A program made the position numbers and the translations under genes. 64,000 bases of DNA from Terriglobales bacterium. GTDB lineage: Bacteria > Acidobacteriota > Terriglobia > Terriglobales > Acidobacteriaceae. Positions 1-64,000 of this stretch are shown piece by piece. The notes under the pieces were generated by a model. It made no database searches, was not told the DNA's origin, and worked only from the letters and a program-made list of their open reading frames with translations. The stretch spans positions 1-64,000 of the forward strand of contig JAICSO010000003.1 in the NCBI GenBank assembly GCA_025936825.1, in the 5' to 3' direction. How positions within the stretch are numbered: the stretch's first letter is position 1; each line of letters starts with the position of its first letter.

Positions 1-597
1 CAGCAACGGCTGAAGAGCTGTTTGCAGTTCTGGACTCAAGCTCTCAGCTTTCTCCGGATTCATGTTGCGCACGTTGCAGCTGCGCAATCGTTCGCCGTAG
101 CTCTTGGCCAGTCCGCGAGCCGTGTTGACCAGACCCGTGCGTACACGCACCAGGCCGGCTCGCGCTCGAATCATCATCAGGTCGGCTTGTGCCTCGGCGC
201 TGCGATGCTTCACTGGACACAGCAACTGCGGATCGAATCCGGGCTAGTCGCGCCAGGGTCTGTGCATCCAGCCGGTCGTCTTTCTTCCGCTCTCTCCGAT
301 CAGCCGCACTTTGCGGGCATTCGCCACGATTACTTCGTGTCCCAACTGCCTCAGCAAGCGGCTGATCCAGGGTGAATGCGTCCCCGTTTCCAGTGCGATC
401 CGGCTGTGCGGCATTATCCCAAACACTTCGCGCAACGCTTTCATCGTCGTGCGCACTCGCTGCTCCAGTTGTATCTGTCCGGCTTCATCCAGCACGCAGT
501 ACCAGCTGTTGCGATCTCCCAGATCCAGTCCGATCGTCAGTTTCTGTTGCGAAATATTCCTGCTCTGCGTTGCCAGGGTGGTGCTAACCTTCTTCAT
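1..597 (-). pseudogene. IS110-family transposase, broken and truncated by window edge
   Basis: DEDD-type transposase of the IS110 family, which cuts and joins IS ends. The N-terminal motif GLDLGDRNSWYC (first catalytic Asp) and ALETGTHSPW (Glu) are readable. The DRLDAQ motif is present only in another frame: a one-base loss near 280 and a one-base gain near 234 leave a TAG stop at 244-246. Reading then returns to the first frame (FDPQLLCPVKHRSAEAQ...) and stays open to base 1. Start chosen at ATG 597 because AAGGAG lies about 8 bases upstream. The C-terminal serine-containing domain is outside the window. The gene as read cannot make full-length protein, unless the two indels are sequencing errors. 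Confidence 0.85.
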
Positions 598-598
598 T

Positions 599-675
599 GC
601 CGGTCTCCTTTTTATCTGTGCTTCGAGCACGTCGATAACTTGGGAGCGTACACCGCATCCCGTCCGGAGACCGGC
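599..675 (-). promoter_or_regulatory. Hairpin over the transposase ribosome-binding site
   Basis: A perfect 10-base inverted repeat (GGAGACCGGC at 666-675 on the plus strand, GCCGGTCTCC at 599-608) encloses about 57 bases. On the transposase strand the downstream arm contains the GGAG of its ribosome-binding site. The loop holds a smaller hairpin (GTGCT-CGA-AGCAC). It could hide the start site, or it could belong to the non-coding guide (bridge) RNA that IS110-group elements carry upstream of the transposase. The repeat is seen directly; both roles are inference. Confidence 0.5.
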
Positions 676-748
676 CTTCTCATCTCATCTGATAACGTAA
701 ATCAACTGCGCTGTAGCGGTAAACTCAAGCTGCAAAGGGGGACACTCG

Positions 749-1159
749 ATGAAAGTGTTCTTTGGCTTTGTCGTAGCCTTTCTGTCCGTTCTTCTGCCGG
801 TGGCCTCCAGCGCAAATAGCTGTACCGCCAAAAAACTCAAAGTCAGAAGTGTCTGCGGTATTGTTGTCGGTGGCGCCGGGGTGCCCATTATAGGGGCAAC
901 ACTCCAGCTCGTTTCTCCGAGCGGTGAAACTGTTTCGGGCAGGGTGTCAACCGGGAACGACGGAAGCTTTCACATCGACGGAGCACCTACAGGCGGCGTA
1001 TTTCTGTCCATTGAAGCGTCCCAGCACAATAGTGGCAAATGGCCCTTAAAGGTGACAGGGAGGACAGCAGCACAAACGTGTAAGAAGCCCCTTGTGGTGC
1101 ATTTGGCGGGATGCCTCGGTTGCGGCTGTGGCGATTGGGTCGGGTTTGGGAAGAAATGA
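749..1159 (+). CDS. Small secreted protein with carboxypeptidase-regulatory-like fold
   Basis: A 136-residue protein with a clear signal peptide (MKVFFGFVVAFLSVLLPVASS, cleavage probably after residues 20-22). The middle (GVPIIGATLQLVSP...TGNDGSFHIDGAPTGGVFLSIEA) has the pattern of a CarboxypepD_reg-like beta-sandwich, common in secreted acidobacterial proteins. The C-terminal part has several Cys (CLGCGCGDW) that could form disulfides. AAAGGGGG about 8 bases upstream supports ATG 749. Function unknown. It stands alone beside the IS110 remnant. Confidence 0.7.
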   Translation: MKVFFGFVVAFLSVLLPVASSANSCTAKKLKVRSVCGIVVGGAGVPIIGATLQLVSPSGETVSGRVSTGNDGSFHIDGAPTGGVFLSIEASQHNSGKWPLKVTGRTAAQTCKKPLVVHLAGCLGCGCGDWVGFGKK

Positions 1160-1206
1160 AGCTTACCCGGTGCGGCTGTCGTTAAATCCCCATATCACTC
1201 ATTGAC

Positions 1207-1935
1207 CTAAGAAGCGTCGATGCGGAACGTCATGAAGTATTGGCCGATAAAAGTCAGCTTGCCCCCTTTTGCGTAATAGTAGAGGTTCGCAACCATTGGT
1301 GGATTGGTACTGCTGGGCGCCGTGTTAGGCGTAAGACTCCAGCTCACGCACTGATTGTTGCTGACCGAATTGCAGGTGACGGACACAAGGCCAAACGTCG
1401 TCGGCGCAGGAATGCCTGCACAACCGGAGCAACCTGGCCCCATTCGCAGTTTGTACTTCGTCCCGTTCGCATTGAAATCCAGAATCATTCCGCAGTTGCC
1501 GCTTGATGTCAGGACGTTTTGAAAGTAAACCTGATTCCCACTCTGGTCGTAGCATCCACTCGCCAGTTCGACGTTCTGCCAGTACTGGCCCGGAGGAGGA
1601 CCTGCTGGTTGCGAACCATTAATGGCTTGATTGGGCGTTATATACATTGTGCGAATCGCCTGCGTTGTACTGCTCTGGCCGTAGAGATTGAATCTCAACA
1701 TTCCGCAGCTTATTAAAGTGATCAGAGAAGGATTCGAGGACTCGCTGTACTGCGCCTGGTTTGTCCCGTTAAAGTCGTCACTGCGTTCAAGAAGCAGTGT
1801 TCCGGTCGTATCGTAGTCGTAGATGGTCACGGTGACACCGTTGTTGGGCGGACAGGTAGATGTGCCTGGCTTGCCACCCCATGCAAACGTGCTGACACTA
1901 AGCAGAACCACAAGGACAACAAGAGTTTTTTTCAT
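1207..1935 (-). CDS. Secreted Cys-containing hypothetical protein
   Basis: A 242-residue protein beginning MKKTLVVLVVLLSVSTFAWG, a typical Sec signal peptide. The frame is open further upstream, but ATG 1935 is preceded by GGGAG at good spacing and the upstream part has no protein-like character. The mature part has scattered Cys (STCPPNN, LISCGMLRF, GPGCSGCAG, VTCNSVSNNQC), suggesting disulfides after export. I do not recognise a family. It is convergent with the secreted gene at 749-1159, about 47 bases away. Confidence 0.6.
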   Translation of the reverse strand: MKKTLVVLVVLLSVSTFAWGGKPGTSTCPPNNGVTVTIYDYDTTGTLLLERSDDFNGTNQAQYSESSNPSLITLISCGMLRFNLYGQSSTTQAIRTMYITPNQAINGSQPAGPPPGQYWQNVELASGCYDQSGNQVYFQNVLTSSGNCGMILDFNANGTKYKLRMGPGCSGCAGIPAPTTFGLVSVTCNSVSNNQCVSWSLTPNTAPSSTNPPMVANLYYYAKGGKLTFIGQYFMTFRIDAS

Positions 1936-2245
1936 TAATGTCTCCCACGAAACGGGATTCGGAAGTTGCAGTGCCCAACTATCGATCAGTTCAGCGAGAC
2001 AGGCAGTTTGCTGTATATAGTCCTGCCGAGTAGTGCTGGTCAATAGCCCGAAAGTTGTAAAAGCACGGGGCAGCCAGGCTGGCGATAAATCCTTTTTACA
2101 CTCATTGACCAGCCGCGCAGTCCGAAAACTCTCACTGACGTACAATCACCAGGAATACGGCAAGCCAGGGCACTCAAATATTTATGCATGCTGCTGTTGT
2201 GCACAAGCTTGGCAATCCGCCGCGGTGTGAGCAGTTTCCGGACCG

Positions 2246-3142
2246 GTGGCGGAGGGAAATGAAGTCGTCGTGCACGTTCTCGCAGCATCACTGAAACCCG
2301 TAGATAAACAGATAGCTGCCGGATCACACTACGCGAGCCCCCGGAATTTTCCGTTCATCTGTGGTTTGGATGGCGTCGGACGCCTGGAAAATGGCGAACG
2401 GGTTTTCTTCGGCGGCTGCCGCGCCCCCTACGGAGCGATGGCGCAACGCACGGTGGTCCCGAAAGCGTTCGTTTTCCCCATACCTGCCAACCTGAGCGAT
2501 GAAACTGCTGCCGCACTCCCAAACCCCGGAGTATCAGCGTGGCTTACTCTCACCTTTCGGGCAAAACTGCGGCCCGGAGAGAACGTCCTCATTCTCGGCG
2601 CGACAGGTGTCACAGGACAGTTGGCAGTGAAAATGGCAAAGCTCTTAGGCGCGGGCCGGGTGGTTGCCGCAGGACGCAACCAGCAAGTCCTTCAGTCCCT
2701 TTTGCAGACTGGAGCTGATGCAATCATTCAACTGGATGCGCCTACTGAGGACATCAAGGCATCGTTCGCGAGAGAAGCAGGGAAGTCCGGCTACCAGGTC
2801 GTAATCGATTACCTTTGGGGACCACCCACAGAAGCATTCCTTTCCGCGATAACGCATACTGGATTCGCTGCCATCGGAGCCGAAACTCGTCTCGTCCAGG
2901 TGGGAGAAAGCGCAGGTTCAACTATTACGCTGCCGGCAGCTGTGCTGCGCAGTACAGCGCTGTCAATTCTAGGTACGGCGGGCATTCCACCCAAAGACGT
3001 GCTCTTTGATGCACTGCAAAAAGTAATCTCCCATGGCGCTGAGGGCGACTTTCATCTATCCACACAACGGGTGCCATTGTCGGAAGTGGAAAGCGCGTGG
3101 GAGCATAGCGGGTCGGGCTCTCGTATCGTGATCGTCCCTTAG
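2246..3142 (+). CDS. Zinc-independent MDR alcohol dehydrogenase/quinone oxidoreductase, 5' end frameshifted
   Basis: NADPH-dependent medium-chain reductase of the quinone oxidoreductase type. The nucleotide-binding stretch NVLILGATGVTGQLAVKMAK is intact, and the Cys/His zinc ligands of classical alcohol dehydrogenases are absent. The frame opens at GTG 2246, just inside the usual N-terminal fold. The missing first strand is encoded upstream in another frame from ATG 2184 (MHAAVVHKLGNPPRCEQFPD) and would join after restoring one C near 2243. So the true gene is probably 2184-3142 with one base lost. As read, the protein lacks about 20 N-terminal residues and may be unstable. The physiological substrate is unknown. 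Confidence 0.75.
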   Translation: MAEGNEVVVHVLAASLKPVDKQIAAGSHYASPRNFPFICGLDGVGRLENGERVFFGGCRAPYGAMAQRTVVPKAFVFPIPANLSDETAAALPNPGVSAWLTLTFRAKLRPGENVLILGATGVTGQLAVKMAKLLGAGRVVAAGRNQQVLQSLLQTGADAIIQLDAPTEDIKASFAREAGKSGYQVVIDYLWGPPTEAFLSAITHTGFAAIGAETRLVQVGESAGSTITLPAAVLRSTALSILGTAGIPPKDVLFDALQKVISHGAEGDFHLSTQRVPLSEVESAWEHSGSGSRIVIVP

Positions 3143-3167
3143 CTGCAATTGCTCATCTGGCCGCTGT

Positions 3168-4442
3168 TCAGCAGGCCAGTTGTTCTCGCGTCAGCTTCAG
3201 CCCGTTAAGATTTCCAAGAATCGTGACCGCAATGTTGTCAGTCTGGAAGAAAGTATTGGCGAGGGTCTGTAATTCTTCGGCAGTCACTGCTTCGATTTTT
3301 TCAATGAGTTCGTCTAATCCGTAGAAGCGGTCAAAGTACATTTCCTGCCGCGCGAGATTCGACATCCGCGCCGTGGAAGACTCGAGCGATAACATCAGGC
3401 TGCCCTTGAGCTGGTCTTTGGCCCGGCGCAATTCGTCTGCAGGTACGACCTCTGCTTTCAGCTTGCGGAACTCCGAAACGATCGACTCAACGACTTTTGT
3501 CGCTGTAGTCCGTGACGTCCCCGCATAGACCGAGAGACAACCAGTATCGCGATACGGATTCAGATCGCTATAGATCGCATACGCGAGCCCTTGGCGCTCG
3601 CGAATGTTCTGGAACAAGCGCGAACTCATTCCCCCGCCGAGCAGCGTGTTCAGAATGTAGGACGTATGCCGCTTCTCATGCGTGATCGGGTACGAGGGCA
3701 CTCCCACGCAGATCTGGACCTGCTCCAGCGATTTCTTGTTTCGCAGTATGATCTTGGGCACGATTGTCGGGGCCGAACTATGGAAGCCATTGCTAACCGG
3801 CTTCATGCCTTGGAAGTACTTATTCACGAGCTCTACAAAGTGCTCGTGCTTTAAATGTCCGGCGGCGGTGATGATGAAGTTCCCCGGCGAAAACCGCTGT
3901 TGATAAAAATCAAGAACTGGCGGGCGCTCAAATCGCCGTACAGTGTCGCGTGTTCCAAGGATGGGGCGTCCTAACGGATGATCCTTCCAAAAATTCTGAG
4001 TGAAGATTTCATGAACGAGGTAGTCGGGATTGTCCTCGTCCATCTTGATCTCTTCGAGAATCACGCCGCGCTCGCGCGTGATGTCCTGATCATCAAAGAT
4101 AGGATTCAGCACCAGATCGCCCAAAACGTCGAGCGCAATAGGGAGATGTTCATCCAGAACTTTGATGCTGAAGCTGATGCACTCTTTCGCGGTGAAGGCA
4201 TCAATGTTACCGCCGATCGAATCCACCTGACGAGCAATGCCTTCTGCCGTGCGGTTCTGGGTTCCCTTGAACACCATGTGCTCGACAAAGTGCGAGATCC
4301 CATTCCATTCTTTGTCTTCGTCGCGCGAACCGGTCTTCACCCAAATGCCGATGGAAACCGAGCGGATGTGCTCCATTTCCTCGGTGATCACTGCCAGTCC
4401 ATTGGGCAGCACCTCGCGCCGGATGTTGCGGCCTTCATCCAT
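3168..4442 (-). CDS. M16-family zinc metallopeptidase (processing-peptidase-like)
   Basis: Inverzincin peptidase related to mitochondrial processing peptidase beta and bacterial PqqL/YmxG-like enzymes. The inverted zinc motif HFVEH lies at residues 51-55 from ATG 4442, and the third ligand Glu is in ERGVILEEIKMDED about 75 residues later. The C-terminal M16 half (GGGMSSRLFQNIRERQGLAYAIYS) is present, so this is a single-chain two-domain protein of normal length. No signal peptide is seen from ATG 4442, so it is likely cytoplasmic. A TTG start at 4499 would add 19 residues; ATG 4442 begins directly before the conserved RREVLPNGL and is preferred. It is divergent from rlmN. Confidence 0.88.
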   Translation of the reverse strand: MDEGRNIRREVLPNGLAVITEEMEHIRSVSIGIWVKTGSRDEDKEWNGISHFVEHMVFKGTQNRTAEGIARQVDSIGGNIDAFTAKECISFSIKVLDEHLPIALDVLGDLVLNPIFDDQDITRERGVILEEIKMDEDNPDYLVHEIFTQNFWKDHPLGRPILGTRDTVRRFERPPVLDFYQQRFSPGNFIITAAGHLKHEHFVELVNKYFQGMKPVSNGFHSSAPTIVPKIILRNKKSLEQVQICVGVPSYPITHEKRHTSYILNTLLGGGMSSRLFQNIRERQGLAYAIYSDLNPYRDTGCLSVYAGTSRTTATKVVESIVSEFRKLKAEVVPADELRRAKDQLKGSLMLSLESSTARMSNLARQEMYFDRFYGLDELIEKIEAVTAEELQTLANTFFQTDNIAVTILGNLNGLKLTREQLAC

Positions 4443-4600
4443 AACTTTATTGTCACACACTCGATCAGGCAATGGCGGAGCCAAGCTAAGTGATGGCAAG
4501 TACTTAACTTAGCGAGTCGAACCCGGATGTTTTCAACATCGGATTTCTTTTAGAATGAAAACTCGCCGGGGCTAGACGACCTCTCGAACCATTTAGATGC

Positions 4601-5704
4601 ATGAATTCACAACCACAAAAAAGTCTTTTCGGCCTTGATGCTCAAGAACTTACAGAGCTCGTGGAGGTCTCTGGCGAGCCCTCCTATCGGGGTCGCCAAC
4701 TGTTTCAGGCGCTCTATCGAGAGCGTGTCAGCTCTGCGGAGCAGATCACGACGTTGCCCAAGGATCTTCGAGCGACTCTCTCGGAACAGGGGTTCGCGCT
4801 GGGACTTCCCACCATTGACGCGAAGTTCAGTTCCAGTGACGGAACCATTCGTTATCTTATTCGACTCCAGGACGGGGAGACGATCGAGACGGTCTGGATG
4901 CCGGAAGGCGATGATGGCGAATCTGGCGATGGTAGTGACGCAGATGCAGGGCCGTCTTGGCGTCGCGCTACGATTTGTGTCTCCAGCCAGGTCGGTTGCG
5001 CGGTGAATTGCCAGTTCTGCCTGACCGCTCTGCTTGGCGTGAAGCGCAATCTCACGGCTGGAGAGATTGCTGGACAAGTTGTGACGGTTCTGCGGGAGCG
5101 CGGTGTCCCTCCACCACTGGAGCGTGTGAATGTCGTGTTCATGGGGATGGGCGAGCCACTTCTGAATTACGACAATTTCGTGAAGGCCGTTCGTCTGCTG
5201 GTGGAAGGAGTTGGCATTCCCGAGTCGCGCATGACAGTTTCAACCGCGGGCATCATTCCGCGAGTTTACGACCTGGGACAAGAGCCGATCCGCCCGAAGT
5301 TGGCTATTTCGCTAACTGCCCCGAACGACGAGCTTCGGACTCGTCTGATGCCTATTAACAAGAAGTGGCATGTTGAAGCGCTAATTGCCGCGGCTCGGGC
5401 GTTTCCTCTGCGCAATCGCGAAAAGCTGACATTCGAATATGTGCTGTTGCGCAACGTGAATGACTCACCAGAACAGGCGAGAGAACTAGCTGAACTTCTG
5501 CGTGGCGTACGCGCGAAGGTCAACCTGATTGCCTGGAACTCGGGACCCGGGTTGGAATTTGAAACTCCGGAGCAGCGAAGCGTGGAAACGTTCCAGGAAA
5601 TTCTGATTGCCGCCGGAATTCCTGCATTCCTGCGGAAGCCGCGCGGGCGTGACATATACGCCGCCTGTGGACAGTTGAAGCGAACCGTTGAACTCAGAGC
5701 TTGA
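4601..5704 (+). CDS. rlmN: Dual-specificity rRNA/tRNA (adenine-C2)-methyltransferase RlmN
   Basis: Radical SAM enzyme that methylates C2 of A2503 in 23S rRNA (and A37 of some tRNAs) through a methyl-cysteine intermediate. The 4Fe-4S motif CAVNCQFC is at residues 133-140. The methyl-carrying Cys pair is C126 (TICVSSQVGC) and C356 (YAACGQL). The motif GMGEPLLNYDN and the length of 367 residues fit the family. An unusual acidic loop rich in Asp, Gly and Ser lies at residues 102-118, just before the catalytic core. Its 3' end overlaps the convergent kinase gene by 11 bases. Confidence 0.96.
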   Translation: MNSQPQKSLFGLDAQELTELVEVSGEPSYRGRQLFQALYRERVSSAEQITTLPKDLRATLSEQGFALGLPTIDAKFSSSDGTIRYLIRLQDGETIETVWMPEGDDGESGDGSDADAGPSWRRATICVSSQVGCAVNCQFCLTALLGVKRNLTAGEIAGQVVTVLRERGVPPPLERVNVVFMGMGEPLLNYDNFVKAVRLLVEGVGIPESRMTVSTAGIIPRVYDLGQEPIRPKLAISLTAPNDELRTRLMPINKKWHVEALIAAARAFPLRNREKLTFEYVLLRNVNDSPEQARELAELLRGVRAKVNLIAWNSGPGLEFETPEQRSVETFQEILIAAGIPAFLRKPRGRDIYAACGQLKRTVELRA

Positions 5705-7445
5705 CGGCGTGGGCTTGTGCTTTGGTTTCTTCTCTCGTTTGCGCTGCGGGCATTTCCACCACGAAGCACGCCCCGCCATCTTCACGGTTGTGGCAACTGA
5801 TCTTGCCACCGTGTTCCTGCATGATTCCGTAGCACATGCTCAAGCCCAGGCCAGTACCTTGTCCAACCGGACGAGTCGTGTAGAACGGATCAAAGACTCT
5901 GGCGGGTTCTTTGATTCCGGGGCCATTGTCAGCAAACTCCACTCGCACCGTGCCATCGACCGCAGAGCTTTGAATGGATATCGTGCCCCCATGTTTTTCT
6001 GCTATGGCATGCGCTGCGTTGCTGATGATCTGAATGAATACTTTCAATAATTGGTTCGAATCGCCTCGCACGCTCGGCAGAGATTTATCGAGTTCTGTCG
6101 TGTATTGCGCATTAGCAGCTTGCAACTGCGTACGACAGAGCTTGAGTGCGGTCTCGACGACAAGGTTCACGTCCACTGAGGATTTGCTCGTGGGCACTTG
6201 CTTGGCAAAACTGAGCAAGCTTCCCACGAGCGACCGGATCCGCTTTGCCTGATGGGAAATCTTGTCGGAAAGCGCCCGTTGTTCGTTGTTTAACTCTGTA
6301 CCTGACAACAACTCCGAATATCCCAGCATCGCCGTCAGTGGGTTGTTCAGTTCATGAGCAGCGCCGCCGACGAGATTGCCAAGCGACGCCAGCTTCTCCG
6401 ACTGAATCAGCTGCGCCTGCAACAGTTGCAGGTCTTGAAAAGATTGCCGTGACGAGCGCAGCAACTGGATCAATTCAATATCCAAAAAGTGCTGCTTGAT
6501 GAAAACCAGCCCACCCATCAAGACGATCGCGCCCAGTGTTAAGACAACACGGAAATTACGCACCGGTCCTGGCAGTTCGCGATTGAAGTAAGCCAGCCAG
6601 GCGAAGATCGGCAAAGAGAACACAGCCACCATGCCCAGTCGTGCTGCCCACACCCCGCGTGGCAAGGTCTTTTGAGAGGCGGCCTGTTGCGGCGAGGACT
6701 TCAAGGCCAGCAAACCCGGAACCGTCATCCAGGCCATCGAGAGAACGAGGGGAAAATCGTAAATACTTCCTGAGTAGTAGTTGTGATTCAACTCCGAGTT
6801 GGCGACGAACGAGCCGACGGAGTAGAGGAGATTTGCTCCCAACCAATGTCCGTAGATTTGTTTCCACAGGCCGGATGCTCGGAACCAGAAAATGGCCAGC
6901 GTTAACAGGAAAGCAATCTTCTCGACCAGGTAAGCCGAGTTCAAATTGTGGGAGTAGGCTGCTTCATTCTGCTGCACGTACTGCCAGGGGATCACCGTGA
7001 AGACGTAGAAATAAATCCACCAAAACATCAGCAGGACAAAATCAAGGGATCCTAGGCGTAGTTCCCGTTCGTCCTGCTCGACATTCGGTTGGACCGCCAA
7101 AGCCGCCATCATCGGCACGAAATGCAAAAACACTATTGCATCGCCGGCAAATACGCCTGGAACCTCGCGTTTTTGAACGACTTCGATGTAGGTCCAAAGA
7201 ATCTGGTAGCAGAGCCAACTGCTGAGCCCTAAGCCCATCAGAGCCCAAAAAAGTCGTAAGCGTCCTGTGCTTTGAATCAGGACAGGTACGCAGGAGAACG
7301 TCACACAAAGCAACAGCCCACACTGGATGATGTCGCTTGCCGCGCTGAGCGCAAACCCCCTCTTTGGCAACAAGATAGAGGCCAGCGCCTGCGCCAGAAC
7401 CAAACCGGCGACACCAAATGCCCAAAATTGCGACCGCCTGGACAT
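5694..7445 (-). CDS. Membrane sensor histidine kinase (NtrB-like core)
   Basis: A 583-residue kinase. The first ~330 residues are a run of hydrophobic helices, probably eight or more, with no obvious periplasmic domain. The kinase core follows: H-box AAHELNNPLTAMLGYSELL, N-box IQIISNAAHAIAEKHGG, G1 DNGPGIKEP and G2 GQGTGLGLS. No response regulator is adjacent on this strand. It starts back to back with the kinase at about 7573, so the two may share a control region (7446-7572). The signal is unknown; an integral-membrane sensor domain suggests a membrane-associated cue. Confidence 0.9.
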   Translation of the reverse strand: MSRRSQFWAFGVAGLVLAQALASILLPKRGFALSAASDIIQCGLLLCVTFSCVPVLIQSTGRLRLFWALMGLGLSSWLCYQILWTYIEVVQKREVPGVFAGDAIVFLHFVPMMAALAVQPNVEQDERELRLGSLDFVLLMFWWIYFYVFTVIPWQYVQQNEAAYSHNLNSAYLVEKIAFLLTLAIFWFRASGLWKQIYGHWLGANLLYSVGSFVANSELNHNYYSGSIYDFPLVLSMAWMTVPGLLALKSSPQQAASQKTLPRGVWAARLGMVAVFSLPIFAWLAYFNRELPGPVRNFRVVLTLGAIVLMGGLVFIKQHFLDIELIQLLRSSRQSFQDLQLLQAQLIQSEKLASLGNLVGGAAHELNNPLTAMLGYSELLSGTELNNEQRALSDKISHQAKRIRSLVGSLLSFAKQVPTSKSSVDVNLVVETALKLCRTQLQAANAQYTTELDKSLPSVRGDSNQLLKVFIQIISNAAHAIAEKHGGTISIQSSAVDGTVRVEFADNGPGIKEPARVFDPFYTTRPVGQGTGLGLSMCYGIMQEHGGKISCHNREDGGACFVVEMPAAQTREETKAQAHAVKL

Positions 7446-7462
7446 AGACTCTACATTCTAGA

Positions 7463-7491
7463 TTGACAGTGTTCTAAGACAATGGTTACTT
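7463..7491 (+). promoter_or_regulatory. Candidate sigma70-type promoter
   Basis: TTGACA at 7463-7468, a 17-base spacer, then TTACTT at 7486-7491. It lies in the divergent spacer and points toward the kinase gene that starts near 7573. The -35 box is perfect and the -10 box is poor. Confidence 0.3.
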
Positions 7492-7572
7492 CGGTAATCT
7501 GTCTGACTCTCCGGCAATCCTTGTAGCCGGGTGGCTTGCTTGTCGGCGACATACCGCCTACCATCGATTTTC

Positions 7573-9411
7573 ATGGGTATTTTGGCCCAAATTCCATTCA
7601 TTCGTATGCGCCCCCGGTCGTTCTGGCGGAATGCCGGCGGCATGGCGCCCGAGGAAGTCCATCGCATTGAGCGCTGGCTGGCAACCGCCAGGGTCTTTCT
7701 GGCTATGTCTACGCTCGTGGCCGTCTGGATTGACCCGGGCGAGGTCCGTTCGGCATGGGCCTATGCCTTGTTGGCTTTCTACATTACCCATGGTGCCGCC
7801 ATTATCTTTCTCCTGCGGAGTTGGACCGAATCGAGCCTGCGTTTTCGAGTCATTGTGCACGCAATCGACGTGATCTGGCCAGCTCTGATTTCGCTGGTCA
7901 CCTCCAATCAAAGCAACTCCTTCTTTCTGTTCTTTTTCTTCGTCATTGCCGCTGCGGCGTATCGGTGGGGCGTTTGGGAGACGGTGACTACCGCTGTCGC
8001 ATCAACCTCTCTGCTATGGATTGAGAGCTTTGCGCTACGCTTCAATGCGCTGGCGTCGGTCGACCGATGGATGACCTCGCACAATTTGCCCGTAGTCCAA
8101 TCGGACGTGATCGCATTTGATCCCAAGCGCCTTTTCATGAGTTCGGTCTATCTGATCGTGATCGGATTGCTGATGGGCTATTTAGCTGAGCAGCAGAAAA
8201 AGCTGCGTGCGGAAAAAGTCGAAGCCGGCCGCATGTTGGGCATGATTCGCATGGACACCGGCCTTGCCTTTAACCTGTCACTGATCCTGGGCGAGATCAT
8301 GCGTTTGTACGGCTCAAAACGTGCTTTGCTCGCCTCCCGCGAGAGTGGAAGCCCCAAAATCTCTTTCGCCAAGATTGAACTTCGCCGGGAGATACCACAG
8401 CTGGAATGGCTCGACGCTGGCCCCACGGGCGCGGACACTTACTTGTTTTCGAGTTCCGCTCTTGGGTTTTATGCGCGCAAGGATCAACGCCGAGCGGGCG
8501 AATACAGCGGTATCGGTATTGAGGGCGACGGACTTATTGCTGCGATTCCAGACGACGCAATTCTGGAACAGATCGCGGCCCACCACAGTTTCAATCGGAT
8601 CGTGGGCGTTTCGTTCTCCTCGGGACCTGATCTGTCGGGTAGGATCTTTTTCCTCGAAGCCGAACTGAGTGCGAATGCGGAAGAAGATTTGCGCTTCCTG
8701 CTGGACCTCGTTCGCCAGATAGGCCCTGCCGTATATAACGTCTACCTGGTGCGACGCCTGCGGAGACGGGCTGGAGCTCTGGAGCGAGCACGTTTGATCC
8801 GCGAACTTCATGATGGAGCCGTGCAGTCTCTGATTGGGGTTGAAATGCAGATGGACGTGCTGCGGCGAACTTACTCCGTCGCAGCGCCTCTTGCCGTTGA
8901 ACTAGAGCGGATCCAAAAACTGTTGCGCGAAGAGGTTCTCAAGCTCCGCGAGTTGATGCAGGAGATGAAGTCCGCAGACATCGATTCACGAAAGCTTCCC
9001 AGTTTCCTGCACGACGCCGTGGATCGTTTTCAGCGCGAAACTGGAATTCGCGCGCGCTTTGTAATGGACGATCAGGAATTGGTACTGCCTCAGCCCGTCT
9101 GCCGCGAACTTGCACGCATTACCCAGGAAGCGCTGGTTAACGTTCGCAAGCACAGCAACGCCTCACATGTCCTGGTGCAATTGCTGGAATCTAAAGGTTC
9201 CTGGGAACTCATCATTGAAGACGATGGTGCCGGCTTCCCATTCAACGGGCGACTCACTCAGCCCGAACTTGAAAGTTCCGCTTACGCTCCGGCGGTCATT
9301 CGGGAACGGGTGCGTCTTATAGAGGGCCATCTCACGATAGAATCAAGGCCAGGACGCGGATCTCGCGTAGAGGTCCGTGTTGCACAAAACAGCCAAGCCG
9401 CACATGGATAG
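7573..9411 (+). CDS. Sensor histidine kinase, HisKA_3 (NarX/LiaS/DegS) type
   Basis: An N-terminal membrane part of about six helices (residues ~30-200) is followed by a linker with GAF-like character. The HisKA_3 dimerisation helix has phospho-acceptor His in LIRELHDGAVQSLIG, and the C-terminal HATPase has ARITQEALVNVRKHS and IIEDDGAGF. This subclass pairs with LuxR-type regulators, and such a regulator gene follows with overlapping ends, so the two form a translationally coupled pair. Start uncertain: GTG 7531, ATG 7573 and ATG 7606 are all in frame without a strong ribosome-binding site. Confidence 0.9.
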   Translation: MGILAQIPFIRMRPRSFWRNAGGMAPEEVHRIERWLATARVFLAMSTLVAVWIDPGEVRSAWAYALLAFYITHGAAIIFLLRSWTESSLRFRVIVHAIDVIWPALISLVTSNQSNSFFLFFFFVIAAAAYRWGVWETVTTAVASTSLLWIESFALRFNALASVDRWMTSHNLPVVQSDVIAFDPKRLFMSSVYLIVIGLLMGYLAEQQKKLRAEKVEAGRMLGMIRMDTGLAFNLSLILGEIMRLYGSKRALLASRESGSPKISFAKIELRREIPQLEWLDAGPTGADTYLFSSSALGFYARKDQRRAGEYSGIGIEGDGLIAAIPDDAILEQIAAHHSFNRIVGVSFSSGPDLSGRIFFLEAELSANAEEDLRFLLDLVRQIGPAVYNVYLVRRLRRRAGALERARLIRELHDGAVQSLIGVEMQMDVLRRTYSVAAPLAVELERIQKLLREEVLKLRELMQEMKSADIDSRKLPSFLHDAVDRFQRETGIRARFVMDDQELVLPQPVCRELARITQEALVNVRKHSNASHVLVQLLESKGSWELIIEDDGAGFPFNGRLTQPELESSAYAPAVIRERVRLIEGHLTIESRPGRGSRVEVRVAQNSQAAHG

Positions 9412-10090
9412 CCCGCGTTCTCAATTGGTCAGAATTCTCATAGCGGACGACCACCCCATTTTTCGTGACGGGTTGCGCCGCCTGCTGGAATCCGAACGAG
9501 GATTTAAAGTGATCGCGGAGGCTTGCGACGGTGTCGAAGCAGTTGAGTTCGTGCGCAAGCTCAAACCGGAAATCCTCTTGCTGGATCTTGCGATGCCGCG
9601 CCGACCCGGCTTGGAAGCGCTGCGTGAATTGAGCATCGACTCGGTGCCTGTGCGTGTCATTTTGCTGACGGCCGCTGCCGAACGCGAGCAGATCGTAGAA
9701 GCTTTACAGTTAGGCGCTCGCGGGGTGGTTTTAAAGGATTGCGGAACCGAAGTCCTGATGAGGAGTATTCACGCCGTACTTGCCGGTGAATACTGGGTTG
9801 GCCGCGAGCCGGTCTCAAACCTGATGCAATACCTTCGCGGCTTGATGGATTCCTCTACAAAGATTTCTCGTCAAAAACGGTTTGGTCTGACCCCCCGCGA
9901 ACTGGACATCGTTTCTGCCGTTGTTGCCGGTTTCGCCAACAAAGAAATCGCTGAGCATTTTAAGATCAGTGAAGACACCGTAAAGCACCACTTGAGCAAT
10001 ATTTTTGACAAGACCGGTGTCTCCACCCGATTGGAATTAGCTCTTTTCGCGGTGAATCAGTCTTTACCTTTCAAGCCGCTTACCTCGTAG
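9377..10090 (+). CDS. NarL/FixJ-family response regulator
   Basis: Receiver domain (VRILIADDHPIFRDGLRRLL, phospho-acceptor Asp in ILLLDLAMP, conserved Lys in GVVLKDCG) plus a C-terminal LuxR-type helix-turn-helix (LTPRELDIVSAVVAGFANKEIA...SEDTVKHHLSNIFDKTGV). It overlaps the 3' end of the HisKA_3 kinase and is its likely partner. GTG 9377 follows GAGG closely; ATG 9404 is an alternative that would shorten the protein by nine residues. Targets unknown; the small pilin-like gene 84 bases downstream is a candidate by position only. Confidence 0.93.
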   Translation: MLHKTAKPHMDSPRSQLVRILIADDHPIFRDGLRRLLESERGFKVIAEACDGVEAVEFVRKLKPEILLLDLAMPRRPGLEALRELSIDSVPVRVILLTAAAEREQIVEALQLGARGVVLKDCGTEVLMRSIHAVLAGEYWVGREPVSNLMQYLRGLMDSSTKISRQKRFGLTPRELDIVSAVVAGFANKEIAEHFKISEDTVKHHLSNIFDKTGVSTRLELALFAVNQSLPFKPLTS

Positions 10091-10173
10091 CACTTTCGGG
10101 CCATTGTGCCCGGGTTTCCAGGCGGCTACATTAGTCCGAGCGCCACTTCGATTGCTTCCCCCGCACCTGTAAG

Positions 10174-10362
10174 ATGAACCGATTCCGACAGCGCTTTCGC
10201 GCCGTTTGGGGAAGTACACAAACCCAGGACATCGCCGAATATGCGGTGATGCTCGCCGTTATTCTTCTGCTTGTAATTGGGACGTTAAAGCTGATCAGCA
10301 CGAAGAATGTCAGGAGTGATTATTCTCCACATACGCCTGCTTCGGCAACCAGGTCGAAATAG
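10174..10362 (+). CDS. Flp/Fap-type mini-pilin-like protein
   Basis: A 62-residue protein with the layout of Flp pilins: a short basic N-terminus, then a Glu followed by a hydrophobic helix (QDIAEYAVMLAVILLLVIGTLKLI), then a short polar tail. Flp pilins are cleaved by a prepilin peptidase and polymerise through this helix. No Tad secretion genes (cpa/tad) are in the window. It is downstream of, and co-directional with, the kinase/regulator pair. It could also be a related pseudopilin-like membrane peptide. Confidence 0.6.
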   Translation: MNRFRQRFRAVWGSTQTQDIAEYAVMLAVILLLVIGTLKLISTKNVRSDYSPHTPASATRSK

Positions 10363-10424
10363 CAATCCTTGCAGACGATTGCTGTTCCGATGGAGTTTGC
10401 GACTCCAGTTCATGAACTGATGAT

Positions 10425-11780
10425 TCAGCAATGGACGACTTTTGAGCTGCTGATGCCTTTCGTTGCGTTTCGAGTATCAACCACCAGTTTCGACTCGCGC
10501 ACGATCTTCTCGTAATCGTAGTCCGAGTGATCCGTGACGATCAGAACGCAGTCGTACGTGCCAAGATTGTCGAGCGACGCACACTTCATCTGCAGGTCGT
10601 ATTTTCTTCCGCGGCCTACTTCAGGAAAGTAAGGATCGTTGTAGCTGACGACCGCTCCCTCTTTCTGGAGTAATTCAATAATCGTGAGTGCGGGAGACTC
10701 CCGCAGGTCGTCGATGTCCTTCTTGTAGGCGACCCCCAAAACCAACACCTTCGATCCATTCAGGGCTTTCTTCTGCTGGTTTAGCGCCCGCGCTACCGAA
10801 TCGAGCACATGGTACGGCATATTGGTATTGATCTCGCCCGCCAGTTCGATAAAGCGTGTGTGGAAGTCCCACTCTTTGGCTTTCCACGACAGATAGAAGG
10901 GATCCACTGGAATGCAATGCCCTCCAAGGCCAGGGCCTGGGTAGAAGGGATGAAACCCAAACGGTTTCGTCGATGCCGCTTCGATCACTTCCCAGATATT
11001 CAGGTTCATGCGCAGGCATAAAAGCTTCAATTCGTTTACCAGCGCAATGTTCACGCAGCGGTAAATATTTTCCAGAAGCTTTGTCATCTCTGCAGCAGCC
11101 GGCGATGACACTGGCACCGTGCGGTTGAAAATCGACCCGTAGAGCAGGCCGGCAAGCTCCGATGCTTGTGGACTCAGACCGCCAACAACTTTCGGGATGT
11201 CTCGCCGGGCAACGGTCTGATTGCCCGGGTCTTCGCGTTCGGGTGAAAAAGCCACGAAGAACGTATTCGCTCCGGCCTCGCCGCGAGCTGCTTTCAGTCC
11301 GGCTTTATTGCCCTTTTCCAGAATCGGGACCATCACCTCTTCCGTCGTTCCGGGATAGGTGGTGCTCTCTAAAATCACCAACTGCCCCGCACGGAGATGC
11401 GGCGCAATCGCCTCCGTCGTCCCGGTAATGTAGCTCATATCGGGCTCGTGGTACTCATTCAACGGCGTCGGGACGCAAATGATGATGGCGTCCATGCTTT
11501 CCAACTGCGCATAATCCGCAGTTGCCGTGAAACCCTGGTTCCGCGCTTGCTGAATCTCGGGCGCCGTGATGCGAAAAATGTACGAGCCCCCACTGTTCAA
11601 CGTCGAAACTTTGCGCTGATCAATATCGAAACCCTTTACGGGAAAACCGGTCTCTGAGTACAGCAAAGCCAGTGGCAATCCAACATATCCCAGGCCGATG
11701 ATGGCCACACGAGCCTGGCGGTGTTGAATTTTCGTCTTCAACTCAGAGAAATGCGTCGTAGAAACAGTTGGGCTGCTCAT
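10425..11780 (-). CDS. Nucleotide-sugar (UDP-hexose) 6-dehydrogenase, WecC/Ugd family
   Basis: NAD-dependent four-electron oxidation of a UDP-sugar to a uronate, feeding polysaccharide synthesis. An N-terminal Rossmann motif (VAIIGLGYVGLPLALLYSE, near residues 25-45), the catalytic Cys motif GLGGHCIPVDPFYL and a C-terminal domain with GVAYKKDIDDLRESPAL are present. The length of 451 and the HCIPVDP form fit UDP-N-acetyl-mannosamine/glucosamine dehydrogenases better than Ugd, but the substrate cannot be fixed from sequence. No other capsule genes are adjacent. Confidence 0.92.
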   Translation of the reverse strand: MSSPTVSTTHFSELKTKIQHRQARVAIIGLGYVGLPLALLYSETGFPVKGFDIDQRKVSTLNSGGSYIFRITAPEIQQARNQGFTATADYAQLESMDAIIICVPTPLNEYHEPDMSYITGTTEAIAPHLRAGQLVILESTTYPGTTEEVMVPILEKGNKAGLKAARGEAGANTFFVAFSPEREDPGNQTVARRDIPKVVGGLSPQASELAGLLYGSIFNRTVPVSSPAAAEMTKLLENIYRCVNIALVNELKLLCLRMNLNIWEVIEAASTKPFGFHPFYPGPGLGGHCIPVDPFYLSWKAKEWDFHTRFIELAGEINTNMPYHVLDSVARALNQQKKALNGSKVLVLGVAYKKDIDDLRESPALTIIELLQKEGAVVSYNDPYFPEVGRGRKYDLQMKCASLDNLGTYDCVLIVTDHSDYDYEKIVRESKLVVDTRNATKGISSSKVVHC

Positions 11781-11904
11781 ATTTTTGTTGGTTTCGCTCA
11801 GATTCTAGCATGCAGATTCGCAGTCCTAGATCTCGACTACGGCTCCAGCGCTCGCCAGTTTGATTACTTACGTCATCCGCTCACCAATGGTAGGCTGCCT
11901 TTTC

Positions 11905-12483
11905 ATGCGGAAACTGAGGGTGGCAGCAGTCGTCCTGACGCTCGTGGCTATATTGCTATTCAGTACCTCTGGCGGTTTCCTGGTTATGAATGATCCGCAA
12001 CCGGCCGATTTGATTTTGGTGTTGGCCGGTGAAACGGACCGCCGCCCTGCACGCGGGCTCGAATTGTTGCAGCAGGGATTCGCACCGAAATTGATGCTGG
12101 ACGTTCCCGTGAGCGCAAGAATTTTTGATGAGCAGACCATCGATATCGCTCAAAAATTCGTCAATGGTCTCCCGCAGCACGATCACATCAGCATCTGCCC
12201 AATTTCAGGACTGTCCACAAAAGCCGAGGCGCAGGACGTCGAGCGGTGCATTGCTCAAAGACCCGCCAATCGCATCCTGATCGTCACCTCGGACTACCAT
12301 ACGCGTCGTGCCCTCGCCACCTTTCGACACGAACTTCCGAGGCACCAGTTCTCGATTGCCGCAGCCGAGGACGCCAAGCAATTCGGCAACCACTGGTGGA
12401 AACACCGTCAGTGGGCCAAGATGAACTTTGATGAGTGGCTTAAGCTGCTTTGGTGGGAGGTCGTGGATCGCTGGCGCAAGTAG
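11905..12483 (+). CDS. DUF218 (YdcF/ElyC-like) membrane-anchored protein
   Basis: Begins MRKLRVAAVVLTLVAILLFS, a signal anchor, followed by a DUF218 domain: ADLILVLAGETDRRPARGLELL, LSTKAEAQDVERC and ILIVTSDYHTRRALATFRHEL. Members include ElyC and SanA, linked to envelope polysaccharide homeostasis in other bacteria. The frame is open from 11860, and ATG 11887 is possible. ATG 11905 gives the most natural N-terminus. Its last 56 bases overlap an open frame leading to the next gene, but that gene's own start is further down. Confidence 0.8.
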   Translation: MRKLRVAAVVLTLVAILLFSTSGGFLVMNDPQPADLILVLAGETDRRPARGLELLQQGFAPKLMLDVPVSARIFDEQTIDIAQKFVNGLPQHDHISICPISGLSTKAEAQDVERCIAQRPANRILIVTSDYHTRRALATFRHELPRHQFSIAAAEDAKQFGNHWWKHRQWAKMNFDEWLKLLWWEVVDRWRK

Positions 12484-12514
12484 TTTACTGGCGGGATTCC
12501 CCTCGATAAGCCGG

Positions 12515-12543
12515 TTGACCCTTTATCCTGAGATGGTTACGAT
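12515..12543 (+). promoter_or_regulatory. Candidate sigma70-type promoter for the FecR-like gene
   Basis: TTGACC at 12515-12520, a 17-base spacer and TACGAT at 12538-12543, ending about 50 bases before the start codon at 12593. Spacing is ideal and the boxes are near consensus. Confidence 0.45.
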
Positions 12544-12592
12544 CATTCTGAGTACACTAGACCGGCCGGTCGCCGACCGAAGGAGTATGTCA

Positions 12593-13246
12593 GTGCGTAG
12601 TTCACCGTTGCGGAAGGCTCTTTGTCTCGCGCTGATTGCTTTTGCGCCGTTCGCGCTTGCACAAAATACGGGCGTCGCTGTCCTCTCCGGCACCGGAATG
12701 GTGTACCTCAACGGTGGTCAGCTCTCGAACTCTAATGCTGTCGTTGCGGGCGACGTGATTCAGACCAAGGACAACGGTGCGGCAACCATCAATGGACCCG
12801 GCGGTAGCGTTGCAATCGAGCCAAACTCGATTGTCCGCTTCCAAGGTCAGAGCGTGGCGCTGGATCGCGGGCAAATCTCGATTGGTACGGGGCAGAGCCT
12901 TACGGTGAATGCTCGCGATTTTAGGATTACTCCAGTCTCAAACGACTGGACGCAGTTCTATGTCACCCGCACAGGCGGTTCCATTAACGTCATCGCCCGC
13001 AGGAACGACGTGACTATTAATTGCGGCTCCTCCGGCGCAGAGCGCGTGAAGGAAGGCAAGCAGATCTCGCGTTTGGACGCCGATAATTGCGGATTAATCG
13101 CGAAAGTAGGTGGCGCTCCCACAGCTGCTCATGGTCCAATTTTGACGTCAGGTATCGCAAAATGGGTCGCGATTGGCACCGGCGGCGGCCTTGCAGCGTG
13201 GTCGCTTTCGCACAGTGATGATCCCGTGAGTCCAGCGATTCCCTAA
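12593..13246 (+). CDS. Secreted FecR-like domain protein
   Basis: Signal peptide (LRKALCLALIAFAPFALAQ) and then a FecR-like beta-rich domain: VVAGDVIQTKDNGAATINGPGGSVAIEPNSIVRFQG. The C-terminal tail (SGIAKWVAIGTGGGLAAWSL) has a short hydrophobic segment seen in acidobacterial relatives of this type. Start: AGGAG at 12581-12585 sits 1 base from ATG 12587 but 7 bases from GTG 12593, so GTG is the better start. No FecI sigma factor or TonB receptor is adjacent, so it is more likely a structural or sensory envelope protein than an iron-signalling one. Confidence 0.72.
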   Translation: MRSSPLRKALCLALIAFAPFALAQNTGVAVLSGTGMVYLNGGQLSNSNAVVAGDVIQTKDNGAATINGPGGSVAIEPNSIVRFQGQSVALDRGQISIGTGQSLTVNARDFRITPVSNDWTQFYVTRTGGSINVIARRNDVTINCGSSGAERVKEGKQISRLDADNCGLIAKVGGAPTAAHGPILTSGIAKWVAIGTGGGLAAWSLSHSDDPVSPAIP

Positions 13247-14112
13247 GATCGTTTCTTCTTACCTAGCTGTTTCAATTGATGAGCCTGCAGGAATTCTCGC
13301 TCGAGTTCTCGCGTATCCAGGTTTTCGCGGATGTGCGCCAGCTTCTGCTCCAACTTGAGAAGTGCGCCGCCTAGGCTTTGCTTGTTGGTGAGCGCTATGT
13401 CGCGCCACATCGAGTAAGGGCTGGCTGCTATGCGGGTCATCTCGCGCAGTGCGCGACCACCAGATTCGAGCAGGGGAGCATTGTCGCCGTATTCCTCGAC
13501 CAAGGTCGAAGCCAAGGCCGTCGAAATCATCTGCGGAACGTGGCTGATCCACGCGCAGAGTTCATCGTGTTCTGCGCCGTCAAGCACGGCGATGCGCGCC
13601 CCAATCTTTTTAACGAGCCCCAGGAATTCGGCAATTCTCTTCGACCGCAGATTCTGATTCCGGGTCGGAGTAATAAACCAGACCGCACCTCGAAATAACT
13701 CTGGGTCCGCAAACTCGATGCCAGAGTTTTCTTTGCCCGCCATTGGGTGTCCGCCGAGAAACCTTTGCGCTGTTGCGCTGCCGAATGCTTTTTTGGCAGC
13801 ACGAAGGATCTCCGATTTGGTGCTGCCCACGTCGGTGACGACTCTATCGGGGGAGAGATGAGGGGCAAGCCTGGCGAGGAGTTCAATGATTCCGCCGACC
13901 GGAAGCGCTAGCAGAACCACGTCACTGCCGTTGCAGGCCTGAATGGGATCAGCCACCCCAACGTCGATTGTGCTCTTCCGCTTGGCCTTAGCGAGAATTT
14001 CTTTGTGATCGCAGCCGACAATCTTGCCGCGGAATCCAGTCTTCTTCACGGCCAGACCAAAAGATCCGCCGATCAGGCCGGTACCGATGATCGTGATTTG
14101 CCGGATGGACAT
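13243..14112 (-). CDS. tyrA: Prephenate dehydrogenase
   Basis: NAD(P)-dependent oxidative decarboxylation of prephenate to 4-hydroxyphenylpyruvate for tyrosine synthesis. The N-terminal Rossmann motif is ITIIGTGLIGGSFGLAVKK. GGHPMAGKENSG and HVPQMISTALAST are characteristic of TyrA. At 289 residues it is a monofunctional enzyme without a C-terminal ACT domain. It is the last gene of the trp/aro cluster; its stop overlaps the convergent FecR-like gene by 4 bases. No Shine-Dalgarno is visible; an octamer repeat array begins 11 bases upstream of the start. Confidence 0.95.
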   Translation of the reverse strand: MSIRQITIIGTGLIGGSFGLAVKKTGFRGKIVGCDHKEILAKAKRKSTIDVGVADPIQACNGSDVVLLALPVGGIIELLARLAPHLSPDRVVTDVGSTKSEILRAAKKAFGSATAQRFLGGHPMAGKENSGIEFADPELFRGAVWFITPTRNQNLRSKRIAEFLGLVKKIGARIAVLDGAEHDELCAWISHVPQMISTALASTLVEEYGDNAPLLESGGRALREMTRIAASPYSMWRDIALTNKQSLGGALLKLEQKLAHIRENLDTRELEREFLQAHQLKQLGKKKRS

Positions 14113-14122
14113 GTGGGGAATT

Positions 14123-14239
14123 GAATCATGGAATCATCGGATCATTGAATCATTGCGTCAAGAGCAGGGAGCGGCCGGGCTTTTGTCGGAACGGTCAGAT
14201 TTTCAATGATTCAATATCTCAATGGTTCAATGACTCAAT
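14123..14239. repeat. Inverted pair of octamer arrays in the aroF-tyrA spacer
   Basis: Left arm 14123-14154 is four copies of an 8-base word (consensus GAATCATT). Right arm 14204-14239 is four and a half copies of its reverse complement (CAATGATT, CAATATCT, CAATGGTT, CAATGACT). A 49-base G+C-rich centre separates them. The arms could pair in DNA or RNA. The right arm reaches into the TGA stop codon of the DAHP synthase gene. Confidence 0.85.
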
Positions 14240-15258
14240 CACGCGATGCTTCTTCCCACCGCTGGCGCGATCATGCGCAGCGAGTCCATCAGCTCGACAA
14301 ATTGCTGCGGATATAAAGATTGTGCGCCATCCGACAATGCCTTGTCGGGATTGTGATGGACCTCGATCAGCAGCGAGTCGGCGCCGGCTGCAACCGAAGC
14401 GCGTGCCATGGGAGCAACCTTGTCGCGGCGACCAGTTCCATGTGATGGATCGGACGCAATCGGCAGGTGCGAAAGCTTGTGCACGATTGGAATAGCCGAG
14501 ATGTCAAGCGTGTTACGCGTGTAGGTTTCAAACGTGCGGATGCCGCGCTCGCAGGCGATGATGTTGTAGTTGCCACCTGCCATGATGTACTCGGCCGAGA
14601 GCAGAAGTTCCTCGATGGTGGCCGCGATTCCGCGCTTCAGTAAAATCGGCGTCTTCAGTTTGCCCAGCTCGCGCAGCAGGTTGAAGTTCTGCATGTTGCG
14701 TGCGCCCACCTGCAGGATGTCTACATAAGGAAGCATTACTTCTATCTGTGATATTTCCATGACTTCGCTGACCACTAGCATGTTGTGCTTGTCGCCAGCT
14801 TCGCGCAAAAGTTTCAGAGCGTCGAGGCCGAGCCCTTGGAACGAATACGGTGACGTGCGCGGCTTGAACGCGCCGCCGCGCAGCGCACGAGCCCCCGCCT
14901 TCGCAACAAGTTCTGCCACCGTGAACAACTGCTCGCGCGACTCGACTGAGCAGGGCCCCGCCATAACGACCACTTCTTTTCCGCCGACCTTGACCCCATT
15001 TTTGAACTCAATGATCGTGCCTTGTGGCCGAAAACTGCGCCCCGCCAGCTTATAAGGCGCGCTGATGCGATGGACTTCCATCACGCCGCCAAGAACCTCG
15101 AGGTTTCGGGTGTCAAAGTCAGAGCGCGCCCCTACAGCAGCCAGAATCGTCTGGCGCTCGCCGGTTGTGCGGTGGACAGAGAATCCCATCTCGATCAGGT
15201 GTTCCGTTACCACCTGGATCTGGTCTTCGGTTGCGGTTTCTTGCATTGCGACGATCAT
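14239..15258 (-). CDS. aroF: 3-deoxy-7-phosphoheptulonate (DAHP) synthase, type I-beta
   Basis: First shikimate-pathway step: phosphoenolpyruvate plus erythrose 4-phosphate. The N-terminal ~70 residues (MIVAMQETATEDQIQVVTEHL) form a ferredoxin-like regulatory domain as in the Thermotoga enzyme, which mediates feedback by aromatic amino acids. The catalytic barrel shows MAGPCSVESREQL, FKPRTSPYSFQGLG, LLKRG, CERGIRTFE and SDPSHGTGRRDKV. Fused or separate chorismate mutase is common for this class; here it is the separate gene just upstream (15341-15670). Symbol follows common use for this class (also called aroA or aroG). Confidence 0.95.
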   Translation of the reverse strand: MIVAMQETATEDQIQVVTEHLIEMGFSVHRTTGERQTILAAVGARSDFDTRNLEVLGGVMEVHRISAPYKLAGRSFRPQGTIIEFKNGVKVGGKEVVVMAGPCSVESREQLFTVAELVAKAGARALRGGAFKPRTSPYSFQGLGLDALKLLREAGDKHNMLVVSEVMEISQIEVMLPYVDILQVGARNMQNFNLLRELGKLKTPILLKRGIAATIEELLLSAEYIMAGGNYNIIACERGIRTFETYTRNTLDISAIPIVHKLSHLPIASDPSHGTGRRDKVAPMARASVAAGADSLLIEVHHNPDKALSDGAQSLYPQQFVELMDSLRMIAPAVGRSIA

Positions 15259-15265
15259 AAGTTCA

Positions 15266-15337
15266 GCTATTGGCTATTGGGTTGTTGGCTCTTATTCGTC
15301 CACGGCACAAGTGCCGAGAGCCTACAGCCAGCAGCCA
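15266..15337. repeat. Inverted pair of heptamer arrays, chorismate mutase-aroF spacer
   Basis: Left arm 15266-15293 is four 7-base words (GCTATTG, GCTATTG, GGTTGTT, GGCTCTT). Right arm 15317-15337 is three words of the inverted type (AGAGCCT, ACAGCCA, GCAGCCA). Between them is a perfect hairpin CGGCAC-AA-GTGCCG at 15303-15316. The pair spans nearly the whole spacer from the mutase stop to 8 bases before the aroF start. Confidence 0.8.
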
Positions 15338-15340
15338 CCT

Positions 15341-15670
15341 TCAATCATTTACCTCCGGATCAATCTCGGTGTCGCCAAGCCCATCGCTGGATTTCAGCGT
15401 TTCCGGCGCGATCTCTTCTTGCTGGATGTGGCGCATAACATCCATGATGCGCTCATAAATCCGCTGCAGATCACGGTCGGGCAATGGTCCTTTGTTCACG
15501 GTGCGCGCATTTTCAAAGACGAGGCGCTCGCGGTCAGGCTCGTAAATTGGCATGCCCACGTTGCGCTTCAACTTTCCAATCTCGTGTGCTGCCTCCGCCC
15601 GCTCGCTGAGTAAAACCACCAGCTTGCGGTCGATCTCATCAATTTTGCGTCGCCAGTCTGCGATATCCAT
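15341..15670 (-). CDS. aroQ: Chorismate mutase, AroQ type
   Basis: Converts chorismate to prephenate. The all-helical AroQ pattern is clear: DWRRKIDEIDRKLVVLLSERAEAAHEIGKLK, then YEPDRERLVFENA and the third helix LQRIYERIMDVMRHIQQ. The final ~20 residues are an acidic tail. It lies between trpA and DAHP synthase. Type I-beta DAHP synthases are often inhibited through an AroQ partner, so the two proteins may interact (inference). The start ATG 15670 is directly preceded by a heptamer repeat arm rather than a Shine-Dalgarno. Confidence 0.93.
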   Translation of the reverse strand: MDIADWRRKIDEIDRKLVVLLSERAEAAHEIGKLKRNVGMPIYEPDRERLVFENARTVNKGPLPDRDLQRIYERIMDVMRHIQQEEIAPETLKSSDGLGDTEIDPEVND

Positions 15671-15671
15671 A

Positions 15672-15807
15672 CAGTCGTCGGTCTTCGGTCGTTGGTCGTC
15701 GGCAAATACACTCAGCCCCTTGATGAGTCTTGGCAGCTTCCTCAGCTTGATATACGAGAACCTGATGGAGTCAGGGGCTGACAGCCGACGACCGACGGCC
15801 GACGACT
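15672..15807. repeat. Inverted pair of heptamer arrays, trpA-chorismate mutase spacer
   Basis: Left arm 15672-15706: CAGTCGT, CGGTCTT, CGGTCGT, TGGTCGT, CGGCAAA. Right arm 15780-15807: GACAGCC, GACGACC, GACGGCC, GACGACT. The centre carries a further inverted repeat (TCAGCCCCTTGA and TCAGGGGCTGA). The right arm lies inside the 3' end of trpA and is translated. Confidence 0.82.
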
Positions 15808-16550
15808 TGTGCTATCAATTCTGCCACAGCTTGCGCTTCCTTGCCGGGATTCTGCTCGATGGTGTGCACAATCGCGGTGCCAACGGCAGCGCCGTCTGCA
15901 AACTTGCCCACGGCCGCAAAGTGCTCCGGCTGAGAAATTCCGAACCCTACAACGATGGGCAGCTTGGTGAACTTGCGAATGCGCTGGACCAGTTTTTGCG
16001 CATCGTCCGCTAGATCTTTGCGCGCGCCAGTCACGCCGGTTCGCGACACGGCGTACACGAATCCGGTGGAAACCTCGCAGATTCGCTTCAGCCGCTCGTC
16101 CGTGCTCGTGGGTGCCGCGAGAAACACCGTCGCGAGATCGTGCTTCCGCATGTGTTTAAGATATTCGCCCGCTTCTTCGACGGGCAGATCGGTGACGAGC
16201 GCCCCATCGACTCCCGCGTTCGCCGCAGCCGCGGCAAATTTCTCCACGCCCATCCGCATGATCGGATTCAAGTAGGTGAAGATAATCTGCCCGGCATCAC
16301 TTTCGCTACGTATCTCGGCGGCAAGCTTTAGAACGTCCTCGAGCGATACGTGATTGCGCAGCGCCCGCTCGCTGGCGCGCTGGATCACCGGTCCGTCGGC
16401 AACAGGATCGCTGAAGGGAACACCGAGTTCGAGGACCTCGGCTCCGGCCTCAATCGCGGCCAGTGCCACTTCACGGCTGGTGCTCAGGTCCGGGTCGCCG
16501 CAAGTCAGGTAGGCGACTAGGGACGGCTTTGCTCTGAAAGAAACGGACAT
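15771..16550 (-). CDS. trpA: Tryptophan synthase alpha chain
   Basis: Cleaves indole-3-glycerol phosphate to indole and glyceraldehyde 3-phosphate and passes indole to TrpB. Catalytic Glu41 (ELGVPFSDP) and Asp52 (VADGPVIQRA) match the E. coli E49/D60 pair. YLNPIMRMG, APTSTDER and the phosphate-binding GFGISQPEH are present. Length 259 is normal, but the last ~11 residues (VVGRRSSAVSP) are encoded by heptamer repeat units. trpA is separated from trpB by about 500 bases carrying an antisense membrane gene. Confidence 0.96.
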   Translation of the reverse strand: MSVSFRAKPSLVAYLTCGDPDLSTSREVALAAIEAGAEVLELGVPFSDPVADGPVIQRASERALRNHVSLEDVLKLAAEIRSESDAGQIIFTYLNPIMRMGVEKFAAAAANAGVDGALVTDLPVEEAGEYLKHMRKHDLATVFLAAPTSTDERLKRICEVSTGFVYAVSRTGVTGARKDLADDAQKLVQRIRKFTKLPIVVGFGISQPEHFAAVGKFADGAAVGTAIVHTIEQNPGKEAQAVAELIAQVVGRRSSAVSP

Positions 16551-16600
16551 AATTTCAATTGCTTTGGAACTAACACCTAGTTGGTGTCGTCATTAACGAT

Positions 16601-17049
16601 ATGTACAACTACTACTCCCTCAGTCCTATATTGTTCTGGCGAGAACTATCATTCTCCTACCGGCTCTTTGTCCTAATTTTGATAGTAGTAGTGCTCCATT
16701 CGTAGTCTCGGCGGCAATTGTCCTCAAACGCTTGCGCGAACTCCGAAAGATGCATAGGTTCCCAGGTGCGCCTGATCCCGCTTGGGAGTCGCTCAATGCT
16801 CGTTGCGTCAACGTACGCCAATCCTTGGGTGCTGCCTTTTATCTATTCGGCTTCCTATTCTTTGCGGGTTTGCTGGGCGCGTACCACACCATCGGGAGCA
16901 GAACTTCCCCATCTTGGGAAATTCTCATTAACTTCCAGGTTCACTTTCTATTCGCCGCAATTGTGTTCCTCGTGCTTGTGTGCCTTCACGTCGTGCAATG
17001 GATTGTAGCGACCCTACTCCAAGCCTCCGTCCGAAAGCTGCACAGCTAG
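16601..17049 (+). pseudogene. Small three-helix membrane protein, one-base frameshift, antisense inside trp cluster
   Basis: From ATG 16601 a hydrophobic N-terminus (MYNYYSLSPILFWRELSF, then RLFVLILIVVVLH) runs to a stop at 16703-16705. The next frame continues seamlessly (VVSAAIVLKRLRELRKMHRF...) to 17049. One missing T near 16699 would join them into about 149 residues with three membrane helices and basic loops. Read without repair, only a TTG at 16732 or an ATG at 16750 could start the second part. Its stop overlaps trpB's stop by 4 bases on the other strand. Family unknown. It may be a real gene with a sequencing error or a decaying one. Confidence 0.5.
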
Positions 17050-18314
17050 TCCAGTTGCAGGTTTTCGCGGAGTATTCCGATATCCTTATCTCCGCGACCG
17101 GAGATATTCACGATCACCACATCCGACTTCTTCATCTTCGGCGAGCGCTTGATTACTTCAGCGACCGCGTGCGACGACTCCAGCGCTGGAATGATCCCTT
17201 CCAACCGCGCCAGCATCTTGCAGGCATCGAGTGCTTCTGCGTCGGAGGCAGACACATATTCCGCGCGCTTTTGGTCAGCCAGCCACGCATGCTCCGGCCC
17301 GATCGACGGATAATCTAAACCCGCCGAAACCGAGTGCGTGCTGGCAATCTGACCGGCTTCGTCCTGCAGGACATACGAGTAGGTTCCTTGCAGCACCCCC
17401 GGCAGACCGCCTTGGAACCGCGCTGCATGATCTCCCAGTTTTTCACTGCGCCCGCCCGCTTCCACGCCGATCAGCTGAACTTTCTTGTCACCAATGAAAT
17501 CGTGAAAAATCCCGATTGCATTCGATCCGCCGCCGACGCATGCAATCACCGCTGTGGGTAGCTTTCCTTCGGCTTGCACCACCTGCTTGCGCGCTTCCTG
17601 TCCAATAACCCGATGAAAATCGCGCACCATCGTCGGATAGGGATGTGCACCCAGCACGCTGCCGAGCAGATAATGCGTCGTGCGGACGTTGGTGACCCAA
17701 TCGCGCATGGCTTCGTTGATGGCATCCTTCAGGGTGCGCGATCCGGAATCGACGCCGCGAACTTCGGCTCCCAACAACCGCATGCGGAAGACATTCAACT
17801 CCTGCCGCCGCATGTCCTCGGTGCCCATGTAGACCACACACTCGAATCCGAACAGCGCGCACACCGTTGCCGTTGCCACTCCATGCTGTCCCGCGCCGGT
17901 CTCGGCGACTACGCGGTGCTTCCCCATACGCTCGACGAGCAGCGCCTGTCCCAGGCAGTTATTGATCTTGTGCGCGCCGGTGTGCAGCAGGTCTTCGCGC
18001 TTCAGGTAGATCTTTGCCCCGCCGAGCTTCTTTGTGAGGCGCCGCGCATAGAACAACGGCGTGGGGCGTCCAGCAAAAGACTTGAGCAACTCCGCTAGTC
18101 TCGCCTTAAACCGCGGATCGCGTTTCGCTTTCTCGTACTCGCGCTCCAGTTCCTCGCACGCCGCCATCAGCGTTTCGGGAACATACCGTCCACCCCAAGG
18201 CCCGAACCGGCCAGGAGTCGCAACAAGCCTGGGTGCCCCAGGTTTCGCGGTTCTCGAAACCCGGGAACCATGAACCTTTGCAGGATGTCTTTTCGTAATG
18301 GAAACGGTTGCCAT
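17046..18314 (-). CDS. trpB: Tryptophan synthase beta chain
   Basis: PLP enzyme joining indole and serine to tryptophan. The PLP lysine is in [18 protein letters not shown]. The phosphate-binding loop [24 protein letters not shown] and GRGDKDI near the end are typical of TrpB1. It has 422 residues, with an N-terminal basic extension of about 33 residues before [14 protein letters not shown]. The start codon overlaps the trpF stop by one base (TAATG), implying coupled translation. Confidence 0.97.
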
Positions 18315-18979
18315 TAATTCTGACTCGCTTTGTCTGCCTCTCGCACCGCTCGTATGAATGCACGGACTTTTTCTGGGTCTTTCTTCCCGGGACTCGCCTC
18401 AACGCCGGAGGAAACGTCCACACCCCAGGGCTTCACTACTCGAATCGCCTCGCCCACATTTTCGGGATTGAGCCCCCCTGCCAGCACCAGGCGTCCGAGT
18501 TCCTTCACTTTGTTCAGCGCGTTTATCGATGCCTGCCAATTAAACGTCTCGCCCGTCCCCCCTAACTTTCCTAAGGAACCGGAGTCTGCGAGGAACGCGA
18601 ACACGTTTTTGGGGTCCCACATCGCCGCCGCTCCCTCAGGATTCGGGCGATTCATCGAAATGGCAACCAGTACTTTCAGGGGCCGTCGCGCAACCACAAG
18701 GTCGGCCACATGAGGGTCTTCGTTGTCTCCATGCATCTGGATGGCGGTAAGAGCCGCATCGTCTCCAACGTCGCAGAGCACGTCCTCATTTTGATTTACA
18801 AAAACACCAACCCGTTCGATCCTGCCTGACAGGTGACGAGAAATCTCCAGCGCCGTATCCGGGCTCACCTTCCGCAGACTTTTCTCATAAAAGACGAACC
18901 CCACCGCGTCCGCCCCGGCTTCCGCAGCAACTAGAGCATCTTCGAGGTTCGTGATCCCGCAGATTTTGATCCAGGTCAT
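18314..18979 (-). CDS. trpF: Phosphoribosylanthranilate isomerase
   Basis: Amadori rearrangement of phosphoribosyl-anthranilate to CdRP. The start ATG 18979 gives the canonical [16 protein letters not shown] with the catalytic Cys7. The catalytic Asp region and [20 protein letters not shown] at the C-terminal phosphate site are present. It has 221 residues. The open frame extends further upstream through a heptamer repeat and into trpC, which I treat as non-coding for this protein. Confidence 0.95.
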
Positions 18980-18987
18980 AAAAACCG

Positions 18988-19096
18988 TCGTTGGCTGTTG
19001 GTCCTTGGTCGTTGGCAAGTCAGAAGAACTTGAGCACGAAGTGAATGACCACTGCCAAAGGTCAAAAGCCAACTGCGAAGCCAAGAGCCAAGAGCC
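18988..19096. repeat. Inverted pair of heptamer arrays, trpC-trpF spacer
   Basis: Left arm 18988-19015: TCGTTGG, CTGTTGG, TCCTTGG, TCGTTGG. Right arm 19054-19096: GCCAAAG, GTCAAAA, GCCAACT, GCGAAGC, CAAGAGC, CAAGAGC. The pair starts 9 bases from the trpF start codon and ends 3 bases from the trpC stop codon, filling the junction. Confidence 0.85.
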
Positions 19097-19099
19097 TTA

Positions 19100-19906
19100 C
19101 TACGCCCCTGATGCCATCGCCTGCGCTTCGGCAAGCAGCGCCTTCAGCGCCATTCCCGGCGAATTCGCCTTCATCAGCATCTCGCCGATAAGAAATGCAT
19201 CGTATCCCGCTGCTCTCAGTCGCGCGACATCGCGGCCCTTCTCGATCCCGCTCTCGGCTACCGCAACTACTCCGTGCGGAAGCATGTCGCCGACGCGCAA
19301 CGCCGTGTTCAAGTCCACCTTGAACGTCTTCAGATCGCGGCTGTTCACCCCGATCAGGTCGCATCCCCCATCCAGCGCACGGCCTAGCTCTTCCTCGTCG
19401 TGCACTTCGCAGAGCACGTCCAACTTCAAATCTGCAGCACGCTGGGCCAACGACGCCAACTGTCCCTGCGACAAGGCGGCCACAATTAGAAGGATAGCGT
19501 CCGCGCAATTCGCTCGCGCTTCCAAGACCTGAAACTCGTCTACGATGAAATCTTTTCGCAGGCAGGGAATTGAGGTATTCGAAGAAGCCAAGCGCAGGTT
19601 TTCCAGCGAGCCTTGAAAAAACTCTTCGTCCGTGAGAACCGATAACGCGGTTGCTCCTGCACCCGCAAGCTCCTTCGCCAGTTCAGTCACGTTGAAGTCG
19701 CCGCGGATCAATCCTTTTGACGGCGAAGCCTTCTTCAACTCCGCGATGACTGCAGGCCCTGCGGCGCTCGCAGTTGCCAGAGCGTTGCGAAACCCACGTG
19801 GAACGTGCGCCTCGGCCCGTGTCTCCAGATCGCGCAAGTCCGCCGTGGAGCGACACTCAGCCACTCTTCGCCGAGTGGCGGCAATAATCTCTGCCAGGAC
19901 CGTCAT
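19100..19906 (-). CDS. trpC: Indole-3-glycerol phosphate synthase
   Basis: Closes the indole ring from CdRP. Catalytic and binding motifs are in order: VIAELKKASPSKGLI, SVLTDEEFFQGSLENL, PCLRKDFIVDEFQV, ADAILLIVAAL, LCEVHDEEEL, GVNSRDLKTF and AVAESGIEKGRDV. It has 268 residues and is the first gene of the visible minus-strand trp cluster. The trpE, trpG and trpD genes are not in the window. A hairpin (CGAACTC paired with GAGTTCG, about 20020-20050) lies upstream without a U-run, so attenuation cannot be claimed. Confidence 0.96.
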   Translation of the reverse strand: MTVLAEIIAATRRRVAECRSTADLRDLETRAEAHVPRGFRNALATASAAGPAVIAELKKASPSKGLIRGDFNVTELAKELAGAGATALSVLTDEEFFQGSLENLRLASSNTSIPCLRKDFIVDEFQVLEARANCADAILLIVAALSQGQLASLAQRAADLKLDVLCEVHDEEELGRALDGGCDLIGVNSRDLKTFKVDLNTALRVGDMLPHGVVAVAESGIEKGRDVARLRAAGYDAFLIGEMLMKANSPGMALKALLAEAQAMASGA

Positions 19907-20106
19907 GCTGAATCTATCGATTATACGGGAATGTTGTCAGCCCTAAGTGAGTGCGAAAGGGGTGTTCCGGTCATCCGCATTTTTCCGCCGCAACCGCAAT
20001 CGTCCTGAGACAACGAACTCGATCGCGCGAAAGCGGAGTTCGAATGCACCGCGGAACTACAAAGTCGCGCTGCAGCACCGAAACCCTCAGAGAACGCTGA
20101 CGGCCG

Positions 20107-21063
20107 TCACTTCACAGCCGGGGTTACCACAATATTTCTGTAGGCCACGTGGCCGTCCTCGCTGCCTTGGAGATAGATCGGCCCGGGAAGTTCCTCGTGG
20201 CTATCCAAAGCGCCTCCAGTGATTCCGGGGATCTCCTGATGATCGATGATGGTGGTTCCGTTTTGCGCGACGGTGATGGTCCGGCCCACGAGTGTGATGT
20301 CGAAGCTCTGCCACTCTCCTGGCTTGCGCGGTTGTTCAGGATTCGGAGCGATGAATCCATACACGCCGCCAGTGTGGTGGCTCGGTGGCTCTTGAGTTGA
20401 ATTATCCTCAAGCTGAACTTCATAGCGCCCACGGAGGTAGACGCCGCTATTGGCGCCTTGCCCGCAGTTGAACTCGATGTGCAGTTTGAAATCGCGGAAC
20501 TTCGAGCTATTGATCAGTTCAGGCCCATGACCTGGGCTGACTAGAGTTCCATCGACAACCGTCCACTGCGGTTGTGCATTCGGTTTATCGGGAGCCCATC
20601 CTGTCAGGTCTTTTCCGTTAAACAGTTGCACCGGCTTGCCCCACTTCGGCGTTCCGGTTCGTTTCAACGATGGCGCTTGCTCACCTGTCCAGGACCAGGT
20701 TCCGCCATCCGGTGCGTTGACCGTTCCAACGAGCTTCTTGCCGGAGAGCTTGCCTTCAAACACCAAGTCTTGCTTGCTGCCTTCGTCTTCCTTGGGAGAA
20801 ACGAACGTGAGCTTGCCATTCGCAACCTGGGCGTGTGGGAGCGGGCGCGCATTTCCCCAACGACCGACGAACTGGGCCTTCAATGCTCCGCCATCGAGTG
20901 TCAACTCCAGCCACGATGGGAGGTCCTTTTCCGGCGTTTTCAGCGTCAAGTCCCAGCGGCCAAGGAAGGGTTTCGCCGAACTCGAGGACTTGTCTGCCGA
21001 ATACGCAGACGCCGTCAGCAACAAAATGAATGTCAAGGAGAATACAGTTAGCAGACTCTTCAT
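20107..21063 (-). CDS. Secreted DUF1080 (3-keto-disaccharide hydrolase-like) protein
   Basis: Signal peptide MKSLLTVFSLTFILLLTASAYS, an N-terminal beta-rich region of about 110 residues, then a DUF1080/concanavalin-like domain (VQLFNGKDLTGW, GQGANSGVYLRGRYEVQLEDN, NPEQPRKPGEWQSFDITLVG). DUF1080 proteins are linked to cleavage of 3-keto-glycosides. Start ATG 21063 is supported by GAGGA upstream; the frame is open further but shadows the next gene. It follows the Gfo/Idh/MocA gene by 13 bases, so they are probably an operon acting on the same sugar type. Confidence 0.88.
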   Translation of the reverse strand: MKSLLTVFSLTFILLLTASAYSADKSSSSAKPFLGRWDLTLKTPEKDLPSWLELTLDGGALKAQFVGRWGNARPLPHAQVANGKLTFVSPKEDEGSKQDLVFEGKLSGKKLVGTVNAPDGGTWSWTGEQAPSLKRTGTPKWGKPVQLFNGKDLTGWAPDKPNAQPQWTVVDGTLVSPGHGPELINSSKFRDFKLHIEFNCGQGANSGVYLRGRYEVQLEDNSTQEPPSHHTGGVYGFIAPNPEQPRKPGEWQSFDITLVGRTITVAQNGTTIIDHQEIPGITGGALDSHEELPGPIYLQGSEDGHVAYRNIVVTPAVK

Positions 21064-21076
21064 TGGATGATCCTCA

Positions 21077-22420
21077 TTACGAGAGAATTTTCTGCGATGC
21101 GGCATCCCAATGCACGGGACCACCTCGGAAATAGGATTCGTTGGCCATGTGACACGCGAGTGCCGCGTGATGCCCGAACACCGCATCCTGTACCACCGGT
21201 TTCCGGCTACGCACCGCTTCGAAAAACTTCCACATGTGCGGTCGGAGGTCGTCGTAGTCATTGCCCTTGAAGCTGACACTTTCGGACGCCGGCTCCTCAC
21301 CGGGTTTGGGATCGTGTTCCTCGTGCCACTGTTTGAAATAAGGTTCGCGCAATCGCGCCGGCAGTCCAAAGCAATAGTAGCTCGGCGCCAAATCGATGCC
21401 GGCTTGCGGGGTGTGGCTGAGTCCGAACTCAGACAATTCAATGATCCCTTTGGATCCCATGAACCGCGTGACTTCAGGCGTTTCCGTACCCAGCGTCAGC
21501 CGGACAAACATTGGCACATTGCCAAACTCGAACAAGACGGTATGCACATCGGGCATGTTGCGGCCGTCTTTCCAGCGGTAGATTCCTCCCAGGGCCGAGG
21601 CGCTTTTTGGAGGTTCGTTGATTCCTAGCACAAATTTCATGCCGCTAATTAGGTGCACCATCAAATCGCCGGCCACCCCGGTGCCATACTCTTTCCAGCA
21701 ACGCCAGCGCGCGAATGTATAGGGATCAAACGGCTTCTTGGGAGCGGTACCGAGCCATGTGTTCCAATCGAGGTTCTGCGGCGACAAGTCCGCCGGTGGT
21801 GGGTACTCCCACGCGCCCGTGGGATCGTTACGGCCCAACGTCATCTCTACGAGGCTTAGATCGCCGATGGCTCCGCTGTCGTATAGCTCTTTAGCTTTTG
21901 CGCAAAGTACGGAACTTGTTCGCTGAGCCCCGATCTGCACGATGCGCCCGCTCTTCTTTGCCGCTTCGACCATGGCGACGCCGTCGGCGGCATTGTGCGA
22001 CATCGGCTTCTCGCAGTAGACGTCCTTGCCGGCTGACAACGCGTCCACGACAATCTGCTTGTGCCAGTGATCGGGAACGGCGACCACGATCGCATCGATG
22101 TTTTTGTTGTCGAGGAGATCCTGATAGCGGCGCGTTGTGGGCACCGATTGCCCTGCAATTTCCTTCGCCAATTCATGCCGCCCATCATAGAGATCGCATG
22201 CGGCCGCGCACTCGACACCGGGTAGCTTGATGGCTGTCGACAGTAAACCCGTGCCCTCCATGCCAACGCCCACAATTCCGAAACGCACCCGGTTACTAGG
22301 CGAGTCGCTGGCCAGCATCGGCTCGGGGGAGAGAAGGACGGTGTTGGCGGCGAGGGAAGCGCCGGCCGCTCCAGCGCTGGTTTGCAGGAACTCACGGCGC
22401 GAAACGCGAAAATTCTTCAT
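21077..22420 (-). CDS. Gfo/Idh/MocA-family oxidoreductase with Tat signal
   Basis: Twin-arginine signal VSRREFLQTSAGAAGASLAA at residues 6-25, then a Rossmann domain (RFGIVGVGMEGTGLL) and the dinucleotide-site motif YCEKPMSHNAADGVAMV. NAD(P)-dependent sugar oxidation or 3-keto-sugar formation in the periplasm with a pre-bound cofactor is typical of Tat-exported members. AAGGAG 9 bases upstream supports ATG 22420. It is paired with the DUF1080 gene downstream. Confidence 0.92.
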   Translation of the reverse strand: MKNFRVSRREFLQTSAGAAGASLAANTVLLSPEPMLASDSPSNRVRFGIVGVGMEGTGLLSTAIKLPGVECAAACDLYDGRHELAKEIAGQSVPTTRRYQDLLDNKNIDAIVVAVPDHWHKQIVVDALSAGKDVYCEKPMSHNAADGVAMVEAAKKSGRIVQIGAQRTSSVLCAKAKELYDSGAIGDLSLVEMTLGRNDPTGAWEYPPPADLSPQNLDWNTWLGTAPKKPFDPYTFARWRCWKEYGTGVAGDLMVHLISGMKFVLGINEPPKSASALGGIYRWKDGRNMPDVHTVLFEFGNVPMFVRLTLGTETPEVTRFMGSKGIIELSEFGLSHTPQAGIDLAPSYYCFGLPARLREPYFKQWHEEHDPKPGEEPASESVSFKGNDYDDLRPHMWKFFEAVRSRKPVVQDAVFGHHAALACHMANESYFRGGPVHWDAASQKILS

Positions 22421-22471
22421 GAGTGCAATCTCCTTTGACGTATGTCAACAGAATACGCTTACGAAACGTTC

Positions 22472-22857
22472 TTACTGCGGGCTTGCTGGTCCAGGCTCGT
22501 TCGCATCCGGATGCTGCTGGCGGTACGTTTCAAGAGCCTTCTGCGGTTTCGGTGCATCCGCATCTCTGAGTTGCTGATACTCTGCCATCGCTTTTGCGCG
22601 CTTCATCCATGCGATGCAGCCGCCGATAAGCTGTGCCCAACTGAAAACCACGCCTGCTCTACGACCTCGGGATCGCGGTCTATCTTTACGGCCCGCTCGG
22701 AGTGCCCGGCCGCTTCGCTATCATTTCCCGGCAATGCTTCGGCGCGGCCAAGATTGTAGTCCAAGTGAATGAGGTCGGGTTTCTCTTTTTGTGCGGCCTC
22801 AATCAATTCCTCGCCGCCTACTTGCCAGCTCCCAGAATCTTGCTGGCAGCAGATCAC
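22472..22857 (-). pseudogene. Remnant of a tetratricopeptide-repeat protein
   Basis: The first part (PDLIHLDYNLGRAEALPGND..AVKIDRDPEVVEQAWF) is a TPR unit. The reading continues after removing one extra base in a 4-base run at 22644-22647 (QLGTAYRRLHRMDEARK) and another in a run at 22592-22595 (AMAEYQQLRDADAPKPQKAL), ending at TAA 22472-22474. The N-terminal part is missing or unreadable; DNA between here and 23100 shows no other convincing gene. Decay is likely, but both indels are in homopolymers, so sequencing error is possible. Confidence 0.6.
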
Positions 22858-23099
22858 GAAGGAGCCAGCCGGAGGCGATGTGCAGCCGCGAATCGCGAGC
22901 GACGACTCGTCATTTGCCGGATATGGATAAGCATCAGTCGTTCGGATTGGCTTGTTTTCGCCGGCGCAGTGCCTTTAACGCGATGAGGACTACCGGACGA
23001 AATATTTGCTGATATGCCGCCGCAAAGGCTTCGAGTAGAAATGGCGTTCGATTCCGGCAGCGACAAACGCATGTCCGCAGAAGGAAACTGCTGCCGTAT

Positions 23100-24044
23100 T
23101 CACGCGCAAAGCGCCGCGCCACCAGCTATGCCGGACTCGGCGCCGTAATGTGCCGGGAGAACTGGCACTTCGGACGCCCTTGGATTCACCGCCAATTGCG
23201 GAATTCGCTCGCGCAACTGGTCATAGAAAGGCTGATATAACGTTGCCGCCCCGCCGCCAATCACAATGACCTCAGGATCGAGCAGATCGATCATGTTGGC
23301 AAACCAGACTGCCAGCATCTCAATTGTTTCGAGGATGAGTTCTTTCGCAAATGGATCGCCAGCCAGGAAAGCTTTGCCTACGGTCTCGCCACGTATCGCG
23401 TCGACGTTCCCTCCAGCAAGTTCCAACATCGTCGACGACGTGCCCGTCGCAATGCGCTCTCGTGCGCGTCGTGCGATCGCATTACCGGAAGCGAGCACCT
23501 CGATACATCCGGGTTTTCCGCAGGCGCAAATTGGGCCGCGATAATCGACACTGTTGTGTCCACCCTCTCCCGCCGCGCCTGTGCGACCGTGAAATATCTT
23601 TTCATCAAACACGATGCCGGTCCCGATTCCTGTGCCAATCGTTGCGTAGAAAACGTTCTTATATTCGCGAGCTGCACCCCATCGCGCTTCCGCGAGAGCC
23701 GCCGCATTGGCGTCATTGTTAACTTTCACTGGCACCGGATAGACCTTTCGAACTGACTCGGCCAATGCAAAATTGCGCCAGCAGGGAAGATTGGGAGGAT
23801 TGAGAACAATTCCAGCAAACGGATCTAGAGGGCCGGGAGAGCAGATTCCAATTCCGGCGATTGCATCCGAACCTGTGGTCGCCTGCGCGATCGCACTTAA
23901 AACCGCGTTCAGCCCAGCCTCTGCGGAGGAACGCGAGACCATAGGCACGCGGATATTCGAGAGAATTCTCCCATCCACGTCAACCAGTCCGGCGGCTACT
24001 TTCGTGCCGCCTACGTCGACCCCGACGTAAAGACGTTCGCTCAC
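23100..24044 (-). CDS. ROK-family sugar kinase (glucokinase-like)
   Basis: ATP-dependent hexose kinase. The N-terminal phosphate loop is GVDVGGTKVAAGLVDVDG. The ROK zinc motif CACGKPGCIEVLASG and the catalytic-Asp region VNNDANAAALAEARWGAA are present. There is no N-terminal helix-turn-helix, so it is an enzyme rather than a NagC-type repressor. Its GTG start follows the permease stop TAA directly, so the two are coupled and probably import and phosphorylate the same sugar. Confidence 0.93.
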   Translation of the reverse strand: MSERLYVGVDVGGTKVAAGLVDVDGRILSNIRVPMVSRSSAEAGLNAVLSAIAQATTGSDAIAGIGICSPGPLDPFAGIVLNPPNLPCWRNFALAESVRKVYPVPVKVNNDANAAALAEARWGAAREYKNVFYATIGTGIGTGIVFDEKIFHGRTGAAGEGGHNSVDYRGPICACGKPGCIEVLASGNAIARRARERIATGTSSTMLELAGGNVDAIRGETVGKAFLAGDPFAKELILETIEMLAVWFANMIDLLDPEVIVIGGGAATLYQPFYDQLRERIPQLAVNPRASEVPVLPAHYGAESGIAGGAALCA

Positions 24045-25418
24045 TTACGGGCGCACCCCCTCTGCACCGTAACGCTCACTGTTCGGCTTCGATCCGCTCA
24101 CAGCGTAGAACAGGATGTAGAGATAGCAGATCGCAGCAATGACTAGCGCCCAATGGATGCCTTGTCCCCAGCTCGTTTCTCCCTGTGTCATCGAAGGGTA
24201 GTAAGTGCGGTTGATCCAAAGGGCGATGTGGCCAACGATGTAAGGGATAATTGCGCCGCCCACAATTGCCATGTTCAGTACGCCGGAGCCGTCCCCGGTT
24301 AATGGCCCGAGTTCGGCAATCCCGCTGGTGAAAATGCACGGAAACATGATCGAGTTGAACAGGCCGATGGCAAGCACCGACCACATTGCCACATGACCGC
24401 TACTCAGGACGGAGACCATCACCAGGAGTGCCGCCATTGCTGAACAAAATGCCAGCACCTTGGACGTCTTCACCTTTTGCAGTACTGCTGATCCGATGAA
24501 CCTGCCAATCATCGCGCCCAGCCAATAGAGCGAGATGTAACGCGCTGCTACGGCTAGTGCCGCGTGATAGCGCGCCGCCGGTTCAGCAATTTCGGCCGAG
24601 AAGTGGCCGATGTTGGGCAAGGCAAGGTAATTGGCGATATCGCTACCGATCGCGACTTCGGCTCCCACGTACACAAATATGCCGATGGCACCGTAGACCA
24701 GGTTGGGATGTTTCCACACCGAATCGCGGACCTTCTCTCCGATATGGTGCTCGGCTGCTTCCATCTTTGGCAGTTTGAAAACTGCAAACAGGAGAGCCAG
24801 CAGCACAAGAACCACAGCGAAAAAGTAAACGTAGAGTTTGATAACTGCATCCTGGGACGCGCTCTGCGCCGCCGCGCTGACGGATTCCTTCAAAATGAGT
24901 CGAGCACCCACCCACGGGAACACGGCAGTTCCGAGTGAGTTGAATGCCTGAGTCAGGTTGAGGCGGCTCGATGCTGTCTGCGGCTGACCCAGAACCGCCA
25001 CGTAAGGATTCGCCGCAACCTGCAGCACAGTAATGCCAGCAGCCAGAATGAAGAAAGCGGTTAGAAAGAAAGGAAACGAAGGGATTTTCGCGGCCGGATA
25101 AAACAGAAGACAAGCCGCCACCATGGTTCCGAGGCCGATGATGATCGCCCGCTTGTATCCGACCCAGTCGATGATCTTCGCCGACGGGATCGAGCACACG
25201 AAATATGCCAGGAAGAATGCCGTCTGGATCAGCATGCTCTCGGCGATGTTCAGGTTGAATGTGTTCTGCGCGAACGGAATCAGCACGTCGTTCAGCGACG
25301 TAAGCGAGCCCCAGATAAAAAACAGAGTGGTTAAGACAGTTAATGCTGGACCGTAATTGGTTTCCGCTCCAGATGGAGTGGTTACAGGAGAACTATTGCT
25401 GACATTGGTAATCGCCAT
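24045..25418 (-). CDS. FucP/GluP-type sugar:H+ symporter (MFS, FHS family)
   Basis: A 457-residue permease with about 12 membrane helices. Family signatures include FFIWGSLTSLNDVLIPF, FFLAYFVCSIPSAKIIDWVGYK, VLQVAANPYVAVLG and LNLTQAFNSLGTAVFPW, typical of glucose/galactose and fucose transporters of this family. The first gene of a two-gene unit with the ROK kinase. The sugar cannot be decided; the kinase partner favours glucose or another aldohexose. Confidence 0.92.
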   Translation of the reverse strand: MAITNVSNSSPVTTPSGAETNYGPALTVLTTLFFIWGSLTSLNDVLIPFAQNTFNLNIAESMLIQTAFFLAYFVCSIPSAKIIDWVGYKRAIIIGLGTMVAACLLFYPAAKIPSFPFFLTAFFILAAGITVLQVAANPYVAVLGQPQTASSRLNLTQAFNSLGTAVFPWVGARLILKESVSAAAQSASQDAVIKLYVYFFAVVLVLLALLFAVFKLPKMEAAEHHIGEKVRDSVWKHPNLVYGAIGIFVYVGAEVAIGSDIANYLALPNIGHFSAEIAEPAARYHAALAVAARYISLYWLGAMIGRFIGSAVLQKVKTSKVLAFCSAMAALLVMVSVLSSGHVAMWSVLAIGLFNSIMFPCIFTSGIAELGPLTGDGSGVLNMAIVGGAIIPYIVGHIALWINRTYYPSMTQGETSWGQGIHWALVIAAICYLYILFYAVSGSKPNSERYGAEGVRP

Positions 25419-25534
25419 AGGTCGGACCAGGACCTCGTTGGATAGAGATGAAAGGACTCATAGTTTTATCACGAATCAGGGTGCACGCTCGAAAAGGAGC
25501 ACGCTTGGGACGTATTTCGGCACCCTTCAGCCGA

Positions 25535-25561
25535 CAAAAAAGGCCAGCCTTGCGGCTGGCC
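25535..25561 (-). terminator. Rho-independent terminator of the 31.8-25.6 kb gene run
   Basis: An 8-base perfect stem GGCCAGCC/GGCTGGCC with loop TTGC, followed on the minus strand by TTTTTT. It lies about 22 bases past the beta-propeller gene stop. Confidence 0.85.
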
Positions 25562-25582
25562 TCGAGTATTGGAGAGAGACTT

Positions 25583-26653
25583 TCAGCGTTTCGTGAGCGT
25601 TCCGAAAAGACCGTGTTCCTCATGGTCTGGCCCGGCGGTGAAAAGCAGGGTGTTGGTTGGTCCTGAAGGCCCCCCGGTTCCAAAGGCCAGCCCCCATAAT
25701 CCGTCGATCGCCAACGGCGTTCCGTCGGGATTCATGAGATGTCCCAAAAGCGCACCTGTGGAGACGTTGTAAGCGTTAATCCACCCATTGCCAAAATTGC
25801 CCACCAGAAGCGCGCCGCTGAACCGACCGAAATCCGAGGGAGCGAGCGCCAATCCCCAAGGCGCATTTAGCGCGCCCATTGAGATCAGCCTTTTGACCTC
25901 ATTTCCGTTGAGGTCGAAGACACTGACGAATCCGAACCCCGCACCGGCCACGTCGTCTTCCTTGGCTTCGTCCTGCTTTGCGAACGTGACGTACAGTTGG
26001 CCGTTAATGTTCTGAATACCGAATGGCGCATAGCCTTCCGGAACTTCCATATCAGTAAAGTTTTTTACCCACTGAAAATTGGAGTCATACATCTCGACCC
26101 ATCCGCTATGGAAGTTCGTGGCGTAAAGAAAGCTGCCCTTTTCAGTTGTGCCAATAGCCAGCCCTTTGTAGATCGCGTCCATGCCGGAATTGTCGACCTC
26201 GCGTATGGAGTGTTTCGTAGTAACCGCGGGACTCCAGCCGCTGATGGTTCCGTCCTCGGTGTCGAAGATGAAAAGAGCGGATCCGGATTTGCCGCCATCA
26301 GATACGGTGAAGCTCCCCGTGCCATTGAACACCACACCAGTGGGCGCGGAGTGGTCCATAACTCCCTGCGGAGGTGGAATGGTCACCACTAGAGGCACAA
26401 TCGATCCGGTGCCGGTGTAAAGCGTGGAAAGGCCGGTTCCGTTGTCAGCAACCCACACGGGGCTGGTTGGGCCGAAAGCAATGCCCCACGAATTCACGAG
26501 ATTCGGATCCACGGTGGCGGCCCATCCGGGCACGTCAGAGATCAAGTTGGTTTGCGTTACTCTTTGGGCACTGGCGAGAGTTGATAGGCCAGCAGCGACG
26601 AGGGCGAAAGCGAATAGCGTAGTTCTTGCGCTTTTTGGGATACACCACGACAT
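25583..26653 (-). CDS. Secreted TIGR03118-like beta-propeller protein
   Basis: Exported protein (signal helix in ARTTLFAFALVAAGLSTLASA) of about 356 residues. It matches the TIGR03118 pattern: VDPNLVNSWGIAFGPTSPVWVADNGTG, PTGVVFNGTGSF, FIFDTEDGTISGW and APFGIQNINGQLYVTFAKQ. These are repeats of a predicted propeller of unknown function. ATG 26653 is chosen because AGGAGA lies 7 bases upstream; ATG 26674 is in frame but lacks one. It is the last gene before the terminator. Confidence 0.85.
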   Translation of the reverse strand: MSWCIPKSARTTLFAFALVAAGLSTLASAQRVTQTNLISDVPGWAATVDPNLVNSWGIAFGPTSPVWVADNGTGLSTLYTGTGSIVPLVVTIPPPQGVMDHSAPTGVVFNGTGSFTVSDGGKSGSALFIFDTEDGTISGWSPAVTTKHSIREVDNSGMDAIYKGLAIGTTEKGSFLYATNFHSGWVEMYDSNFQWVKNFTDMEVPEGYAPFGIQNINGQLYVTFAKQDEAKEDDVAGAGFGFVSVFDLNGNEVKRLISMGALNAPWGLALAPSDFGRFSGALLVGNFGNGWINAYNVSTGALLGHLMNPDGTPLAIDGLWGLAFGTGGPSGPTNTLLFTAGPDHEEHGLFGTLTKR

Positions 26654-26891
26654 AAAGATTCTCCTGGGAATCATTGTCGCGAACGCAAATCATGTTCTCG
26701 CTTCGATTCTGGGGCAATAGATTGTTGGAAGGTCCCGGGACCTTTGCCACCAGGAACGAGCCGAAGCAAGACCCGTTCACGATGCGAACAGGCTAGAAGC
26801 GGGGCCCACAACGTTTGTCATCAATCCAACAGCACGATGTAAATTTATCGTCAACACCCTGAGCTGGATTGCGGGTGATCGCAGCGTCGAT

Positions 26892-27608
26892 CTAAGGATT
26901 GTTGTACCCAGGGCTGTTTGGTTCGGAAGGCTCGTAGTCCATTCCGTATTTGTTCTTGTGCGCGCTTGCCAATCTTTCTGCGGGAACCTGCAAAACCCCA
27001 AGAGTCGAACTTGCTTCTGTGACATTGATCTCGCGTGTCAGCGTCTTCAGAGTCTCCGGTAGTGCAGTTTCGTACCAGAGGTGCATTGCATATTTCCCAA
27101 CGGGCACATCGGGAATGACCACCTCGCCCTTCGCGCTGGAAATCGAGTAGTAGGGCGTGTCGAGAGCGATTACTACGGCGCTCATCTCCGCGTGAATGTT
27201 GCAGAAGATGTAAGAAACTCCCGGACGGTCGAAGCTTACGTACCGGCTACTTCCTGCCTCGTACAAGCCAAGGTCAAACCGCTTGCCCTCGAATAGCGAG
27301 AATACGTTATGGAAGAACGGATCTCGATTCGGAAATTCAACTACGGCGCCTACCGGCACCACCAGAAGATGTGGCTCAAAGCTTTTGTTGTGTTGCACCA
27401 ATCTCAATGGCCCAGTATGAAAGGGTTTCATTGGGGTGTGCGAGTCCAGCGGTGTCAGCCATACAACAACACCACCAGCATGCTGGAAATCGGCTTGCTT
27501 TTCTCCTGACACAAGCTTCACTCGACCGGAGAGCGTGACCTGTTGCGCGAAAATCTGCACAGAAACCAGCATCACCGCAGCGGCCAATACGCTCCGCAAT
27601 TTGCCCAT
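26892..27608 (-). CDS. Exported cupredoxin-like protein
   Basis: Signal peptide (MGKLRSVLAAAVMLVSVQIFAQ), then a plastocyanin-like fold. The possible type-1 copper ligands His100 (DPFFHNVFS), Cys136, His139 and Met142 (FCNIHAEM) are all present in the right order. A C-terminal carboxypeptidase-regulatory-like sheet (KGEVVIPDVPVGKYAMHLWYE) follows. Likely periplasmic electron transfer or copper binding. Its start overlaps the porin stop by one base (TAATG), so the two are coupled. Confidence 0.85.
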   Translation of the reverse strand: MGKLRSVLAAAVMLVSVQIFAQQVTLSGRVKLVSGEKQADFQHAGGVVVWLTPLDSHTPMKPFHTGPLRLVQHNKSFEPHLLVVPVGAVVEFPNRDPFFHNVFSLFEGKRFDLGLYEAGSSRYVSFDRPGVSYIFCNIHAEMSAVVIALDTPYYSISSAKGEVVIPDVPVGKYAMHLWYETALPETLKTLTREINVTEASSTLGVLQVPAERLASAHKNKYGMDYEPSEPNSPGYNNP

Positions 27609-29140
27609 TAGAACAGCACTCCCATCATCACGTTCACCTGGTCAGCGGTGTTAAATCCGAGCAATTGAGAGGTGCGCAGATGCCGATATTCCGCGGACAA
27701 CAACAAATCCGACCTTGGCCGGAAAATAACGTTCGCCATCTCGCTGCGATTGGCGGCAAGCACGATTCCGTAGGGTCCAATCGGCGCCGGAAACCAGCGC
27801 ACGTCTTCGCTAAAGGGATTGTCGAGACCGAAGACGCCGTTGAATTCGAGCCGTGGGGTCGCAATGAATTTCAGTTGCGACCATCCGCCAACGGCATTAA
27901 CCGGCCAAAAACCAGAATACGGATCATTGGGAGTTGCGTCGAAAATCACGGACTGCCCGATTGCACCTCCGATACCCCCAATTGCTTTCCCACGGTAGAT
28001 CTCTCCGGAGAGTTCGAATTGTTTCGCGAGCGGCAGACGCCAATCTGTCGCGACCGACCATCCATTCACATTCCATCCCGGTCCCCAGTGCTGCGGCGAG
28101 AAGTAGCCGCTGACACCGAAACTCGCCGCTTTGCCCGCCAGCATGCCATTCCACGCCGTTCGCAATGCGTAAGCGGGACTAGCCGTGCTTTCTCCGGCTT
28201 GCGGCTGGCGGTGAGTTCCGTAAGAAAGGTCCCCCGTAATGTTGTCGAGAATGCCTGCCTGGATAGTAAAGTTCTGATCGGATCGCAGAGGAAAGCTGTG
28301 TTCGAGCCGTATTTGTGGCGTCCACGCCCAAAGATTTCCGGAATATCCGAAACTGGGCGTCAAGAGCGAGGCGAAGGACGTCGGCGAATTTGGCGAGATG
28401 AAAAGATTGTCCTGACCGGCAATAATCGACGTGTTCTGCCAATCGATGCGAGCGCTCGCGGTTCGCAATCTCACGACTCCCGTATTCACCCCATCGAGCG
28501 CGCCAGCAGGGAATCCACCTCCGAAATCAAACTGTACTTGACCGCTGGTTCTCGCGCCGTGAAATGTCGGTCCGAAAACTTCCAAGCCGATCTCTGACTG
28601 CCGCAGCGTAGCTCCAAAGCTCGAAGTTGCTCCATAGTTGCTGCTCGGTGCTGCATACGTGGGCACGTCAATGCTATCCACGGATCCGGAGTTCCCAAAG
28701 ATATTGAACAATACCAGCCCGGAAAGCCGCACGCGGTATTTCGAAGCGCTCTCCACCTTGGTCTGATACTGGGTGCGCATCTCGTTCTGCAGTACTTGCG
28801 AACTTTCTTCGACAGTCGCCAGCCGTTGATTCAATGACGCTGTTGTATTTGCCTGCTCAGCGTTGGGGGGAGGAGTGCCGGCCGGCGCAGCCGCGCGCAT
28901 GTTCTCTATTTCTTTGCGTAGTTGCTCGCTTTCGGCGCGATATTGTGACGCTTCGGATCGAATCTCAGCGACAGCAGCCCGGAGTTCTTCCACCTGCTGT
29001 TTTAGTTCCTGCACCGATTGGGCCAACGAGGGGTCTGAGGGCTGAGAAGATATAGCCTGGGCAGCGGCCGCACTCGTTCCCGCGACCAGGAACAGCAGCG
29101 TGGAGAGCGCAGAGCGAAAACAGAGTCGTTTCTGTCTCAA
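27608..29140 (-). CDS. Outer-membrane porin with N-terminal coiled coil
   Basis: Signal peptide, then a coiled coil of about 100 residues (LAQSVQELKQQVEELRAAVAEIRSEASQY...), then a beta-barrel (~residues 130-510) with alternating aromatic strands and ending in F, resembling the phosphate/anion-selective porin group with DUF3138-like features. The coiled coil may anchor the barrel to peptidoglycan, as in other trimeric porins. It lies between a two-component system and a cupredoxin gene, suggesting metal or anion uptake under sensor control (inference). Confidence 0.75.
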   Translation of the reverse strand: MRQKRLCFRSALSTLLFLVAGTSAAAAQAISSQPSDPSLAQSVQELKQQVEELRAAVAEIRSEASQYRAESEQLRKEIENMRAAAPAGTPPPNAEQANTTASLNQRLATVEESSQVLQNEMRTQYQTKVESASKYRVRLSGLVLFNIFGNSGSVDSIDVPTYAAPSSNYGATSSFGATLRQSEIGLEVFGPTFHGARTSGQVQFDFGGGFPAGALDGVNTGVVRLRTASARIDWQNTSIIAGQDNLFISPNSPTSFASLLTPSFGYSGNLWAWTPQIRLEHSFPLRSDQNFTIQAGILDNITGDLSYGTHRQPQAGESTASPAYALRTAWNGMLAGKAASFGVSGYFSPQHWGPGWNVNGWSVATDWRLPLAKQFELSGEIYRGKAIGGIGGAIGQSVIFDATPNDPYSGFWPVNAVGGWSQLKFIATPRLEFNGVFGLDNPFSEDVRWFPAPIGPYGIVLAANRSEMANVIFRPRSDLLLSAEYRHLRTSQLLGFNTADQVNVMMGVLF

Positions 29141-29190
29141 GTCTTCCTCCCAAACAACGATTTCTGTAGAACCAAGGGAATGGAATGCGA

Positions 29191-30984
29191 CTACGCGTGC
29201 TTGGCCGAATTCGCCTGCGCTGCGGTCTCGGACGAAACTTCTTGCGCTTCGGTCTGCTTACCCAACGTAGCGGGGTGGGGAAGAAGAATATGAAAAACGG
29301 TTCCTTCTATCGAAGTGCGCTCAATCTGGATGTCACCGCCATGGTCCTGAATGATCTTCTGCACCACCGTTAGCCCCAGCCCAGTCCCATTCTCCTTACC
29401 TTGGCTCACAAACGGTTCAAACAGTGTATTGCGGATCGGGTCCGGAATGCCACGGCCGCTGTCACTGACACGGATATCCATCTTGGAACCGTCATCATCC
29501 AGTTCAACGGTGATGCTGCCGGACCGGTTCGGCATAGCCTCGCAGGCATTCAACAGCAGGTTGAGGAAGACCCGTTCGAGTTTGCGGTGATCAAACCAGC
29601 CTTCACAGCTGCCTTGCTGCCGAATGTCAATCCGCGTGCTGTGGAATTCCGGATTGCTTCGTACTGCTTGGACGGCATTATCTACCGCGGTCCTCACACT
29701 GCCGTAGGTCGGACGCAAAGATGCCCGAGTGCGTGAGAACTCCAGCAGCGAATCGATCAGTTCCGTCATGCGGAGGACCGCGAGCTGTACTTCTTTATAC
29801 AGTTCGTCGCGCTGATCTGGTGACAAATCCCTCTCGCTGAGGAATTCTGCATTGGCCACTATGGCCGCCAGCGAATGCCGCAAATCGTGAGAAATGGAGT
29901 TCGCCATCCGTCCAATGGTCGCCAGCCGTTCCGACTCGATCAGGTTCTGCTGGGTTTTTAGGAGACTGTCACGCATGGAGTCGAAGGCGCGTGAAAGTTC
30001 TGCCGCCTCGTCTTTGCCATCGGTCTTGAGGGGATACCGGAAGTCGCCTTTTTCAAGCGCGGCGACGCCAGCCAGCAGGCTGGAGAGTGGGCGAGTGAAG
30101 GTGTCAGAAATCAGGAAAACCAGCACGCTTCCGAGCACCACAGCCAGTATGCCCAGGCCCAGAAGCAGGCGATTCAACTTCTGCAGCGTCGCAGTCGCCT
30201 GGTCGTAAGATTTCAACACTGTCAGGCGCACATCGGGTGGCCCCTCGGGCGTGAGGTCTACCGTGGTCTCCAGAAACCGTTCTTCCCCGAGCTGAACCGA
30301 ACGAGGCTGAATGGATTGCTGCGGAAATCCCTTGCCCACCAGTTGCTGGCTTAAATCCTTCGCTAGCGTCGACGTGACGATTGCGCCATCGTACGAGAAG
30401 GCCACCTTGCTATTCGCGATGCGGCCGATTTGCGATGCTACACGCGAATCAATCTCGTAGCCGACTACCATGAATCCAAGCAGGCGATTGTCTGCCGCGG
30501 GGCCAAAATATACTGGCTTCAAGAACACCTCAAAGAGGTGACCGGCCCCGAACCACCAGCGCTCTCGATGCTGCAAGAGGGGGGAGAGCGAACTCTGCGC
30601 CATCTCGCGTGTAAAGCCCTGGGCGCTCGTATGAAGGGCGGCAATCTTTCCCGTAGGATCCGCGAGAACAAATAGATCACTCCCGGCAAGCCGCCACAGC
30701 GCCTCCGAGCCATCTTGGATCGTGGCCTCGTCGTGGGTGGTCATCAGCGCGCGAGTATTGGGAAGATCGGCGATCAGGTCCGCCGAACGGGAGAGCGTCA
30801 CCTCTTGCTCGTGCTGAAAGCTTTGGAAAGTTATGACGGAATTCTGCAGGTCCGAATAGATTCCATCCAGGACCTGCGACTGCATGGTGCGCCGCACCAG
30901 CAGTAGACTCAGCGACGTGAGCCCTGCGGTCACCAGAACCATGGAGAGCAGGAACTTGGTTCGTAGCCGGACTCTGACCATCAC
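29191..30984 (-). CDS. Sensor histidine kinase with periplasmic Cache-like domain and HAMP
   Basis: Layout: membrane helix 1 (residues ~10-30), extracytoplasmic sensor of about 230 residues, helix 2 (LLLGLGILAVVLGSVLVFLI), HAMP (FTRPLSSLLAGVAALEKGDF), HisKA with His in SISHDLRHSLAAIVANAEFL, then HATPase with LNACEAMPNR, VSDSGRGIP and GTGLGLTVVQK. The gene starts 17 bases after the response regulator stop, so they form one unit. The porin and cupredoxin genes follow in the same direction. Confidence 0.93.
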   Translation of the reverse strand: MMVRVRLRTKFLLSMVLVTAGLTSLSLLLVRRTMQSQVLDGIYSDLQNSVITFQSFQHEQEVTLSRSADLIADLPNTRALMTTHDEATIQDGSEALWRLAGSDLFVLADPTGKIAALHTSAQGFTREMAQSSLSPLLQHRERWWFGAGHLFEVFLKPVYFGPAADNRLLGFMVVGYEIDSRVASQIGRIANSKVAFSYDGAIVTSTLAKDLSQQLVGKGFPQQSIQPRSVQLGEERFLETTVDLTPEGPPDVRLTVLKSYDQATATLQKLNRLLLGLGILAVVLGSVLVFLISDTFTRPLSSLLAGVAALEKGDFRYPLKTDGKDEAAELSRAFDSMRDSLLKTQQNLIESERLATIGRMANSISHDLRHSLAAIVANAEFLSERDLSPDQRDELYKEVQLAVLRMTELIDSLLEFSRTRASLRPTYGSVRTAVDNAVQAVRSNPEFHSTRIDIRQQGSCEGWFDHRKLERVFLNLLLNACEAMPNRSGSITVELDDDGSKMDIRVSDSGRGIPDPIRNTLFEPFVSQGKENGTGLGLTVVQKIIQDHGGDIQIERTSIEGTVFHILLPHPATLGKQTEAQEVSSETAAQANSAKHA

Positions 30985-31001
30985 TGCTCCCTTGTGCAGC
31001 C

Positions 31002-31763
31002 TCAGCTAATGAACTTATAGCCTACACCGTGGACCGTCCGGAAATGTACTGGATTGGCGGGGTCTTTCTCCAGCTTCTGGCGCAGTTTCAGGATGTGGTT
31101 ATCGACGGTTCGGGTCGACGGGTAATTGTGATATCCCCAAACTTCGTTCAGTAATTCATCACGGGTGATGACTCGCTCTGGATTCTGCAACATGAATTTC
31201 AGGGTCTTAAATTCCTGCGCCGTAAGGGTAATCGTCTTGCCTTCGCGTATGACTTCCATCTTGCTGACGTCCACGTGAATGTCGTCGAATGAGAATTTCT
31301 CACCCAGCTTGGGCTTCACCGTGCGCCGCAGAGCAGCACGAACACGAGCCAGAAGCTCGCGCGGACTGAACGGCTTGGTGACGTAGTCGTCGGCTCCAAG
31401 TTCCAGAAGCAGAACCTTATCGGAAACGTCGCTGGCAGCGCTCAACACGATAATCGGAACGGCCGGAGAAATCTGCTTGACCGCGCTGCACACATCACGG
31501 CCTGACATTCCGGGAAGCCGCAAATCAAGAACCATCGCCGTCGGCGAGAAGGAGCGGAAGACTTCGATGGCTCTTGCGCCATCATCCGCGGTCTGCACCG
31601 CGTATCCTTCCGCCTCAAACAACCGGCGCAGAGCGCGCTGCACTGCGCGGTCATCTTCGACCACAAGAATGCGGTCGCTGGACGGGGCGGCTGTCCGCGT
31701 CGGCATCTTCTGCGGTACATTCTGAAAATTCATTGCGGGCAGGTTTTCGGCAACTCTTAACAT
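31002..31763 (-). CDS. OmpR/PhoB-family response regulator
   Basis: Receiver domain (RILVVEDDRAVQRALRRLFEAEGY, phospho-Asp in AMVLDLRLPGMSG, Lys in DDYVTKPFSPREL) plus a winged-helix DNA-binding domain (LTAQEFKTLKFMLQNPERVITRDELLNEVWG...TVDNHILKLRQKLE). An unusual N-terminal lead of about 30 residues precedes the receiver. ATG 31763 follows GGGGGAG closely; ATG 31733 is an alternative. It is the first gene of a run that ends at the terminator near 25.5 kb. Confidence 0.93.
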   Translation of the reverse strand: MLRVAENLPAMNFQNVPQKMPTRTAAPSSDRILVVEDDRAVQRALRRLFEAEGYAVQTADDGARAIEVFRSFSPTAMVLDLRLPGMSGRDVCSAVKQISPAVPIIVLSAASDVSDKVLLLELGADDYVTKPFSPRELLARVRAALRRTVKPKLGEKFSFDDIHVDVSKMEVIREGKTITLTAQEFKTLKFMLQNPERVITRDELLNEVWGYHNYPSTRTVDNHILKLRQKLEKDPANPVHFRTVHGVGYKFIS

Positions 31764-31932
31764 TGTCTCCCCCGGCCATATCAGACTCAACTGCTCCGGC
31801 GGTATCCGGAATATGAATAAAGATTACTATCCAAAGTGTCTGCAACAGCATTTCGAGGCCAAGCTTGACAATCTTTTTACAGCCGTCGTAGCGCGATCGG
31901 GTGAAAGAGGCAGGAAACCGGGTGTTCGCGGG

Positions 31933-32595
31933 CTATACAAGGTGAAGCTTCAATCCGGGGAAGCCATTCATGGAGGCCAGGCTCAGATGGGCATATCCGG
32001 GCAAAATCCAATCTGCTCCAGCTGATTTCAATTCACTTTCGGGCGACGTCGTCGGCAAAGCAATCACCCGCGAGCCTGCTGTTTTTCCCGCCTGAATGCC
32101 TGCGGGCGCGTCTTCGAAGACCACGCAATCCCCCGCGGAGAAACCGAGCAGTGCAGCGCCCTTTAGATAAGGTTCCGGATCAGGCTTGCCGTGTTTTATG
32201 TCGTCCGCCGTTATCATTTTCTCGGGAACCGGAATTCCCGCAACTTCCAAGCGCACGTGCGCCAGCGGACGAGCGCACGAAGTCACAAGCGCCCACCGGT
32301 CCGGCGGGAGCGCTTTCAGGAAATCGCACACTCCGGGAAGTGGAATGACCCCCTCCGTATCTTCAATCTCTCCGCGCAGTACGGCTTGGTTTTCGGCAAT
32401 TGGATCAGCTGCGTTCGGCAGGAGGTCCTTGATGGTAGCAAGGCTGGGACGCCCGTGGGCCTTCCGCACTGTTTCTTCAGGGTCGAACCCGTGGGCAAGT
32501 GCCCACCTGGTCCACACGCGAGCCACGGCTGGAGTGGAATCGACCAGCACGCCATCCAGATCAAACAGCAACCCCCGACACGAAATTTCAACCAT
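31933..32595 (-). CDS. HAD-superfamily phosphatase (beta-phosphoglucomutase/sugar-phosphatase-like)
   Basis: Subclass IA HAD hydrolase: motif I LLFDLDGVLVDST, motif II Ser in ALVTSCARPL, motif III Lys in DIKHGKPDPEPYLKGAALLG, motif IV VVFEDAPAGIQAG. It has 220 residues from ATG 32595. The frame is open upstream to 32679 but that part does not align with the family. The closest groups are sugar phosphatases such as YfbT/HxpA-like enzymes; the substrate is not predictable. It is divergent from the SBP56-like gene. Confidence 0.9.
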   Translation of the reverse strand: MVEISCRGLLFDLDGVLVDSTPAVARVWTRWALAHGFDPEETVRKAHGRPSLATIKDLLPNAADPIAENQAVLRGEIEDTEGVIPLPGVCDFLKALPPDRWALVTSCARPLAHVRLEVAGIPVPEKMITADDIKHGKPDPEPYLKGAALLGFSAGDCVVFEDAPAGIQAGKTAGSRVIALPTTSPESELKSAGADWILPGYAHLSLASMNGFPGLKLHLV

Positions 32596-32634
32596 GATTA
32601 ACGATATCAGGAACGGAGCGACCGTAATCTCTGG

Positions 32635-32665
32635 TTGGCAGTCAACCGTCCTGTGGCGGTATACT
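32635..32665 (+). promoter_or_regulatory. Weak candidate promoter for the SBP56-like gene
   Basis: TTGGCA at 32635-32640 and TATACT at 32660-32665, separated by 19 bases, ending 34 bases before ATG 32700. The -10 box is good but the spacer is long. Confidence 0.3.
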
Positions 32666-32699
32666 GCTCCACCTATCACTCAAAGAATCGGGGATCTGA

Positions 32700-33965
32700 A
32701 TGTACTTGCGTTTCATCCTGGCCATTTCTCTGGTTCTTGCGGGCGTTAATCGTCCGATCTATTCACAAGAGCAGCAAAAGACAGCTTCGGGCCACTACCT
32801 CTTTGCCTGGACTGGTGACGCCGCTAATCTGCGCGCTGGCTGTTCGGCTGAGTGCGGAACCGAAGGACCCAAAGGGTATGGCCCCGATTTTCTCGCGGTG
32901 ATCGACGCCAATCCGTCTTCCCCATCTTATGGACATCTGTTGACGACCGTCGCTACCGATCAACCGACGATGTATGTGCATCACACCGAATACACGATGC
33001 CCGCCAGCGGAATGCTTTTCGCCAACGATCATGAGGCTGGCCGAACGTTTATCTTCGATGTGCGTGACCCACAGCATCCCACTATTGAAACGTCCTTCAC
33101 CGATATGGCCGGGTACATGCATCCGCACTCGTTTGTACGAGTGCCCAACGGCCACGTGCTCGCGACTTTCCAACACGCACATCACGGCAAAGTCGCAGGA
33201 CATTCGGGTACCAGTGGAGGCTTGGTAGAGATCGATGATCAGGGCAAGGTAGTTCGCGCCAACAGCAACGCGGATCCGACTCTCCCAGATGCTCTGCTAT
33301 CGCCGTACGGTTTGGTCGTTCTTCCCGATTCCGACCGCGTTGTATCAACCAACTCTTCGATGCACCAGGACGACGTGTTCCGTGGAGTGACCTACCAGCT
33401 TTGGCGACTTTCTGATCTCAAGTTGCTCAAGACGGAATATTTGGATGTTGGGGAGAATCGTTATTCGCAGATCAGCCCGGAAGAGCCGCGGCTTGGACCG
33501 GACGGATCGATCTTTGTGCAAACGCTGAGCTGTGGATTGGAACGTATCACCGGGGTTAGCAGCGATCAGCCCAAGTCGCGCTTGGTATATACCTTTCCTG
33601 GTAACTGGTGCGGCGTCCCTACAGTGGTCGGGAATTATCTGGTGCAGAGTGTGCCAGCGGAGCATGCTCTGATTGTTCTCGATATCAGGAACGGAGCGAC
33701 ACCCGTCGAGGTCTCACGCTTGAAAATAAGCGACACGTTTAAGCCACACTGGACCGGGTGGGACGCGAAGACACAGCGGTTGGTGGTGACAGGGAGAGAG
33801 CCTCGGCTCTTTCTGGTGAAGCTGGATCAAGCAACCGGCGCTCTCAGCATGGATGCCAGTTTTCATGATGCGGACGGTAAACCGGGCTTCAACTTTGCCA
33901 ATCGCGAGTGGCCCCACGGATGGAGGGGGTCGGGGCTTCCGCACGGAGTCGTTTTCTCCCGATAG
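32700..33965 (+). CDS. Exported selenium-binding-protein-56-like beta-propeller protein
   Basis: A 421-residue protein with a signal peptide (FILAISLVLAGVNRPIYS). The fold reads as a propeller with many His, including MYVHHTEYTMP, MHPHSFVRVPNGH, FQHAHHGKV and FKPHWTGWDAKTQRLVVTG. This pattern resembles SBP56/methanethiol oxidase relatives, which bind copper or other metals through His. I do not see a convincing CxxC selenium-binding site; GCSAECG near residue 50 is a candidate Cys pair. Oxidase activity is not shown. It could also be a general LVIVD/YVTN-type repeat protein. Confidence 0.6.
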   Translation: MYLRFILAISLVLAGVNRPIYSQEQQKTASGHYLFAWTGDAANLRAGCSAECGTEGPKGYGPDFLAVIDANPSSPSYGHLLTTVATDQPTMYVHHTEYTMPASGMLFANDHEAGRTFIFDVRDPQHPTIETSFTDMAGYMHPHSFVRVPNGHVLATFQHAHHGKVAGHSGTSGGLVEIDDQGKVVRANSNADPTLPDALLSPYGLVVLPDSDRVVSTNSSMHQDDVFRGVTYQLWRLSDLKLLKTEYLDVGENRYSQISPEEPRLGPDGSIFVQTLSCGLERITGVSSDQPKSRLVYTFPGNWCGVPTVVGNYLVQSVPAEHALIVLDIRNGATPVEVSRLKISDTFKPHWTGWDAKTQRLVVTGREPRLFLVKLDQATGALSMDASFHDADGKPGFNFANREWPHGWRGSGLPHGVVFSR

Positions 33966-34056
33966 AGGCGGGTGGCCGTGCGGGTCGAATGGCAAATCCA
34001 AAGTCTAGGATTATTGGAACTCGCACGCAAAAGAACACTGTCGCTGCGAGCAATCC

Positions 34057-35547
34057 TTAAGCTATCCTCGCGAACAGCGGTTTCAGCGCCGGGTACAACA
34101 TTCGGTAGTTCTCATACTGCTTCTTCATCGCAGTTGCAGCGCCCGCATCCGGCTTTACACGCTTTTGCACCTCGATAACCGCATCGCAGGCTTCCTCGAC
34201 CGACTTCCACCAGCCCGCGCCAACTCCCGCCAGCAGCGCGCCACCGTATGCCGCGCCCTCTTCTGCCGCAAGAATTTCGACCTCATATCCGTAAGCGTCC
34301 GCCTGAATCTGGCGCCATAGGTCGGAGCGCGCACCGCCTCCGCCTAGCCGCACGTTGTTCACCGGAACCTTCATCTCGTTGAACAGCGAGAACGTATCTT
34401 TCAAACTGAATGCCACGCCTTCCAGAACCGCTCGCGTAACATGCCCGCGCGTGTGGCTGGCTGCCAATCCGGTGAGTGTTCCTCGCGCTTTAGGGTCGAG
34501 ATGCGGCGTACGTTCGCCCATTAGATACGGCGCCCACAAAACTCCGTCTGATCCCGCCGGTACTTGCGCGGCCTCGCGGGTAAGTTGGTCGTAAGTTAGA
34601 GTTCCGCCATTCTGCAGCAGGTCGCGCATCCAGCGTAGCGACTGTCCCGCCGCCTGCGTCACGCCCATCACATGCCAGCGTCCCGGGACCGCATGACAGA
34701 AGGTGTGCACGCGTCCCTTTACATCCATCGCTGGATTGTCGGTTGCGGCAAACACCACGCCGGAAGTGCCAATGGTCGCGCTCACGGCTCCAGCGCGGAC
34801 AATTCCCATTCCAACCGCGCCCCCGGCCTGATCGCCTGCACCCCCGACAATTGGTGTGCCTGCTTTCAATCCGGTATGTGCCGCGCCCTTATCCGAAATG
34901 CGCGCGCAAACTTCGGGCGACTCGCAGAGCTTGGGCAAGCTGCTCATGGGAATCCCTACTGCTGACATCATTTCTTCCGACCACTGGCGTTTCGAGACAT
35001 CGAGCATCAAAGTGCCCGACGCTTCCGCCACATCCATCGCGCGCTCGCCCGTCATGCGGAACCGGACGTAGTCCTTGGGAAGGAGCACGTGGCGAAATTT
35101 CTTCCAGAGATCCGGTTCGTTGTCGCGTACCCACAGCAGCTTGGTCAAAGTGAAGTTCGCGAGGGCGGGATTGCAGGTAAGTTCAATAATTTTTCTCTCG
35201 CCCAGCTTGGAATTCAGCCAGTCGCACTGCGGCTGCGTGCGCACATCGCACCAGATCAGCGAAGGCCTGAGCACTTCACCAGCTTCGTCGAGCAACACTG
35301 CCCCATGCATCTGGCCCGCCAGTCCCGCGCACACGACGTTCGCCCCGGGAACCGCCGCCAGCGCCGATTGAATCGCCTCGCCCGTCGCCTTCCACCAATC
35401 ATGCGGATCCTGCTCTGCCCATCCAGTTTTCGGGGAAGCGAAGGGAATGTGTTCACAAGTTGCCGAACTGGCGATTTTCCCTTTGCGATCGACAATCACC
35501 GCTCGGGTGCCGCCTGTACCCACATCAACGCCCAGAACGTAGTCCAT
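34057..35547 (-). CDS. xylB: Xylulokinase (FGGY family)
   Basis: Phosphorylates D-xylulose in pentose catabolism. It begins DYVLGVDVGTGGTRAVIVD. The catalytic-base region CAGLAGQMHGAVLLDEAGE matches xylulokinase (QMHG). The C-terminal ATP domain has GTSGVVFAATDNP and VRLGGGGARSDLWRQIQADAYG. Length 496 is normal. No xylose isomerase or transporter is adjacent, so it is a single-gene unit here. Confidence 0.93.
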   Translation of the reverse strand: MDYVLGVDVGTGGTRAVIVDRKGKIASSATCEHIPFASPKTGWAEQDPHDWWKATGEAIQSALAAVPGANVVCAGLAGQMHGAVLLDEAGEVLRPSLIWCDVRTQPQCDWLNSKLGERKIIELTCNPALANFTLTKLLWVRDNEPDLWKKFRHVLLPKDYVRFRMTGERAMDVAEASGTLMLDVSKRQWSEEMMSAVGIPMSSLPKLCESPEVCARISDKGAAHTGLKAGTPIVGGAGDQAGGAVGMGIVRAGAVSATIGTSGVVFAATDNPAMDVKGRVHTFCHAVPGRWHVMGVTQAAGQSLRWMRDLLQNGGTLTYDQLTREAAQVPAGSDGVLWAPYLMGERTPHLDPKARGTLTGLAASHTRGHVTRAVLEGVAFSLKDTFSLFNEMKVPVNNVRLGGGGARSDLWRQIQADAYGYEVEILAAEEGAAYGGALLAGVGAGWWKSVEEACDAVIEVQKRVKPDAGAATAMKKQYENYRMLYPALKPLFARIA

Positions 35548-35650
35548 AAGTGCCTGAAGTTCCTGATGAATAAAGTAATTGCGAGCGAGTCAGTGTAGCA
35601 GATTGCCTTGTCTGAATCGATCTAGCTATAAACGCCCGCGGTCCTGTCGT

Positions 35651-35689
35651 CAACGACCAAGGACCAACGACTAACGACCAAGGACTAAC
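35651..35689. repeat. Heptamer array, single arm
   Basis: Five to six 7-base words (CAACGAC, CAAGGAC, CAACGAC, TAACGAC, CAAGGAC, TAAC), the same word family as in the trp cluster. No inverted partner was found in the spacer 35548-35778. It lies about 100 bases upstream of xylB on its strand. Confidence 0.8.
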
Positions 35690-35778
35690 ACCTTCTGAAT
35701 GCAGAGTGCTTGCTGAGCAACCCTCTCCCGCACCTCTGCGTCTCAGACTTCCGTTCTCAACTTGATCGAGGAGGAAGT

Positions 35779-36054
35779 ATGCGCACCAGAATCATCACGA
35801 TTGCGAGCACCCTGGTGGTATTGATCGGACTAAGCGTTTATTCGCTGGGTCGTCCGGCACAGAACCGTGAAATGGGCGAACATGAGCCACATATGAGCGC
35901 TGCCCTTGGGCATCTGCAGCAAGCGCGGGCAGAACTGGAAAAGGCGACGCCCAATAAGGGTGGTCATCGCGAGAGAGCCATGAGGGCAGTCGACGAGGCC
36001 ATCCAGCAGGTCCAGCAGGGCGAAGCGTACTACCAGCAGCACAGGGGACGCTAG
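35779..36054 (+). CDS. Small exported helical protein
   Basis: A 91-residue protein with an N-terminal signal/anchor (MRTRIITIASTLVVLIGLSVYSLG) and a helical remainder rich in His, Glu, Gln and Arg (MSAALGHLQQARAELEKATPNKGGHRERAMRAVDEAIQQV). This pattern recurs in small periplasmic proteins of Acidobacteriota. GGAGGAAG just upstream strongly supports ATG 35779 over earlier in-frame starts. Function unknown; the amphipathic helices suggest a helical bundle. Confidence 0.72.
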   Translation: MRTRIITIASTLVVLIGLSVYSLGRPAQNREMGEHEPHMSAALGHLQQARAELEKATPNKGGHRERAMRAVDEAIQQVQQGEAYYQQHRGR

Positions 36055-36066
36055 TCTACCGCACAA

Positions 36067-36095
36067 CGGAGCCGGTCAGGGGCGGTTCCGCTTTT
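36067..36095 (+). terminator. Possible terminator between convergent genes
   Basis: Imperfect hairpin CGGAGCC/GGTTCCG followed by CTTTTA, between the small exported gene and the convergent mutase gene. Confidence 0.4.
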
Positions 36096-37881
36096 ACGTT
36101 ACGCTGACTTCCGTGTAAGTTCCATACACCTGCCGCAGCGCACCGCAGATCTCGCCGATTGTAGCGTAGGCGCGTACAGCGTCGATGATATAGGGCATGG
36201 TGTTCGCTGCGGACACGCTGCCTACATGAGATTCAGGTTCTTGCGCAGCCGCCCCCTTTAGCGCCTCAAGGCATCGCGCGACTTCCTCGTTTGACCGTCG
36301 CGCGCGAAGCGCCTTCAATTTCGCAGTCTGTTGCCTCGCAACCGTTTCATCGATGTAAAGGATCTTGGGCGGGTCTTCCTCTACCACGAAATCATTCACC
36401 CCGACGATGATCTTCTCTCGCGCCTCGACCGCCCGTTGATAGTTGTACGAGGCTTCCGCAATCTCTTTTTGCGGATATCCACGCTCAATCGCCTTCACCA
36501 TTCCGCCCATCGCGTCCAGTTTGCCGAAGTAGTCGAACGCGCCCTTTTCCATTTGCAGGGTCAGATTCTCTAAAAAGTAGGAGCCTCCGAGCGGATCGAC
36601 GGTCTGTGTCACGCCTGACTCGTAGGCGATAATCTGCTGCGTGCGAAGCGCAATTCTCGCTGCATCTTCCGTGGGAAGCGCCAGAGCTTCGTCATAAGCG
36701 TCGGTGTGCAGCGACTGGGTTCCGCCCAGCACGGCCGCAAGCGCCTGCAACGCAACGCGTGCGATGTTGTTCATCGGTTGCTGCGCGGGAAGGGAAACGC
36801 CGGCGGTTTGGGTGTGAAACCGCATCAACCACGTGCGCTGGTGCTTCGCCCCAAACCGGTCTTTCATGACTTGGTACCAAATCTTTCGGGCTGCGCGGTA
36901 TTTCGCGATTTCTTCGAAGAAATCGTTGTGCGCGTTGAAGAAGAAGCTCAACCTTGGTCCGAACTCGTCGACGTCCAGTCCGCGTCTCCTCGCCCATTCG
37001 ACATATTCCACCCCGTCATAGAGCGTGAACGCCAGTTCTTGCAGTGCTGTCGAACCTGCCTCGCGAATGTGATATCCGCTAATGGAAATCGTGTTGAAGC
37101 GAGGTGTGAACTTCGATCCGAACTCAAATGTATCGATCACCAGCCGCATCGACGGCGCCGGCGGAAAAATGTATTCCTTCTGGGCAATGTATTCCTTCAA
37201 AATGTCGTTCTGGATCGTGCCTGAAATCTTCTTCCAGTCGGCGCCGTGTTTCTCCGCCACCACCAGGTACATCGCCCACAGCACCGACGCCGGCGAATTG
37301 ATCGTCATTGAGACCGTGGTGTTTTCCAGGTCAATCCCACTAAACAGGATTTCCATATCCTCGAGGGAATCGATGGCGACACCGCACTTTCCAACTTCTC
37401 CTTCGCTCGCGGGATGATCCGAGTCGTATCCCATCAGCGTAGGCAAATCGAAAGCCACCGACAGCCCGCTGCCGCCATGCTCAAGCAAGTATTTGTATCT
37501 ACGGTTGGTCTCCTCGGGCGATGCGAAGCCCGAGAATTGCCGCATGGTATAAAGCTTTCCCCGGTACCCGGTCGAATGAATGCCCCGCGTAAATGGAGGC
37601 TCCCCCGGGTATCCCAGGTGCTGGTCGTAATTCCACTCTTCGGGAAGGTCGGCTGGCGTGTAGAGCCGGCGCACCGGAACACCGGAGATCGTCGTAAACC
37701 GCGCTCGCCCCTGCTCGTCGACGTTGACACCCGTTCGGGCACCAATTGGCTTTTCGGATGCCTTTTCGAGAATGGGAAGCAGGGTCTTCTCCGCCCAGCG
37801 TCTCTCGTGTTCTGACGGGCGGCGATTCTCGCTGAGATCCGCTATTGGGCTGTCTGCAACCGTAGGTTTTTTTTCGGCCAT
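36094..37881 (-). CDS. Methylmalonyl-CoA mutase, large (substrate-binding) subunit
   Basis: Coenzyme-B12-dependent isomerisation of (R)-methylmalonyl-CoA and succinyl-CoA. TIM-barrel signatures: [87 protein letters not shown]. It ends at residue 595 after the barrel, so the C-terminal B12-binding domain is missing. In organisms with split enzymes that domain is a separate ~135-residue protein, not found in this window. Acyl-CoA specificity among the mutase families (methylmalonyl, isobutyryl, ethylmalonyl) is not decided here. Confidence 0.92.
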
Positions 37882-37960
37882 GTTGTCTTCACGATCATAG
37901 GAGACACCCTGATCACGAGCAAGCGAGGCAAACGACCGCTCAGTCGGTGGGTCCTGAATT

Positions 37961-37992
37961 GAATCATTGAATCATTGAGAGATTGAAGCATT
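37961..37992. repeat. Octamer array, single arm
   Basis: GAATCATT, GAATCATT, GAGAGATT, GAAGCATT: the same 8-base word family as between aroF and tyrA. It lies 80 bases upstream of the mutase start. No clear inverted partner nearby. Confidence 0.8.
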
Positions 37993-38015
37993 GAGAAACC
38001 CAGGGTTGTTGAGAG

Positions 38016-38800
38016 CCCCCTGTGAGAACGTCCCCGTCGAGCGTCGCACGTCGCCCGGGACAGCGTCGTCGGTCGTTGGCAGAGGCAGTGTGGGGACGGG
38101 CGCCCACGCCCGTCCAGGTCGAGCTAAGCTTGACAGTTATGATCGTCAGTAACAATGTTCTTTACCGTCCGGCCACTCTGAGCAACGCACATTCTCAGCG
38201 CGATAGCCTAGACCGGCTTTGGGCTCATAACAGAATCCGAGACAAATGTCTTTGACCTGATATCGCACTGGTTCTCGTCACTGGCATTCCTTCGATCTCG
38301 TTGAATAGCTCAACCAACTCTCGCGGCGGTGCGACGGAATTCTCGGTTGTGAATGCGGCGATCTCAGGTGAATCGGCCTCCGTGTACCAACCCTCGCCGT
38401 GAAGCGACACCAGCGATCGTGGCGCTCTACTCACGGTGCCTCTTAGTTCGGAAGGTTCTTTATTGCATTGCCTCTGGTGATCCTAGCACCGGTGTCTAAT
38501 TCTGGTATGGACGAAGCGCCACCTTCGAGCGTGGGCTGGAAAATGTCCATTAGGTCCGAAAGATGGTTACATTCGTTACTCCTCGGTAGCTGCCTATAGC
38601 AAGTGTCCCCGTCTCCACATAGCTTTCGCCAACGACCAAGGATCAACGACCAACGACGGTCTTCCGGTCCGACGCACGACGTGCGACCTGCGTCGGTCTT
38701 GCTCAGTCCACATGACAAAGCGCTGTCGAGCTTCGCTCGACCGGAAGGGCGAGGGCGCCCGTCCCCACGTGGTCCATTGCTGACACCCTTCACCTCCTTT
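38016..38800. repeat. Composite repeat region with inverted arms
   Basis: The 943-base stretch 37882-38824 holds no gene I trust. A perfect 15-base inverted repeat pairs 38091-38105 (TGGGGACGGGCGCCC) with 38753-38767. Inside lie heptamer words at 38065-38082 and a fuller array at 38630-38657 (CAACGAC, CAAGGAT, CAACGAC, CAACGAC), themselves in opposite orientation. The GTCGCACGTCG tract near 38042 is matched by its inverse near 38678. The ends look like one degenerate palindromic element of about 700-800 bases. Confidence 0.55.
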
Positions 38801-38824
38801 TGCACTACAATTACCCAAGTACCC

Positions 38825-39301
38825 ATGCCGCAACTCCCCGACGATCTTGCGACGATGAAAGATGACATGGTGGCCTTCATCGAGGGCCATGGCATGCGCC
38901 GCTTCCCCGGCTACGTGGACCACGAAGAGGTCCAGACCGTCATGTGGAAGCCCGCCGACGACACCGAAAGCTGGAAGGACTTCGTCGAACTCGCCAAGGC
39001 CGCAGGCTCGCCATTCCTCACCATGGATTCCTGGCAGCTCGACAAAACCGAGCTGGATGAGATGATTACGCGGCTCACCAACGCTGAGTTCACCAGCGAT
39101 GAAGACGTCGAAGATGCCAAGTGGCTCAAAACCTACCTGGGCAAGACGGGCTTCCTGCAACTCGGATTCGCTTTCCAGGGCGTGATGATGCTGTATGAGG
39201 TCTCCACCGGCTGGTACGAGCACTATCAGCGCCTGGTGGAAGTTGCCGACGATTTCGGCAGCATCGCGATTGACGAGTCCGGAACGGAAGACGAGCCGTA
39301 G
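38825..39301 (+). CDS. Acidic conserved-looking hypothetical protein
   Basis: A 158-residue soluble protein from ATG 38825 (MPQLPDDLATMKDDMVAFIEG), strongly acidic (EFTSDEDVEDAKW, DESGTEDEP), with no signal peptide or membrane helix. The frame is open upstream through repeat DNA, which is not protein-like. No Shine-Dalgarno is visible. I do not recognise the family. It is flanked on both sides by repeat elements. Confidence 0.6.
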   Translation: MPQLPDDLATMKDDMVAFIEGHGMRRFPGYVDHEEVQTVMWKPADDTESWKDFVELAKAAGSPFLTMDSWQLDKTELDEMITRLTNAEFTSDEDVEDAKWLKTYLGKTGFLQLGFAFQGVMMLYEVSTGWYEHYQRLVEVADDFGSIAIDESGTEDEP

Positions 39302-39311
39302 CGCTTCGCGT

Positions 39312-39681
39312 AAACCTTCACCACAGAGGACACTCAGGTACACAGAGGAACGCCACAGAGACAGTTCCAAGAAGGAAAGCCAGCAAAAAGATGAGCCGTG
39401 GATATTCCACGACTCTTTCTCATCGTCCAAGATTCGCAAAATACTGCGTCATCCCGAACGGCGGCGTATTGCAGCCGGATGGAGTATCTCGCGTAGGTTA
39501 TACACAGGCGTAAACTGCTCCACACCAGATCCCTCGCCGCGCTGGTGAAGACGCACGGCTTCGGGATCACGCAAGTTCTGTAACGACCGAACCGCAGGGC
39601 TGCCACCTTCGGCATCTCGGGAACCTCTGTTACGCTAATCACCTCTGTGGTTTTACTCTGTGTCCTCTGTGGTGAAGGTTT
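39312..39681. repeat. About 370-base element bounded by a perfect 22-base inverted repeat
   Basis: Bases 39312-39333 and 39660-39681 are exact reverse complements (core CACCACAGAGGACAC). Further degenerate CACAGAGG words lie just inside each end. Nested inside is a second inverted pair at about 39448-39500 and 39525-39580, built on GTCATCCCGAACGGCGG. There is no convincing gene inside. It looks like a MITE-like or paired-array element; no transposase is present. Confidence 0.75.
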
Positions 39682-39686
39682 TTACT

Positions 39687-41465
39687 TTGCGCTGGAATTT
39701 TCGAGAAGCGAACCCCGAACGCGTGCAAGCCCTCCAGCAGGAGATTGCTCCCCTGCTCGGATGCGATCCGGAAGCTCGTTCGACTCTCGCCAAATTGCTT
39801 GTCTTGCGCGGAATCGATTCGTCTGAAAATGCCAGGGCGTTCCTCTCCCCATCCATCGATCAACTCCACTCGCCTTATCTCCTCACTGGCATGAGAGCTG
39901 CCATCGATCGCCTCGACTCGGCCATCGAGCGTAAAGAAGGCATTCTCATCTACGGCGACTACGACGTGGATGGCACGACTGCTGTAGTCATCCTGAAGAC
40001 CGCGATTGCACTCTGTGGTGGCGAAGCGGACTTCCATGTGCCGCACCGAATCCGCGAAGGATACGACTTACGCGGCGATGTGATCGAGCGAGCCGCGGCC
40101 GCAGGCATTCGTCTCGTCATTAGCGTCGACGCTGGCACTCGCGCCTTCGCCGCCGCCGAAAGCGCTCGCCGCGCTGGAATTGATCTCATCATCACCGATC
40201 ATCACCTTCCTGGTCCGGACGGTTTACCACACGCTCTATCCGTCGTGAATCCGAATCAGCCAGGATGCGATTATCCCTGCAAATCGCTCTGCGGGGCCGG
40301 CATCGCGTTCAAGCTCGCGCAAGCACTGCTGGAAAAACGCCTCTCTCACCGCGATCAGAAGGCGCTGCTGCTTTCCTTCATGAAAGTGGCCGCAATCGCG
40401 ACCATCGCCGACTGCGTCCCGCTCCATGGCGAGAACCGCGTCATCGCCAGCCTTGGGCTCAACGCACTGCGCTCCGCTGTAAACCCCGGGCTTAAAGCAT
40501 TGCTTGAGGTCTCTCGACTCGGCGGCAAACCGCTAAGCTCTGGAGAAGTGGCGTTCCGCATTGCACCGCGTATCAACGCTGCCGGACGCATGGACATCGC
40601 GCGAGATGTGATTGATCTCTTCAGCACAAAAGATGGAGTTCGCGCGAAAGAAATAGCGGATCGTCTTGACAAGCTCAACAGCGAGCGCCAGGAAGAGGAA
40701 CGCAGAATTGTCGAGGCCATCGAGAAACGCCTCGCCGAAGATGCTGCCCTGCGCGACGCCTACTGCATGGTGATCGACGGGGACGGCTGGCATCGTGGAG
40801 TCATTGGCATTACCGCAACGCGGGTGGTGGAGCGCTATGGGCGCCCCGCATTGGTGGTGTCACGCGATGGCGAGGAAGCGCACGGCTCCGGCCGCTCCAT
40901 CCCCGCATTTCACCTTCTGCAAGCGTTAGAGTCCTGCCCGCAACTGTTCAGCCGCTTCGGAGGACACGCGCACGCAGTTGGATTCTCTCTGCCCTCGTCG
41001 CAGATCCTGCAACTCCAGCAGAGTCTCGATGCATATGCGCGCTCGCGGCTCACGCTTGACGACTTTACTCCCGTGGTCAACATCGATGCACATGTTCCGA
41101 TTGAAGCTATTACTCCACGATTCATGGAAGCACTAGGCAAATTGGAACCGTTCGGCACGGGCAATCCAGAACCCGTTTTCAGCGCGACTGCGCGTGTGGC
41201 GGAACCTCCGCGCGTCCTTAAAGACAAGCACGTGCAACTGAAACTGTCGCCGGTCGATAGCGATGCAGCAGGATGGAGGAAGTCGCTAAAGTACAAAGCG
41301 ATGGCGTGGCGATTAGCCGAACGAGTCGAACAGGAAAAACTTCTGGCAGGCGACACTTTCGAAGTTGCTTTTACGCTTGACCACAACGACCACCCTGAAT
41401 TCGGTGGGATTGAGTTGTCGTTGAGGGATTTCGAAACGATGAAGGCAGCGACACGTAGCGCATAA
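39687..41465 (+). CDS. recJ: Single-stranded-DNA-specific exonuclease RecJ
   Basis: 5'-3' ssDNA exonuclease for recombination and mismatch repair. DHH motifs: ILIYGDYDVDGTTAVVIL, LIITDHHLPG, NPNQPGCDYPCKSLCGAGIAFKL. DHHA1 part: APRINAAGRMD and FSRFGGHAHAVGFSL. The C-terminal OB-like region is present (LGKLEPFGTGNPEPVF). The start is unclear: no ATG exists; GTG 39660, 39669 and 39672 lie in the repeat arm, and TTG 39687 has GAAGG about 8 bases upstream, itself from the repeat. TTG 39687 begins LRWNFREANPERV, close to where family members start. Confidence 0.93.
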   Translation: MRWNFREANPERVQALQQEIAPLLGCDPEARSTLAKLLVLRGIDSSENARAFLSPSIDQLHSPYLLTGMRAAIDRLDSAIERKEGILIYGDYDVDGTTAVVILKTAIALCGGEADFHVPHRIREGYDLRGDVIERAAAAGIRLVISVDAGTRAFAAAESARRAGIDLIITDHHLPGPDGLPHALSVVNPNQPGCDYPCKSLCGAGIAFKLAQALLEKRLSHRDQKALLLSFMKVAAIATIADCVPLHGENRVIASLGLNALRSAVNPGLKALLEVSRLGGKPLSSGEVAFRIAPRINAAGRMDIARDVIDLFSTKDGVRAKEIADRLDKLNSERQEEERRIVEAIEKRLAEDAALRDAYCMVIDGDGWHRGVIGITATRVVERYGRPALVVSRDGEEAHGSGRSIPAFHLLQALESCPQLFSRFGGHAHAVGFSLPSSQILQLQQSLDAYARSRLTLDDFTPVVNIDAHVPIEAITPRFMEALGKLEPFGTGNPEPVFSATARVAEPPRVLKDKHVQLKLSPVDSDAAGWRKSLKYKAMAWRLAERVEQEKLLAGDTFEVAFTLDHNDHPEFGGIELSLRDFETMKAATRSA

Positions 41466-41469
41466 AAGC

Positions 41470-41650
41470 TTAGTGGTCTGGAGTCATGCCGAAGCCGCGC
41501 GTTTTCACCGGCAAGGCGAGGGATCTGGCGTGGAGTGACGGCGGCCCAAAAACAGAGCAAATTTCTTTTGTTGCCAGTTCGCCCGCGCGAGATCCCTCCG
41601 TCGGCTGAACTCCGCCGCCGTTCGGGATGACGCCGTGATCCCGACGGACT
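41470..41650. repeat. Inverted pair of GTCATCCCGAAC-type repeats
   Basis: The spacer between recJ and the release-factor-like gene carries a degraded arm at about 41478-41535 and an inverted arm at about 41590-41645. The latter is a clear copy of the repeat at 39448-39500 (both contain CCCGAACGGCGGCG on one strand). They end close to the stop codons of both convergent genes. Confidence 0.65.
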
Positions 41651-41657
41651 ACCAGAA

Positions 41658-42830
41658 TCACGAAGCCGCACGCAGCTGATTGGTGTTGCGGTCGGCTCGG
41701 AAACGCAACAACGCCGCGATGTTTCCTACTTTGTCGATCGTTTCGTCTCGCGGAAGCAGCACAAGACCCAAATTGTTTCGCACTGCAATGGGGACTAGTA
41801 CCTCGCAGACGTCCTCCAATTCGCGGGTGGCGTGTCCGCAAACAGGGCAATAGGCCACAAGGTGCGAATCCAGATGCCGGCAATTCGTGCACTCGACCGC
41901 GCGGGCCGAGTAGTCCTGCGACATCAGCAGCGTGTCGATTTCTCCCAACTCCAGAGCGCGCAGCACACGCCGCAAACCGGTAACTCCGCGTCGATGCGCC
42001 CTCGCTTCGTCGAGGGTTTCGCCGAGCAAGGAAGAATGGTGCTTTCGCAAGGTGGCTTGGGCAACGCGCAATGCTTCAGAAACAGCTCTCTCGTCCGGCA
42101 TCGCTGCAATCTCGCCCGAGAAATGTCCCAGCGCCTTCTTCGCGACATCCGGATGAAGTTGCGCCTGCAGTTCAGGCCAGTTCACATCGTTGCAACCAAG
42201 CACGACCGCATCGAACAGCCGCCGCTGATCGCCGTTCTTCAGGAACTCCGCTAACTCGCGGTAGTGCCGCCGTACCTCATCTTCCTTGTGGCGTTGTGCG
42301 TGTCCGCCGTCGTATCCGCCAAAACCATCGCTACGCCCGTGCCGCGGGATCGGATTGGTGATCGACATTTGCTGCCTGATCTCGCCGAACTCCACTTCGA
42401 GAACCCGTGCACTCTGTCTGTCCACTAGCGCCACCCAAAGCTTCGGATACTCCGAAAACAGCGCCGCTAGTGGCTTCAAATGGAATCGCCGGTTTACAAA
42501 CAGTCGTGTCGAGAGTTGCACGGGTGGCACATCGAACTCGCGCCAGAGGTTGCGCTCGGCGCAGCTGAACACGACCTTTGCGAAACCTTCATTGCCATGC
42601 AATGCCTCGGCAATGCGCAAAATTCGTTCCAGGTCCTGGATCGCCTTTGCGCTGCGTCCATTTTGCTGAAGCTCCTGAATTGTCTTCCGCACTAATTCTT
42701 TGGCTTGAATCCCTTCCTCGCGATGTGATTTGTCCTTAGGAACACCGGGCTGAAAGTAGAAGCTGATGGCGTATTCATTCGCACGGCATTCAAAGTCGGC
42801 AAGTTGGCGCAGGTCTTCACGAGTAATCAT
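41658..42830 (-). CDS. Bacterial archaeo-eukaryotic-type release factor homologue (baeRF)
   Basis: A 390-residue cytoplasmic protein with the layout of eRF1/Pelota/Vms1-related bacterial proteins. An N-terminal alpha/beta part leads to PKLWVALVDRQSARVLEVEFGE. A loop and helix at residues 170-195 (FGGYDGGHAQRHKEDEVRRHYREL) sit where eRF1 has its GGQ loop. A third domain follows (LFDAVVLGCNDVNWPELQAQL), and a zinc ribbon (C314, C317, C328, C331) is inserted near the end. It probably acts on ribosome-bound peptidyl-tRNA in termination or rescue (inference). ATG 42830 has GAGG upstream and lies 10 bases after the HPF-sigma gene, so they are an operon. Confidence 0.78.
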   Translation of the reverse strand: MITREDLRQLADFECRANEYAISFYFQPGVPKDKSHREEGIQAKELVRKTIQELQQNGRSAKAIQDLERILRIAEALHGNEGFAKVVFSCAERNLWREFDVPPVQLSTRLFVNRRFHLKPLAALFSEYPKLWVALVDRQSARVLEVEFGEIRQQMSITNPIPRHGRSDGFGGYDGGHAQRHKEDEVRRHYRELAEFLKNGDQRRLFDAVVLGCNDVNWPELQAQLHPDVAKKALGHFSGEIAAMPDERAVSEALRVAQATLRKHHSSLLGETLDEARAHRRGVTGLRRVLRALELGEIDTLLMSQDYSARAVECTNCRHLDSHLVAYCPVCGHATRELEDVCEVLVPIAVRNNLGLVLLPRDETIDKVGNIAALLRFRADRNTNQLRAAS

Positions 42831-42840
42831 GAGCACCTCG

Positions 42841-43884
42841 TTAGCGTGTTGCAGTGGCTTGTAGGAGTTTTCTTTGAAACGGATTGTTGGCAGCGAAGCC
42901 ATTACGCAGTTTCTCGCGGGCGCGTGCAATGGACTGTTCGATCTCGTCGCGATTGCGGTCCGTAATCGCCGCAATTTCTTCGACTGTGAAACCCTCCAGC
43001 GCGTGCAGCACAAAAGTCTCGCGATCCTGTGGCGCAGCCCCATTCAGCGCAACCTGCACCAGCGCGACCATCTCGTCGGTATACGCGACCTCTTCGGGCG
43101 TGGGCGCGCCGCGGTCCGGAATGCCGCTCTCGTTGGTCATGGCTTCGTCCGGTTGATGGAATTGCAGGCGCGCCTCGTCACTGGCGCGCTCTCTGCGACG
43201 CTGGCGCACGCCGCGCAACTCCACTTCTGTATCGGCTTCCGAGCGGCGCGACACAGCGTCATCGATAGCTCGAATAGCCAAGCGGTAAAGCCATGGCTCG
43301 ATTCCGATACGATCCGGCTTGTCGACCTTTTCGTCCAGTGCATCGGCCACAGCTTGATCAACGATCTCTTCCGCATTGATTGAATCAGGCTCGATATCGC
43401 CGGAACTCTCGCGGAAGTACAATTCGCGCTCTACGTAAATTTGCAGCCGCCGGAAATTCGCGTTCACATACGTACGTACATCGTCGGGAGTAGCGGTAAG
43501 CGGAGGAACGGACGCCACCGTTTGCTCGAAAGGCACTTGCGGGACAGGACGGCCCTCCGGCGCCCTGCGGCGTCGCCAGTTGTGGGAATTGCGGAGCAGT
43601 TCTTTGTGCTTGCCGATCTGGGTCAACAAACTCTCGTACGCGGCTTTGATTGCAGTGGCAGCGCTGGAAGCCGATTCCTGTGAAGCCATCTGCCCAGAAG
43701 GCAAACGCAAGTTCAGGGAGACAACGACTCCTTCGCGCGAGGAATTCTGCTCGACCAGTCCTTTCAGGTGCACCAACTCTGGCCGGAATACCTGTAGCCT
43801 TCTTCTTACCTTTTCTGTTCCATGTTGAATTTCGCGGTCTATGTCGGGGGTTCGAGAAAGCTTGTAGCTAAAATGCACATTCAT
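42841..43884 (-). CDS. Fusion of HPF/RaiA ribosome-hibernation domain and sigma-70-like regions
   Basis: A 347-residue protein. Residues 1-100 follow the HPF/RaiA (S30AE) order of strand-helix-strands-helix: MNVHFSYK, DREIQHGTEKVRRRLQVF, GVVVSLNLRLPSGQMASQE, AATAIKAAYESLLTQIGKHK. After a basic/proline linker (101-130), residues ~135-215 resemble sigma region 2 (IEPWLYRLAIRAIDDAVSRR). Residues ~268-328 resemble sigma region 4 (NGAAPQDRETFVLHALEGFTVEEIAAITDRNRDEIEQSIARAREKLRN). HPF domains bind the 30S decoding centre. GAGG upstream supports ATG 43884. It is first gene of an operon with the release-factor homologue. The sigma-like part could be a true ECF factor or a repurposed fold. Confidence 0.8.
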   Translation of the reverse strand: MNVHFSYKLSRTPDIDREIQHGTEKVRRRLQVFRPELVHLKGLVEQNSSREGVVVSLNLRLPSGQMASQESASSAATAIKAAYESLLTQIGKHKELLRNSHNWRRRRAPEGRPVPQVPFEQTVASVPPLTATPDDVRTYVNANFRRLQIYVERELYFRESSGDIEPDSINAEEIVDQAVADALDEKVDKPDRIGIEPWLYRLAIRAIDDAVSRRSEADTEVELRGVRQRRRERASDEARLQFHQPDEAMTNESGIPDRGAPTPEEVAYTDEMVALVQVALNGAAPQDRETFVLHALEGFTVEEIAAITDRNRDEIEQSIARAREKLRNGFAANNPFQRKLLQATATR

Positions 43885-44079
43885 GCTTGCCTCGGATCGG
43901 GAGAAGGTCCCGTGAAGCTTTGCTACACGGCGATTCTACACCCGCTCTTAAACGACGGAACAAAATTCGCGTTCACGCCGGGGCATTCAGGGAATTCCTA
44001 CCCAAAATACTGGTCAATTCCGATCTGAAACTGGCGTCGGGTGAGCAACTTGCGGCCACAAAGGCCTCTCTAAATCCCG

Positions 44080-45009
44080 ATGAACAAGGGTTGCACAAAA
44101 CGAAATGTCATTTTGCGCCTGTCATCTGTGGCAGTCGCTGCTCTGGTGTTGCAAACTGCTTGTGGTGGTGGCGTGCCCCACGGCACCGGTAAGATCCCAG
44201 TGGTGGCGCACGTTTTTGTCCTGGTGGAAGAGAACCATTCGTACGGCAGTGTGATCGGGAACTCCGCCATGCCGTATACGAACAGCTTGGCGCAGAAATA
44301 CGCATTGGCGACGCAGTACTTTGCAGACCGGCACAACTCACTACCAAACTACTTCATGTTGACGGTTGGTGACCTCGTGACCACCAACGATCTCTTCACA
44401 GGCACCGTGTCGCAAGACAACGTTGTGCGGGCCTTGACGTCAGCCGGCAAGAGTTGGAAGGTCTATGCCGAGTCGCTGCCACAGCCGGGGTTCACCGCCG
44501 CGGCGAACGCGCCTTATGCGCGCGACCACAATCCCTTCACCTACTTTTCCGACGTGCTGAACAGTTCCTCGCAAACCGCCAACATTGTTCCCTTTACGCA
44601 GCTTGCAACCGACTTGCAGAATGGAACGCTACCGGATTACGCGATGATAGTGCCGGATCTTTCGAACGACGGACATGACTGCCCCGGGGAAGCTGGAAAT
44701 TGCACGGACACGCAAAAACTGTCGAACATTGACGACTGGGTGAAAAATAACGTCGGGCCGCTCATTAACAGCTCGGCATTTCAGAATTCGGTGCTGATCT
44801 ATACCTGGGATGAAGGCGATGTGAACGACATGGCCAATCAAGGGGGGCACGTCGCGACGATTCTGGTCAGCCCTAAAATACGAGCAGGGCTTCAATCGAA
44901 AACCATGTATCAGCATCAGAGCGCGTTGAAGCTGAGCATGCAGTTGCTGGGTGTGAATGATTTTCCGGGTGCTGCTGCCAGCGCTACGGATATGGCGGAG
45001 TTTTTCTGA
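44080..45009 (+). CDS. Exported phosphoesterase (acid phosphatase/phospholipase C-like)
   Basis: A 309-residue phosphoesterase-family protein. The metal-site start motif HVFVLVEENHSYGSVIGN is followed by PNYFMLTVGD, YARDHNPFTYF, PDYAMIVPDLSNDGHDC and LIYTWDEGD. This matches the family of phosphatidylinositol 3-phosphatase-like and acid phosphatase enzymes. The N-terminus is hydrophobic and ends in LVLQTACGGG, an imperfect lipobox, so it may be a lipoprotein. It stands divergent from the HPF-sigma operon, 195 bases away. Confidence 0.87.
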   Translation: MNKGCTKRNVILRLSSVAVAALVLQTACGGGVPHGTGKIPVVAHVFVLVEENHSYGSVIGNSAMPYTNSLAQKYALATQYFADRHNSLPNYFMLTVGDLVTTNDLFTGTVSQDNVVRALTSAGKSWKVYAESLPQPGFTAAANAPYARDHNPFTYFSDVLNSSSQTANIVPFTQLATDLQNGTLPDYAMIVPDLSNDGHDCPGEAGNCTDTQKLSNIDDWVKNNVGPLINSSAFQNSVLIYTWDEGDVNDMANQGGHVATILVSPKIRAGLQSKTMYQHQSALKLSMQLLGVNDFPGAAASATDMAEFF

Positions 45010-45052
45010 GGTTGCGTGTGCCGCGCACTCCTGCCCGCGTGGTTGACAGAGC

Positions 45053-46177
45053 CTATACGGCTACCGTCACCGATGTTTCGGTCCTCACCACTGGCCTGTA
45101 CATCGTGTCGCGTTCAATCGGTTCGCGGCCGGCTTCGCGGATCAACCGCATCAGTTCCTGACGGCGCATGCCTTGCGGAGTGGTTGCGCCGGCATCGTGG
45201 TAAATCTTTTCTTCAATGACCGTGCCATCCAGATCATCCGCACCAAATCGCAACGCAATTTGGGCGATCTTCGGCGTGAGCATCTGCCAGTAGGCTTTAA
45301 TGTGCGGGAAGTTGTCGAGCACCAGGCGGCTGACAGCAATTTGCTTGATGTCGAGCATCCCGGTGGTGCGCGGCAGGTGTTCAAGCGGCGTATTGTCCGG
45401 ATGAAACGCCAGCGGAATAAACGTCTGGAACCCGCCGGTCTCATCCTGTAATGCCCGAAGTTTCAGAAGGTGATCCACGCGGTCTTCGTCGTTTTCAACG
45501 TGGCCGTAGAGCATCGTGGCATTCGACTTGAGCCCAATCTGGTGAGCCAGTCGCGCTGTGTCTAGCCACTGATCACCGTCTATCTTGTGATCGCAAATGA
45601 TGTGGCGGACACGGTCGGCAAAAATCTCCGCACCTCCGCCGGGGAGGGAATCGACGCCGGCAGTTTGGAGTTGCTTCAGCGTCTCTGCGATCGAGAGCTT
45701 GGCCCGCTTCGCCAGGTACGCTACTTCCACCATCGTGAAAGCCTTCAAGTGCACTTGTGGAAAGCGCTCTTTTAATCCGGAGACCAGATCGAGGAAGTAC
45801 TGGAACGGCAGATCGGGATGCAGACCGCCGACAATGTGAAACTCGGTGACGGCTTCCGTGTATCCCGATGCAGCCGTCTGGAACGCCTCTTCCAGCGCCA
45901 TAGTGTAGGCGCCTGGCGTGTCTTTCTTGCGGCCGAACGCGCAAAGCCGGCAGGCAGCGATGCAAACGTTGGTGGGATTGATGTGCCGGTTGACGTTGAA
46001 GTAGGTTTTGTCGCCGTGCAGGCGCTCGCGGACGTAGTTGGCCATCCACCCCACGGCCAGAATGTCGCCGGTCCGATACAGTACCAGGGCATCTTCAGCG
46101 CTCAGGCGAGTGCCGGCCAAAAGCTTCTCGTGAATAGACGTCAGCCGCGGATCGTCGGTCTGGAAGGAGTGTCCCAC
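45053..46177 (-). CDS. mqnE: Aminofutalosine synthase
   Basis: Radical SAM enzyme of the futalosine route to menaquinone, joining adenosyl to the enolpyruvyl-benzoate precursor. The 4Fe-4S motif is CIAACRLC within RHINPTNVCIAACRLCAFG, and the MqnE-typical stretches DTPGAYTM, HIVGGLHPDLPF, LKAFTMVEV and GGGAEIFADRVR are present. Length 374 is normal. The start is GTG 46177 without a visible Shine-Dalgarno. The related prenyltransferase gene lies upstream on the same strand, with an esterase between them. Confidence 0.95.
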   Translation of the reverse strand: MGHSFQTDDPRLTSIHEKLLAGTRLSAEDALVLYRTGDILAVGWMANYVRERLHGDKTYFNVNRHINPTNVCIAACRLCAFGRKKDTPGAYTMALEEAFQTAASGYTEAVTEFHIVGGLHPDLPFQYFLDLVSGLKERFPQVHLKAFTMVEVAYLAKRAKLSIAETLKQLQTAGVDSLPGGGAEIFADRVRHIICDHKIDGDQWLDTARLAHQIGLKSNATMLYGHVENDEDRVDHLLKLRALQDETGGFQTFIPLAFHPDNTPLEHLPRTTGMLDIKQIAVSRLVLDNFPHIKAYWQMLTPKIAQIALRFGADDLDGTVIEEKIYHDAGATTPQGMRRQELMRLIREAGREPIERDTMYRPVVRTETSVTVAV

Positions 46178-46190
46178 TGCATTGATGATA

Positions 46191-46332
46191 CTAGTGGCTA
46201 GTGCTAGTGGCTAGTCGGTCCCCGGTACGACTCCGTGGCGTTCCCCCGTGCACCTCTGTGCTCTCTGCGGTGGGGCTTCGAAAACCTGAACCACAGAGGA
46301 CACAAAGTTTCACAGAGGACGCCCACAGAGGG
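46191..46332. repeat. CTAGTGGCTAGTG tandem duplication and CACAGAGG inverted arms
   Basis: A 13-base word repeats in tandem at 46191-46203 and 46204-46216. Next, a CACAGAGG-type arm (46241-46273, as CCTCTGTG words) is followed by its inverse (46291-46332). The block fills most of the spacer between mqnE and the esterase gene. Confidence 0.7.
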
Positions 46333-46369
46333 AAGAAAAAGTTCGGTGGTTCTAAGAACCTATAGGTGT

Positions 46370-47497
46370 TTACCGGAATAGCAGCGGTGCCAGATTCGTC
46401 AGATTCCTGCGCCACACCATCCAGTCGTGCATTCCCGGGGTCTCGATGCTGGTGTACTGTACGCCTTTATCCTTCAACCAGGACTTGAACTGGCGGTTGA
46501 CATCGATGAGGCGGTCTTCGGTTCCGCAAGCAATCCAGAGGAGTTTGAGTTTCTTGTTCGTATTGGTGTCAACGCCAGGGAACTCGGTGGCGAAGTCCCG
46601 ATTATCAATGCCTCCGGAACTGAACGCGCCGACCCACGCAAACTTGTCCTGATGGTTCAATCCGGTGAACAGCGACTCCGCTCCGCCCATCGAGAGGCCG
46701 GCAATGGCGCGTGACTCGCGATCTTTCTTTACGTGATATTCCTGCTCCACCTGCGGTATAACTTCGCTGAGCAGAATGTCGGTGAAGCGGGTGAAGTTGC
46801 GCCAAGTCAGTTCCTTGTCTTGCCATGTACCCCAGCCGCGACGGATTACTTCCATGTCGCCGTAGCCGAGCGGCATTACCACGATCATGGGCTTGGCTTT
46901 GCCTTGGTTGATGAGATTGTCCAGGATCACGTTCGCGTGCCCAACCGCGCTCCATCCACTTGCGTCGTCGCTGTAGCCGTGCAGCAAGTACAGCACCGGA
47001 TATTCCTGCTTCGCGCGCGGATCATAATTTGGCGGAGTGTAGACATAGAAGTCACGATTATCGTCAGCAATTTTCGAATGGAAAAACTGATGATGCAGTT
47101 CTCCGTGCGGGATGTCGTTCACTTCCCATGATGTCGTCGCTGGCGGACCCGGAATATGCACAGCGCTCTGGGTGAACAGCAGGTTCGGCTTCATCAATTG
47201 ATTCGAGGGATCAATGAGCGGCTGACCGTCTTGGATGATTGAATATCCGTAGATATCCGGCTCGTACGGCCCGACGGTAACACTCCAAATTCCTTTCTCA
47301 TCTTTTTGCATGTCCACCGGCTTTGTCTGGCCTTCAATGCTGACCTGGACTTTTGCGGCATTCGGCGAATTGAACCGGAAGGTGACGTGCCCATCGCTCG
47401 AGACCTCGGGCGAAACGATCGGCGGCGGAAATTGCGCCAACGCAGTCAAAACAGAGAGGAAAACAAACGAGACCAGCACTACGGCGGACTTTCTCAT
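46370..47497 (-). CDS. Secreted esterase (CE1/feruloyl-esterase-like) with N-terminal E-set domain
   Basis: Signal peptide MRKSAVVLVSFVFLSVLTALA. An N-terminal immunoglobulin-like E-set/CBM48-like domain (SSDGHVTFRFNSPNAAKVQVSIEG...IWSVTVGPYEPDIYGYS) is followed by an alpha/beta hydrolase of the XynZ/esterase D type. The nucleophile is in AIAGLSMGGAESLF, and the His in TPGMHDWMVWRRNL. Likely removes acyl groups from plant polysaccharides outside the cytoplasm. GGAGG upstream of ATG 47497 fixes the start. It sits between mqnE and the prenyltransferase gene, with no obvious pathway link. Confidence 0.88.
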   Translation of the reverse strand: MRKSAVVLVSFVFLSVLTALAQFPPPIVSPEVSSDGHVTFRFNSPNAAKVQVSIEGQTKPVDMQKDEKGIWSVTVGPYEPDIYGYSIIQDGQPLIDPSNQLMKPNLLFTQSAVHIPGPPATTSWEVNDIPHGELHHQFFHSKIADDNRDFYVYTPPNYDPRAKQEYPVLYLLHGYSDDASGWSAVGHANVILDNLINQGKAKPMIVVMPLGYGDMEVIRRGWGTWQDKELTWRNFTRFTDILLSEVIPQVEQEYHVKKDRESRAIAGLSMGGAESLFTGLNHQDKFAWVGAFSSGGIDNRDFATEFPGVDTNTNKKLKLLWIACGTEDRLIDVNRQFKSWLKDKGVQYTSIETPGMHDWMVWRRNLTNLAPLLFR

Positions 47498-47513
47498 TAT
47501 GCCTCCAGCAAAC

Positions 47514-48383
47514 CTAGAATGTGTGTTTGTGCAGAAGATCAAGCGCCACGAAAACGAAAAAGACGACAGATATCACACCGTTCATCGTAAAGAATGCAGC
47601 ATTCAGTTTGGTCAAATCGTTCTTCGAAACTAAGGAATGTTCATATCCGATCAGGAGCAGCACGAGTCCAATCCCCGTGATCGCCATTGTCCCCAGGCCA
47701 AATGCCCAAACCAGCACCATCAGCAGAGCCAGCATCAAGGCGTGAAACAGCCGCGCAACCCACAGTGATTTTGCGATCCCCAGATACCGCGGGATTGAAT
47801 GCAGCCCCGCACCGCGGTCGAAGTCCAAATCCTGGCACGCGTACAGTACATCGAAACCGGCAACCCAGAATGTGACGGCAGCCGTTAGCAAGAGAATTCT
47901 GGGATCCAGCGATCCGCGCACCGCGATCCAAGCGGCGGCTGGCGCGATGCCGAGTGCGAAACCAAGCACGACATGGGACCAGCGCGTGAATCTTTTTGTG
48001 TAGGAGTAAAGAAGCAGCACGGCCAAGGCAATCGGGGACAACAGGAACGCCAGCCGATTCAGCTCCCAAGCTGAGAGAAGGAATACAGCCGCTGCGAACA
48101 ATACAAAGCTGCGGACAAAGCCGTGGGTCAGAATTCCGGCGGGCAAAGCGCGCGCCGACGTGCGTGGATTTGCTGCATCAATGCTGGCATCGGCAAGCCG
48201 GTTGAATGACATCGCCGCGGACCGGGCCGCCACCATGGCAATAATGATCCAAACTAGTTGGTGGATGCTCGGCATTCCGCCGGCTGCCAGCATTGCTCCA
48301 CAGAGCGCAAAGGGGAGCGCAAATATCGAGTGCTCCCACTTGATCATTTCCAACGTGGCAATCAGGTTCTTCAGCAGCGGCAC
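47514..48383 (-). CDS. UbiA-family prenyltransferase (MqnP-like, menaquinone)
   Basis: An integral membrane aromatic prenyltransferase with about eight to nine helices. The first Asp-rich motif is MSFNRLADASIDAANPRTSARALPAG and the second is YACQDLDFDRGAGLHSIPRYLG, both complete. Because mqnE is nearby, the likely substrate is the futalosine-pathway naphthoate (MqnP role). The open frame starts at 48437, but those first codons run through the terminator hairpin of the upstream gene. GTG 48383 or ATG 48347 is more likely. Confidence 0.88.
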   Translation of the reverse strand: MPLLKNLIATLEMIKWEHSIFALPFALCGAMLAAGGMPSIHQLVWIIIAMVAARSAAMSFNRLADASIDAANPRTSARALPAGILTHGFVRSFVLFAAAVFLLSAWELNRLAFLLSPIALAVLLLYSYTKRFTRWSHVVLGFALGIAPAAAWIAVRGSLDPRILLLTAAVTFWVAGFDVLYACQDLDFDRGAGLHSIPRYLGIAKSLWVARLFHALMLALLMVLVWAFGLGTMAITGIGLVLLLIGYEHSLVSKNDLTKLNAAFFTMNGVISVVFFVFVALDLLHKHTF

Positions 48384-48403
48384 GGACGTATTGTAAAAGA
48401 AAA

Positions 48404-48425
48404 GAGCCGGGCTTTCGCCCGGCTC
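48404..48425 (-). terminator. Rho-independent terminator of the BON-domain gene
   Basis: Perfect 9-base stem GAGCCGGGC/GCCCGGCTC with a 4-base loop, followed on the minus strand by TTTTCTTTT. It lies just past the BON gene stop. Confidence 0.85.
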
Positions 48426-48441
48426 ATCCCGAAACATTGAT

Positions 48442-49200
48442 CTACTTCAATGTGTTCTGTCCTGCGACCACCAGCTTGTCGTCGACGCTGAACACGTTTG
48501 GAACTGACTTCGCTTGTGTTACCGCCAATTGCTTATCCATTTGGCTGTCGACCACGCCGTAAAGCGTTACATGCCCATTATTCACAACGATGCGAATCGG
48601 CTTCTGCGGATCCATTGCATACTTCGAAAGCTCTGAATTCCCGTACACAGCTCTGGCCACTCGCAGCCGGATGTCGTCGTCCATCGGTGATGTGGGCAGC
48701 ACGTTGATGTTGTCTACCACATCCTTAACTCCTGGTGTGGTCTCGATGATCGAGAGTGCCGAATCACGTGACGGGTAGTCGATTACGTCGCCGCTCACCG
48801 TCACCACTCCGTTCTGCACATTAAGTCCAAGCGCATTAAAAGCTATGCCGAGGCCTACCCGGTCATAACGGAGCTTGTCGGCAAGTTGGGATTGCAGTTG
48901 CTGGTCGGGCACATTGCCTTCGACGTCAACATGGTTTCTGACACCCTGGACGTGGTCCTGCTTGTCCACTTTCCGCTGAGCGTCCATCTTGTCGATGAGC
49001 AGTTTTGCCGTGCCTTGCAGAGTGACAATGCCATCGTCCGTAGAAGCCGTAATCCCTTTCCACTTGTCTTTCGACTGCAGAATCTTGGTCGCTTCCTGCT
49101 GAATTTGCTGGTCGTAGCGGCCCGTCCCCACTTGGGCGTTCTGTGCCCAAACGGAGGTGCCGAACAGAATCGCGGTTGCGATCCATAAAAATCGCCTCAT
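48442..49200 (-). CDS. Exported three-BON-domain protein
   Basis: Signal peptide (FLWIATAILFGTSVWAQ), then three BON modules of about 70 residues each (around DDGIVTLQGTAKLL, QNGVVTVSGDVIDYP and NNGHVTLYGVVDSQMDKQ). BON domains bind phospholipids or other envelope components, as in OsmY. AAGGAGG upstream of ATG 49200 is a strong start signal. It is followed by a perfect terminator, so it is a separate transcription unit end. Likely periplasmic envelope-stress protein (inference). Confidence 0.9.
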   Translation of the reverse strand: MRRFLWIATAILFGTSVWAQNAQVGTGRYDQQIQQEATKILQSKDKWKGITASTDDGIVTLQGTAKLLIDKMDAQRKVDKQDHVQGVRNHVDVEGNVPDQQLQSQLADKLRYDRVGLGIAFNALGLNVQNGVVTVSGDVIDYPSRDSALSIIETTPGVKDVVDNINVLPTSPMDDDIRLRVARAVYGNSELSKYAMDPQKPIRIVVNNGHVTLYGVVDSQMDKQLAVTQAKSVPNVFSVDDKLVVAGQNTLK

Positions 49201-49275
49201 GCCTGCCTCCTTTTGACCCTTTGAAGAGTGGGAAAATGTTCAAAGGGTTGTATGTTCGGAGTCGCTGCGGCGGGA

Positions 49276-49929
49276 TCAGTAGCCTTCCGCTCCTACCAGG
49301 GGAACGAAACGGCAACCGTCTACAGTTTCGGTCGTCGTCGTGAGGCCATTTCTGCGGACGAGTAGCAAATGTTGTGTGTGCGGAGGACCAACGGGAATCA
49401 CCATTCTGCCCTCGTCTGCAAGTTGCTCGACCAAGCTTCTCGGAACCGAAGGCGCGGCGGCCGAGACCAGAATTGCATCGTAAGGCGAATGCTCTTTCCA
49501 TCCCTGGCTGCCGTCTCGAATCGAGACCTGCACGTTGCTGAAGCCCAAATTGCGAAGTGTGCGTTCGGCCGTTTCCGCCAGCTCCGGATGCCGCTCTGCC
49601 GAGTACACCTGCCGGGTCAAACTTGCGAGCAGGGCGGTTTGGTACCCGGAGCCGGTTCCCACTTCCAGCACAGATTCCGAGCCAGTTAGTGCGATGGCCT
49701 GCAACGAGATTGCAATGATCAGCGGCTGTGAAATCGTCTGCTCTTTAGCGATCGGCAACGGATGGTCTTCGTAGGCTTGCGCTCGGAACTCCTCGGGGAT
49801 GAACTCATGCCGTGGTACCTGCAACATTGCTTCCAGCACACGAGCGTCGTGAACGCCCCGTCGCCGGAGCTGCAGCTCGACCATCTCCTGGCGTTGCTCG
49901 TCGTACGAAGCTGGATCGCCAAATCGCAT
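49276..49929 (-). CDS. pcm: Protein-L-isoaspartate O-methyltransferase
   Basis: Repairs isoaspartyl residues using SAM. Motif I VLEVGTGSGYQTALLASL, the pre-motif PISKPLI-like KEQTISQPLIIA, and the C-terminal LVEQLADEGRMVIPVG are typical. ATG 49929 (MRFGDPASYDEQRQEMVELQL) begins at the usual family position. In-frame starts up to 50025 would overlap the tamB 3' end and add residues without similarity. It is the last gene of the envelope cluster. Confidence 0.93.
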   Translation of the reverse strand: MRFGDPASYDEQRQEMVELQLRRRGVHDARVLEAMLQVPRHEFIPEEFRAQAYEDHPLPIAKEQTISQPLIIAISLQAIALTGSESVLEVGTGSGYQTALLASLTRQVYSAERHPELAETAERTLRNLGFSNVQVSIRDGSQGWKEHSPYDAILVSAAAPSVPRSLVEQLADEGRMVIPVGPPHTQHLLLVRRNGLTTTTETVDGCRFVPLVGAEGY

Positions 49930-49969
49930 CGGTGTCTGTGATGTATGGCTGCCGTCGGAGTTGTGCTGC

Positions 49970-52900
49970 CTACCGCTTGCGGCGCCGAATTTTAACATCG
50001 AAGCTGACGACGCCGTTTTGGTCACGAATCGCCACGACTGAAATGTTTCTGGAAACGTAATACTCTGCCCGTATGATCTGCTGTGAAGTTTGGGATATAT
50101 CAGTGGTGTAGGTGATCGTGAGATTGTCTTTCACCTGTTGTTCGATTGTGACTGCCGGACCGGTTTGTGTAGGCGAAGTTTCAGTTTCCAGTCCCTGTGG
50201 ATCGATTTTGATTCGGCTGTTCCCGAACAGGCGCTGCGCACGATTGTTCAATGTCGCATTTAGAGCGGCGGTCAGCATTGCACTCGAGACCTGCTGGCTG
50301 AAAGCAGACTGATTGCTTTGTTGCAATGCGGCCGATTCTTCGGTGGTCTGGCCGAATGCCAGGAGCCCGATGATGTCATTGGTCGGGAGCGGCGGTTCGG
50401 AGCGGTAGTTCATTTTCGGACGGTCCGCTGGCCCGGTTACTGAAAGCGTGATGTCGTAATCGCGGACGTGCGTGGTGGCTTCGAAATCCACAATCGGTAT
50501 GCTCGCCGCCGCATTGCTGGCGCTTGGCGTACCGAACGTAATGCCGCCCCGTTCCAGGCGATACTTCGTTCCGTTGAAGTAAGCCTCTCCTTCGAAAACG
50601 TCGGCACGCCCCAGCAGCACAGGTTTTGCGGCATTGCCGCGCACACGCAAGTCGGCGTCACCGCGCAAGCGAAGCACACTGGTTTGCATTTGCAGGTCAG
50701 GGGCAGTTACGACGTGGAGATCGAGCCGGATGTTGTTAAGAACCGGATCCGTTTGCGGCAAACTGGATTGCTGAATAGCACGCGCGAGATAGGCGCCGAA
50801 ATCAAATCCTGGCGTCACCCCGAGCCGGATCACTGTAATGTCGCCGGAGAGCAGGGAACCGCTGGAACTTCCGTTCCATCGCAACGCAGCGGTTGCCGTT
50901 GAACTTACGCCTGGGGGATAGCGAAGCCGTACCGCATCCGCATTGGCGGTGAGATCGAAATTGACCTGCTTGCCGTTGAGCTGCGCAGTTCCCGCAAAGC
51001 TGATAGTCCCGCCACCGGTACGGCCCGTGAGTTTCTCGATCGTGACCTGGTTCTGGCTGAATTGCAGCGTGCCATTCAGATCGCTGAGCGCACTCGGCAA
51101 GTTAATGTCCGCAAGCGCCGCATTTTGCACCTGCAACGTGCCCCGCACGATCGGGGCACTTAGGGTTCCGGTAACAGCCACCTGTCCTGACAGCGTTCCT
51201 GAGCCGCTCAAGTCCGGATCATAGGTTTGCACTACTTGTAAGCCGAGCTTGCCGTTCCCTTGAAAATTCAGTTGACGCTCACCACTGAATTGCATCGAAC
51301 CCGCGAGCGACAAGTCGGTGTTTTCACCGATCAAGTGAAGGCTGTTGATGTTGAGAGTCTGTTCTGTCAAGGTGAAGCGCACAGGACCATCGTTGCGAAT
51401 CTTGATCTTCTCCACTTCCGCGTAGAGGTCAGTCAGGTTGCCGGCCAGACTCAGTCGTCGCGGGTCGCGTAACGGCCCTTGCAACACGAGGTCGCCGGCA
51501 ACTGCCGAGTGGCCTGTAATGTGTCCTTGAAGATAGCTTTTGAGGAACGAATCAACATCGAGATGATTGAAATGGAAGTCAATGCGCGCCGGCCATAGCT
51601 CCCTCAGCGGCACATTTCCATCGATAATCAGCTCCGACGGGCCAGATTCAGAACGGCCTGTCAACCGCATGTCCGGCCCATGTGTCACCGCATTGATCAG
51701 GTAACTGCCCGCGGGTTCGTCGTTCAACGTAACATTTCGCAAATGGAATTCCGCGGTGACTTCGGGTTTTTCAGTTGTGCCCGATGCTTTCGCCGAGAAG
51801 TCGACTGTTCCACCGACTTTCACTCGAGAGCGCTCGGGCGGCACCATTTCGGCTATGGCGAAGTTTGCCCCGCTGATTTCTCCTTGGAAAGCGTGGGTCT
51901 GAAGTTCATACCAGCCTTTGCCATGGACCTGTGTTTTCCCTTGTTCAATCTGTAAGCTTTGGAAAGTTACACGGCTCGTGCTCAGCGACATCGTTGCTGA
52001 GGCGGCATCGAACGAATATCCTCGGACCGAACCATTCGACCAGTTAATGACCGCTTGGCCGGTTAGTTTCGAGATTGTGCCCGAAGCCGATAGCTGCGCA
52101 TTGATTCTTCCTGTTGCCTCTTCCGATTGACCGGCAAGCGTCTCCAAGACGGCTGCGTCCCCATTCTGGACTTCAGCCTTCAGGTGAATCGCGCTCCCCG
52201 CCTTCGGGTTCCAGCCAAAAAGTTCCACGCCGCCATCCACCTGCACCGTTGCATCCTCGCGCCGGAATAGAGCATTTCTCATGCCCAGGTTGGCAGCGGA
52301 GAGCTGAACATCTGTACTCAGCGAGTCCCAATGAACCAGCTTTGCGGCATGGTTTGACTGGGGTATAGAGGTGTCGAAATCGCGCAGTTGTAGATTTCCA
52401 CTGAAAGATGGATTCTCAATACGGCCACCGACGGTTCCATTAAAAGCCGCGTGACCGGAAACTGCGATCGGCAGCCCTTCGGGGAACGCCGCTGAGGTTA
52501 GCGGGGTCCATTCTCCTACGTTGTCGCTGGCCACGGAGAGGTGAAGCCCACTGTTTTTCGAGAGCAGTCCTGAGGCACGAACTTGCGTAGCTGGCGTGCT
52601 GCCCGTGAGATCATCAATCTGCAGGGAACCAGAACCTGCTTGATAGTCGAAATGTGTGGTCGCGCTGACGGGAAGCTGTCCAGCGACTGCGCGAGATGGT
52701 CGAGCGACAGACACGGCAGATACGACTCCGGCGTTTCGGAACGAATCCTTCCACCGGATTTCTGCACTTCCGGAAACGGATCCTGCCAGTCGCTCGGCTT
52801 GTAATGGCTTGAATCGAGGTCCAAGCCCGCCGATTAAGTCGATAAGCGAAATATCCCTCATTTTCACTACTGCGCTGCCGCGCTCCTCGACCGGTTTCGT

Positions 52901-53983
52901 CCCTTTTACTGGGTTCTCTGGAGCGTTCCAATTCGTCACATCGAGTTCGGAACTGAAAGTGCCGCCCAGTGCCCGGCCCTGCACCTGTGCGAGAGAAACT
53001 TTTTGGGGATCGAAGGTATAGTGTCCTGACGCCGCCAGGTCCTTGGCGGAGAACATCGCGTCATTCCACGAGGTGTTTTTCAGATCGAACTCTCCGGCAG
53101 TGTTGTAGGTCGAGGGTGACCACATGGCTGTGCCGCGCAAGTGCAATTTGCCCGACGTCGTTTTCGGCTGCCTGGTCACAGCCGCTGCTTGCTGTAAATC
53201 CAGCAAAAGGTCATAGGAGCCCTTGAACACAGGATGACGGAGATCCGTGATTGTTCCCCCGCCTTGCAGCCGCGAACCTTCCGAGGTAGCGCTTAATGAG
53301 CGCACCTGGATTTCATCCTGTCCGATGCTGAAGTCGGTCTTGGCACCCCAGGCGAACGGGCGGTACCCGGCGAATTGGGTCTCCGCACGGCCAATCGAAA
53401 TGTCTCCCGAATAGCGGTGGTGCAGAAATGAATAATCTAATCTAGCTGCGACATCGTTGGAGACAAATTCAACTGGAATTCGCTCCTCCTGCAGGAGGAG
53501 TTCACCCTGCTTCACTTCCAAGCGCCCGATGGAAATTGCGAAAATCTGATCGAATGTGGCTTCAGATGCCTGCTTTGGGCTCGGCTGGTTGGTGCTGCCA
53601 TCTGGATAATAAATGATGTGCACGACGGGATGGACCAGCGTGAGGCGGTCGAAAGCCATACGCACGCCAAGCACCGCTCCCAGATCCACTACTGCACTCA
53701 TGCTGTCGACGTGTGCCAGAGGCCTATCGGTCGGCACCTCGCGCCCATGGATTGTGAGGTCCCGGACCTCTACCTCGAACCGCAATGGCACAACGTGGAA
53801 ACTGCCGAGTTCCACGCGACCGCCGGTTGCGTGCTCAAGCGAAGCAATCAATCGGCGCCGCACCATCTGCTGGAACGAATCGGTGGTGATGTACCAGAGA
53901 AACACTGAGACCATCAGCAGAAAAATCAGGAACGCGAGTAGCGAGTAACGCGCGAGCCGGCGAATGATTCGGAAGACCTTCAT
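49970..53983 (-). CDS. tamB: TamB-like translocation/assembly protein (DUF490)
   Basis: A 1337-residue protein with one N-terminal membrane anchor (LARYSLLAFLIFLLMVSVFLWYI) and a very long beta-helical periplasmic region made of AsmA/TamB-type repeats (LTIHGREVPTDRPLAHV..., GSFHVVPLRF). It ends with the conserved DUF490 tail (NDIIGLLAFGQTTEES, LTITYTTDISQTSQQIIRAEYYVSRNISVVAIRDQNG). TamB-like proteins bridge inner and outer membranes and help move lipids or fold outer-membrane proteins. ATG 53983 overlaps the stop of the upstream SurA-like gene (ATGA). It is partnered with the Omp85 gene two places upstream. Confidence 0.92.
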   Translation of the reverse strand: MKVFRIIRRLARYSLLAFLIFLLMVSVFLWYITTDSFQQMVRRRLIASLEHATGGRVELGSFHVVPLRFEVEVRDLTIHGREVPTDRPLAHVDSMSAVVDLGAVLGVRMAFDRLTLVHPVVHIIYYPDGSTNQPSPKQASEATFDQIFAISIGRLEVKQGELLLQEERIPVEFVSNDVAARLDYSFLHHRYSGDISIGRAETQFAGYRPFAWGAKTDFSIGQDEIQVRSLSATSEGSRLQGGGTITDLRHPVFKGSYDLLLDLQQAAAVTRQPKTTSGKLHLRGTAMWSPSTYNTAGEFDLKNTSWNDAMFSAKDLAASGHYTFDPQKVSLAQVQGRALGGTFSSELDVTNWNAPENPVKGTKPVEERGSAVVKMRDISLIDLIGGLGPRFKPLQAERLAGSVSGSAEIRWKDSFRNAGVVSAVSVARPSRAVAGQLPVSATTHFDYQAGSGSLQIDDLTGSTPATQVRASGLLSKNSGLHLSVASDNVGEWTPLTSAAFPEGLPIAVSGHAAFNGTVGGRIENPSFSGNLQLRDFDTSIPQSNHAAKLVHWDSLSTDVQLSAANLGMRNALFRREDATVQVDGGVELFGWNPKAGSAIHLKAEVQNGDAAVLETLAGQSEEATGRINAQLSASGTISKLTGQAVINWSNGSVRGYSFDAASATMSLSTSRVTFQSLQIEQGKTQVHGKGWYELQTHAFQGEISGANFAIAEMVPPERSRVKVGGTVDFSAKASGTTEKPEVTAEFHLRNVTLNDEPAGSYLINAVTHGPDMRLTGRSESGPSELIIDGNVPLRELWPARIDFHFNHLDVDSFLKSYLQGHITGHSAVAGDLVLQGPLRDPRRLSLAGNLTDLYAEVEKIKIRNDGPVRFTLTEQTLNINSLHLIGENTDLSLAGSMQFSGERQLNFQGNGKLGLQVVQTYDPDLSGSGTLSGQVAVTGTLSAPIVRGTLQVQNAALADINLPSALSDLNGTLQFSQNQVTIEKLTGRTGGGTISFAGTAQLNGKQVNFDLTANADAVRLRYPPGVSSTATAALRWNGSSSGSLLSGDITVIRLGVTPGFDFGAYLARAIQQSSLPQTDPVLNNIRLDLHVVTAPDLQMQTSVLRLRGDADLRVRGNAAKPVLLGRADVFEGEAYFNGTKYRLERGGITFGTPSASNAAASIPIVDFEATTHVRDYDITLSVTGPADRPKMNYRSEPPLPTNDIIGLLAFGQTTEESAALQQSNQSAFSQQVSSAMLTAALNATLNNRAQRLFGNSRIKIDPQGLETETSPTQTGPAVTIEQQVKDNLTITYTTDISQTSQQIIRAEYYVSRNISVVAIRDQNGVVSFDVKIRRRKR

Positions 53984-54627
53984 TTCACCTGATCTCCCGC
54001 GATGAAGTGTTGTATTTTCGCCTGCGAATGCAGCGTTTCCAGCCACGATTCCAGCGCCTCATTCATCTTTTGCTGGATCAGCAGTTCGCGGATCGTGGGT
54101 GTAGCCTCCTGCAGACTCAAATGTTGCCCCGGCGGAAGCTTGGGCAGCAATTGTTGCTGATAATAGTCTCGGATTGACTGCGCATCGATCTGAATCGTCG
54201 GTCGCAAGCGGAGATCGATGAGCCGCAACTGGTTCAGTTCGGTTTCGATGTGGCTCCGAATATCAGCATCGGTCTCATCGTAACTTGTGAGCGCTGCCGT
54301 CCAGGCGGTTGCGCCGTAGTCGGCCTTGTACGTCTCGAATGCTTTCGCAATTTCGTCGTCTGCTACGGGTTGGAAGTCTTTCGAATGCATCTGCTCGCGC
54401 AGCAGTTCCTGATCGACCAGGCGATTCAATGCCGCTTTTTGATCTTCAGATGAGGCTTCGCTCAGCGGACGTTTGGCCGCAAAGAACTCGTACCGCAGTT
54501 CATCGTCAACATCGCTCTGCAGAAGGGCGTGCCCATTTACCGTCGCCGCCATGCGGTCCAGAACTTCGCCGGAATGCGCCGCAGTCGACACAAGCAGCAC
54601 GAACGCGGCAATAAATATCCGCAACAT
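53980..54627 (-). CDS. SurA-like periplasmic chaperone without PPIase domain
   Basis: Signal peptide (MLRIFIAAFVLLVSTAAHSG), then a SurA N-terminal-type helical domain: VLDRMAATVNGHALLQSDVDDELRYEF, ALNRLVDQELLREQM and the C-terminal helix RELLIQQKMNEALESWLETLHSQAKI. It is only 215 residues, so the parvulin isomerase domains of E. coli SurA are absent. It is wedged between the Omp85 gene (TAATG overlap) and tamB (ATGA overlap), so it likely chaperones the same outer-membrane clients. Confidence 0.85.
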   Translation of the reverse strand: MLRIFIAAFVLLVSTAAHSGEVLDRMAATVNGHALLQSDVDDELRYEFFAAKRPLSEASSEDQKAALNRLVDQELLREQMHSKDFQPVADDEIAKAFETYKADYGATAWTAALTSYDETDADIRSHIETELNQLRLIDLRLRPTIQIDAQSIRDYYQQQLLPKLPPGQHLSLQEATPTIRELLIQQKMNEALESWLETLHSQAKIQHFIAGDQVK

Positions 54628-57600
54628 TAGAAGGTCTGTCCAATACTGAAATAAACGTTGAACGGGCTGGCCTGCTTCGTGCTAGTGAAATTGGAAACAA
54701 TACAGTTACCGCTGGTTGGATCTTTTTGCGCGCAGATAGAGCCTGGAAACACAGTAGGATTCAGGTTATATCCGAAGTCGAATCGTACAGGCCCGACCGG
54801 CGTCTTGTAGCGGACGCCAAGACCGATCGCGTGGGAAATGTAGTCATAGGTGCATAGGGCAGCCTCTTGCCCGTCGACGATTTGTGTGCCAGGTGTTTGT
54901 GTGCAAAGCCCTTTCGCCTGATGCCATCGCAAGAGGCTGGTGAGCATGTGGTTCCCATCCGTAAAAACATTTCCCATGTCGTGAAAGATCGCAAAGCTCA
55001 TGTTGGTACCCACGAAGGGCAGTGTCGGCGGGGGTAAGCGGAGTTCAAAACTGTTCAGAAATAGTGCGGAACCACCAATGGGAAATCCGCTGGCGGGGTC
55101 GCGTGGTCCCGCCTGGTTCAGACCAAATCCCCTATGCGAATTGCCGCCGCCCATGTAGAAGCGTTCCGGCAGTGGAATGATATTAGGAGGCAATGGTTGG
55201 CCAGGTTGAGAGATCATCGTCGCCCCAAACGGGGTCTCCAGCCCAACGCGAGTGGAGCGGGCGAATACGAGTTCGCGATTGCGTTTGCCGAATGGATGGT
55301 AGGTAGCTTGTTGCACCAGAATGCGGCTGAAGTCCGCTTGCGAGCCAAAGTAGCTTGCTGCGACACCCGCATCCACAGTCAAATAGCTGCCCCGGGTGGT
55401 CTCAAGATCATTGTCTCTGCGATTCCGAATGTATCCAAACCCTGGTTCCCCGAGTCTCACAGGTTGTGACAAGATCGGAAGCTGCTCTTTCGAGAGTGTA
55501 GAGACGATGTCAGTGGCTTTCACCAGACGGTAGTTGAAACGGTAGTCGATGCTGCTGAACTTATTGAGGATTTGTCCTGCTTGCACGGTACCTTCTAGCC
55601 TTTGGGAGGTAAAAGTCTGTACATCGAGAGTGTGGTCAAAAAATGCCGTAAAAGTTAGTTTTAGGTTCGGATTGTCGAACCATCGCGGGGCTTCATAGCT
55701 GAGAAGTCCGCGTTGCTGCAATCGTCCAACGCGAGACTGAAAAGTAATGGTGTGATTGCGTCCAAGAAAATTTAAACGGCTTACGTCAAACGACCCCAGT
55801 GGACTTACACCGTTTCCGCCCAAAGGCTGCTTGGCATTTCCGGCGCCTGTTTGAAATTCGAATCCTCCCCCATAATTGAATGTATATCGCTTGGCTTCGC
55901 GAACCTGCACGAGCACGTTCTTTCTGGGTTCCACGCCATCCGGATCCTGGACCGCCGTATCCACCTGGCTGAAGATGCCAAGATCGTAGAGTTTCTGCTG
56001 GGTGTCCAACAAACTCGCCTGGCTTAGAGGATCGCCGGACTTCATCTGCAACTCGCGGTCGATCACATAAGGCCTAGTGAACTCGCGTCCTGAGACGAGA
56101 ACCTGGTCAATGTAAACCCGTTCTCCTTCTGTCACATGGAACACCACGTCCATGCGGTGATCGGCGGCGGGAGTGGCGGTGGCTTCAAAGGTGGCCGTGG
56201 GGAATCCCTGATTGAAGTAGTAGTTCAGCAGGATGTCGCGGTCTTGCGCAATGTTCGTATCCGAAAAAGGCTGTCCCGGCTGGGTGTTGAGCGGCGGAAA
56301 GGAATCCGCACTCACGGTGGTATTGCCAGTAATTTGAAACTTGCCGACCAGCGTTTGCGGTCCTTCGTTGATGTGCAGGAAAACCGCTATCTGGTTGTTG
56401 CCTTGATAGTCGTCCTTCACCTGCGTATCGACCTTCACGTCCGCAAACCCGTTGGCACGATATTTGTTTTCGATATCGCGCACATCGCTTCGCAGCAGCG
56501 CATCGCTGTACCGTCCGCGCGTGAGCAGAATGCTTTTTGCTTGCACCTGCATACTTGGGCGCAGGTCCTCATCGCGAAAGTACTTGTTGCCAGAGATGTC
56601 GACCTTCACAACTTTGTGCCGCTCCCCGGGATCAATGTCATAAATCACTCGCACCGTGTTCTGCTCCGTTTCTTTGTGCAAGGTTACTTTGGCTTCAAAG
56701 TACCCCCGCGACTCCATATACGTGAGCAGATTGCGGCGGCCCTCGGTGAGCAAATCATCATCAAGTGCATTCTCTTCATAAACAGGGATGCTGCGCCGGA
56801 TGGTGCTGCGGCTGAGGTGAAATCCGTTGACCTCGATGGAAACAGCCGGGCCAGCGTCAATGTGGAACCTGTAATCAACGCTATTTGTGTTGGGTTGGAA
56901 AGTGGGCGCGACTTCGACTTGCGCCAGCCAGCGGTCCTTTTTTTGATAGCGTTTGCGAAGCCTCTCGATTGCGTTTGAAGCAGTTTGGGCCGTAACGTCG
57001 TCTTCCGAATGCAGGTGCCCGATATCGCCGATTTGCCCCGCGGAATAAAGAGCATTTCCTTCGACCTGAATTTCTCCCACGTGTGCTTGCGATCCGGGCT
57101 GTATGTGAAACGTAATCGCAACCTGCTGGGTTTGGGGATCCTCCCGTTCGGCATGGGTGAGAGAACTCTTGTAATACCCGTTTTGCTGCAGGAGTCGCTG
57201 GATGTTTTGCATCGCATGATCGAGTTTCTCGGACGTGAAGGGCTCGCCTAGCTGCAGCTTTGACGTGTTAACGATCTGAGATTCGCCGGGCGGGAATGGC
57301 GCGTTGGTTACCGTAACCCGCCCCACAAAGAAGTTGAGCTCACTGGCAAAGGTCAGAGACGCACGTCCGTCCGCACTGAGGTCGCATTCGGCCTGCAAGT
57401 TCGCGTAACGACCGGTGGCGTACAAAGCCCGCAAAGCTTTCTGCAAAGATGCGCGGTTCAGGGTGTCGCCTTCGTGCAGGCCGGAGAGTGTCAAGAGCAT
57501 CTGGCTGTCGACCTCGCTCGCGGGAACCTCTATCTTGCCGATTTGCTTTCCGAAACACGTAGATTGAGTGAGCGAAGGTGGAGTACCGGCAGAACGTTCA

Positions 57601-57692
57601 TTTGTCGGACCATCCTGTCCCCAGCAGGCGAACGGGTGTACCGCCGCGAATGCTACCGCAGCCAGGCAGACCACAATCCTTCGAAGGGTCAA
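54627..57692 (-). CDS. Omp85-family outer-membrane assembly protein (BamA/TamA type)
   Basis: A 1021-residue protein. An N-terminal signal region, several POTRA repeats over residues ~60-640 (for example NEGPQTLVGKFQITGNTTVSAD and VTEGERVYIDQVLVSGREFTRPYVIDRELQMKSGDPLSQ), then a 16-strand-type barrel with GVDVSRL-like LGSFDVSRLNFLGRN and the FYMGGGNSHRGF motif (VRGF/IRGY equivalent). It ends in YFSIGQTF, a typical terminal F. The start is TTG 57692. The neighbours tamB and a SurA-like chaperone favour a TamA role, but the main BamA is not excluded. Confidence 0.9.
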   Translation of the reverse strand: MTLRRIVVCLAAVAFAAVHPFACWGQDGPTNERSAGTPPSLTQSTCFGKQIGKIEVPASEVDSQMLLTLSGLHEGDTLNRASLQKALRALYATGRYANLQAECDLSADGRASLTFASELNFFVGRVTVTNAPFPPGESQIVNTSKLQLGEPFTSEKLDHAMQNIQRLLQQNGYYKSSLTHAEREDPQTQQVAITFHIQPGSQAHVGEIQVEGNALYSAGQIGDIGHLHSEDDVTAQTASNAIERLRKRYQKKDRWLAQVEVAPTFQPNTNSVDYRFHIDAGPAVSIEVNGFHLSRSTIRRSIPVYEENALDDDLLTEGRRNLLTYMESRGYFEAKVTLHKETEQNTVRVIYDIDPGERHKVVKVDISGNKYFRDEDLRPSMQVQAKSILLTRGRYSDALLRSDVRDIENKYRANGFADVKVDTQVKDDYQGNNQIAVFLHINEGPQTLVGKFQITGNTTVSADSFPPLNTQPGQPFSDTNIAQDRDILLNYYFNQGFPTATFEATATPAADHRMDVVFHVTEGERVYIDQVLVSGREFTRPYVIDRELQMKSGDPLSQASLLDTQQKLYDLGIFSQVDTAVQDPDGVEPRKNVLVQVREAKRYTFNYGGGFEFQTGAGNAKQPLGGNGVSPLGSFDVSRLNFLGRNHTITFQSRVGRLQQRGLLSYEAPRWFDNPNLKLTFTAFFDHTLDVQTFTSQRLEGTVQAGQILNKFSSIDYRFNYRLVKATDIVSTLSKEQLPILSQPVRLGEPGFGYIRNRRDNDLETTRGSYLTVDAGVAASYFGSQADFSRILVQQATYHPFGKRNRELVFARSTRVGLETPFGATMISQPGQPLPPNIIPLPERFYMGGGNSHRGFGLNQAGPRDPASGFPIGGSALFLNSFELRLPPPTLPFVGTNMSFAIFHDMGNVFTDGNHMLTSLLRWHQAKGLCTQTPGTQIVDGQEAALCTYDYISHAIGLGVRYKTPVGPVRFDFGYNLNPTVFPGSICAQKDPTSGNCIVSNFTSTKQASPFNVYFSIGQTF

Positions 57693-57851
57693 TCCCCTTG
57701 TCAGCTAACACGCTCCTACGCGAAATCCGCAGCCTGAACTGTACGATGCTGCGGCGCACGTAACCCTCGCAACTGCAGCCCTTTATAATAACTGTCGCGG
57801 CGAGCCACGCAGGATGAACGCACTGGTTCCGCTTCCTCGCGCCTATCCAAG

Positions 57852-58874
57852 ATGAAACCCGAATTCGAGGAAAGATATTCGCGCCAGGTGCTCTTCGCCC
57901 CTATCGGTCAAGAAGGCCAGGACAGGCTCCGAGCCTCGCGGGTAGCAATCATCGGCTGCGGCGCGACGGGCTCGACCTTGGCCTCGCTGCTTGCGCGGTC
58001 TGGGGTGGGTTACCTTCGAATCATCGATCGCGACTTCGTGGAATCCAGCAATCTTCAGCGCCAGAACCTTTTTGATGAGAGGGATGCTGCTGAATCGATT
58101 CCTAAGGCCGTAGCTGCGGCAGCCAAGATCACCTTATTCAACTCGGACGTGAAGGTGGAGTCGCATGTCAGCGATCTCTGTCCTGAGAATGCCGAGCTCA
58201 TGCTGAGCGGAGTGAATCTTCTCCTCGACGGAACTGACAACTTCGAAACGCGGTACCTGGTCAATGACTATGCTGTAAAGAACGCAGTGCCGTGGATCTA
58301 TACAGCGGCGGTTGGCAGTTACGCGACTACCATGACCATTCTTCCCAGCCAGACCGCTTGCCTTTCCTGCCTTTTTCCTGAGGGGCCAAGCGGCGCCGTG
58401 GAAACTTGCGATACGACGGGAATCTTGAATTCCGCGGTGAACTTCGGCGCCTCGGTGGCTGCCACTGAAGCCTTGAAACTTCTCTGCGGCGCGAAAGACA
58501 GCGTGCGCCGGACTCTCCTTTCTTATGATCTGTGGCGAAATCAGCGTGCGGAGATTGCCGCGGCGAGACCGGTTGAAGGCTGTCGGACTTGCGCCAGGCG
58601 AGAATTCGTTCACCTGGCCGGAGAAGGCCGTCCGCAAATTACCTTATGCGGGAGAAATTCGGTACAGATTCATGAACACTCACGCCCGGTTGATCTTGCG
58701 GAAATGAGCCAGCGCCTCATGCCTCACGGCCAGGTCCGCCAGAACGGTTTCATGCTGAAGTTCTCAAAAGACCCTTACGAGCTGACCCTCTTTCCAGACG
58801 GTCGCGCCATCATCAAAGGCACTACCGATCCTGGCATCGCTCGCAGCCTCTACGCGCGCTATATCGGCAGCTAA
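57852..58874 (+). CDS. ThiF/MoeB/HesA-family E1-like adenylyltransferase
   Basis: Activates the C-terminus of a ubiquitin-like sulfur carrier. The ATP motif RVAIIGCGATGSTLASLLARSGVG, RDFVESSNLQRQNLFDERD and LLDGTDNFETRYLVNDY are complete. The zinc Cys pairs are CLSCLFPE and CRTCARR, and the active-site Cys region is ETCDTTGIL. A C-terminal extension of about 80 residues replaces the rhodanese domain of some MoeB. Whether it serves thiamin, molybdopterin or another carrier is not clear; no ThiS or MoaD gene is adjacent. Divergent from the Omp85 gene. Confidence 0.9.
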   Translation: MKPEFEERYSRQVLFAPIGQEGQDRLRASRVAIIGCGATGSTLASLLARSGVGYLRIIDRDFVESSNLQRQNLFDERDAAESIPKAVAAAAKITLFNSDVKVESHVSDLCPENAELMLSGVNLLLDGTDNFETRYLVNDYAVKNAVPWIYTAAVGSYATTMTILPSQTACLSCLFPEGPSGAVETCDTTGILNSAVNFGASVAATEALKLLCGAKDSVRRTLLSYDLWRNQRAEIAAARPVEGCRTCARREFVHLAGEGRPQITLCGRNSVQIHEHSRPVDLAEMSQRLMPHGQVRQNGFMLKFSKDPYELTLFPDGRAIIKGTTDPGIARSLYARYIGS

Positions 58875-59094
58875 CCTTTATAGGGCGGATGTTGGACGTA
58901 CATCCAAGTGCAATCCCGGTTCGCCTAAACCGCAATACTTTGCACCTCACCCGCCAGCGCTTATCTCCGAACGTTGGATCATTCCAAGTTGAGACGGTAA
59001 GACCGGCATAACCCTCGGAATTCTGCGGCGTTGCAGACTGGCATCACAACTGCTCCAAAACCGGCCAGAAGTGTTGTCTCTCCAGGAGGGTAGG

Positions 59095-59655
59095 ATGCGA
59101 GTCTTTGCACTTTGCGCGATGCTGCTGCTTGCCTGCGTCGCTTTTGCCCAAACGCCAGTTTACGGCCCGGTTTACGGACCCTATGTTCCGCTTGTTACTA
59201 CGCCCCAGGTTTCGCTGGAGACGGTGTCTCCGAACCCGGTTGGTGCCCGCAACGCCACATATGGCTTGGTTGCCGGCGCGCGGAATGCAACATCGGAAGT
59301 CGTGAACAACGGCAATACGAGTTCGAGCTACACCGAGCCGGTCTGGTACCAGGGTGGCGGCGCGCCGCTGATCTCTGAGCCCGAGGTTGCGCTGCATGTT
59401 CGTGGCGTGCGCGGCGGCCACATGATGATGCAACACATGGCAATGATGGGCGAACACGGCCACGCGGAAGAACACGCGGCTGCGGGAGCATGGACTTACC
59501 TGGCCGGCGAAGAATTGCCGAGCGCCGTCGAAGCTGCTGGGGCGGCTAAGACCGCTCGCAAGGCAACCCGCACGATCACCAATCAGGACATCGATGCGGA
59601 AAACCAGAAGACCGGCACCGTGAAGTACGACGGCAAAACCGAAAAGATCCAGTAA
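59095..59655 (+). CDS. Secreted His/Met-rich protein
   Basis: A 186-residue protein with a signal peptide (MRVFALCAMLLLACVAFAQ). A repeat YGPVYGPY follows. The centre (residues ~104-125) is a run of His and Met (GHMMMQHMAMMGEHGHAEEHA), which could bind copper or another soft metal. The Lys/Thr-rich tail (TARKATRTITNQDIDAENQKTGTVKYDGKTEKI) is polar. GGAGGGTAGG just upstream fixes ATG 59095. Family not recognised. It is followed by a strong terminator. Confidence 0.7.
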   Translation: MRVFALCAMLLLACVAFAQTPVYGPVYGPYVPLVTTPQVSLETVSPNPVGARNATYGLVAGARNATSEVVNNGNTSSSYTEPVWYQGGGAPLISEPEVALHVRGVRGGHMMMQHMAMMGEHGHAEEHAAAGAWTYLAGEELPSAVEAAGAAKTARKATRTITNQDIDAENQKTGTVKYDGKTEKIQ

Positions 59656-59680
59656 TCGCCGTGACTCCTCAGAAGGAAAA

Positions 59681-59706
59681 GGCGGACAGATTCCTGTCCG
59701 CCTTTT
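59681..59706 (+). terminator. Rho-independent terminator of the His/Met-rich gene
   Basis: Stem GGCGGACAG/CTGTCCGCC with loop ATTC, then TTTT. Confidence 0.85.
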
Positions 59707-59784
59707 GCTTGGCTAGCAGATTCCTTCGTGTAACTCAGTGCCCTTGGCGGTAGTTCTTTCCGCTCGTCTTGTTACGGGCACTGC

Positions 59785-61077
59785 TCAACGTAGTACCACA
59801 CCGTCGAGTGTCTCGAAGAACTCCGGAAATGAGATGACGGCCGCATCGGCTCCCTGGATCTCGGTCTCGCCTTCCGCGCGCAGTGCAGCGATGGCAAACG
59901 CCATGGCGATGCGATGATCGCCGAAGGAATCGAGTGATGCTCCATGCAGTTTCTGCGCGCCGGGAACTCGCAGCCCATCATCGAATTCTTCAACCTCCGC
60001 TCCCATCAAACGCAGATTAATGGCAACACTCGCGATGCGATCGGATTCTTTCACGCGAAGCTCGCGCGCATCGCGAATCTCGATGCCATCTTCTGTGTAC
60101 GGCGCGATGGCCGCTAGCACGGGAATTTCATCAATCAGAGCCGCCGTGTCTCCGCCAGAAATCTTCGCGCCTTTCAGCGCGCCACCCTCAACCTGCAAGC
60201 TGCCGACAAGCTCCCCATGTTGCTCTTCTAACCCGCTCATCGTGATTCGCAGCCCAAGCCCGATCAGGAAATCCAGTAACCGCGCCCGCGTGGGATTCAG
60301 CAACAGTCCGGGAACCAGGAGTTGCGAGTTCGGAAACAACGCCGCCGCGCACAAGAAGAATGCCGAGCTGGAAATATCTCCCGGAACAACTGCTTCTATT
60401 TCTTTGAGCTTCTGTCTGCCTTCGATGCTGACTTCCCGCATCCGCCGCTCGACTCTTGCCCCAAACGCCTGCAGCGCCAATTCGCCGTGGTCGCGCGTCT
60501 GAATTGGTTCCTCAACACGCGTTGTCCCATCGGCATACAGGCCCGCGAACAGCAGAGAAGTCTTCACCTGCGCGCTCGCGACCGGCAGTTTGTAATCGAT
60601 GGCTTTGAGGTGACCACCCGTGAGTCGCAACGGCGGTCTGCCTCCGTCACTGGATTCGAACTGCGCCCCCATCATCTCCAGAGGCTTAATAATTCGTGCC
60701 ATCGGACGTCGCGAGAGCGACTCGTCCCCACGTAACTCGCAGCTGAAATCCTGTCCGGCGAGAATCCCGCTCAGCATGCGAATGGTCGACCCGGAGTTGC
60801 CGCAATCGAGCGCCACACTTGGCGCCTGCAGCTTCGACCCACGTCCATGAATCACGACCGAGTTCCCGTTGCGCTCCCATTGAACGCCCAGTGTGCGCAG
60901 GCATCCCAGGGTGCTGGCACAGTCGGCTCCGGTCGAGAAGTTCTCCAGCCGCGTATCTCCTTCGGCGATTCCTCCAAGCATGGCGTAGCGGTGAGAAATC
61001 GACTTATCGCCCGGGAGGCGCACCGATCCCTTCAGTCCTTTCGCGGGCCGTATCACAACAGACTTTCCGTGAGACAT
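59785..61077 (-). CDS. aroA: 3-phosphoshikimate 1-carboxyvinyltransferase (EPSP synthase)
   Basis: Sixth shikimate-pathway step, making EPSP from shikimate 3-phosphate and PEP. The substrate-binding N-terminus LPGDKSISHRYAMLGGIAEG, DCGNSGSTIRMLSG, RGDESLSRRPMARII and the C-terminal ELRVKESDRIASVAINL and DHRIAMAFAIAALR motifs are complete. ATG 61077 (MSHGKSVVIRPAKG) is the family-like start. At 430 residues it is a normal single enzyme, distant from the trp/aro cluster. Confidence 0.96.
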   Translation of the reverse strand: MSHGKSVVIRPAKGLKGSVRLPGDKSISHRYAMLGGIAEGDTRLENFSTGADCASTLGCLRTLGVQWERNGNSVVIHGRGSKLQAPSVALDCGNSGSTIRMLSGILAGQDFSCELRGDESLSRRPMARIIKPLEMMGAQFESSDGGRPPLRLTGGHLKAIDYKLPVASAQVKTSLLFAGLYADGTTRVEEPIQTRDHGELALQAFGARVERRMREVSIEGRQKLKEIEAVVPGDISSSAFFLCAAALFPNSQLLVPGLLLNPTRARLLDFLIGLGLRITMSGLEEQHGELVGSLQVEGGALKGAKISGGDTAALIDEIPVLAAIAPYTEDGIEIRDARELRVKESDRIASVAINLRLMGAEVEEFDDGLRVPGAQKLHGASLDSFGDHRIAMAFAIAALRAEGETEIQGADAAVISFPEFFETLDGVVLR

Positions 61078-61270
61078 GGTCTTCTCAATATAAACGCTTA
61101 AGTTGATTCCCGCGATACGCGCGGCTTTTGCACAGTTGACAAGCACCCGTAACTCAGGCCAGAATTACCGACCATTATGTGTTGTGGTGCCGGAAAAGTG
61201 GGCCGGCCGCCATCCCCCTGCAAGTTCTCAAACCACTCCGAGGCTAAAACTTCTCAAGGAGACGTCAGCT

Positions 61271-62392
61271 ATGAAGCTTCAAAACGCTCGGCGGCTGAGC
61301 ACTGCCCTGGCGCTGCTCGTCGGCGCGTCAGGAATTGCTTTCGCCCAGGATGCCCAAATCGAACCCGGCAGTGAACGGCCGATGTACGCGATCGTCAAGC
61401 ATGGCCTGCAACAGCCGCAAAATCAGGCCCAGTCCAGAATTCTGGCTGCAAGCACGCCACTGCAGACCTGGAATGGATCGTTCAGTTATGCCGGCAAAAC
61501 ATACAGTTACAACATGGTGGGAACGAAGCCGTCGTCCAATACCTCGGCAACGGTTACTACTTACGTTATTCCGATCAGAATCGTGATCACCAGCCGCACG
61601 GGGGTAAAGACGACTTACGATCCGAATACCGTGCCACCCAATACCGGCGGCAAGACTGCGGTAGCCAACACAGTCGCTTCGCCGATCTTCAAATCAGTAG
61701 TGAACTTCACCTCCGGCGGCACGAGCATGGGTACGACACAGTACATCGATGCCTATCAGCGCGCTAACTTCTGGGGCACCGGCGACACAGGTTCACATCT
61801 GCTGCTTGGAGGACCTACAGTCCTCGAGACTGTAACTCTGAGCCCACCAACCCGCTACGGCAAACTCGGCAGCGTATTCGGGTTCACCGCCGGCTTGGTT
61901 GACATCAACTGGTTCGATGCACAGTTGCAGACGATCATGAGCAACAAGGGAATTACTCCCAACACGTTCCCGATCTTCCTCACCTACAACGTATACCTGA
62001 CCCAGAATAATTCCTGCTGCATCGGTGGATATCACAGTTCCAGCGGATTATTGTCGGCGCCGCAGTCATACGCTCACGCTACCTACGTAAGTCGCGTGGC
62101 GGCCTTCGCGCAGGACGTTTCGGCGCTCTCGCACGAAGTTGGTGAGTGGGCGGACGACCCGCTCGTAGTCAATGTGAATGGCAACAATACGCCCTGCGGA
62201 ATTCTGGAGAACGGCGATCCACTGGAAAACAACGCCAATTTCGGCGACTTTGGCTACACCGTCAACGGGTTCACCTACAACTTGCAGGATCTTGTGACTC
62301 TGCCGTATTTTGGTGCTCCCCCAAGTACCTCTGTGAATGGCGAATTCACCTTCCACGGCCAAGGCCTGACTGTCTGTCAGAACGGCAGCTAG
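61271..62392 (+). CDS. Secreted protein with HEVGEW motif
   Basis: Signal peptide (ALALLVGASGIAFAQ), then about 350 residues rich in Thr, Ser and Gly. The stretch ALSHEVGEWADDPL near residue 288 has an HExxE/W pattern like the zinc site of some metallopeptidases, with Asp residues following. Other Cys pairs (NNSCCIGGYH, PCGILEN) may form disulfides. Family uncertain; secretion and zinc-binding are predictions. AAGGAG 9 bases upstream supports ATG 61271 rather than earlier in-frame starts. Confidence 0.75.
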   Translation: MKLQNARRLSTALALLVGASGIAFAQDAQIEPGSERPMYAIVKHGLQQPQNQAQSRILAASTPLQTWNGSFSYAGKTYSYNMVGTKPSSNTSATVTTYVIPIRIVITSRTGVKTTYDPNTVPPNTGGKTAVANTVASPIFKSVVNFTSGGTSMGTTQYIDAYQRANFWGTGDTGSHLLLGGPTVLETVTLSPPTRYGKLGSVFGFTAGLVDINWFDAQLQTIMSNKGITPNTFPIFLTYNVYLTQNNSCCIGGYHSSSGLLSAPQSYAHATYVSRVAAFAQDVSALSHEVGEWADDPLVVNVNGNNTPCGILENGDPLENNANFGDFGYTVNGFTYNLQDLVTLPYFGAPPSTSVNGEFTFHGQGLTVCQNGS

Positions 62393-62421
62393 GATGCGTT
62401 TTTTTTTGAGTGTTCGAACTG

Positions 62422-62453
62422 GCCCGCTTCGGAAGAAGCGGGCTTGTTGTTTC
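62422..62453 (+). terminator. Rho-independent terminator of the HEVGEW gene
   Basis: Stem GCCCGCTTC/GAAGCGGGC with loop GGAA, followed by TTGTTGTTT. The rest of the spacer to 62734 shows no gene I can support. Confidence 0.8.
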
Positions 62454-62734
62454 TGATTTGCTTCGTGCCGGTTTGTGTCGTCCTGGAGATCAATTTGTTG
62501 ACCTGCAGTCCCGCCTTTGGCTTATGATGTTGCAGCCCACGACATCCATGACTTCTCTGCGCGTACTTCCGCTCTCGAATGCCCGGCTCACCTGGTGGAG
62601 CATCCTCGCCGCCGGACTCTGAACTTTCTTTACTCAAATCGGCAGCAGTATTTCGTTGCAACGAACCCGTGAGCGACGAACAGCAAGCCAGACGTCTTTG
62701 CTCATAGCTCACCGCTCGCCGCCTCGAAGCTACT

Positions 62735-64000
62735 ATGGCAAACACCTACGACGTTATCGTGATCGGCGGTGGGCACAATGGCCTCACTCACGCGGCGTAT
62801 CTCGCCCGCGCGGGGAAGAAGGTCATGGTTCTGGAACGCCGTCACGTGCTCGGGGGCGCCGCGGTAACGGAAGAGGTGTTCCCCGGATTCAAATTCTCCG
62901 TCTGCTCGTATGTTGTTTCGCTACTGCGCCCGGAAATTATTCGCGATCTCGATCTTCCTCGCCATGGGTTGGAAATTCTTCCGCTCGACGGCACATTCAC
63001 GCCGATGCCGAATGGCGACTATCTGTGGCGCGTGAACGATCATGGCAAAACGTATCGCGAAATTGCCCGCCATTCGCGTCTTGACGCCGATACCTACGAA
63101 GATTTCGGCAAGGCCATGCCGGCGATCTGCCGTTTTGTAAAGCCGATTCTCGGCATGGTCCCGCCGGATCCAACGGGTCTCAATCCCAGGGACTTCTCGA
63201 AGTTGCTTGCGCTGGCTCGCCGCTTCCAGCAACTGGCGAGTGAAGATCGGTACAACCTGGTCCAGTTGATGACCATGAGCGCGGCCGATTTCCTCGATCA
63301 GTGGTTCGAAACCGATGTGCTCAAAGCTACGATGTCGGCATCGGGAATCATCGGTACTTTCTTAGGCGTGCGCTCGCCGGGAACCGCCTACGTATTGCTG
63401 CATCACTACATGGGGGAAATCGACGGAGCATTTCGCGCCTGGGGATTCGCCCGCGGCGGCACGGGAGGAATTTCGAACGCGATTGCCGAGGCCGCTGTGG
63501 AAGCAGGGGTCGAAATTCGCAAGCAGGCTGCGGTCTCTAAGATCATTGTGAAGAATGGACGCGCAGTGGGCGTGGCTCTCACGAATGGCGACGAGTTGTA
63601 CGCAAAAGTGATTTCATCCAGCGTCGATCCGCGGCTCACGTTTTTGAACTTCATTGAGAATAGCGATCTCCCGAGCGAGTTCCTTGATGAGGTTCGTCGC
63701 TACAAGTTCCGTGGATCATCCGGCAAGGTTAACCTCGCGCTCGATGCTCTGCCGGAATTCAAGTGCCTGCCCGGCACCGGAGCGCATCTTCGCGGCGCGA
63801 TTTCCATTTCGCCCAGCGTGGATTACATGGAACGCGCCTACGACGATGCGAAGTACGGCATGTTCTCGCGGCGTCCATACATCGACATGGTAATCCCTTC
63901 GCTCACTGACCCGAGCGTCGCGCCTCCAGGGAAGCACGTGATGTCGTGCTTCGTGCAGTACGCGCCCTACAAGCTGCGGCCCGGTCTCAACTGGGACGAT
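62735..64000 (+). CDS. FAD-dependent oxidoreductase, PYROXD2/phytoene-desaturase-like, cut by window edge
   Basis: Begins at ATG 62735 with the dinucleotide motif YDVIVIGGGHNGLTHAAYLAR and continues open to the last base. VMVLERRHVLGGAAVTEEVFPGFKFSV, FARGGTGGISNAIAEAA and VISSSVDPRLTFLNF match PYROXD2-type proteins, which resemble carotenoid desaturases but are not proven to act on carotenoids. The C-terminal FAD-site motif lies beyond the window. Confidence 0.92.
   Translation, partial: MANTYDVIVIGGGHNGLTHAAYLARAGKKVMVLERRHVLGGAAVTEEVFPGFKFSVCSYVVSLLRPEIIRDLDLPRHGLEILPLDGTFTPMPNGDYLWRVNDHGKTYREIARHSRLDADTYEDFGKAMPAICRFVKPILGMVPPDPTGLNPRDFSKLLALARRFQQLASEDRYNLVQLMTMSAADFLDQWFETDVLKATMSASGIIGTFLGVRSPGTAYVLLHHYMGEIDGAFRAWGFARGGTGGISNAIAEAAVEAGVEIRKQAAVSKIIVKNGRAVGVALTNGDELYAKVISSSVDPRLTFLNFIENSDLPSEFLDEVRRYKFRGSSGKVNLALDALPEFKCLPGTGAHLRGAISISPSVDYMERAYDDAKYGMFSRRPYIDMVIPSLTDPSVAPPGKHVMSCFVQYAPYKLRPGLNWDD

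Follow-up and report, generated by a model that had tools for sequence, protein, structure and literature searches.

A soil member of the Acidobacteriota (Terriglobales group) encodes a protein that joins an HPF/RaiA-type ribosome hibernation domain to a sigma-factor-like half, and the gene lies directly upstream of one for a Balon-like baeRF protein. As we read its sequence, the sigma half has probably kept its fold and partner-facing segments while losing the residues that contact promoters, which would make it a promoter-blind sigma mimic. Our tentative proposal, held at a little under even confidence, is that the fusion acts as a hibernation factor whose sigma arm grips a partner, most likely the RNA polymerase core. 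The features below were located in the window, that is, the whole 64,000-nucleotide stretch of DNA that was analysed:

43932..43944, minus strand: promoter-like element CGGGTGTAGAATC upstream of the fusion gene, conserved in 47 aligned loci
43890..43893, minus strand: GAGG ribosome-binding site of the fusion gene, invariant in the 47 aligned loci
42841..43884, minus strand: HPF/RaiA-sigma-like fusion gene, 347 aa, stop included in the span
43573..43884, minus strand: S30AE (HPF/RaiA) domain, residues 1-104
43234..43488, minus strand: sigma2-like three-helix unit of the structural model, residues 133-217
43090..43179, minus strand: conserved linker with the FHQPDE...PE motif, residues 236-265
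42895..43089, minus strand: sigma4-like unit, residues 266-330
42836..42839, minus strand: GAGG ribosome-binding site of the baeRF gene, within the 10-bp gap
41658..42830, minus strand: baeRF family 10/Balon-like gene, 390 aa, three-domain aeRF1 fold, stop included in the span
41838..41891, minus strand: CxxC...CxxC zinc ribbon (C314, C317, C328, C331) in the C-terminal domain of the baeRF protein

Both open reading frames were found at the positions and on the strand given by the original prediction, and the two-gene unit that it proposed was borne out at this locus, the baeRF gene lying 10 bp downstream on the same strand with its own GAGG site as described. The baeRF gene starts at the ATG common to relatives at 42830, and the mechanical open reading frame begins further up, at 43043. 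The homologies of both proteins are far above chance level. Upstream of the fusion gene, GG[T/A]GTAnAAT was present in 47/47 aligned loci, and CGGGTGTAVAATC had a single match in the whole genome, the site at 43932..43944, and 0 in the control. An RNA thermometer in the leader was considered and rejected: although a hairpin spanning the ribosome-binding site seemed conserved on visual inspection, RNAalifold returned 0 pairs on the 47 sequences. Single folds of the leader (n = 12) gave z from -0.34 to -1.77, GAGG pairing was 0.722 vs 0.682 with shuffled upstream sequence (47 loci; p 0.24, not significant), and no Rfam family was detected in 41400-44200 at E up to 1.

The N-terminal part had been read as HPF/RaiA, and this holds, carried by fold and family: Pfam S30AE (PF02482) matches the window protein at E 1.4e-4 with 23.0 bits, 0.7 bits below the cut-off of 23.7, while the same family matches 29/31 family members (E up to 1; best E 3.3e-9) and predicted residues 1-102 align with ribosome-bound RaiA of P. 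urativorans (8rd8_D) at Z 15.1 and rmsd 1.4 over 98 residues. The basic QxxKHKxxL helix of the HPF half is retained; when profile A6 is compared with HPFs in the PDB, the QLxKHKxKL segment aligns, including the C-terminal basic helix with E. coli HPF. The fusion thus has in common with HPF/RaiA/YfiA (S30AE) factors both the N-terminal fold and the basic ribosome-facing helix, and these features make hibernation-type ribosome binding very likely. The C-terminal dimerisation domain of long HPF (PF16321) gave no match in the window fusion at E up to 10. Against the HPF paralogues of its own genome, the HPF half had no matches in a filtered search and E values of 0.003-0.06 in an unfiltered one, too distant for useful alignment.

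The downstream protein, predicted to be eRF1-like, matched Pfam baeRF_family10 at 3.6e-25, and Foldseek ranks 1 and 2 were structures of Balon Msmeg1130 (including 8v9j_z; TM 0.80-0.86) solved on ribosomes. It shares with the Balon family (Msmeg1130, Rv2629 and P. urativorans Balon) the three-domain fold, the absence of GGQ and NIKS at the expected sites and an adjoining HPF gene, whereas identity in structural alignments is 14-20% and the scores of three NCBIfam Balon-type equivalog models fall far short of their cut-offs (61.7 vs 320, 40.4 vs 330 and 36.4 vs 480 bits). Among 17 aligned baeRF rows, GGQ at the catalytic loop was found in none (one row, L011, has GGQ elsewhere in its sequence), NIKS likewise in none, and the zinc ribbon is invariant in 17/17. 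The RaiA-type fold and the Balon-like partner support the link to ribosome hibernation that had been suggested; rescue of hibernating ribosomes, suggested alongside, is the less probable of the two given a baeRF protein that is Balon-like and without a catalytic-loop GGQ.

Significant matches to sigma regions were obtained in the C-terminal half, both with NCBIfam sigma70-ECF (TIGR02937; 49.4 bits vs a cut-off of 42.9, E 3.7e-13, residues 166-328) and with Pfam Sigma70_r4_2 (1.2e-8, and present in 31/31 family members at E up to 1), and the ranges originally proposed for region 2 (130-215) and region 4 (265-330) proved correct (about 133-217 and 266-330). The best structure-chain profile match of the fusion was SigG1 (7qh5, 3.7e-13). 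Region 2 is recognised more by fold than by profile, Sigma70_r2 being found in just 5/31 members; the predicted structure places helices at 133-160, 171-183 and 192-217. Modelled residues 132-221 align with RpoE sigma2 (5uxx_C) at Z 8.5 (rmsd 2.6 over 80) and the sigma4-like unit with SigF sigma4 (8jzt_C) at Z 8.6, values in the tool's caution range, where a match may be a mere common helical arrangement, and it is the sequence profiles that carry the sigma assignment. The linker is mostly of low confidence in the model (pLDDT < 50 over 219-259), and with a pTM of 0.32 the relative placement of the domains is not fixed by it. The order of sigma2, linker and sigma4 is that of ECF sigma factors (TIGR02937; SigG1/SigX5-like), from which the fusion differs in carrying an HPF domain in front and in lacking the promoter-contact residues of regions 2.4 and 4.2.

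This loss emerged from a residue comparison of 122 fusion frames with a small control of 13 ECF frames, 7-8 of them covering region 2, which were retrieved with the fusion's own profile. The positions compared in regions 2.4 and 4.2 are those that we take to be the residues with which sigma factors touch promoters. Along the recognition helix, G (92%), T (92%), K (85%), S (85%) and R (85%) of the ECFs give way in the fusions to E (59%) or D (25%), a mixed position, R (50%), another mixed position and S (59%), and the net charge of the helix is +1.45 vs +4.15; in the window fusion itself, the sigma4-like recognition helix is without the usual G-T-V-K-S-R residues. The glutamine of region 2.2, important for core binding in sigma factors, occurs in 7/7 ECF frames and is replaced by D in 87% of fusion frames, a point against the RNA polymerase core as partner. 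Across 37 non-redundant fusions, mean conservation reached 0.548 for region 4.1, 0.511 for the linker and 0.488 for region 2.2, against 0.395 for the recognition helix and 0.281 for region 2.4 (the least of the segments compared), figures that have no per-region baseline from genuine sigmas and alone are no proof of lost promoter reading. True sigma factors, too, show variation in regions 2.4 and 4.2 according to their specificity. Parts of the sigma half are conserved as strongly as the HPF half in the same 37 proteins, and the conserved segments, linker motif included, are presumably those facing partners in sigma factors. The sigma arm would not read promoters, because the promoter-contact residues are lost, and its conservation suggests that it still offers partner-gripping surfaces.

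The fusion was present in 41/61 near relatives, in at least 19/297 sampled Acidobacteriota genomes, in 12 Acidobacteriota families and on plasmids of three Proteobacterial classes (alpha-, beta- and gamma-Proteobacteria); it is an old family. In and around the window's family, the baeRF gene adjoins it in 72/77 testable named loci, and among 37 genomes of that family baeRF occurs in 21/27 with the fusion and 0/10 without it (kinship not corrected). Elsewhere, the fusion mostly stands without baeRF, with one exception (G056). The expectation that the pair is conserved together therefore holds within the window's family and fails outside it, and the pair as the unit of conservation is not supported. 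Of the 17 wider loci, 15 have the HPF and sigma halves in a single open frame; in the other two, the choice of an overlapping ORF masked the fusion and could mask a baeRF too. Genes of 390-400 aa beside the fusion in five loci (L157, L159, L162, L164 and L165) were rejected as baeRFs, being aminotransferases, and the neighbouring gene in L153 and L154 is LysM-SLT. No single partner gene tracks the fusion across phyla in the neighbourhoods opened, which fits a universal partner.

In the opened Proteobacterial neighbourhoods, the homologues sit in heat-resistance islands (tLST) or Hsp20-chaperonin islands, with Hsp20, AAA/ClpK, FtsH, HdeD or GroESL-DnaK as neighbours, and no baeRF is annotated there, including in two tLST orf11 islands. 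On profile evidence, the fusion family includes as a divergent member tLST orf11, a 'hypothetical protein' matched in 152/5,426 complete E. coli genomes, with homology over nearly the whole length: the A1 profile scored 113.2 and 110.6 bits on two orf11 proteins over positions 1-336 and 1-338, an Acidobacteriota-only profile scored 61.6-61.9 bits, and the orf11 linker reads FYQPDD. With hhalign, the family and orf11 aligned at probability 98.0 over residues 84-330 only, and for the HPF part of orf11 the support comes from the A1 profile, with Pfam S30AE giving 0.06 in one orf11 and nothing in the other. The Pfam S30AE and sigma4 signals of orf11 are not significant, and the sigma signals of the family are weakest here. 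Matching plasmid records from Klebsiella (286) were left out as fusion carriers; among the 40 matches listed, the 36 Klebsiella rows match a short sigma4 stretch (residues 255-324), and 32 carry the annotation FecI. A plasmid of Klebsiella quasipneumoniae, whose match spans residues 1-267 of the Paracoccus homologue, probably carries orf11. A phage origin was rejected, as the Paracoccus homologue had no match in the phage collection at 1e-5; in PHROGs (E up to 0.001), the window fusion matched two sigma-factor families and the baeRF protein none. According to PMC8407380, the E. coli mutants whose survival of acute heat or chlorine is lowered do not include the one lacking orf11, in which lipid oxidation is unchanged; the normal acute heat and chlorine killing counts against a simple heat role.

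A rather unlikely alternative is that the sigma fold serves purely as a helical module for binding proteins or dimerising, taken up in place of long HPF's C-terminal domain; it might, for example, dimerise ribosomes or hold baeRF or chaperones. Long HPF likewise carries a C-terminal binding domain, the fading of sigma signals in orf11 fits such a role, and the fusion does lie beside baeRF in one group and beside chaperones in another. However, a helical spacer would not need the segments, linker motif among them, that are conserved here and that presumably face partners in sigma factors.

PhyR, a sigma mimic without promoter reading, offers another precedent: the sigma half could bind an anti-sigma and thereby free a stress sigma, either while ribosomes stand idle or on release by the HPF half. 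We regard this as quite unlikely, because PhyR carries a receiver domain where the fusion has HPF, none being listed in the window protein (E up to 10) or among the 25 families listed for 31 members, and no anti-sigma gene was annotated or recognised in the opened neighbourhoods (ten neighbours were scanned by profile at Acidobacteriota loci). The structural match to PhyR (3t0y, Z 8.1) equals the ordinary sigma-match level, whereas PhyR chains at 2.1e-6 to 3.7e-6 in the profile search and the loss of promoter contacts are what a mimic would predict. The PhyR_sigma-like Pfam family matches the window protein at 7.6e-7 and 29/31 members at E up to 1, an argument for binding of an anti-sigma no less than for binding of polymerase.

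The original prediction also raised a change of transcription on sensing idle ribosomes; in its direct form, the HPF half would sense them and release a working ECF sigma. The complete sigma2-linker-sigma4 layout would suit this, and TIGR02937 scores over its cut-off in the Paracoccus homologue as in the window protein (under it in L172 and L028), but Enterobacter orf11 matches none of the NCBIfam families (E up to 0.01), region 2.4 ranks lowest in conservation among the compared segments, and the loss of promoter-contact residues and charge makes such control very unlikely. Hardly probable at all is an ordinary hibernation pair of an HPF variant and Balon in which the sigma half is a neutral relic: earlier papers describe HPF and baeRF as gene neighbours (PMC6514570, PMC10901736) and in a related genome (L174) a stand-alone HPF of 122 aa immediately precedes baeRF, but the sigma half is kept across the 12 Acidobacteriota families and three Proteobacterial classes, mostly in one frame with HPF and in parts as conserved as it.

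No description of an HPF-sigma fusion was found in the literature searched (titles, abstract openings and main-text passages). PMC13324472 reports a CD-search for HPF fusions; the fused forms named in its main-text passages are lHPF, which has a C-terminal domain, and the archaeal protein HibA, which has CBS domains, a sigma-like second half not being among them. The 'alternative sigma70 factors' named in Balon operons in the Fig. 2c legend of PMC10901736 might be the fusion protein.

We propose that the fusion would be a stress-type hibernation factor, in which the HPF domain, as its fold and kept basic helix suggest, may occupy the mRNA/tRNA channel of the idle 30S subunit, while the ECF-sigma-derived arm would no longer read promoters and would still present sigma surfaces for gripping a partner. 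For that partner, the RNA polymerase core is predicted at slightly less than an even chance; an anti-sigma, the next candidate, appears unlikely, promoter DNA bound by a working sigma more unlikely still, and it is possible, if doubtful, that the arm holds something else or nothing (self, baeRF, ribosome, chaperone, leftover). If the partner is the core, idle ribosomes and idle polymerase would be held off together during stress. In the Terriglobales group, the fusion would be made together with a Balon-like protein plugging the A site of the same ribosome. The fullest version, in which a single 'co-hibernation' factor locks idle ribosomes with its HPF half and caps the RNA polymerase core with its promoter-blind sigma half, has spread on mobile heat-resistance islands and occurs in E. 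coli tLST as orf11, is on balance unlikely.

If the proposal is true, plasmid homologues currently annotated as 'sigma-70 family RNA polymerase sigma factor', 'RNA polymerase subunit sigma-28' or 'flagellar biosynthesis protein FliA' would need correcting, and tLST orf11 of food- and hospital-related bacteria would gain a testable function, testable at once with the published E. coli K-12 strain carrying tLST with and without orf11 (PMC8407380). Ribosome hibernation and transcription silencing could then be joined in one molecule.

The two genes form a minus-strand unit in the window, with plus-strand open reading frames (ORFs) on either side:

39660-41465, plus strand, flanking ORF, recJ-like by our own reading
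start 42830, minus strand, gene 2, baeRF, 390 aa, own GAGG site
43884..42841, minus strand, gene 1, the fusion, 347 aa
43932-43944, minus strand, CGGGTGTAnAATC-type element ahead of the fusion gene, near-invariant in 47 aligned Terriglobia loci
44080-45009, plus strand, flanking ORF

As originally predicted, 10 bases separate the gene 1 stop from the start of gene 2, which has a GAGG site of its own. A conserved -35 was not evident beside the CGGGTGTAnAATC-type element in the 47 aligned Terriglobia loci, and CGGGTGTAVAATC has a single match across the whole genome.

Gene 1 had been proposed to join a ribosome hibernation (HPF/RaiA, S30AE) domain to sigma regions 2 and 4, and the profiles, relatives and modelled folds all bear this out: it is a real HPF-sigma fusion. 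The S30AE match (residues 12-96) scored 23.0 bits against a cut-off of 23.7, Sigma70_r4_2 matched residues 284-326 at 1.2e-8, and an ECF sigma superfamily model exceeded its cut-off at residues 166-328. Among 31 relatives (E up to 1), S30AE was matched in 29, Sigma70_r4_2 in all 31, PhyR_sigma-like in 29 and Sigma70_r2 in five. The AlphaFold2 model, built from a 27-row alignment, has three confident units separated by low-confidence linkers (pLDDT 74.5, pTM 0.32). Compared with solved structures, residues 1-102 resemble RaiA of the Psychrobacter urativorans Balon complex (Z 15.1, rmsd 1.4, 98 residues), residues 132-221 resemble sigma2 of RpoE (Z 8.5, rmsd 2.6, 80 residues) and residues 268-330 resemble sigma4 of SigF (Z 8.6, rmsd 2.4, 63 residues). 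The latter two Z values are fairly low, and at such scores the tool warns that merely common helical arrangements may be reflected; independent support comes from the sequence profile of the fusion, which matches SigG1 (3.7e-13 over 170-334), alongside HPF chains from 4.2e-5.

The downstream gene, predicted to be eRF1-like, belongs to baeRF family 10 (profile match, 3.6e-25) and is Balon-like. Its model (pLDDT 84, pTM 0.74, 17-row alignment) ranked the Balon Msmeg1130 first (TM 0.80/0.86), followed by aRF1, P. urativorans Balon and Rv2629. Its score falls far short of the equivalog cut-offs set for the three Balon-type models of NCBIfam. At the GGQ-loop position, 16 of the 17 baeRF rows read [YF][DNE][AG]GH and one reads YDGSH; NIKS was found in none of the 17, and the CxxC...CxxC ribbon in all.

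For the sigma half, 122 fusion frames, mostly from close Acidobacteriota relatives, were set against 13 ECF sigma frames of the phylum (one odd 461-aa frame of the 14 found was dropped). Residues G, T, K, S and R of the recognition helix, each present in 85-92% of ECFs, are lost in the fusions, and the region 2.2 glutamine (7/7 ECFs) is D in 87% of them. The charge falls from +4.15 in ECFs to +1.45 in the recognition helix, and from +2.46 to -0.24 in regions 2.3/2.4. Across 37 fusions under 60% identical, conservation is lowest in region 2.4 (0.281); the values of 0.488-0.548 in region 2.2, the linker and region 4.1 are similar to that of the HPF half (0.484). Since promoter-contact residues are lost and region 2.4 is the least conserved, selection seems, from these alignments, to keep a surface of the sigma half, for a putative partner, rather than promoter reading.

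Counting strong matches over both halves, or matches cut by a contig end, the fusion occurs in 41 of 61 relatives, the window's genome included: 27/37 in Acidobacteriaceae, 13/14 in a second family of the order and 1/10 elsewhere in the class, two of these ten genomes (G055 and G059) having an HPF-only relative. One second-family genome carries two copies (G049:C24, L178; G049:C127). In the window's genome, another five S30AE proteins pass the Pfam cut-off; they are encoded on contigs C68, C59, C72 and C8 (L032-L036), the two genes on C59 lying side by side. When 297 genomes of the phylum (completeness 80% or more) were searched by profile, the fusion turned up in 19, spread over nine further families; 18 of these score above 165 bits and the other is split into two pieces. 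The figure is a lower bound, with only about seven candidates scored per genome. A scan of named genomes gave 121 relatives, of which all 80 retained were Acidobacteriota/Terriglobia records. Proteobacteria carry fusion homologues on plasmids: at a threshold of 1e-10, the Paracoccus homologue has matches in 26 plasmid records, and in 23 the match spans 80% or more of that protein. Three Proteobacterial fusions were among the 37 non-redundant ones placed in a midpoint-rooted tree, where they group together (support 0.84).

Among 30 loci fetched from relatives, a baeRF directly follows the fusion in 20 of 29 testable ones (three of the 20 are cut inside baeRF), comprising 20/25 in Acidobacteriaceae and 0/4 in the second family, where baeRF was found in none of the 14 genomes. 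In 80 named loci, a set overlapping these 30, it follows in 72 of 77 testable cases at -14 to 84 bp; five lack it downstream and three are cut. Within Acidobacteriaceae, baeRF is present in 21/27 genomes with the fusion vs 0/10 without (Fisher p 2.3e-5, relatedness ignored), and in G001, one of the six fusion genomes counted as lacking it, the contig ends just inside baeRF. Outside this family, locus L177 has the fusion followed by baeRF at a contig end; beyond these groups the neighbours differ. An aminotransferase gene (PF00155) lies directly 3' of the fusion in five Acidobacteriota loci of other families (L157, L159, L162, L164 and L165). In a related genome (L174, 1975-3538), a solo 122-aa HPF, close to the HPF half of the fusion, sits directly 5' of baeRF and is a likely ancestral form of the pair. 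We infer that the HPF-Balon unit came first and that a sigma-bearing HPF later took the HPF place.

Nine plasmid neighbourhoods were examined. On the alphaproteobacterial plasmids of Paracoccus, Agrobacterium and Roseomonas, the fusion lies just past an 'AAA family ATPase' gene (ClpK-like by our reading), near three Hsp20 genes, MarR, FtsH and HdeD; the first two loci add rhomboid, ClpP, TrxC and antiporter genes. A Methylorubrum plasmid is almost without annotation around the fusion, with yfdX1 visible. Two Burkholderiales plasmids (L172, L173) have Hsp20 genes on one side and GroES-GroEL-DnaK on the other, differing in gene content from the mobile heat-resistance islands (tLST, or LHR) examined, and a third has Hsp20 genes nearby and GroEL about 8 kb off.

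In the tLST islands of Pseudomonas fragi and Enterobacter, a fusion homologue (L171:8001-9143; L170:8001-9143) sits between hdeD (DUF308) and trx, and is orf11 because the gene order matches that in the papers. Almost the whole length of these proteins aligns to the fusion-family profile (113.2 and 110.6 bits), and a profile from Acidobacteriota alone matches them at 61.9 and 61.6 bits; hhalign gave a probability of 98.0 over residues 84-330, and tblastn 2e-11. The Pfam signals were insignificant and each was seen in one of the two proteins, S30AE in that of P. fragi (0.06) and sigma4 in that of Enterobacter (0.022), so it is the family profile that carries the homology, and by it tLST orf11 is a divergent HPF-sigma fusion. 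Of 5,426 complete E. coli genomes, 152 have a match to the gene, with query coverage of 80% or more in 144; all 20 matches listed are annotated as hypothetical. Published work describes orf11 as a hypothetical protein sharing less than 30% identity with functionally characterised proteins (PMC5383660, PMC8290217). In E. coli, heat or chlorine survival is reported to depend on seven of the 13 tLST genes, orf11 not among them (PMC8407380), and orf11 is reported as broken in LHR2 (PMC5383660). Mass spectrometry detected one 'hypothetical protein' of LHR, which may or may not be orf11 (PMC7010813). The non-requirement and the LHR2 breakage count against the proposed mechanism; they fit a hibernation role confined to long starvation, but also dispensability.

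HPF-baeRF neighbourhoods and Balon are already published; searches of open-licence papers turned up no description of the HPF-sigma architecture, of its promoter-contact loss or of what tLST orf11 is. In the mechanism we propose, the HPF half would bind the ribosome, the RNA polymerase core may be the partner of the sigma half, and the fusion and the Balon-like protein would act jointly.
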